Source: a virus. Taken from it: a stretch of 22,114 nucleotides of DNA. Shown piece by piece: positions 1-22,114 of this stretch. The position numbers were made by a program, and so were the translations under genes. The stretch's first letter is position 1. Every line of letters starts with the position of its first letter. Under the pieces are notes generated by a model that saw nothing but the letters and a program-made list of their open reading frames with translations, had not been told where the DNA came from and did not search any database. The stretch is from positions 1 to 22,114 of IMG/VR virus record IMGVR_UViG_3300011114_000975; one strand, given 5' to 3'.

Positions 1-226
1 CCAATGGTCCCCAATGTCCCCTATCATTTGCAAGTAGTTGTTCAACAATCCATTCTCCACATTCTTGAGCATTGGGAATTTGAACTTCGTGAATAGGAAC
101 TTCAGAATAATCACCCTTTCCTGCTTGATAAATTACTTGTTCGGGAAGATTATAACACTGCAAGACTACTACCTTAAGTCTTTTATCGAGTTCAAGTAGA
201 TCTTTAGATTTTATCGGGGTTTTCAT
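1..226 (-). CDS. thyX: Flavin-dependent thymidylate synthase ThyX, N-terminal part (runs off the window)
   Basis: Makes dTMP from dUMP with methylene-tetrahydrofolate and FAD, supplying thymidine for phage DNA replication. Translation from the ATG at 226-224 gives 75 residues before the edge. The visible part ends in the ThyX-like stretch 'ECGEWIVEQLLANDRGHWGP', where a G-[HC]-x-G-P-L-E-H element is expected in this family; the RHRxxSxNxxSxR signature would lie outside the window. The start overlaps the end of the upstream 62-residue gene by 23 nt, so the two are probably co-transcribed from the promoter at 583-611. Function is inferred from the motif and from ThyX being common in T4-like cyanophages; it cannot be confirmed without the rest of the gene. 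Confidence 0.85.
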   Translation of the reverse strand, partial: MKTPIKSKDLLELDKRLKVVVLQCYNLPEQVIYQAGKGDYSEVPIHEVQIPNAQECGEWIVEQLLANDRGHWGPL

Positions 227-392
227 AATTACCAAATCCTTTTTTTCTTTGTTGCTTAATATATTGTTTGTGAGCAAGATTTATTTTTGCACTATCTAAT
301 GATTTTTTCATATAAAGAATTTCTTCATCAGAATATAGTTCTGGATTTTGAAGTGCCTCTTGAATTAATCGAATAGTTTCTTTATATCTCAT
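204..392 (-). CDS. Small protein of unknown function (62 aa)
   Basis: I do not recognise this protein. It is a charged, probably helical peptide (MRYKETIRLIQEAL at the N-terminus, a basic KQYIKQQRKKG stretch near the end). The ATG at 392-390 is preferred to an in-frame TTG one codon upstream because it forms a one-base TGATG overlap with the stop of the gene before it, with GAGGAT as a plausible ribosome site. Its 3' end overlaps thyX by 23 nt. The tight packing between an upstream small gene and thyX supports a real gene in a thyX operon. Confidence 0.65.
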   Translation of the reverse strand: MRYKETIRLIQEALQNPELYSDEEILYMKKSLDSAKINLAHKQYIKQQRKKGFGNYENPDKI

Positions 393-559
393 CAATCCTC
401 ATCATCTTCGAACACTTCATCATAATCTCTTACATCTCCAACATAGGGTGCAATTTTTTCATACACATAAGATTCTGGACTTGAATATACTTCTGCCTTA
501 AGAGAATCAACTAGAAGTTCCAGATTCTTAATAAGTATTTTAATCTTGTCTTGATTCAT
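392..559 (-). CDS. Small acidic protein of unknown function (55 aa)
   Basis: A short ORF starting at ATG 559-557 with AAGGA nine bases upstream. The product starts MNQDKIKILIKNLELLVDSL (a predicted amphipathic helix) and ends in an acidic tail, EVFEDDED. It is the first gene after the terminator-promoter element at 583-618 and overlaps the next gene by one base (TGATG), so it heads the small operon leading into thyX. No family recognised. Confidence 0.65.
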   Translation of the reverse strand: MNQDKIKILIKNLELLVDSLKAEVYSSPESYVYEKIAPYVGDVRDYDEVFEDDED

Positions 560-582
560 TGTTTTTCATCCTTAATAAAGAT

Positions 583-611
583 ATTATATACAAAAAAAGA
601 GAGGGTGTCAA
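583..611 (-). promoter_or_regulatory. Host-type sigma-70 promoter embedded in a terminator
   Basis: On the minus strand TTGACA (611-606), a 17-base spacer and TATAAT (588-583): a full consensus match. The -35 box lies in the loop of the terminator hairpin at 599-618 and the T-tract forms part of the spacer. It would drive the two small genes and thyX. Confidence 0.8.
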
Positions 612-618
612 CCCACTC
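592..618 (-). terminator. Intrinsic terminator after the metallophosphoesterase
   Basis: Minus-strand hairpin starting two bases after the stop at 620: arms GAGTGGGT and ACCCTCTC, eight positions with one T-T mismatch, four-base loop TGAC, followed by seven T. The loop overlaps the -35 box of the next promoter. Confidence 0.8.
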
Positions 619-619
619 T

Positions 620-1327
620 TTAATATTTGAGTATTTCAAATACTCCATCTCTTTCTATAAGTGCCGAACAAGTATCCGTCCAATCACCACAACACATATA
701 AGTGATTTCATCATTCACACGAATATTTGCGTGATGAATATGTCCAACAATCACTCCATCATAAGAATCAAGTTTTCTTACAAATGAAATCAAATCGTTT
801 TCGTACTTATCAATAAACCTTTTACCTCTTGGAATTGACTTGAGAAAATTAATCAAAGAAAAACCAAAGGTCTTATTTAGAAAAATGTTGAGAGGTGTGA
901 TTGTTTCATATCCCTTATTCATAAAGTATTGCTTCCAAGAACCAGAGGAGAACTGGGAATATCTATCACCGTGAACACATAGGAACCTTTTATCTTTCTT
1001 ACTGGTGTGAATATACTCATCACAGATAACAAGATTATCAAACTTGAAAGATTTATTGTTCACATATTTTCTTGCCACTGCATCGTGATTTCCAAGAACA
1101 TAAATCACTTCTGTTCCCTTTCGGCATAACTCTAAAATCTTTTCCACTGCCCGCGTATGCCTCACTCTCCAATGTGTATTGTACTTTTCCATACAATGCA
1201 CATCAAGAATATCACCAACCATTACAAGTTTCTTGGTATCAAGTTCATTTAGAAATTTGAGAAACTTTTCAACATTACATCGGTCGGTTCCTAAATGAAC
1301 ATCGCTGATAAAAGTTGCATCGTACAT
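620..1327 (-). CDS. Calcineurin-like metallophosphoesterase (235 aa)
   Basis: A two-metal phosphoesterase. All family blocks are visible in order: SDVHLG (D9, H11), VGDILD (D39), GNHDA (N80, H81, D82), VHGD and GHIHHA (GHxH). The arrangement and length resemble the LpxH/UDP-diacylglucosamine hydrolase-like branch, which cuts phosphodiester or pyrophosphate bonds, but the substrate cannot be read from sequence; a nucleic-acid or nucleotide substrate is equally possible in a phage. The ATG overlaps the stop of the upstream 82-residue gene by one base (TAATG), implying translational coupling. The gene ends directly at a strong intrinsic terminator, so it closes its operon. Confidence 0.85.
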   Translation of the reverse strand: MYDATFISDVHLGTDRCNVEKFLKFLNELDTKKLVMVGDILDVHCMEKYNTHWRVRHTRAVEKILELCRKGTEVIYVLGNHDAVARKYVNNKSFKFDNLVICDEYIHTSKKDKRFLCVHGDRYSQFSSGSWKQYFMNKGYETITPLNIFLNKTFGFSLINFLKSIPRGKRFIDKYENDLISFVRKLDSYDGVIVGHIHHANIRVNDEITYMCCGDWTDTCSALIERDGVFEILKY

Positions 1328-1575
1328 TATCGTTTTTTCTTTTCTGGTTTAGTTTGTCCATACGACCTTAGACTAATTTTACCATCAGTCCATTCAATTG
1401 AAATTATATTTTTATATAAGTCATAATAATAATCAAAGATATCTGTTCGAGAAACAGACTGAACTATATCAAATTTTTCTCCTTCTTCTGAAATATAATT
1501 CACAAGGTATGAATCAATTGGTAGACTTTTATTTTTAGAAAGAGATTTTTCACAATCTTGATGTAGAATTTTCAC
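1327..1575 (-). CDS. Protein of unknown function (82 aa), GTG start
   Basis: The reading frame is open further upstream, but the GTG at 1575-1573 is chosen because AAGGAG sits six bases before it, one of the clearest ribosome sites in the window, and because this start does not run into the preceding gene. The product (MKILHQDCEKSLSKNKSLPI...) has a central stretch rich in beta-type residues, an FDYYYDLYKNI segment and a basic C-terminus KPEKKKR. I recognise no domain. Its stop shares one base with the start of the phosphoesterase (TAATG), so the two products are probably made together. Confidence 0.7.
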   Translation of the reverse strand: MKILHQDCEKSLSKNKSLPIDSYLVNYISEEGEKFDIVQSVSRTDIFDYYYDLYKNIISIEWTDGKISLRSYGQTKPEKKKR

Positions 1576-1591
1576 ATTAATCTCCTTTATT

Positions 1592-2188
1592 TTAACTGCG
1601 ACCACCCCAAACAATATCAGGATAAGTTTTAGAAACAATTTCTTTTGTAATTTTATATTTGGATTGAAGATTTTTATCTTTTACCAAACAAACAATTTCT
1701 GCTTCAAGTGGATGAAGACCCTCCAACATTTGAATAAACATCGTTTCTTTACGAAGAGCAGGAAGAGAATCATTTCCACCTTTAATAAAATTATAAAATC
1801 TCTTAAATTCTTTACGAATTGTAGTATGTCCTTCGGTTAAATCAGAAGCATTTCCAAGAGATGTAGTTTGATTATAATTCATTGTTCCTATCAAATTGTC
1901 AACTTTATCACTTAAAGTTCCTCTGAATTTTTGTTCAGATTTTAAATTTGAATATGGAACCTGTCCAGGAGGAAGAATTGTAATTACACTTTCATCAAAG
2001 TTCCATATAAAGAGCGATTTCAATGAAGGATGCTCATACTTTTGCAGAACTTCTACTTTCTTTTGTTCTGTTTTCATTTTATTCACAAGATCAAAAACTT
2101 CAAATACAAATGGGTTAGCAGGAAGATCAATTGCCACTTCCTTAGTTTTTGATATTGTGACTTTTTTTGTTACTGTTGTCATTGTCAT
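1592..2188 (-). CDS. Conserved T4-like cyanophage protein, DUF6433-like (198 aa)
   Basis: A soluble protein with a basic, threonine-rich N-terminus (MTMTTVTKKVTISKTKEV) and a body containing FEVFDLVNKMKT, KYEHPSLKSLFIWNFDESV and LPPGQVPY. From memory these resemble a phage family of unknown function (DUF6433) found in many T4-like cyanophages; the family name is a recollection, not a search result. No catalytic motif is apparent. A late-type box ATAAATA lies about 25 bases before the ATG, consistent with late expression. It is the first of a run of three genes that ends at the terminator at 592-618. Confidence 0.75.
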   Translation of the reverse strand: MTMTTVTKKVTISKTKEVAIDLPANPFVFEVFDLVNKMKTEQKKVEVLQKYEHPSLKSLFIWNFDESVITILPPGQVPYSNLKSEQKFRGTLSDKVDNLIGTMNYNQTTSLGNASDLTEGHTTIRKEFKRFYNFIKGGNDSLPALRKETMFIQMLEGLHPLEAEIVCLVKDKNLQSKYKITKEIVSKTYPDIVWGGRS

Positions 2189-2211
2189 TTTTTTATAAAT
2201 TCAATATATTT

Positions 2212-2218
2212 TATTTAT
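2212..2218 (-). promoter_or_regulatory. T4-like late promoter box
   Basis: ATAAATA on the minus strand, 24 bases upstream of the ATG at 2188. It matches the late box used by T4-like cyanophages (NATAAATA). Nothing else in the short gap looks like a promoter. Confidence 0.5.
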
Positions 2219-2225
2219 TATCTTT

Positions 2226-2465
2226 CTATTCATCATCATCTTCGTCATCTTCATCATTATCAAAATATCCTTCTTGAAATTTGACTGAAATTACTTCATC
2301 TGGTATTACATTTCCATCAGAATCAAAAAATTCAGGATGTAACCAACCACTGTTTCTTGGTTCCATTTCGAAAGAGTGATTTTTTGCTAACCAACCGATA
2401 ACTCCACCAACACATAAAAATAAAAAACTAACTAAACAAAATAAGGTGAGTTCTGGTGCGGTCAT
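2226..2465 (-). CDS. Single-pass membrane protein with acidic tail (79 aa)
   Basis: One clear N-terminal membrane segment (LTLFCLVSFLFLCVGGVIGW, about residues 6-25), then a hydrophilic part containing LHPEFFDSDGNVIPDEVIS and a tail of nine or more Asp/Glu residues. Small proteins of this plan are common in cyanophages, so I take it as real, but the function is unknown. GGAG lies about nine bases before the ATG, inside a short inverted repeat (ATTTC and GAAAT around TCGGA), so ribosome access may depend on folding. It follows the 61-residue gene without a terminator. Confidence 0.75.
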   Translation of the reverse strand: MTAPELTLFCLVSFLFLCVGGVIGWLAKNHSFEMEPRNSGWLHPEFFDSDGNVIPDEVISVKFQEGYFDNDEDDEDDDE

Positions 2466-2483
2466 TTTATTTCTCCGAGAAAT

Positions 2484-2669
2484 TTACGTTTTACGAATTA
2501 CAGAAAGTTCAAAATTAAATCGTATTTCCCTTTCAAAAAGAGAAAAAACTTTGCCAAATTTGAACCTTTGTAATGAAAGTTCTTCTGGAACCGTTTTCTC
2601 CCTCCTGTGAAGCATTAGTTCTACGCCACGATTTACATCGTGATCTACATTCTTATTTATAGAAGACAT
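2484..2669 (-). CDS. Small basic protein of unknown function (61 aa)
   Basis: Starts MSSINKNVDHDVNRGVELML and contains HRREKTVPEELSLQRFKFGK; strongly charged and probably helical, no membrane segment, no recognised domain. The ATG shares one base with the stop of the glutaredoxin gene (TAATG), which supports the start and operon membership. A late-box-like sequence near the start is part of the coding sequence (Ser-Ile-Asn-Lys), so I do not call a promoter there. Confidence 0.65.
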   Translation of the reverse strand: MSSINKNVDHDVNRGVELMLHRREKTVPEELSLQRFKFGKVFSLFEREIRFNFELSVIRKT

Positions 2670-2917
2670 TAGATCATCTTATGTTCTTGTAGATACTTAA
2701 TTGTAGAAGAACATCCACCAAGATGTTCTTCTTTATACGTCACCTGAGGGAATGTTGCACCTTCTCCAAATTCAGCATAAAACTCATCTTTATTAAAATG
2801 AGTATTCAACTCATAAATGACTACCGAATATCCTTTCTCTACTGATACGTGTTCTAATACTTGTTTAATTTTGTCGCAATAAGGGCAAAGTCTTTTTGAG
2901 TAAACTGTGAATTTCAT
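2669..2917 (-). CDS. Glutaredoxin (82 aa)
   Basis: A thiol-disulfide oxidoreductase of the thioredoxin fold. The active site CPYC is at residues 11-14 after a beta strand (MKFTVYSKRL), the cis-proline loop is TFPQV, and the glutathione-binding GGCSST follows near the C-terminus. The length is normal for the family. In T4-like phages such proteins reduce the phage ribonucleotide reductase (compare T4 NrdC), and nrdB is present at the far end of this window, so a role in dNTP supply is the likely one. The ATG overlaps the stop of the upstream microprotein (ATGA), and the stop overlaps the next gene (TAATG). Confidence 0.92.
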   Translation of the reverse strand: MKFTVYSKRLCPYCDKIKQVLEHVSVEKGYSVVIYELNTHFNKDEFYAEFGEGATFPQVTYKEEHLGGCSSTIKYLQEHKMI

Positions 2918-3006
2918 AAGATAAAAAGAATAGGTATAATTATAGTTAAGTTTGCGATAATGAATCCCCCTAGATTTATTAGGGGCATTCTACTTTCAGA
3001 TTCCAT
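2914..3006 (-). CDS. Membrane microprotein (30 aa)
   Basis: A very short ORF that fills exactly the gap between the HNH gene and glutaredoxin: its ATG shares one base with the HNH stop (TAATG at 3008-3004) and its TGA overlaps the glutaredoxin ATG (ATGA at 2917-2914). The product is a short polar head (MESESRMPLINLGG) followed by a single hydrophobic segment (FIIANLTIIIPILFIL). Overlap at both ends and a membrane-like composition argue for a real gene. A small inverted repeat (CCCCTA and TAGGGG) lies inside the coding sequence. Function unknown; single-span phage microproteins can be lysis or membrane-modulating factors, but nothing here decides that. Confidence 0.6.
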   Translation of the reverse strand: MESESRMPLINLGGFIIANLTIIIPILFIL

Positions 3007-3377
3007 TAAGATGCATTATTTTTTCTTGGTCTGTACTTATATAGATTTTCATTAGTTTGAGGTTTCATCCAATTCACTATAGCAGTCATTCGTTCTTCTG
3101 TAAAGAATTCTTGATTATAATACCAGGTTTCCCAGTCGCAATGTGCTTTGGAACGATTACATTCTTCACAACAGCATACTACGTTTGTAAGAAAATCACT
3201 ACCACCTTTACATTGTGGCACTACGTGATCAATTGTGAGTTTATTTGTACCTCCGCAGTAAGCGCATTTATTATTCCATTTTTCTCTTATTGATTTTCTC
3301 CATATTCGTTTTGCTTCTGCTGATGAACTTGTATGCAAATGATACAAATAATCTTTGGACGAATTATAGAGTTCCAT
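3006..3377 (-). CDS. HNH endonuclease (123 aa)
   Basis: A compact HNH nuclease. A Zn-binding pair CAYC (residues 38-41) is followed by LTIDHVVPQCKGGSD, with the D50-H51 catalytic motif, then N65 in FLTNVV, and a second Cys pair around residues 70-73 (CCEEC) followed by NRSK. This is the canonical order of the HNH beta-beta-alpha-metal fold. The N- and C-terminal flanks lack a separate DNA-binding domain, so it could be a free-standing homing nuclease or a nuclease used in packaging or host DNA breakdown. A late box lies 20 bases upstream of its ATG, and it is overlapped by the microprotein downstream. Confidence 0.85.
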   Translation of the reverse strand: MELYNSSKDYLYHLHTSSSAEAKRIWRKSIREKWNNKCAYCGGTNKLTIDHVVPQCKGGSDFLTNVVCCCEECNRSKAHCDWETWYYNQEFFTEERMTAIVNWMKPQTNENLYKYRPRKNNAS

Positions 3378-3395
3378 TTAGGAAAGCATCTGTCA

Positions 3396-3521
3396 TTATT
3401 TATCTTTCTTTTTTGATTTATAATCTGATGGTGGTTTGAAATCTGCTGGTGGTCTGTAAAGATTTGGCCAAGTGTCTCTGATAATCTCTGCAAGTTTATT
3501 TGAAGTGGTGGAGGTTATCAT
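3396..3521 (-). CDS. Small protein or gene remnant (41 aa from ATG)
   Basis: From the ATG at 3521-3519 the frame encodes MITSTTSNKLAEIIRDTWPN, then a proline-rich section (YRPPADFKPPSDY) and a lysine-rich end. The same frame stays open upstream for at least 20 more codons, back to the late box at 3584-3590, and reads plausibly (PSSIPTIRSLPLSDVPN), but has no ATG, GTG or TTG there. Either translation starts at the internal ATG or the true 5' end was lost when the HNH gene upstream was inserted. No ribosome site is obvious. No family recognised. Confidence 0.45.
   Translation of the reverse strand: MITSTTSNKLAEIIRDTWPNLYRPPADFKPPSDYKSKKKDK
3397..3403 (-). promoter_or_regulatory. T4-like late promoter box
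   Basis: GATAAATAATG on the minus strand contains ATAAATA 20 bases before the HNH start at 3377. It overlaps the stop of the 41-residue ORF. Confidence 0.45.
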
Positions 3522-3583
3522 ATTAGGGACATCAGAAAGAGGAAGACTCCGAATAGTTGGAATGCTAGAAGGATGAGGAGCAT

Positions 3584-3590
3584 TATTTAT
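3584..3590 (-). promoter_or_regulatory. T4-like late promoter box
   Basis: GATATAAATAATG on the minus strand, overlapping the stop of the HNH gene at 3587 and about 60 bases upstream of the ATG at 3521. A strong match to TATAAATA. Confidence 0.5.
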
Positions 3591-4183
3591 ATCAAAAAAG
3601 AACAGGTTATACCATTATGCAACATTCTTTTACCCAAACATAAACTTACCAAATGAGAACAACTTGCATCTCTATTATATTTTTCTTTGATTATTTTTAC
3701 AATATCCGAAAAATCCAATCCAGATTCTATCTCAATACTGCCAATAAGATTTCCTATGGTTCTTTCAGTTATTTTTTCATATATATGAAATATTTTTTTA
3801 ATATTTCTTAATTCAAAAGTTTCTTCTCTGCTGTTTCTTTTATTTTTATTTTTATTAATTTTATTCCATTGACTTAATTTATTTCCAATTTTAACCCGCA
3901 CATCCTTTGGTTGTTTAAGTGCTGCTTCTTTTAATTGGCCACTTTCTTTAGCAGATTTTCCACCTCTTTTTGAACCAAATAACATTAATTCCTTTACAAG
4001 TTCTTCTTTGCCAATAGTTCCAGCAAGTGCTCTGTAAGCAATGTAATCACCATCACTTTTATGGAGTAACCAATTTGCATAATGGAACATTGCGTGTCTG
4101 ATTACACTTACATCTTCTACAATATTAGATTTATCATCAGTTCCTCCAAGATGTCTTGGAATAAGATGGTGATTATGTTTCAT
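3587..4183 (-). CDS. HNH-type homing endonuclease next to psbA (198 aa)
   Basis: The N-terminus carries a compact HNH-like core: KHNHHLIPRHLGGTDDKSN, then HAMFHYANWLLH, giving the His-His, Asn and His residues expected of a metal-finger nuclease. The rest is basic (KINKNKNKRNSREE) and ends in a probable helix-turn-helix-like region, suiting DNA binding. The ATG at 4183 is preferred to an upstream TTG. The gene stands alone between the psbA terminator and the next small ORF and has its own late box at 4206-4212. A free-standing homing endonuclease beside psbA is known in cyanophage S-PM2 (F-CphI, which cuts psbA); this gene sits in the same place, but I cannot tell whether the two are homologous. 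Confidence 0.75.
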   Translation of the reverse strand: MKHNHHLIPRHLGGTDDKSNIVEDVSVIRHAMFHYANWLLHKSDGDYIAYRALAGTIGKEELVKELMLFGSKRGGKSAKESGQLKEAALKQPKDVRVKIGNKLSQWNKINKNKNKRNSREETFELRNIKKIFHIYEKITERTIGNLIGSIEIESGLDFSDIVKIIKEKYNRDASCSHLVSLCLGKRMLHNGITCSFLI

Positions 4184-4205
4184 TTTACTTATACAACCAC
4201 TCAAC

Positions 4206-4212
4206 TATTTAT
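4206..4212 (-). promoter_or_regulatory. T4-like late promoter box fused to the psbA terminator
   Basis: TTATAAATAG on the minus strand directly follows the T-tract of the psbA terminator and lies about 23 bases before the HNH ATG. Confidence 0.55.
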
Positions 4213-4215
4213 AAT

Positions 4216-4237
4216 AAAAAAGACCCCGAAGGGTCTT
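4216..4237 (-). terminator. Intrinsic terminator of psbA
   Basis: Perfect seven-base stem AAGACCC / GGGTCTT closed by the stable TTCG tetraloop, followed by a run of T. It lies about 30 bases downstream of the psbA stop. Confidence 0.88.
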
Positions 4238-4265
4238 GATATTATATCACAAATTGAATGTCAAA

Positions 4266-5345
4266 TCAACCAATTTGTGGCGCAATTAAAGCAACTTCAG
4301 TAGTGGTTGCTGCTGCCAAATCTAATGGAAAATTATGTGCGTTCCTTTCGTGGACCACTTCCAGTCCCAAGTTTGCCCTATTGAGCATATCTGCCCAAGT
4401 AGGAATTGGACGACCTTGATTGTCAAGGATTGATTCATTAAAATTTAGACCGTTCAAGTTAAAAGATGAAACTGCAATACCCATAGCAGCACACCAGATA
4501 CCAAATACTGGAAGTGCAGCAAGGAAAAAGTGAAGACTACGGGAGTTATTGAAGGAAGCGTATTGAAAAATAAGACGACCGAAATACCCGTGTGCAGCAA
4601 CTATCGAATAAGTTTCTTCTTCTTGGCCGAACTTGTAACCGTAGTTTTGCGATTCATTTTCTGTTGTTTCACGAACAATAGAAGAAGTCACAAGAGAACC
4701 GTGCATTGCTGATGCCAAAGCACCACCAAAAACACCAGCAACACCTAACATATGAAATGGATTCATAAGAATATTATGCTCTGCAGAAAATACAAGCATA
4801 TAATTAAAAGTTCCAGAAATACCAAGAGGCATTCCATCACTAAAACTTCCTTGACCAAAGGGATAAATCAAGAATACAGCAGTCGCAGCAATAGCAGGAG
4901 CACTATAAGCAACTGCAATCCAAGGACGCATTCCAAGTCTGAATGAGAGTTCCCACTCACGACCAAGATAGCACCAAACACCAATCAAAAAGTGGAATAC
5001 CACTGCTTGATATGCCCAACCATTATAAAGTGCTTCATCAACAGAAGCAGCATCCCAAAGATTATAGAGATGCAATCCAATCGCATTAGAAGAAGGAACA
5101 ACAGCACCAGAGATGATGTTATTTCCCCACATTAGAGACCCAGCAACGGGTTCTCTGATGCCATCAATGTCTACAGGGGGATTTGCAATAAATGCAATAA
5201 TAAAAACCGAAGTAGCAACGAGTAATGTTGGAATCATAATGATTCCAAAATGCCCGACGTATAACCGATTATTTGTACTTGTTACCCAACTGAGGTAACT
5301 TTCCCAGGGGTTTGTTTGTCTTTGTAAGGCAATTGTAGCAGTCAT
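4266..5345 (-). CDS. psbA: Photosystem II D1 protein (359 aa)
   Basis: D1 is the photosystem II core subunit that is damaged by light and must be replaced; phage copies keep photosynthesis running during infection. The gene is complete with no intron. Key residues fall at their standard numbers: Y161, D170, E189, H190, H198, H215, H252, S264, H272, H332, E333, H337, D342 and A344, the C-terminal processing site, followed by a 15-residue extension ending APQIG. E130 is present, as in high-light D1 forms. Residue 195 is Asn (LMNPFHML) where many host D1 proteins have His. Expression is from a consensus sigma-70 promoter overlapping a late box, through a folded leader of about 150 bases; no clear ribosome site precedes the ATG. 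It ends at its own terminator. Confidence 0.99.
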
Positions 5346-5493
5346 TTGAAATAAAGGGGTAGTAAATATGAGTTCAGGAGGTGCTGAACGGTAAAAGTAT
5401 TCCTATGCAACCCTCCTGCATAGGTATGAGGACGGATTTTACTTGCCTAGTCCTGGTGCGGCAAGATTAAGAAACGTTACATTCCTTAAGACC
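5346..5493 (-). ncRNA. Structured psbA 5' leader (PhotoRC-like cis-regulatory RNA)
   Basis: The leader folds by eye into: hairpin 1, TTGCC/GGCAA (5443-5447 with 5460-5464) with a 12-base loop; an enclosing stem GTAAAA/TTTTAC (5437-5442 with 5391-5396); hairpin 2, CCTATGCA/TGCATAGG (5402-5409 with 5417-5424), perfect, loop GGAGGGT; hairpin 3, GTTCAG/CTGAAC (5372-5377 with 5384-5389), loop CACCTC. AGGAC in loop 1 is complementary to GTCCT at 5429-5433, allowing a pseudoknot, and loops 2 and 3 can kiss (GAGG with CCTC). PhotoRC-II RNAs are a known motif upstream of psbA in marine cyanobacteria and cyanophages; this is probably a member, but I have no consensus to compare against. Confidence 0.65.
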
Positions 5494-5498
5494 TATTT

Positions 5499-5527
5499 AT
5501 CATAGCATTGTCAGGAAATCCTGTCAA
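5499..5527 (-). promoter_or_regulatory. psbA promoter: sigma-70 type overlapping a late box
   Basis: Minus strand TTGACA (5527-5522), 17-base spacer, TATGAT (5504-5499), running directly into ATAAATAGG (late box, 5494-5500). The spacer holds a near-palindrome, CAGGA-TT-TCCTG, and a perfect 12-base palindrome ATGAGTACTCAT lies just upstream at 5533-5544; either could be an operator. A weaker divergent match (TTGTCA, 18 bases, TATGAG at 5532-5537) lies on the plus strand. Confidence 0.75.
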
Positions 5528-5584
5528 TAGGTATGAGTACTCATCATTAGATTTTTTGCTAAATATTCCAAGAACCTTTCAATA

Positions 5585-5773
5585 ATGTCTAGGGACTTCA
5601 ACACTCCGATCCGAGAACCCTGGAATGGTCCTATTCATAGGACATTAAAAGCAATAGATAATCATACAGATTTTTACATAAAAACCGGAGATATCTGGCA
5701 TGAAGAACAAGCCGAATATCTCCGTCAATATGTTTATAGATTAAAAGACTGGATACTAAGTCAAGAAAATTAA
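5585..5773 (+). CDS. Small protein of unknown function, the only plus-strand gene (62 aa)
   Basis: Starts [20 protein letters not shown] and continues with a charged, probably helical body ([20 protein letters not shown], then [12 protein letters not shown]). No signal peptide or membrane segment. It reads away from psbA, sharing the intergenic region with the psbA promoter, and runs into the stop of the GH19 gene, so the two stop codons overlap (5770-5773). Compositionally it reads as real coding sequence, with no shadow gene on the other strand. I recall similar small proteins near psbA in cyanophages but cannot assign a role. No ribosome site is visible before the ATG; TAAATATT upstream may be a weak late box. 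Confidence 0.75.
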
Positions 5774-6444
5774 ATTACATTACAACATCTCTTATAATAC
5801 ATCTTACGGTCATCCAATCCATTATAACCACCATTTACCCGGAGAGTAACTTGTTCTACGGTTGGGTTTGTATCACATAGAATATTCATTTGATTAGAAT
5901 ACCACCAGTAACCGGCACTGGTAAATGGATAGCGAGTAGCAACATATGATACACCACTCATCACTTCTGGATCCTTGATGTAGTTGGCAAATGCCTGATA
6001 GTTTGCTCTACCAGTCAGTTGAATATAACCGGCACCTTTATATCTTTTACCATCACCAGATTGAGTATTTCCAAGATCATCACGACCTTCATAATCATTA
6101 CCGGATGCTAGTTCTTCCTTATATCTTCCACCACCACTTTCGTGAGAAATCTGTGCAAGAAAGTGCCGAATACGAACAGGAGTAGTAATCTCAAAAGTCT
6201 TCAGGCACTTATTCAACTCAACAATCTCTATATCTTGAATAAGAGCAGTACTACAACCCCAGATGAATGCAAGTTCCTCTTTTGAAACAAGTTGCATACC
6301 ATAAACTGGTGGTTTTGTTCTATAGAGTTTTGCAAACTCTTCCAGAATCTCAGGTGCTACGTGCTTTTGAAGATACTCCCATGCTTTCAATTGCTCTGGA
6401 GTATTCTTATTATACTTAATCGCATCTAAAAAGTTAATAGTCAT
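5770..6444 (-). CDS. GH19-family (chitinase-like) endolysin (224 aa)
   Basis: A glycoside hydrolase family 19 muramidase-type enzyme cutting the sugar backbone of peptidoglycan. The catalytic region is clear: [14 protein letters not shown] with E102, a second acid at E110/E111 in YKEELASG, then [15 protein letters not shown] (137-149) and [10 protein letters not shown] near the end. Residues 1-46 precede the enzyme domain and resemble the N-terminus of the neighbouring peptidase (see findings). There is no signal peptide, so it would need a holin or would act as part of the particle. Its ATG overlaps the stop of the C39 gene (ATGA), so the two hydrolases are made together. The stop overlaps that of the convergent small gene. 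Confidence 0.9.
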
Positions 6445-7136
6445 GAGAAAATCCTACCCCATCCAGTATTATCTTTACCACCTTCTAACCAACGATATTT
6501 AAGAACTTCTTTGGGGTAAATAGCTCTCTTACCATTATAAACATCAGTAGTGTATCCATCCATCAAATTCCCGTATGGGTCATTACATATGTAAGATTTT
6601 CCATCTTCAGTCTTTCCAACTACAACGACCATATGCCCACCAGTAGGAGCAGACAAAGAACCTCTATGGAGAATCCCAATAACAACAGGTCGTCCAGCAG
6701 ACAACTCACGATCAAGATCTGCGAAAGACAAATTATAACTAAACCGAGATTGAATACCATAAGAAGATAATACCTTGGTTTGTACTTCGTGATCTGTTGT
6801 GTCTCCTATCTGAAATACTTTTCCGATATAAGCATCATCGCCTTGTGCTCCCTTAAGAGTTCCGGGTTTAAGAAATTCAAGACACATCGCACAGGCAGAT
6901 GAGTTGCAAGTACGATTCGCATCTCTATAATTATCCGTTTGTGGGAAATAAGGAACATCTAAAACAATAGTAGATTTTGATTTTTCTGGTTTTGTTCTAA
7001 AAATTCTTACCCAATTTGATGTATCATCTATCAAAGGTGAATCAGTTAAATCTTTTTCAAGTTGTTCCACAGCAGCAACGTGCTTTGGATTTTTCTCATC
7101 ATAGTACTGAAAGAAATTATGCAAATCAATTTTCAT
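6441..7136 (-). CDS. C39-like cysteine peptidase (231 aa)
   Basis: A papain-fold peptidase of the C39-like (Peptidase_C39_2) group. After an N-terminal module (1-50) comes [13 protein letters not shown], the catalytic cysteine C77 in [10 protein letters not shown]168 in GGHMVVVVG and D186 in CNDPYGN, the usual Cys-His-Asp order. The last part (KYRWLEGG...GWGRIFS) is typical of the family's end. Such enzymes cut peptide bonds in cell-wall peptides or process proteins. It is coupled to the GH19 gene through ATGA, which suggests a two-enzyme wall-degrading unit: one cutting glycan, one peptide. GGAGA lies six to eight bases before the ATG, a good ribosome site. Confidence 0.88.
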
Positions 7137-7224
7137 TTATTGTCTCCATTAAAGTAAGCAGTCTTTATAATTACTAGGCAAATACTCACACAAAAGAATA
7201 ATAAGATTTGTGTGTATGGCATAT

Positions 7225-7389
7225 TTAGTATCTGAATTCGTTGATTTTACCTAAAACTTTATTCAAATACATATTAGCTAATATTTTAGGGTCTGAGGTA
7301 TATTGAGTAAGTTTTTGTTCATGTAAGTCATTCTTACATTTCATTACCCAACAGAGAATTTCATCTTTTGTCAATTGATTTCGTGGCAT
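7225..7389 (-). CDS. Small protein of unknown function (54 aa)
   Basis: Starts MPRNQLTKDEILCWVMKCKN and ends VLGKINEFRY; a charged helical protein with no domain I recognise. The ATG at 7389-7387 follows immediately on the T-tract of the hli terminator, so it needs either read-through or a promoter I cannot see. It lies between hli and the C39/GH19 pair. Between its stop and the C39 start there are 88 bases with one hairpin (CACACAAA and TTTGTGTG, 7187-7214) and no further ORF. Confidence 0.6.
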   Translation of the reverse strand: MPRNQLTKDEILCWVMKCKNDLHEQKLTQYTSDPKILANMYLNKVLGKINEFRY

Positions 7390-7432
7390 AAAAAAAGAAA
7401 AGACTCCATTCTTATATAGAATAGAGTCTTTT
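7390..7432 (-). terminator. Intrinsic terminator after hli
   Basis: Long hairpin on the minus strand: AAAAGACTC / GAGTCTTTT (7424-7432 with 7398-7406), extended by ATTCT/AGAAT around a short loop ATATA, followed by C and seven T. It separates the porin-hli unit from the hydrolase genes. Confidence 0.85.
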
Positions 7433-7458
7433 TATATAAGGATAATTATGTTATGGTT

Positions 7459-7668
7459 TCAATATAGACCGAAAAAGAGTTTTCCAGTTGCCAAATAAGA
7501 GACCACTGCGGCAACAAATCCAGCCATAGCGGCTCTTCCATTTGCTTTTTCTGCCCTTTCAGCATAAGTTTCCTTTTCGTGTTGTTCCATATCTTTCTCC
7601 GTAATGTACATTCTAGGTTCTGTTGCAAACATATTTTGACGGTTTCCGTCTTCCGTTGTGATCGTCAT
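7459..7668 (-). CDS. hli: High-light-inducible protein (69 aa)
   Basis: A one-helix chlorophyll-binding-type protein that helps cells survive light stress by protecting photosystem II; phage copies are thought to support photosynthesis in infection together with D1. The C-terminal part has the Hli signature ERAEKANGRAAMAGF followed by one membrane helix (VAAVVSYLATGKLFFGLY). The start at MTITTEDGNRQ (ATG 7668) is preferred to an in-frame TTG ten codons upstream that overlaps the porin gene. It lies eight bases after the porin stop with no promoter between, so it is probably transcribed with the porin. Confidence 0.95.
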   Translation of the reverse strand: MTITTEDGNRQNMFATEPRMYITEKDMEQHEKETYAERAEKANGRAAMAGFVAAVVSYLATGKLFFGLY

Positions 7669-7675
7669 ATTAAAA

Positions 7676-8560
7676 TTAGAACTTGATACCAACGCCAACG
7701 GTCCCAGTTACATTGTAACCTTGACCACTGCCATAGTTATAATTCACACGACCTACACGAGTAGATCCAAAGGTTTCGGCACCAGTATTACTGAATGGAA
7801 TCTTGGCATCAGCAAAAAGAACAACATTCTTTGCTACTGATACTTCTGCACCTGCAACACCAATACCAGCACCTTGATTGCCACCCACCTGGCCACCAGC
7901 ACCAACATAAATGTTAGCAGTAGATACTTTGGATCCATCAGCAAGAGTACGTCGGGCAACGGGAATATCAAGAGTAGCAAGTCCACCACCAAATACACCA
8001 CCACTTACATAGTTGGGACTAGAGGTGAGAGTCACATAAGGACGAGCAGATACAGCATACTGACTACCAAGATCAAATGCCTTTACACGACCTTGAAGAG
8101 TAATGCCTGACTCATAAACACGGGAAGCAAGAGGAGTAACCCCAGGATAGTTAGCAGCATTACCAGCAAAGGCAATACCACCATAGTTACCAACACCAAG
8201 TTCACGGCGTTGTGTTGCAGTCACAGCAGCAACTTCCAAATTGGTTACACGCTTGCTTACCGCACCGATTTGTGCCCGAAGAGCAGCACCCAACTGAGCA
8301 TCTGCTTCGGTATAAAATGCAGTGATATTATCAAGGCAATGATTTGTCAGAGCAAAAACTTCATTGCGAGTTGAATCAGCAGCAGTCTTTAGAGTGCCAT
8401 TAGGATAACCAGCAAGGCATCCATAGCGTGAGTTAAGGTTTTGAATTGCCTGATATGCCCAGTCTGTAGGTTGCAGATCCGAATAGGTAACAGGAGCAGC
8501 AAGTACAGGAGCAGAGGTTGCAATAACAGCAACACCAGCAAAAATTGAACGAGTGATCAT
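7676..8560 (-). CDS. SLH-domain outer-membrane porin, cyanobacterial type (294 aa)
   Basis: Residues 1-21 are a signal peptide (MITRSIFAGVAVIATSAPVLA, cut before APVTY). An S-layer-homology domain follows (TYSDLQPTDWAYQAIQNL..., about 25-80), then a coiled-coil stretch (AALRAQIGAVSKRVTNLEVA) and a glycine/aromatic-rich region with alternating strands, ending in a C-terminal Phe (VGVGIKF), the outer-membrane barrel signature. This is the plan of cyanobacterial SomA/SomB-like porins, which cross the outer membrane and anchor to peptidoglycan by the SLH domain; the barrel here is shorter than the roughly 400-plus residues usual in hosts. Likely acquired from the host. It has its own promoter (8617-8645) and leads into hli. 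It could change nutrient uptake or receptor properties of infected cells. Confidence 0.85.
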   Translation of the reverse strand: MITRSIFAGVAVIATSAPVLAAPVTYSDLQPTDWAYQAIQNLNSRYGCLAGYPNGTLKTAADSTRNEVFALTNHCLDNITAFYTEADAQLGAALRAQIGAVSKRVTNLEVAAVTATQRRELGVGNYGGIAFAGNAANYPGVTPLASRVYESGITLQGRVKAFDLGSQYAVSARPYVTLTSSPNYVSGGVFGGGLATLDIPVARRTLADGSKVSTANIYVGAGGQVGGNQGAGIGVAGAEVSVAKNVVLFADAKIPFSNTGAETFGSTRVGRVNYNYGSGQGYNVTGTVGVGIKF

Positions 8561-8616
8561 AAATTTTATTTTAGTGAAATGTTGTAGAGACTTAAAGGTG
8601 TCTCAAGAACCTATTT

Positions 8617-8645
8617 ATTGTAACAGGGGGTAGAATTTCTGTCAA
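8617..8645 (-). promoter_or_regulatory. Porin promoter: sigma-70 type overlapping a late box
   Basis: Minus strand TTGACA (8645-8640), 17-base spacer, TACAAT (8622-8617), running into ATAAATAGG (8612-8618), the same composite layout as at psbA. The -35 box lies in the end of the GT25 gene. The leader then holds a small hairpin GAGAC/GTCTC. Confidence 0.75.
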
Positions 8646-9445
8646 CCCTCTGGTGGGGGTTGTGCGGCAGAATTTTCGGTTATCCGACCCAGGTATGGAT
8701 CATAGTTCATATAATCCCTAATGTCAATATTAGCACCATTTTGTTCCCAGAATTGAGACAGGGCATTATAATTTGCTCTATGAAATGCATCAATATGCTC
8801 TGGGTGAATGGAAGAACCCAATTCAATTCTATAAAGAAGAAGAGGAATTGAATATGTATTTCCAGAATTATAAATTAGGTCATCAGCAACTGGACGAGGC
8901 TTACATCCATTATCAAGTTTATACTTTTCACCTCTTGTGTGAAACTTCAATAGTTTTTCGGCATGATGACGATTAATCAAATAACATGCTGTGGAAAAAT
9001 CATTTACAAATCTCTTATGAAGTTTAACGTGAATATCCCCAGTACAAATAATCGCAATTTGGACCACATCCCAATCATAAGGCAGATTTGCATAAAAATC
9101 ATTCCAAGTAAAGTTCCAAAATCTTACCAAATCTAAGTTACAATCATCTTCCATAATGATTGCATAAGGACTATCAGAAGTTTCCATCCAATGTTTGATT
9201 GCCTTAAGATGAGAAGTAGTACATCCAATCTCACCAGAAGACATCATTTCAGGATAACGTCCACTAATAATGTCACTCAAATCATCCTCACGACCATCAT
9301 ATGCAGAAATACGAGTATAATTTTCTATTTCCCAATACTTAAATTGAGATTCCATATATTCTCTTCTTTCCAATTGTTCATCTAAATTTAAATAATAAAT
9401 GGAACCAATATTTTTAAGTTTATAAGTAGACTTGTTTCTATCCAT
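8642..9445 (-). CDS. Family 25 glycosyltransferase (267 aa)
   Basis: GT25 (LPS-type beta-glycosyltransferase) signature: IYYLNLDEQLERREYMESQF at 16-35, ISAYDGRE, GEIGCTTSHLKAIKHW at 71-86 and AIIMEDDCNL with the metal-binding EDD at 99-101. In bacteria these enzymes add galactose or glucose to lipopolysaccharide core; collagen-modifying relatives also exist. It is the last gene of the sugar operon and overlaps the gene before it by eight bases. Its C-terminus is proline-rich and contains the porin -35 box. Substrate unknown. Confidence 0.85.
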   Translation of the reverse strand: MDRNKSTYKLKNIGSIYYLNLDEQLERREYMESQFKYWEIENYTRISAYDGREDDLSDIISGRYPEMMSSGEIGCTTSHLKAIKHWMETSDSPYAIIMEDDCNLDLVRFWNFTWNDFYANLPYDWDVVQIAIICTGDIHVKLHKRFVNDFSTACYLINRHHAEKLLKFHTRGEKYKLDNGCKPRPVADDLIYNSGNTYSIPLLLYRIELGSSIHPEHIDAFHRANYNALSQFWEQNGANIDIRDYMNYDPYLGRITENSAAQPPPEG

Positions 9446-10247
9446 TATATTTTTTAAGATAATCTTGAGTTGAGTAATATTCCTTTAATTGATTAATATC
9501 CATTTTTTGAATCTCTTCCCATATAGCATTATTTTGCTGCGTATATGGGTTAGTAAACCAAGAGTTTTGTCCTCTCGAATGTTCTAGATGATAAACATAA
9601 TCATTTATCCTACCTACATTATAACCTAAAGTAGTAAATCTGTAAAATCTCTCTTTATCTTCTGGAGAATAGGCAATAAAATTTTCATTCTCCATTCCGC
9701 CATCAATATAAACTTGACGATTAAAAAATTGAACCCAACCAAAATCAGAAATATAAGATTTTGAGTTTTTATCAAAATAAGAATAATCACCAGTTTCTAG
9801 AAATTGAGACACAACTTCATCTGTTGCATTCACTTGCTTTTGATAAATTCCTTGACCATAAGGATATACAACATCATGAGTATTATAAACAATACAACTA
9901 TATGCTTCGTGATAAGAATCTAAAGGAAGAATAACATCACAATCATAATTAACTACAACTTTTGTTTTTGACTCCACAATCATTTCATTCAAAACTCTTT
10001 GTCGATGAAATGAAGAATCATCAGATTGTTCAAAAATATGATTAATATTAAGATCAACATCTAAAATATCTTTCAAAATTGGAAGTGCTTCTTTTTGAAA
10101 AATAGACTCGCTATCAACTTCTTTAATAATAATATTAGTATCAAAATTTTCTAATAAAAACGCCGTCGTTGTAATTACATTACGAAGACGATCGGAAGAT
10201 TCTATACGTAGAGGAATAATAAAAGTTGCTTCCTTTAAATTTATCAT
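9438..10247 (-). CDS. GT-A fold glycosyltransferase (269 aa)
   Basis: The N-terminus (EATFIIPLRIESSDRLRNV) is the start of a Rossmann-like GT-A fold, followed by the metal-binding DCD motif at 102-104 (VVNYDCDVILP). Later, GWVQFFNRQVYIDGGMENE with SPEDKERFYRF resembles the acceptor-side GG-x-x-x-ED region of galactosyltransferase-like enzymes (GT2/GT7 type). The donor sugar cannot be told. It overlaps its neighbours on both sides (four and eight bases) within the seven-gene operon. Confidence 0.75.
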   Translation of the reverse strand: MINLKEATFIIPLRIESSDRLRNVITTTAFLLENFDTNIIIKEVDSESIFQKEALPILKDILDVDLNINHIFEQSDDSSFHRQRVLNEMIVESKTKVVVNYDCDVILPLDSYHEAYSCIVYNTHDVVYPYGQGIYQKQVNATDEVVSQFLETGDYSYFDKNSKSYISDFGWVQFFNRQVYIDGGMENENFIAYSPEDKERFYRFTTLGYNVGRINDYVYHLEHSRGQNSWFTNPYTQQNNAIWEEIQKMDINQLKEYYSTQDYLKKYNG

Positions 10248-11038
10248 TTTTTAATTAACATCCATTCTTCTAGAAATAAATCTTTTGTATTAATATGAGA
10301 AAGTCCTTGTCCATACCATTGTTTTGGTGCAAGTATTTTTTTATTTTTATTTGAACCCAACCAAGCACCCCACCAACTAAAACTACTATTTGAAATAATA
10401 AAATTTTTACAATTTGAAATAAGACATAAATCAAAATAAGGTTTACATTCAACTTCAACATCGTTTAAAATAATATTTTCTTTTTGAAATATTTTTTGTT
10501 TTTTGCACCAATCAATATCATTTGAACATATAATATATTTTTGATTTTGACCAAAAATATTCATAGTTTCCTCATAATATTCTATAGGTAAATTTCTATG
10601 GTTATCAGAACATCCAATATAATCAAAATCATCCTTATATCTTCTAACGACTATAGAAATATAATCACTTAGGTCATTATACAAAGAAAAAACCAATTGC
10701 TGAATATTTTCTTTAAATGAAAAATCTTTTCTGATTATATTTTCAACATTCTTAAAATATTTTTCAGTTTGAAAATACCCATTCAGCGTAACATCATCAG
10801 GACACTGATTAAAAATATCTTCACAAAATTCGTGAGTCTCATGTAAAAAAACTTCATCTCCATCTATTAATCCACGATTTGTGCAAGATTCCAATAAAAA
10901 ACACTCAGTCAAATCATTTCCATTATTGGGGATAATATATTCATATTTTAAATTATGAGCAATTCCAACTAATGCCGCATATTGAAACATTTGGTTTCCC
11001 AGTCTTCCATTCATTCCAAGGTTATTAATCCCAATCAT
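10244..11038 (-). CDS. Family 11 glycosyltransferase (fucosyltransferase-like), altered donor motif (264 aa)
   Basis: Overall the GT11 alpha-1,2-fucosyltransferase plan: GRLGNQMFQYAALVG near the N-terminus (11-25), GYFQTEKYF at 87-95, and a C-terminal NSSFSWWGAWLGS. The central motif that normally reads H-x-R-R-G-D and binds GDP-fucose reads VVRRYKDD (130-137): the His is lost, and Tyr-Lys replace Gly before Asp. The second GT11 protein in this operon keeps the normal motif. This copy may use another donor, be inactive, or be under relaxed selection. Overlaps both neighbours by four bases. Confidence 0.8.
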   Translation of the reverse strand: MIGINNLGMNGRLGNQMFQYAALVGIAHNLKYEYIIPNNGNDLTECFLLESCTNRGLIDGDEVFLHETHEFCEDIFNQCPDDVTLNGYFQTEKYFKNVENIIRKDFSFKENIQQLVFSLYNDLSDYISIVVRRYKDDFDYIGCSDNHRNLPIEYYEETMNIFGQNQKYIICSNDIDWCKKQKIFQKENIILNDVEVECKPYFDLCLISNCKNFIISNSSFSWWGAWLGSNKNKKILAPKQWYGQGLSHINTKDLFLEEWMLIKK

Positions 11039-11802
11039 AATATTTCATCTGGATACTTACGCTCATCCATTTCGCAAAATTCTTGATGTTTTGTTTGAAT
11101 ATAATCAAGTTCACTTTGAATCATATTCCATGATTTATTTTCAATTTCAATAACAATATCATATTCAAGGTTTTTACTTATCCTATTATCATGTTCTCGA
11201 TGAGAAACCAATATATCTTCAATAATTAAAGGGAATCCATGATTGCACCTCATTCTATGATAAAACTCAGTATCCATGCAAAGTTTTATATTATAATCAA
11301 ATTCCTCCAAATATTCTCTTTTACATGCAAAATTAGTTGGACCACCAAGTAAATTATCCCCCTCAAGCATATAAGTAGTCCACTTAGGAATCATCGGTCT
11401 ACTAAAAATTTTACCATCGATAGTATGATTAAAACCACATAAAGACCATTTATAATCGGAACTTTTAAAACTATCAACTATTATTTTCAGTGCTTTTTTA
11501 TCAAAAAATAAATCATCTTGAAAAATTATTTTTACAATCTCACCCTTACATTTAATCAAAGCATGATTTGTATTGTAAGGTCCATTTCCCTTATGTTTAG
11601 AATTTTTATAATACTCAATATTCAAACAATTTTTATATTCTACACATAACTTCTCTATATCATCACCAAAAGAATGATCAGATATAATAACTTCATAGTC
11701 CACAAAAGTTTGTTTTAATATACTATCAAAACATTCTTTCAAATATTGATAACCAAATCCATTCATTTCATAACATGGAATAGCAATTGATAATTTTGTC
11801 AT
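11035..11802 (-). CDS. Family 2 glycosyltransferase (255 aa)
   Basis: A standard inverting GT2 domain: LSIAIPCYEMNGFGYQYLKE at the N-terminus, QTFVDYEVIISDHSFGDD, then the metal-binding FQDDLFF (QDD at 95-97), and HREHDNRIS near the acceptor end. These enzymes transfer a sugar from a nucleotide donor onto glycan, lipid or protein. It lies in the middle of the sugar operon, overlapping the upstream gene by one base (TAATG) and the downstream gene by four (ATGA). Donor and acceptor unknown. Confidence 0.85.
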   Translation of the reverse strand: MTKLSIAIPCYEMNGFGYQYLKECFDSILKQTFVDYEVIISDHSFGDDIEKLCVEYKNCLNIEYYKNSKHKGNGPYNTNHALIKCKGEIVKIIFQDDLFFDKKALKIIVDSFKSSDYKWSLCGFNHTIDGKIFSRPMIPKWTTYMLEGDNLLGGPTNFACKREYLEEFDYNIKLCMDTEFYHRMRCNHGFPLIIEDILVSHREHDNRISKNLEYDIVIEIENKSWNMIQSELDYIQTKHQEFCEMDERKYPDEIL

Positions 11803-12563
11803 TATTGATAACTCGGTAGATTAGAATAGAAATTAGAAATATCGACTAGGGAAGGAAATATGTCATCATTTTGGGGGTAATATGCTTGGAATATTATGTT
11901 TTTTATACTGTATGGTTTTGGATTTCCAATACCAATCCAACTTTCAAATGACAATCTTTGATCTGCCCAACCACTTTTTTTATTCATCCTTTCAATAGGA
12001 TGCTCTAAGTTTTTAACGTAATCACTTCTAGCCCACCAAAAGTTACCGCTATAATGAGGCCAAGGAACTGGACTATAATTTACGCCACTAGTATGATGTT
12101 GATCGAGTTTATCAACATTTTCTTTCCACATATCAATACATCCCCATTCCAAAAAGTGTCTCCAACTATTAATTGCAATTATTGTCTTGTCTTGGGATGA
12201 ATCTCTAATACCAGGTCTAGTTGGATCATGATCACGATGACCAGACAAAAAACTAATGCCCTTAGTATGAATATAACCTACTTTCTCATAAGTATCAGAA
12301 AGTGAATCGCAATAAAGGTGTTTTAGTGTAAATCCTTCATACTGCTCATCGCTATCAGAAACTTCAACTACATTAATCCAACTGTGATTTTTTACAAATT
12401 CATAAACTCTTGACGAACTTTTTCCGTTGATACCACATTTTACGTCAGCGTATTTTGTAATACCACTCTTATAAATTCTTTTAATTTGTTCATCAATAAA
12501 AAGTTTCCAAATATCGCTATCTGGGGGAGACCATATGTGATAATATAATGCAAATTTTTTCAT
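11802..12563 (-). CDS. Unclassified glycosyltransferase-like protein (253 aa)
   Basis: I cannot place this in a named family with certainty. Visible features are an N-terminal FALYYHIWSP, a central GYIHTKGISFLSG (97-108), SWRHFLEWGCIDMW (133-146), SGVNYSPVPWPHYSGNFWWA (159-178) and a final region with WIGIGNPKP. The WPHYSGNFWWARSDY pattern recalls sugar-transferase-like proteins of phages and large viruses. Its place inside a run of glycosyltransferases, with one- and four-base overlaps, supports a sugar-related role. No DxD metal motif is obvious. Confidence 0.6.
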   Translation of the reverse strand: MKKFALYYHIWSPPDSDIWKLFIDEQIKRIYKSGITKYADVKCGINGKSSSRVYEFVKNHSWINVVEVSDSDEQYEGFTLKHLYCDSLSDTYEKVGYIHTKGISFLSGHRDHDPTRPGIRDSSQDKTIIAINSWRHFLEWGCIDMWKENVDKLDQHHTSGVNYSPVPWPHYSGNFWWARSDYVKNLEHPIERMNKKSGWADQRLSFESWIGIGNPKPYSIKNIIFQAYYPQNDDIFPSLVDISNFYSNLPSYQ

Positions 12564-13357
12564 ATAATTTCGTAATCTCCAAAGTATAAATCGTTAATAT
12601 CATTATGCATTAGATTTGGACCAAACCACTTGGAAGGTGCAATAACTTTCCCCCTACCAGAAAGCCATGCACCCCACCAACTAAAAGTACTGTTTGCAAT
12701 AATAAAATCAGAGCACAAACTCATTAGACATAAATCAATATACTTTGACGACTCTGATACCATAAATCGGTCACTATGGAATATATTTTGTTTTTTACAC
12801 CAGTCTGGATCGTCAGAAAAAACAATAACTTCTCTATCATTATCAAATTTTTTTAAAGCTTTCTCATAATAATCTAATTGAAGATTATAATGATTTCCAG
12901 AATTTATCAAAAAGTCTCCTCTTCTAATATGAAGTGCTATTGGAGAATCAAAATTAGATATACTTTCTAGACAAGGTTCTAGAATATAATTTTTGAATTT
13001 TAATTCCTTTTTCAATTGGTCTTTAATATTCTGAAAATATTTTTCAGTCTGAAAATAACCAACTAAACAATAATCATAATTGGGATCTAATTGATAAACT
13101 TCTTCATTGTATGAAAATTTAGTTTCCTTGTATAATAAAGGATTATCAACATAACCAATATATTTTTCTGGAATATCAAACAAATCATAAATCATGATTT
13201 TATATCTATTACCCATTCCATCATCAAAAATTTCATCATGTTTTGGGACATAACATTCTGCTGAGTAATATTCAGATATTCCCCTAACTGAAGCAAATTG
13301 GAAAATTTGATTTCCAATTTGCCCCATTTTTCCAAGATAATTAAATCCTATTTTCAT
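12560..13357 (-). CDS. Family 11 glycosyltransferase (alpha-1,2-fucosyltransferase-like) (265 aa)
   Basis: All GT11 hallmarks are present: GKMGQIGNQIFQFA at the N-terminus, GYFQTEKYFQNIK (100-112), the donor-binding HIRRGDF at 143-149, VIVFSDDPDWCKKQ, and NSTFSWWGAWLSG near the C-terminus. The family transfers fucose (or a related sugar) from GDP-fucose to galactose. It is a paralogue of the protein encoded at 10244-11038; shared stretches such as GYFQTEKYF and FSWWGAWL suggest duplication or recruitment of the same family twice. Overlaps both neighbours by four bases. Confidence 0.87.
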   Translation of the reverse strand: MKIGFNYLGKMGQIGNQIFQFASVRGISEYYSAECYVPKHDEIFDDGMGNRYKIMIYDLFDIPEKYIGYVDNPLLYKETKFSYNEEVYQLDPNYDYCLVGYFQTEKYFQNIKDQLKKELKFKNYILEPCLESISNFDSPIALHIRRGDFLINSGNHYNLQLDYYEKALKKFDNDREVIVFSDDPDWCKKQNIFHSDRFMVSESSKYIDLCLMSLCSDFIIANSTFSWWGAWLSGRGKVIAPSKWFGPNLMHNDINDLYFGDYEII

Positions 13358-14010
13358 TGCTGACCAAAGGTATTTTGTATTTCTTCAATTAGTTTTTCAT
13401 TTGTTGAAACTACACCCAATCCATGAGAGTTGGTGAAGTTAAATTTGGGAAGTTCAATTTCAGAAAATAATCTACCAACATCATCTGGATAAGAAATTGT
13501 ATCATGAAAAACTATTACCCCATTTTTCTTCAGGAACTTTTTCCAGGTTTCATAATCATTTTTACAATTATCATAATCATGAAGACCATCAATGTGGAGA
13601 ATATCTATTTTTTTATTCCATGTACTTGCAACATCATTAAAGTATCCCTTAATTACTTTCAAATTATCCAATTTAAGTTTCTCTTTGATATCAATAACAA
13701 ATTGATAATCATCTCCAACTCGGGATTGATGATGTTCAGTTGAAAAACTATCTATACCATACACCTTTCCATTGTTGTAAATGCTCCAAACAAATAGAGA
13801 AAATCCATAGTCTACACCAAGTTCAACAGTAACTTTTGGATTTACTTTTTCAACTAACCACTTTGCAAATGAATGGTGTCCTTTTGGTGGAACGTTCCAC
13901 GCAGAAGGAATAGATCCTAATATTTCCGATACATTATCATCAAGAGATCTTACATATTGCCTCCATATATTTCCTTTATTATTAATTGCCCAAGAAAAAT
14001 TTTCAATCAT
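13354..14010 (-). CDS. Class I SAM-dependent methyltransferase (218 aa)
   Basis: Methyltransf_24-type Rossmann fold: the SAM-binding motif I is VELGVDYGFSLF (62-73), with the acidic D87 in GKVYGIDSF, then KIDILHIDGLHDYDN (134-148) and GVIVFHDTISYPD with the FHD triad at 168-170. These enzymes methylate sugars or other small acceptors in glycan pathways. As first gene of the operon it starts about 55 bases after a terminator-promoter element, with GGGAG before the ATG, and overlaps the GT11 gene by four bases. Methylation of the glycan built by the following enzymes is the simplest guess. Confidence 0.87.
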   Translation of the reverse strand: MIENFSWAINNKGNIWRQYVRSLDDNVSEILGSIPSAWNVPPKGHHSFAKWLVEKVNPKVTVELGVDYGFSLFVWSIYNNGKVYGIDSFSTEHHQSRVGDDYQFVIDIKEKLKLDNLKVIKGYFNDVASTWNKKIDILHIDGLHDYDNCKNDYETWKKFLKKNGVIVFHDTISYPDDVGRLFSEIELPKFNFTNSHGLGVVSTNEKLIEEIQNTFGQQ

Positions 14011-14069
14011 AAGAGTTCTCCCACTTTATTTTTAATTTGTTCAGAAATTTTTTAATATCTTTAGTATGT

Positions 14070-14098
14070 ATTATACAAAAAAAGATGGGTTTATGCAA
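14070..14098 (-). promoter_or_regulatory. Sigma-70 promoter of the glycosyltransferase operon, embedded in a terminator
   Basis: Minus strand TTGCAT (14098-14093), 17-base spacer, TATAAT (14075-14070). The -35 box lies in the hairpin loop of the terminator at 14083-14105 and the T-tract is in the spacer. Confidence 0.75.
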
Positions 14099-14105
14099 CC
14101 CATCT
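14077..14105 (-). terminator. Intrinsic terminator upstream of the glycosyltransferase operon
   Basis: Perfect nine-base stem AGATGGGTT / AACCCATCT, five-base loop GCATA, followed by seven T on the minus strand. Confidence 0.88.
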
Positions 14106-14133
14106 TCTGAAATTCAGGCTCGCCACCAATTCT

Positions 14134-14235
14134 TTAACTGGAAATTGGAAACCAGGCGGCAATATCCTCACCCGCACCAGTCGGCATATTTGAAGTCCAT
14201 CCGACGAGGATATATGGGGTCTTTGGATCCACCAC
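14134..14235 (-). CDS. Possible short ORF or gene fragment (33 aa, GTG start)
   Basis: From GTG 14235 the frame reads a compact peptide containing DPKTPYILVGWTSNMPTGAG, then EDIAAWFPISS. The amino-acid pattern looks like part of a folded protein rather than random sequence, but there is no ATG, no ribosome site and an in-frame stop just upstream. It could be a remnant of a larger gene. The start lies inside a perfect nine-base inverted repeat (14235-14255), which also covers the end of the gene upstream. This is the only coding candidate in the 240-base gap 14011-14250; the rest of the gap holds the terminator-promoter element and a small palindrome CTGAAATTCAG at 14108-14118. Confidence 0.3.
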   Translation of the reverse strand: MVDPKTPYILVGWTSNMPTGAGEDIAAWFPISS

Positions 14236-14250
14236 TTAGTTTTTAGAAAA

Positions 14251-14472
14251 CTAAGAAAATAAATGAACTAACTTTGCTATCTCGTTTACGGTAAAAAATC
14301 CACATAAAATCAAAACATCATAGAGTTTAAGTTTCACTGCGAAAGGTATTGTTAAAATACCACCAACGCATTTTACAAGTAATCCATATTTAAAATCTCC
14401 CCACAACATAGTTTGATAACCAACTATGAGGAGAATATTGCCTAAGTAACGAAGTATACTTGTCTTAGACAT
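14251..14472 (-). CDS. Small integral membrane protein (73 aa)
   Basis: Two to three hydrophobic segments: YLGNILLIVGYQTMLW (about 9-24), GLLVKCVGGILTIPFAV (30-46) and YDVLILCGFFTVNEIAKLV (51-69), with few charges between. Similar small membrane proteins occur in other cyanophages as far as I recall; the function is unknown and a holin-like role is possible but untested. No clear ribosome site; a GGGAG lies too far upstream. The 53-base gap before it holds an inverted repeat AGACA/TGTCT. Confidence 0.7.
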   Translation of the reverse strand: MSKTSILRYLGNILLIVGYQTMLWGDFKYGLLVKCVGGILTIPFAVKLKLYDVLILCGFFTVNEIAKLVHLFS

Positions 14473-14525
14473 AAGGAATTACACTCCCGACCAGGGTGAG
14501 TTTAGAGACATCCGTGTCTATTTAA

Positions 14526-14741
14526 TCAAGCAACTTCTACAGATTCAAGATCTTGCGCAATGCATTCAATCAAAATATCATAATTATCTAATGGATCTTC
14601 AGAGAATATTACACCTTCGTTTTGATAATACCCAAAAACCTTCTTGTAAAGTTTCGGATTCTTTACATCAAGAAAAATTTCACCATGAGCAGCAGAACGA
14701 AGAGTGCTGACTTCCTTTTTGAACTTTGAAATGAGAGACAT
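14526..14741 (-). CDS. Small protein of unknown function (71 aa)
   Basis: Starts MSLISKFKKEVSTLRSAAHG and continues EIFLDVKNPKLYKKVFGYYQ with an acidic second half (FSEDPLDNYDILIECIAQDLESVEVA). No membrane segment, no motif I can name. It is the first gene after the consensus promoter at 14764-14792, and is probably co-transcribed with the membrane protein downstream. Confidence 0.7.
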   Translation of the reverse strand: MSLISKFKKEVSTLRSAAHGEIFLDVKNPKLYKKVFGYYQNEGVIFSEDPLDNYDILIECIAQDLESVEVA

Positions 14742-14763
14742 TGATTTGACTGATTACCTACTA

Positions 14764-14792
14764 ATTATAGAAGAACTGGGAACGAAAGTCAA
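14764..14792 (-). promoter_or_regulatory. Sigma-70 type promoter
   Basis: Minus strand TTGACT (14792-14787), 17-base spacer, TATAAT (14769-14764), beginning in the last codons of the HNH gene and lying 23 bases before the 71-residue gene. Confidence 0.75.
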
Positions 14793-15262
14793 GAGAGGCA
14801 ATTTTGAAACTGTCCTGATGCACATTTTTTCTTTTTACCTCTATAAGTATCCGTCTGTGCATGACAATTAGGACAAAGTAAACGAAGATTCTCAAAACGA
14901 TTGTCTTGATGGTTTCCGTTAATATGATCAAGTTCAATAGGTGCTGGTTTCCCATTCCATTCAGTTATACCGCAACATTCACACTTGTGTTCTTTAAGAC
15001 CTTCTAATATCAATCTTTTTTTCAATCCATGCGATGAATATGATGTTTTTCTTTCATTAGTCAAAAGTTCTTTAATTGGTGTAGGATTGTATCCAGAAAC
15101 TCTAAAGTGTTCAAAATTTATTCCCAATTCATTTGCTCTTTTTTTGAATAATGAATTAGTAGACCTTGACATATTTAAATATTTTGCAACTTCAGTGAAA
15201 CTTTTGCATTTTTTTACAGCATCAATCAGTTCATCATCTTTCCAAGTAGGTTTTTTCCCCAT
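14789..15262 (-). CDS. HNH endonuclease with N-terminal helix-turn-helix (157 aa)
   Basis: Residues 9-48 look like a helix-turn-helix (DDELIDAVKKCKSFTEVAKY followed by LNMSRSTNSLFKKRANELGI). The nuclease part has CECCG (94-98), PIELDHING with D112-H113, N125 in RFENLRLLC and CPNCH at 130-134. This is the plan of free-standing phage HNH homing endonucleases. The C-terminus (KKKKCASGQFQNCLS) is short and may have been trimmed. A late box precedes the ATG. It sits between tRNA-Ile and two small genes, with no sign of an intron. Confidence 0.87.
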   Translation of the reverse strand: MGKKPTWKDDELIDAVKKCKSFTEVAKYLNMSRSTNSLFKKRANELGINFEHFRVSGYNPTPIKELLTNERKTSYSSHGLKKRLILEGLKEHKCECCGITEWNGKPAPIELDHINGNHQDNRFENLRLLCPNCHAQTDTYRGKKKKCASGQFQNCLS

Positions 15263-15285
15263 ATCTACTTTATAATAGTCATTAT

Positions 15286-15292
15286 TATTTAT
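15286..15292 (-). promoter_or_regulatory. T4-like late promoter box
   Basis: GCATAAATAATA on the minus strand, 24 bases before the HNH ATG at 15262. Confidence 0.5.
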
Positions 15293-15348
15293 GCAATAAC
15301 TGGTTAAAAATAATAAAATATTTTTTTTCTACCACTTTAAAATATCAA

Positions 15349-15420
15349 TAGGAGTACTGGGAGTTGAACCCAGACTAACCCGTTATAAGCAGGCCGCTCT
15401 GACCATTAAGCTATACTCCC
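15349..15420 (-). tRNA. tRNA-Ile (anticodon UAU)
   Basis: Acceptor GGGAGTA pairs with TACTCCT (G-U at the end), D-arm GCTTAATGGTCAGAGC, anticodon arm GCCTG-CTTATAA-CGGGT with anticodon TAT, T-arm CTGGG-TTCAACT-CCCAG. Discriminator A; the CCA is not encoded. It reads AUA, a codon favoured in AT-rich phages. It has its own promoter upstream. Confidence 0.88.
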
Positions 15421-15434
15421 ATTAGACCAGATCT

Positions 15435-15463
15435 ATAATAGCGGATCTGGAACGCTTTATCAA
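15435..15463 (-). promoter_or_regulatory. Sigma-70 type promoter of tRNA-Ile
   Basis: Minus strand TTGATA (15463-15458), 17-base spacer, TATTAT (15440-15435), ending 15 bases before the tRNA. The -10 lies within an inverted repeat CCAGATC/GATCTGG. Confidence 0.65.
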
Positions 15464-15498
15464 GTCTCACTCGCACAATAACTTATTAACATTCTTCA

Positions 15499-15645
15499 TT
15501 ACTTATTATTCCACATCTTTTCCATTGGGTCAACACCAGTTCTCATTACTTCACAAGATCTCTTGTAGAACATGTTTTTAGTGTTTCCTGATGCCTCCAT
15601 AGTATCCTTAATTTTTTGCCAATTCTCACGAGTTCTGTCGTCCAT
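15499..15645 (-). CDS. Small protein of unknown function (48 aa)
   Basis: Starts MDDRTRENWQKIKDTMEASG and continues NTKNMFYKRSCEVMRTGVDP; a charged helical protein. The ATG at 15645 is chosen because a longer frame upstream would run through the tRNA-Ser gene and the late box, so it cannot be the real N-terminus. Peptides of this type are, from memory, common in cyanophages; the function is unknown. Confidence 0.72.
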   Translation of the reverse strand: MDDRTRENWQKIKDTMEASGNTKNMFYKRSCEVMRTGVDPMEKMWNNK

Positions 15646-15668
15646 AAAAACGGAAATAAATTTTTCTA

Positions 15669-15675
15669 TATTTAT
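15669..15675 (-). promoter_or_regulatory. T4-like late promoter box
   Basis: CTTATAAATATAG on the minus strand, between tRNA-Ser and the 48-residue gene, 24 bases before its ATG. Confidence 0.55.
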
Positions 15676-15678
15676 AAG

Positions 15679-15760
15679 CGGAAAATAATAGAATCGAACT
15701 ATCAGACTTTCGTCTGGCATCGTTTTCAAGGCGATTTACGGACCATCCGTGCTATTTTTC
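15679..15760 (-). tRNA. tRNA-Ser (anticodon UGA), somewhat degenerate
   Basis: Class II tRNA with a variable arm CAGAC-GAAA-GTCTG. Anticodon loop CTTGAAA gives UGA, reading UCA. T-arm GATAG-TTCGATT-CTATT is normal. Weak points are an A-C mismatch at the second acceptor pair (GAAAAAT with ATTTTCC), a C-A mismatch next to the anticodon loop and a poorly paired D-arm. Discriminator G, as usual for serine. Functional state uncertain. Confidence 0.75.
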
Positions 15761-15809
15761 ATATCTCAAATGTTTCGTATTATGTATACTAACAATCTTA
15801 TCAACCAAA

Positions 15810-16061
15810 TTATCGTATTTCAAAATCTAAACGTCTTACTTTACGATTTCTTCTCTCCTCTTGAAAGGCAAGATCTTCTGGTGTCAGAACATTTGTTTTT
15901 GGTGTCTCTTTAATTGAGTTTAGCATAACCACTTGCTTCAAATCAACCGCAGAAATTTTATCACCTGCGATTATTGCCATATTTGGACAACCACAACTTA
16001 CGGTTTTTGTTGAGTTACCTGCTAGTTCTTTGTTGCAGGATTTACATCTGATCGTTATCAT
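15810..16061 (-). CDS. Small zinc-ribbon-like protein (83 aa)
   Basis: The N-terminus carries two cysteine pairs, CKSC (6-9) and CGC (23-25), spaced as in a short zinc ribbon; the rest is hydrophilic with a basic patch (EERRNRKVRRLDF) at the end. No other domain is recognised. GGAG lies eight to nine bases before the ATG, and the gap to the Dps-like gene upstream is only 14 bases, so the two are probably co-transcribed. A nucleic-acid-binding or structural zinc role is the obvious but unproven guess. Confidence 0.75.
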   Translation of the reverse strand: MITIRCKSCNKELAGNSTKTVSCGCPNMAIIAGDKISAVDLKQVVMLNSIKETPKTNVLTPEDLAFQEERRNRKVRRLDFEIR

Positions 16062-16075
16062 CGTTTATACTCCGT

Positions 16076-16510
16076 CTATTGTAAATGAGATTTTAATTGC
16101 CAGACAAATTTTCCATGGGATTCCATTAAGTCTTGGACTAGGTTAGCAGTTGCATATTGCTTTTGCTCTTCAGACTCTTCTGAAATATCTTTCAACAATT
16201 CACAAAATTTATTATTATTATCAAGAAGTTCTTGAAGCATTTCTTTCGATCCTGTAGAACTTGCTGCCTCTTTAATCTGAGTTACTTCAAGCATTCTTGA
16301 AAGAGAACTTAAAGGTTTAATATTTAAGTATCTCATATGTTCTGAGAGCCTGTCAATTTCTTCAAACATTGTTTCATACTGTCCACCAAAAAGTTGATGA
16401 AGTTGAGTAAAATCACTTCCTACAACGTTCCAATGAAACGCCCAAGTTTTGTGAAATAAAACAAAAAGTGACGACTGAGCATCACTTAAAAGTTTATATA
16501 ATTTTTCCAT
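16076..16510 (-). CDS. Dps-like ferritin-family protein (144 aa)
   Basis: A four-helix ferritin-like protein of the Dps group, which in bacteria stores iron, removes hydrogen peroxide and can coat DNA. The diagnostic helix is KTWAFHWNVVGSDFTQLHQL (21-40) followed by YETMFEEIDRLSEHMRYL. Aligning with E. coli Dps by spacing, H51, H63, D78 and E82 correspond to H26, H38, D53 and E57, but the D67 ligand is replaced by Gly42, so the intersubunit ferroxidase site lacks one ligand. The lysine-rich N-terminal tail of E. coli Dps is absent. A late box precedes the ATG, suggesting late expression. It might protect the cell from oxidative or iron stress, or have been recruited for another use. Confidence 0.83.
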   Translation of the reverse strand: MEKLYKLLSDAQSSLFVLFHKTWAFHWNVVGSDFTQLHQLFGGQYETMFEEIDRLSEHMRYLNIKPLSSLSRMLEVTQIKEAASSTGSKEMLQELLDNNNKFCELLKDISEESEEQKQYATANLVQDLMESHGKFVWQLKSHLQ

Positions 16511-16526
16511 TATACTTTTTTGTTTA

Positions 16527-16533
16527 TATTTAT
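16527..16533 (-). promoter_or_regulatory. T4-like late promoter box
   Basis: ATTATAAATATAA on the minus strand, three bases after the tRNA-Met 3' end and 17 bases before the Dps-like ATG. Confidence 0.55.
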
Positions 16534-16535
16534 AA

Positions 16536-16607
16536 TGGCAGAGGTGGGAATTGCACCCACGACCTTCAGGGTATGAACCTGACGAACTACTACTGTTCTA
16601 CTCTGCT
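16536..16607 (-). tRNA. tRNA-Met (anticodon CAU)
   Basis: D-arm GAAC-AGTAGTA-GTTC, anticodon arm TCAGG-TTCATAC-CCTGA with CAU, T-arm GTGGG-TGCAATT-CCCAC, acceptor AGCAGAG with CTCTGCC. The first acceptor pair is A-C, a mismatch; the anticodon stem lacks the three G-C pairs of initiators, so it is more likely an elongator, or a CAU tRNA-Ile if modified. CCA is not encoded. Confidence 0.85.
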
Positions 16608-16613
16608 TTGAAT

Positions 16614-16628
16614 GCCCCACAAGGGGGC
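16614..16628 (-). other. Hairpin between tRNA-Gly and tRNA-Met
   Basis: GCCCC-CTTGT-GGGGC on the minus strand, filling the gap between the two tRNAs. No T-tract follows, so a processing element is more likely than a terminator. Confidence 0.5.
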
Positions 16629-16631
16629 AAG

Positions 16632-16703
16632 AGCGGATGAAGAGTGCTGCCCTCTCTACCTGAGGTTTGGAAAACCCCTGCTCTGCTGTTGAGCTACATC
16701 CGC
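16632..16703 (-). tRNA. tRNA-Gly (anticodon UCC)
   Basis: Perfect acceptor GCGGATG/CATCCGC, D-arm GCTCAACAGCAGAGC, anticodon arm GGGGT-TTTCCAA-ACCTC with UCC, discriminator U as usual for glycine. The T-arm GAGAG-GGCAGCA-CTCTT pairs well, but its loop lacks the universal TTCRA. CCA is not encoded. Confidence 0.82.
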
Positions 16704-16708
16704 AAAAT

Positions 16709-16724
16709 GGGAGATTGCTCTCCC
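16709..16724 (-). other. GNRA-loop hairpin just upstream of tRNA-Gly
   Basis: GGGAGA-GCAA-TCTCCC on the minus strand: a perfect six-base stem with a GCAA tetraloop, five bases before the tRNA 5' end. Possibly a transcript-start or processing structure. Confidence 0.5.
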
Positions 16725-16747
16725 GGCGACTTCCTTCACACCAAGGT

Positions 16748-16776
16748 ATTATAAGACATAATGAGTATTATGTCAA
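16748..16776 (-). promoter_or_regulatory. Consensus sigma-70 promoter for tRNA-Gly and tRNA-Met
   Basis: Minus strand TTGACA (16776-16771), 17-base spacer, TATAAT (16753-16748). A perfect eight-base inverted repeat, GACATAAT-ACTC-ATTATGTC, covers most of the -35 box and the spacer, as an operator might. Confidence 0.8.
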
Positions 16777-16777
16777 G

Positions 16778-16848
16778 AGCCACATATCGGAATTGAACCA
16801 ATCTCTGCAGTTTACAAAACTGCTGCATCACCACAATGCTTATGGGGC
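16778..16848 (-). tRNA. tRNA-Thr (anticodon UGU)
   Basis: Acceptor GCCCCAT with ATGTGGC (one C-T mismatch), D-arm GCAT-TGTGGTG-ATGC, anticodon arm GCAGT-TTTGTAA-ACTGC with UGU, T-arm ATTGG-TTCAATT-CCGAT. Reads ACA. CCA is not encoded. First intact tRNA after the promoter at 16930-16958. Confidence 0.87.
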
Positions 16849-16917
16849 GCTACATTAACCGCTACTACCGCTAAGATACACTACCAAGGCGGAAGTGGTT
16901 AGATTTGAACTAACGGT
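16849..16917 (-). other. tRNA-like fragments between promoter and tRNA-Thr
   Basis: On the minus strand an intact T-arm (GTTAG-TTCAAAT-CTAAC, 16898-16914) and 3' acceptor CACTTCC are followed, after five bases, by GGTAGTG and a D-arm-like TCTTAGCGGTAGTAGC. CACTTCC and GGTAGTG pair at six of seven positions. No usable 5' half precedes the T-arm, because that space is the promoter. Either two decayed tRNA halves or a permuted tRNA-like element. Confidence 0.4.
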
Positions 16918-16929
16918 GCATATGAGACT

Positions 16930-16958
16930 AGTATATCACGGCAATGGGCACGAGTCAA
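16930..16958 (-). promoter_or_regulatory. Sigma-70 type promoter of the tRNA-Thr transcript
   Basis: Minus strand TTGACT (16958-16953), 17-base spacer, TATACT (16935-16930). The -35 box and spacer lie in the last codons of the 138-residue gene, and the -10 directly follows its stop. Confidence 0.7.
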
Positions 16959-17352
16959 CCCAAGGAGCACAAATTCTCATTTCTCCTCCGAGTTTTTTAC
17001 ATTCATCAGTATAGCAAACGGATTTATCTATTGGATATTCGATATGCCTTTGTTCGTATTTTTTATCATACTCGGAAATAATCCGATTATACTCTGGATT
17101 TACGGCATCAATTGCTCTATTCACATCTCCTTTGATTCTGCGATCTAAAAGAATTGGGTCAGTAATAATCCAATCATTCAAAGGTTTTCCTGGTATTTTT
17201 CTTTGAATTTGATCTACAATATCGTAAATTTGTTCTTCGGGAATATGAGTACACTGCGATATTCCCGTTACAACAGAAGTGAATATGACTCCTATAATCG
17301 CATATCTAAAAATACTTGATTTCTTTTTACCAAATTGGAAATCAAATTTCAT
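16936..17352 (-). CDS. Membrane-anchored protein of unknown function (138 aa)
   Basis: After a short basic head (MKFDFQFGKKKSS) there is one membrane segment (IFRYAIIGVIFTSVVTGISQ); the SQC that follows could in principle be a lipobox cysteine, but the spacing favours a simple anchor. The soluble part (HIPEEQIYDIVDQIQRKIPG and on) ends with four cysteines likely to form disulfides (VCYTDECKKLGGEMRICAPW, DSCPLP), which suits a periplasmic location. The ATG at 17352 is chosen over one at 17379 because the latter lies inside a hairpin; neither has a clear ribosome site. It follows the secreted lysozyme gene, and a joint role at the envelope is plausible. Confidence 0.72.
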   Translation of the reverse strand: MKFDFQFGKKKSSIFRYAIIGVIFTSVVTGISQCTHIPEEQIYDIVDQIQRKIPGKPLNDWIITDPILLDRRIKGDVNRAIDAVNPEYNRIISEYDKKYEQRHIEYPIDKSVCYTDECKKLGGEMRICAPWVDSCPLP

Positions 17353-17356
17353 AAGA

Positions 17357-17377
17357 GGGAAGATGGCCAATCTTCCC
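17357..17377 (-). other. Perfect hairpin between tail-lysozyme and membrane-protein genes
   Basis: GGGAAGAT-TGGCC-ATCTTCCC on the minus strand, perfect eight-base stem, no T-tract. Could stabilise or process the mRNA, or attenuate transcription. Confidence 0.55.
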
Positions 17378-17385
17378 ATATTTAG

Positions 17386-18060
17386 TTAACTATCAAGTAC
17401 CATCTTGTTAGCATAACGATAGGCAAAATCAGTTCTTGCCCCGTGATCGCCCCAACGAATCCACTTACTAGCATAATACATATACTGGTTAATAGATTTG
17501 CCAGGAGTTTTCATTCTTGGTTCAATCATTTTCCAATCAACTTCATGTAACATATATTTAAGTTGGGTATCAATTGAAGATGGATTTCCTCCAGTACGAT
17601 AAGCAAATTTACCTAAACCATCATATCTTGCTGCATCTGTAAATTGGATAATTCCAAATCCACCGGATCTACAAGACTCATAATTAACTCTTGCCCCACC
17701 TTCACAAATGTTGGGAACAAATCCAGATTCCTGTTTTATGTTTCCCATAATGGTGGCAAGAGCATTCTTATCTTTGATTCCTTGTTTTTGCAAAAAATTC
17801 AAAGCATAAGTTTCTGTTTGATTACACCCCTTACATATCCAAATCTTTTCTGGTTTTTCGACCTCTGTTTGAGCAGTATGCTCCTTAGTATTCAATTGTT
17901 TAGATTTGGTCTCGGATTGCTTCTTATAATCTTGAATAGTCAGTTCTAGAGTATCTGTTGATATATCCGGAACCGACGGAGCATAAACTGGAAGAAGCAA
18001 AGGTGAACTGAAGGCAGATGCCACAGTAAATGAAAGAGATGTAACTGTTTGTAATAGCAT
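17386..18060 (-). CDS. Phage tail lysozyme-type hydrolase with signal-like N-terminus (224 aa)
   Basis: The C-terminal half matches the phage tail lysozyme family (Phage_lysozyme2): LQKQGIKDKNALATIMGNIK, then QESGFVP with the likely catalytic Glu at 111, ARVNYESCRSGGFGIIQFTD and QLKYMLHEVDW. The N-terminus (MLLQTVTSLSFTVASAFSSP) is hydrophobic like a signal peptide, followed by a Lys/Thr/Glu-rich linker and a CKGC pair. The ATG at 18060 is chosen; the frame is open to a GTG at 18147, but that stretch is the folded leader. It lies behind a fully consensus promoter. It may cut peptidoglycan at entry or, if exported, act at lysis. Start and export are inferences. Confidence 0.8.
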   Translation of the reverse strand: MLLQTVTSLSFTVASAFSSPLLLPVYAPSVPDISTDTLELTIQDYKKQSETKSKQLNTKEHTAQTEVEKPEKIWICKGCNQTETYALNFLQKQGIKDKNALATIMGNIKQESGFVPNICEGGARVNYESCRSGGFGIIQFTDAARYDGLGKFAYRTGGNPSSIDTQLKYMLHEVDWKMIEPRMKTPGKSINQYMYYASKWIRWGDHGARTDFAYRYANKMVLDS

Positions 18061-18065
18061 TAATT

Positions 18066-18134
18066 TTAATAGAATTCGGCATCCGTATAGGTAAAGGAGA
18101 ATTTCCACACCCTCTCGGGAGGCATTACCCACGG
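18066..18134 (-). ncRNA. Structured leader of the tail-lysozyme gene
   Basis: The transcript from the promoter at 18188 carries about 120 untranslated bases. CCGT pairs with ACGG (18131-18134 with 18083-18086) and GGTAA with TTACC (18125-18129 with 18090-18094), separated by a small internal loop. They enclose a hairpin CCTC-CCGA-GAGG and a purine-rich section that can also pair with TTCTCC. Inside lies a 19-codon ORF (18066-18125, starting MPPERVWKF). This looks like a cis-regulatory RNA; I cannot name it, although riboswitch-like motifs such as wcaG and downstream-peptide RNAs are known from cyanophages. Confidence 0.5.
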
Positions 18135-18187
18135 CTCTAAGTCGCACTCAAAATCTCATAATAAAGACACTTTAATCGTGCTTTAAC

Positions 18188-18216
18188 ATTATAAGTGATT
18201 ATTTATGGTTTGTCAA
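18188..18216 (-). promoter_or_regulatory. Full-consensus sigma-70 promoter with late box in the spacer
   Basis: Minus strand TTGACA (18216-18211), 17-base spacer, TATAAT (18193-18188), a complete match. The spacer contains ATAAATA (18200-18206), the late box. The -35 box lies in the end of the 67-residue gene. Confidence 0.82.
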
Positions 18217-18406
18217 GATAATCATTTAAGTATTCTAAAGTAATCACTTCATAATCTTCTTTTTCTTGTATCCATTGTTGAATTTCTTTATGTAAACATC
18301 TTGCTTCTTTTTTTCTTCCATTTTTATAATGATGTTCTATTTGTTGAATATTATATTCAACAATATCATTACATTGCATCATTATTTGTGTTTTTGTTTG
18401 ATTCAT
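18203..18406 (-). CDS. Small charged protein of unknown function (67 aa)
   Basis: Starts MNQTKTQIMMQCNDIVEYNI and continues with HHYKNGRKKEARCLHKEIQQ and an acidic end (QEKEDYEVITLEYLNDYLDK); a helical, possibly coiled-coil protein with no recognised domain. The start at 18406 is preferred over an ATG 27 codons upstream that would lie deep in the GIY-YIG gene; even so the two overlap by 38 bases in different frames. Its last codons include the -35 box of the next promoter. Confidence 0.6.
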   Translation of the reverse strand: MNQTKTQIMMQCNDIVEYNIQQIEHHYKNGRKKEARCLHKEIQQWIQEKEDYEVITLEYLNDYLDKP

Positions 18407-18830
18407 AATTAAAGTAATCTTTCCTAAAATATCTTCCAAGAATATTTGAATTATAATACCTTGGATGAATATCGTCAAGTTTTTCAATCAAAACATTATT
18501 TAAAAATAACTGTTTCGTTTCTTCATAATTAGTTTTTCCTAATGTTCTATGAAGACTTATAATCTTTCTTTCAAACTTATCTTTTCCAAATATCTTTATG
18601 TCTTCTTTGAGCTCTGGACAGCTTCCATAATAATTTTTCCAATCACTTTCCTTTTTACTTTTTCTGTTCTTTCCTTTATCCTTTGTAAAAGACCAAAAGT
18701 ACTTCCTTCCAATATAACACCGAGTATTACAAGTGTTTCGTATATGATATACAAACCCATACCAATCTTGGATATCATTTGTTTCAAAAGGTTCTTCATT
18801 ATATAACCACGGGTTTGTATAAGTTGCCAA
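18369..18830 (-). CDS. GIY-YIG-type nuclease, TTG start (153 aa)
   Basis: GFVYHI (25-30) and CYIGRKYF (38-45) give the two strands of the GIY-YIG fold, followed by a basic stretch (KDKGKNRKSKKESDW) and NYYGSCPELKEDIKIFGKDK, a pattern I associate with free-standing phage homing nucleases of this superfamily. The C-terminal half (NYEETKQLFLNNVLIEKLDD) is helical. No ATG exists in the open frame before the motif; TTG at 18830 is the only usual start codon and has no good ribosome site, so expression may be weak or the 5' end altered. It has its own promoter embedded in a terminator. Confidence 0.7.
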   Translation of the reverse strand: MATYTNPWLYNEEPFETNDIQDWYGFVYHIRNTCNTRCYIGRKYFWSFTKDKGKNRKSKKESDWKNYYGSCPELKEDIKIFGKDKFERKIISLHRTLGKTNYEETKQLFLNNVLIEKLDDIHPRYYNSNILGRYFRKDYFNYESNKNTNNDAM

Positions 18831-18894
18831 GAGGGTCTTTAAGTAATCTTAATGTATTTAGAGTCTAAGCTATTTTCTCAAAACCCACAGAGTT

Positions 18895-18923
18895 ATTATA
18901 GTCACAAAAAAGCACCTAGTCAA
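18895..18923 (-). promoter_or_regulatory. Sigma-70 promoter embedded in a terminator
   Basis: Minus strand TTGACT (18923-18918), 17-base spacer, TATAAT (18900-18895). The -35 box occupies the loop of the terminator at 18910-18932, and the T-tract forms the spacer. Confidence 0.8.
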
Positions 18924-18932
18924 TAGGTGCTT
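18906..18932 (-). terminator. Intrinsic terminator after the virion-like protein genes
   Basis: Perfect nine-base stem AAGCACCTA / TAGGTGCTT, loop TTGAC, followed by a T-tract on the minus strand; about 22 bases after the stop at 18954. Confidence 0.88.
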
Positions 18933-18953
18933 ATACTTATTTATTTTTATAGA

Positions 18954-20300
18954 TCAATCTTCACTTAGAATTTGTTTAATCCAAGATTGACTCATATTTT
19001 CAATAATCACATTTGCATCTTCTTCTGTATCTGCGAAACCATATTCAAGTAAATGCGATTGAATGAGATCATAGAGGTCATAACTCATATTCAGTTTCTT
19101 TCTCTCATCAGGAGTCAGTCTACCTCTTTGTGCTCCTCTTGCTTTTTGCTTTGCTTTTACTTCCGGATCATCAGACATGTATGCATAACCGTGAAGACCG
19201 GGATTTGAAGAAGTGGTGTTACGGAAATCTCCTCTTTGCTTTCTAGCAAGTTTCTCTCTACCTTCTTTCTTTTTATTATCACCGAAAGTTGGTTTATCTG
19301 CTAATGCAGTTGCTTTGTCTGCAAACTCACCACCACCAGTTTGTGATGCAATCTTGTTGCGGATAGATACTTCATCATATCCAAGTTTTGCCATTTTAGT
19401 TGCTTCACCAATTGCCTTACTTCTTACTTTGCGACGATTTAGAAGATACTTATCTGACGTGTCGGTATCATTATCATTATCAATATCATTATCTTCTTGA
19501 CCTACAGGGTCAAGTTTTTTCTTTGCTTCATAGATTTCATTATAAGAATTTGAAAGGTCTCTGAGTGTTTTAGACATAGGAAATTGGTAAGAAGATGTTA
19601 CGTCACTTTTTTTAATATCAAGTGCTTTTTTAAGTCTATCGGTTTCACCAGAAGGTGTTGATGATGCTGGTTCTGCTGCTGGTGTTGGTGTTGGTGTGCT
19701 TGGTCCTCTATCATTATCAGCAGATAATCTTGTTTTAATAGTATCATATCCAGATTGTCCTGGTTTTACCTTTGCGGCAAGTGTTGGATTTGCTCTTGCC
19801 CACTGGTCCATAGGAGCACCACCCATTGGTTTTGTGGGTGCTGTTGGTGTTGCTGCTGGTCTTTGGGGTGCTGTTGGTGTTGCTGCTGGTCTTTGGGGTG
19901 CTGTTGGTGTTGCTGCTGGTGTTTTGGGTGCTGTTGGTTTTGGTTTATTCAATCCAGTCTCTTTATTGAGTCTGTTTGCCAATTTATCAGCATCAGATGA
20001 TCTTTGTAACCATTGGAAACCAGTTTCTCCATCTCTTACCCCAGAAGATTTGGTAACAAATCCTTTATTAGTTTTCACTACTCCTAACTGTGCTCTCTGG
20101 TTTGTTGCGTTTTGTTTTTTTATTTGTTTGTCATACTCTTGTCCTTGTTTATATTGTTGTGGAGTTGGTCCGTACATTGCAGCAGCAGCATCTGCAAAAT
20201 TTCCACCAGCAGGTGCCTCACTCAAAAATTCCGGTCCTTCCTCACCAGTCACTAAACCTAAGTAGATATTTCGAAGTTCGTCTAAATTCTCTTGCTTCAT
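18954..20300 (-). CDS. Virion-associated protein, low-complexity centre and C-terminal EYGFA module (448 aa)
   Basis: Probably a structural or scaffold-like protein of the particle; this rests on composition and on recollection of similar proteins in cyanophages. It has a helical N-terminus (MKQENLDELRNIYLGLV), a glutamine/lysine-rich part, a Pro-Ala-Thr linker made of 10-residue repeats (PAATPTAPQR), another proline/serine-rich section, an acidic DNDIDNDNDTDTSD run and a basic segment. The last 42 residues (YDLYDLIQSHLLEYGFADTE, EDANVIIENMSQSWIKQIL) resemble residues 190-230 of the upstream gene product. No enzymatic motif is seen. A late box lies 26 bases before the ATG, as expected for virion genes. 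Confidence 0.75.
   Translation of the reverse strand: MKQENLDELRNIYLGLVTGEEGPEFLSEAPAGGNFADAAAAMYGPTPQQYKQGQEYDKQIKKQNATNQRAQLGVVKTNKGFVTKSSGVRDGETGFQWLQRSSDADKLANRLNKETGLNKPKPTAPKTPAATPTAPQRPAATPTAPQRPAATPTAPTKPMGGAPMDQWARANPTLAAKVKPGQSGYDTIKTRLSADNDRGPSTPTPTPAAEPASSTPSGETDRLKKALDIKKSDVTSSYQFPMSKTLRDLSNSYNEIYEAKKKLDPVGQEDNDIDNDNDTDTSDKYLLNRRKVRSKAIGEATKMAKLGYDEVSIRNKIASQTGGGEFADKATALADKPTFGDNKKKEGREKLARKQRGDFRNTTSSNPGLHGYAYMSDDPEVKAKQKARGAQRGRLTPDERKKLNMSYDLYDLIQSHLLEYGFADTEEDANVIIENMSQSWIKQILSED
19831..19943 (-). repeat. 30-base tandem repeat in the coding sequence
   Basis: Two exact 30-base copies (19861-19890 and 19891-19920), with a close copy before and a partial one after, encode the PAATPTAPQR repeats. 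Prone to length change by slippage or recombination. Confidence 0.85.
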
Positions 20301-20325
20301 TTTACTAAAAAACTACTTTTTCTAC

Positions 20326-20332
20326 TATTTAT
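20326..20332 (-). promoter_or_regulatory. T4-like late promoter box
   Basis: AGATAAATAGTAG on the minus strand, overlapping the stop of the HAD-containing gene and 26 bases upstream of the ATG at 20300. Confidence 0.5.
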
Positions 20333-21750
20333 CTTATAAATTCTTTCCAACACTCATAAGGTGTTATATCTACTTCTCTTAGTTCTTCTACATTAGTTCC
20401 AAAATCAATATAATATTGTTCTTTTTGTGTTTCGGTTGCTCTAAACGACCGTGCTCGCACTTCACCTGACTTCCCTCTTGGTTTTACCATATGAGTTTTG
20501 ACCTCAACTCCTGGTGTGTTTTGGACTGCCTTATGTACCTTTGCAGCATCATCATACATATGGATTTTTTTATATCCGTGTTTTTGTGCTAAAGATTGAA
20601 GTGTATCTCTTTTCTTTACTCCCACATCACTTCCTGGAAGATTTCCTGTGCGATGTACGTGAACGTGTCCTTCTTTCTTTCCGCCCTCTCCTGGTTTGAT
20701 ATTAACGCCATACTTAGAAAGATGTTTCGCAAATGCTTCCTTATCGTCCATATCAGAACGAGCAGTCACAATATGAACATCGTGTCCTCTTGCCTGCTTA
20801 TTTTTCAAATGCTTAATCATCTTCTTCAAAGGTTTTGCTGACTTTTTGAAAACCTCCGAACTTCTGAATTCATCAAAGTTATAAGAATGACCCTTTGGAA
20901 GTTTGTGAGTATTGAATTCTTGATTGCTCAAACTTTGAACTCTCTCTCCCTTTTCATTATGGACATGAACCTTGACCTTTGAATGATCATGTCCAAACAA
21001 GGTCTCATCCATATCATATGCGTGTGCTGTGGTCTTCTTTCTAGTTCCTCTTGCTTTTTCTTCCAAATATTCTTCAAATATCATACCAATAAAACCTTCA
21101 CTTAATCCAATAATCATATCGTTTGCAGTTTCGTCATCTTCGGCAAACCCATATTCTACAAGTGCTTCTACTACACACTCATAACTATTTTCTACTTCTT
21201 CTTTCTGTGCTCCATAATAAGCACCAAGTGCTCTCTTAATTCTTTGTTTTTTACTATCACCTTTAAAAGTTTTGCTCTTTGAATGAACGAAATCGCTAAT
21301 AGTAGAACCAGCATCAGCACCTGCATCAATTGTTTCGCTTCCACTCCAATAATCATTCCAACTTTTCATATCCGCCTTTGCTTGCTCTGGGGATGATGGT
21401 TTGAAGGTCGCACTATTTTTACGAACTGAACCAACTGGTTTTCTTTTCTTTGGTCCAGATGTTGCTGCTTTTTTTGCTAATGTATTAATTTCTTCTTCTG
21501 ATGGTTTTTCTGCTTGAATTTTTCCAGTCGTAGGATTGTAGTGTGCTTCTTTTACTATTTTTCCTTTCGGTTTATATGAATTTGCAAGTTTAATGCCCGA
21601 CTTGTTAGGAAGATCTACTTCTGCTGCTTTTTTCTTTTGTAATTCAATTGCTTTTGCTCCTAATTGTTGAGCTGCGTCAGGTGTTAATGCCCCAATTCCC
21701 CTGGACGGTTTTATTTCAAAACTTAAACCTTCTTTACAAAAATTAGACAT
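20329..21750 (-). CDS. Virion-like protein with EYGFA module and HAD phosphatase domain (473 aa)
   Basis: Residues 1-185 are basic, low-complexity and linker-like. An EYGFA module follows (about 190-230), also found in the gene downstream. Residues 243-420 are a HAD-superfamily domain with all four motifs: DMDET (D246, D248, T250), VTAR (T329), K380 and YDDAA (D400, D401). HAD enzymes of phages are often 3'-phosphatases or nucleotidases, but the substrate is unknown. Many His residues (HDHSKVKVHVH, GHVHVHRTG) lie in the domain. The C-terminus returns to a non-enzymatic stretch. The combination suggests an enzyme packaged in or attached to the particle. A late box and the nrdB terminator lie upstream. 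Confidence 0.8.
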   Translation of the reverse strand: MSNFCKEGLSFEIKPSRGIGALTPDAAQQLGAKAIELQKKKAAEVDLPNKSGIKLANSYKPKGKIVKEAHYNPTTGKIQAEKPSEEEINTLAKKAATSGPKKRKPVGSVRKNSATFKPSSPEQAKADMKSWNDYWSGSETIDAGADAGSTISDFVHSKSKTFKGDSKKQRIKRALGAYYGAQKEEVENSYECVVEALVEYGFAEDDETANDMIIGLSEGFIGMIFEEYLEEKARGTRKKTTAHAYDMDETLFGHDHSKVKVHVHNEKGERVQSLSNQEFNTHKLPKGHSYNFDEFRSSEVFKKSAKPLKKMIKHLKNKQARGHDVHIVTARSDMDDKEAFAKHLSKYGVNIKPGEGGKKEGHVHVHRTGNLPGSDVGVKKRDTLQSLAQKHGYKKIHMYDDAAKVHKAVQNTPGVEVKTHMVKPRGKSGEVRARSFRATETQKEQYYIDFGTNVEELREVDITPYECWKEFIR

Positions 21751-21767
21751 ACCATTTTTACGGTTTT

Positions 21768-21778
21768 TATTTATTTAT
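21768..21778 (-). promoter_or_regulatory. Tandem T4-like late promoter boxes fused to the nrdB terminator
   Basis: TTATAAATAAATA on the minus strand follows directly on the T-tract of the terminator and lies about 20 bases before the ATG at 21750; two overlapping ATAAATA matches. Confidence 0.6.
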
Positions 21779-21802
21779 AAAAAAAGGGGGCATACGCCCC
21801 CT
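21779..21802 (-). terminator. Intrinsic terminator of nrdB
   Basis: Perfect seven-base stem AGGGGGC / GCCCCCT, loop GTAT, followed by seven T, starting six bases after the nrdB stop. Confidence 0.9.
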
Positions 21803-21807
21803 AAATC

Positions 21808-22113
21808 TTATAATTTAAATCCAGTAAAACTATCGTTTTTCATATCTTGCTTAATTCCACCAACCAAATAGCTAGAAATTTCAGTTTCCTGGGGTGCAAC
21901 TTGAACTGATTTAGAGTTAATCCAATGTTCAGTCCAAGGAAGTGGATTGTTCTTTGATGCAATATCATATTCAGGTTTTAATCCAACTGCTTTCATTCTA
22001 CGATTTGCAATCCACTCAACATAATTTCCAAGTAGTTTATCATTTAAACCTATCATAGAACCATCTTTGAACAAATATTCTGCCCATAGTTTTTCTTCAT
22101 TTACACAAGTTAT
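21808..22113 (-). CDS. nrdB: Ribonucleotide reductase class I small subunit, C-terminal part (runs off the window)
   Basis: Class I NrdB carries the radical cofactor that lets NrdA turn ribonucleotides into deoxyribonucleotides for phage DNA synthesis. The 101 visible residues read VNEEKLWAEYLFKDGSMIGL, LGNYVEWIANRRMKAVGL and NPLPWTEHWINSKSVQVAPQ, the well-conserved final third of phage NrdB, ending KNDSFTGFKL, the tail that docks into NrdA. The frame stays open to the window edge. Iron ligands and the radical tyrosine lie mostly outside the window. The gene ends at a strong terminator. With glutaredoxin and thyX elsewhere in the window it forms the phage dNTP supply. Confidence 0.95.
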   Translation of the reverse strand: MTCVNEEKLWAEYLFKDGSMIGLNDKLLGNYVEWIANRRMKAVGLKPEYDIASKNNPLPWTEHWINSKSVQVAPQETEISSYLVGGIKQDMKNDSFTGFKL

Positions 22114-22114
22114 A

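Follow-up and report, generated by a model that had tools for sequence, protein, structure and literature searches.

Can one short stretch of DNA both end the transcript of one gene and start that of the next? The question is raised by three sites in the window, by which we mean the whole stretch of 22,114 nucleotides analysed here, a 22-kb fragment of a T4-like cyanophage. The initial annotation had described, on the minus strand, three terminator hairpins with a -35 box in their loops, and the three sites are indeed present (621-583, 14108-14070 and 18932-18895), each with a hairpin and a T-tract around a -35-like hexamer. The genes of interest all lie on the minus strand, and the window further holds a ferritin-like protein, tRNAs, a tail lysozyme domain and a SegE-type homing endonuclease. 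The features that matter for the argument are the following.

392..559, minus: gene downstream of device 1, 55 aa, phrog_878 (unknown function)
583..588, minus: device 1, candidate -10 TATAAT, 17 nt from the -35
596..621, minus: device 1, predicted terminator hairpin AAAGAGTGGGTTGACACCCTCTCTTT, then T-tract, -11.8 kcal/mol
606..611, minus: device 1, candidate -35 TTGACA at the hairpin apex
620..1327, minus: gene upstream of device 1, calcineurin-like phosphoesterase
4266-5345, minus: psbA
13357-8642, minus: glycosyltransferase cluster, headed by a methyltransferase
13354..14010, minus: that methyltransferase (Methyltransf_24), first gene past device 2
14070..14075, minus: device 2, candidate -10 TATAAT, 17 nt from TTGCAT
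14080..14108, minus: device 2, predicted terminator hairpin AGAAGATGGGTTGCATAAACCCATCTTTT and T-tract, -16.1 kcal/mol
14093..14098, minus: device 2, weak -35-like TTGCAT at the apex, 3/6 consensus bases
14112..14213, minus: wcaG RNA (RF01761), Rfam covariance model score 67.6 bits, cut-off 42
18369..18830, minus: gene downstream of device 3, SegE-type GIY-YIG homing endonuclease
18895..18900, minus: device 3, candidate -10 TATAAT, 17 nt from the -35
18910..18932, minus: device 3, predicted terminator hairpin AAGCACCTATTGACTAGGTGCTT and T-tract, -12.0 kcal/mol
18918..18923, minus: device 3, candidate -35 TTGACT at the apex
18954..20300, minus: gene upstream of device 3, 448 aa

Two other elements of the window may be mentioned here. 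A PhotoRC-II RNA (RF01717) lies at 5389-5479 on the minus strand, immediately upstream of psbA. Besides, a perfect TTGACA-17-TATAAT promoter (16748-16776, minus) adjoins the 3' end of tRNA-Thr; it contains the palindrome ACATAATACTCATTATGT, and the same 29 bases are found in S-SRM01 at 184631.

The sequence check placed TATAAT 17 nt from the -35-like hexamer in all three copies. On the strand that carries the upstream gene, each copy also displays the features of an intrinsic terminator, namely a GC-containing hairpin and, after it, a T-tract. The location of the hexamer in the loop had to be qualified: it sits at the apex in every copy, but part of each hexamer is paired in the stem, the predicted loops being TGAC in copy 1, GCATA in copy 2 and TTGAC in copy 3. 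None of the shuffled sequences folded as stably as copies 1 and 2, and 1 of 200 did so for copy 3. In device 1, the stem includes one T-T mismatch and the outermost bases of the hairpin share the TAA stop codon (622-620) of the upstream gene. The match to a sigma70 promoter (hexamers 16-18 nt apart) reaches 12/12 for copy 1, 11/12 for copy 3 and 9/12 for copy 2, which by itself is a weak promoter candidate because its -35 matches the consensus at three of six bases.

Based on these features and on the comparisons below, we propose that the sites are probably fused boundary elements of T4-like cyanophages, in which a terminator and a sigma70 early promoter reside on the same DNA. The RNA of the upstream gene would fold as an intrinsic terminator and halt in the T-tract, and the same DNA would serve as a host-type sigma70 (early) promoter whose -35 coincides with the hairpin apex and whose 17-nt spacer is occupied, up to the -10, by the descending arm and the T-tract. 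Two adjacent co-directional genes would thereby be parted in about 45 bases, the least space, with the downstream gene receiving its own early promoter. The start is predicted about 7 nt past TATAAT, which leaves the hairpin upstream of it. The hairpin would therefore act on arriving transcripts only and never on the transcript that the device itself initiates; an attenuator of its own transcript was rejected on this ground for all devices. We infer that RNA polymerase terminates and initiates at these sites in the infected cell, where a promoter-bound and an incoming polymerase could presumably not occupy the site simultaneously. The further suggestion of the initial annotation, that transcription coming from upstream might disturb or time the promoter, is a conceivable consequence of this layout.

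How often such nesting occurs was evaluated by locating terminators and promoters independently in ten cyanophage genomes: Syn9, S-PM2, P-SSM2, S-SM2, S-RSM4, S-CRM01, S-SZBM1, DSL-LC03, S-SRM01 (nearly all of it) and S-CREM1 (most of it). A loose nested-hairpin scan with a low cut-off was too noisy, scrambled motifs being nearly as productive in several genomes, and strict terminators with apex offsets were therefore used. A promoter was considered nested when it matched at least 10/12 with its -35 centre at most 3 nt from the hairpin apex; the score thresholds were set for this analysis, and all counts given here and below include related, non-independent sequences. Two of the nine strict terminators of the window have such a promoter centred on their apex, against a mean of 0.06 for permuted motifs. 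Across the ten genomes, the comparison with scrambled controls that the initial annotation had suggested gave a positive result, with an apex-centred sigma70 promoter in 15 of 400 strict terminators versus a mean of 1.10 and a maximum of 5 for 100 scrambled motif pairs. The majority of the early-type promoters and of the terminators in these cyanophages are un-nested. The pattern TTGACA-N8-TTTTT-N4-TATAAT was also searched in public viral contigs, where nested hairpins were found in 43 of 117 distinct sequences among the matches listed, versus 4 of 106 for a control pattern with the T-run early in the spacer (Fisher 2e-10) and 12 of 119 for the same pattern in bacterial and archaeal genomes (Fisher 1e-6), again among the matches listed. 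Among those matches, 37 of 44 nested viral contigs were closest to cyanophages within the set of phages compared, which did not include pelagiphages.

The arms of the hairpins offer a second line of evidence. Junctions upstream of segE and of phrog_878 were picked by gene, without regard to hairpins. At the segE junction, 27 of 40 distinct promoters contain a nested hairpin (300 shuffles of the 3' arm gave a mean of 8.5 and a maximum of 15), and hairpin scores are bimodal, either at least 18 or at most 12.5; at the phrog_878 junction, the proportion is 36 of 50 (mean of 15.1 and maximum of 22 with the same number of shuffles). At most stem positions both partners change, while the hexamers and the -10 persist. 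As an illustration, in a hand-picked and mostly hairpin-bearing alignment all seven pairs (7/7) are altered on both sides, and the covariation score of this set, 0.726 versus 0.287 for shuffled arms, exceeds that of every slid register. Arms that change between viruses and yet still pair point to selection maintaining both functions, and it is this comparison across viruses that backs the initial idea of one stretch serving as terminator and as the next promoter. Selection would keep the two hexamers, -35 and -10, and the ability of the arms to pair with each other, leaving the stem sequence free. That the three copies are not plain repeats, as was noticed at the outset, is borne out as well: since the -35 and the -10 persist beside stems that differ and covary, we consider the element as a device, and a simple repeat element was rejected. 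Three phrog_878 promoters keep a pyrimidine-rich and T-rich spacer and have no 5' arm; they are possibly precursors or decayed forms.

Could a simpler cause account for this arrangement? T-tracts and TATAAT arise easily where DNA is AT-rich, and the overlap might be fortuitous in a compact genome of this kind, but permuted motifs, arm shuffles, the control pattern and cellular genomes all yield far fewer cases. Chance is thereby refuted for the class, for which its probability is close to nil, although individual weak copies could still be chance products. The dyad is centred on the -35, and the -35 region is a usual place for a repressor, so a symmetric operator binding a regulator instead of terminating transcription has to be envisaged. 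The stem sequence is, however, unconserved (11 and 17 distinct inner arms), and the 94 dyads centred on a -35 are one-sided, with a T-tract downstream in 68 and an A-tract upstream in 6. This polarity argues for directional terminators and not for operators; an operator dyad was ruled out by the variable stems and the polarity, and we find it scarcely credible.

Two further readings of the device were considered, a cassette for recombination and the recycling of polymerase. At the segE junction, a homolog of the 448-aa gene of the window is found upstream in all 27 distinct hairpin-bearing cases (27/27) and in none of the 10 hairpin-free cases with a readable upstream gene. The upstream genes stop 25-38 nt ahead of the -35 in each of the 27 distinct nested junctions, and in the 10 readable hairpin-free junctions other genes are found, often ending at the -35 itself. 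The promoter therefore travels with segE, and the hairpin with one particular neighbour. The persistence of the segE promoter beside differing upstream genes would suit an element acting chiefly as a short homology for gene swapping, a role in line with the shuffling in T4-like phages reported for promoter-early stem-loops (PeSLs) in work cited in PMC4503421. Nevertheless, the stems vary from copy to copy in the window and from phage to phage, which makes the shared sequence short, arm covariation is not explained by recombination, and S-PM2 reportedly lacks the high density of PeSLs seen in other T4-like phages, a recombination role being judged unlikely there (PMC4503421); we hold such a cassette to be very unlikely. 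Alternatively, a polymerase terminating in the T-tract may drop its RNA, stay on the DNA over the next promoter and reinitiate there, in which case upstream activity would feed downstream initiation. Single-molecule work has revealed that E. coli RNA polymerase usually remains on DNA after intrinsic termination and can restart at nearby promoters (PMC6978380), and the predicted termination point is a few bases from the -10, near the shortest possible distance. Against this, nesting is equally predicted by space saving alone, and RB49 holds its terminator and promoter about 30 nt apart, so we regard recycling as unlikely, if worth keeping in mind. The stronger proposal that nesting hands the terminating polymerase straight to the promoter, in a gene relay where the end of each transcript would set off the following one and which would be under RNA control after wcaG, seems to us rather improbable.

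Three side observations deserve mention. At S-PM2 124309, P-SSM2 142801 (regA) and S-RSM4 3664, the upstream gene ends on the very TGA that is found within the -35 hexamer, and the same bases are common to stop codon, terminator loop and promoter. At six loci, another layout is observed in which a small hairpin such as AACTGGCAAAATCCAGTT adjoins the -35 on its upstream side, followed by a spacer that is C-rich then T-rich, and next by TATAAT. Finally, the homing endonuclease of S-SRM01 at 179396-179827 is annotated on the minus strand, although a segE-like leader with a nested promoter directly precedes it on the plus strand (179336); the strand of the endonuclease may be mis-annotated.

Device 2 raises a question of its own, as its hairpin begins three bases past the end of the wcaG RNA, here located ahead of a sugar-modification cluster. 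In passages of PMC2864571, wcaG is proposed as an RNA that may regulate exopolysaccharide and high-light genes in cis, and these passages make no mention of a terminator and promoter directly after it. Among 15 instances of wcaG (the window and 14 in isolates and contigs), 10 are directly followed by a hairpin that encloses a -35-like hexamer, the apex reading TTGCAT, TTGTCA, TTTACA or TTGACA, and then by TATAAT (once TATGAT). Such a hairpin was not found directly after wcaG in Syn9, S-PM2, S-RSM4, S-SZBM1 and one member of a tandem pair, and the T-tract is poor in S-CREM1 and one contig. For device 2 only, the hairpin might serve as attenuator, or expression platform, for a candidate wcaG riboswitch, TATAAT being a minor or accidental promoter. 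The 3-nt distance, the 3/6 match of the -35 and the regulatory role proposed for wcaG (PMC2864571, in the passages mentioned) speak for it. Conversely, five other wcaG cases (S-CREM1, DSL-LC03, S-SM2 and two contigs) have TTGACA, TTGTCA or TTTACA at that place together with TATAAT or a near match, and the folded terminator stands beside the wcaG helices with no obvious competing pairing. An attenuator is a plausible reading of device 2, to which we give somewhat less than an even chance; this hairpin may otherwise mark where a small RNA ends, or may be a plain boundary element.

If the fused boundary element is taken as described, it provides a simple grammar by which gene boundaries can be searched for in viruses that abound in marine and fresh waters, and in which an RNA signal and a DNA signal would be kept on shared bases while the sequences diverge. 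This suggests that separate annotation of promoters and terminators in cyanophages would overlook the joint element. Besides, these sites may offer a natural test system for polymerase recycling after termination, and the wcaG link bears on the role of that orphan RNA.

The closest known relatives are the PeSLs, reportedly described in RB49/phi1 and other T4-like phages by Arbiol et al. in 2010 and Comeau et al. in 2014. As in PeSLs, a predicted early sigma70 promoter (with a weak -35 in copy 2) is combined with a predicted terminator stem-loop in the intergenic space of a T4-like phage. The geometry is different: in the 150 kb of RB49 that were read, none of 48 terminators is nested and 10 have a -35 located 20-46 nt downstream of the apex, most at 29-32, a tandem layout with the -35 about 30 nt past the apex, whereas the -35 of the window devices is the apex. 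The cyanophages contain 15 nested and 5 scattered tandem cases. Moreover, unlike PeSLs, the window copies have no long common sequence, their stems vary and just short tracts are shared. As for gene shuffling at segE, the promoter persists with varied upstream genes and the hairpin is tied to one upstream gene family. A study of S-PM2 that sought PeSLs placed promoter and stem loops at separate locations (PMC4503421). In the literature searched, which excluded Arbiol 2010 and Comeau 2014, we found neither the loop-nested layout, its unconstrained but covarying stems, its occurrence across cyanophages or its connection with wcaG, nor any mapping of cyanophage transcript starts.

Other systems share part of the design. 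Post-termination recycling (Kang et al. 2020, PMC6978380) is a mechanism by which the closeness of terminator and promoter would matter, although it was studied in vitro, with separate signals and with E. coli polymerase. The wcaG RNA (RF01761) is common to device 2 and nine other cyanophage cases in which a hairpin device comes right after it. In T4, neither the nested layout nor those of KVP40 or RB49 were seen. KVP40 has five terminators with a -35 in the ascending arm, and its intergenic repeat AAAGGGTTGACNNNNGTCAGCCCTTT followed by TATTAT resembles the window devices in having the -35 TTGAC inside a hairpin ahead of the -10; it differs in that the -35 belongs to the ascending arm (offset -4), that the stem sequence hardly varies among the copies found and that the T-tract is weak. 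A joined promoter and terminator between genes of T4-like phages is already known from the PeSLs, of which the loop-nested layout is a variant.
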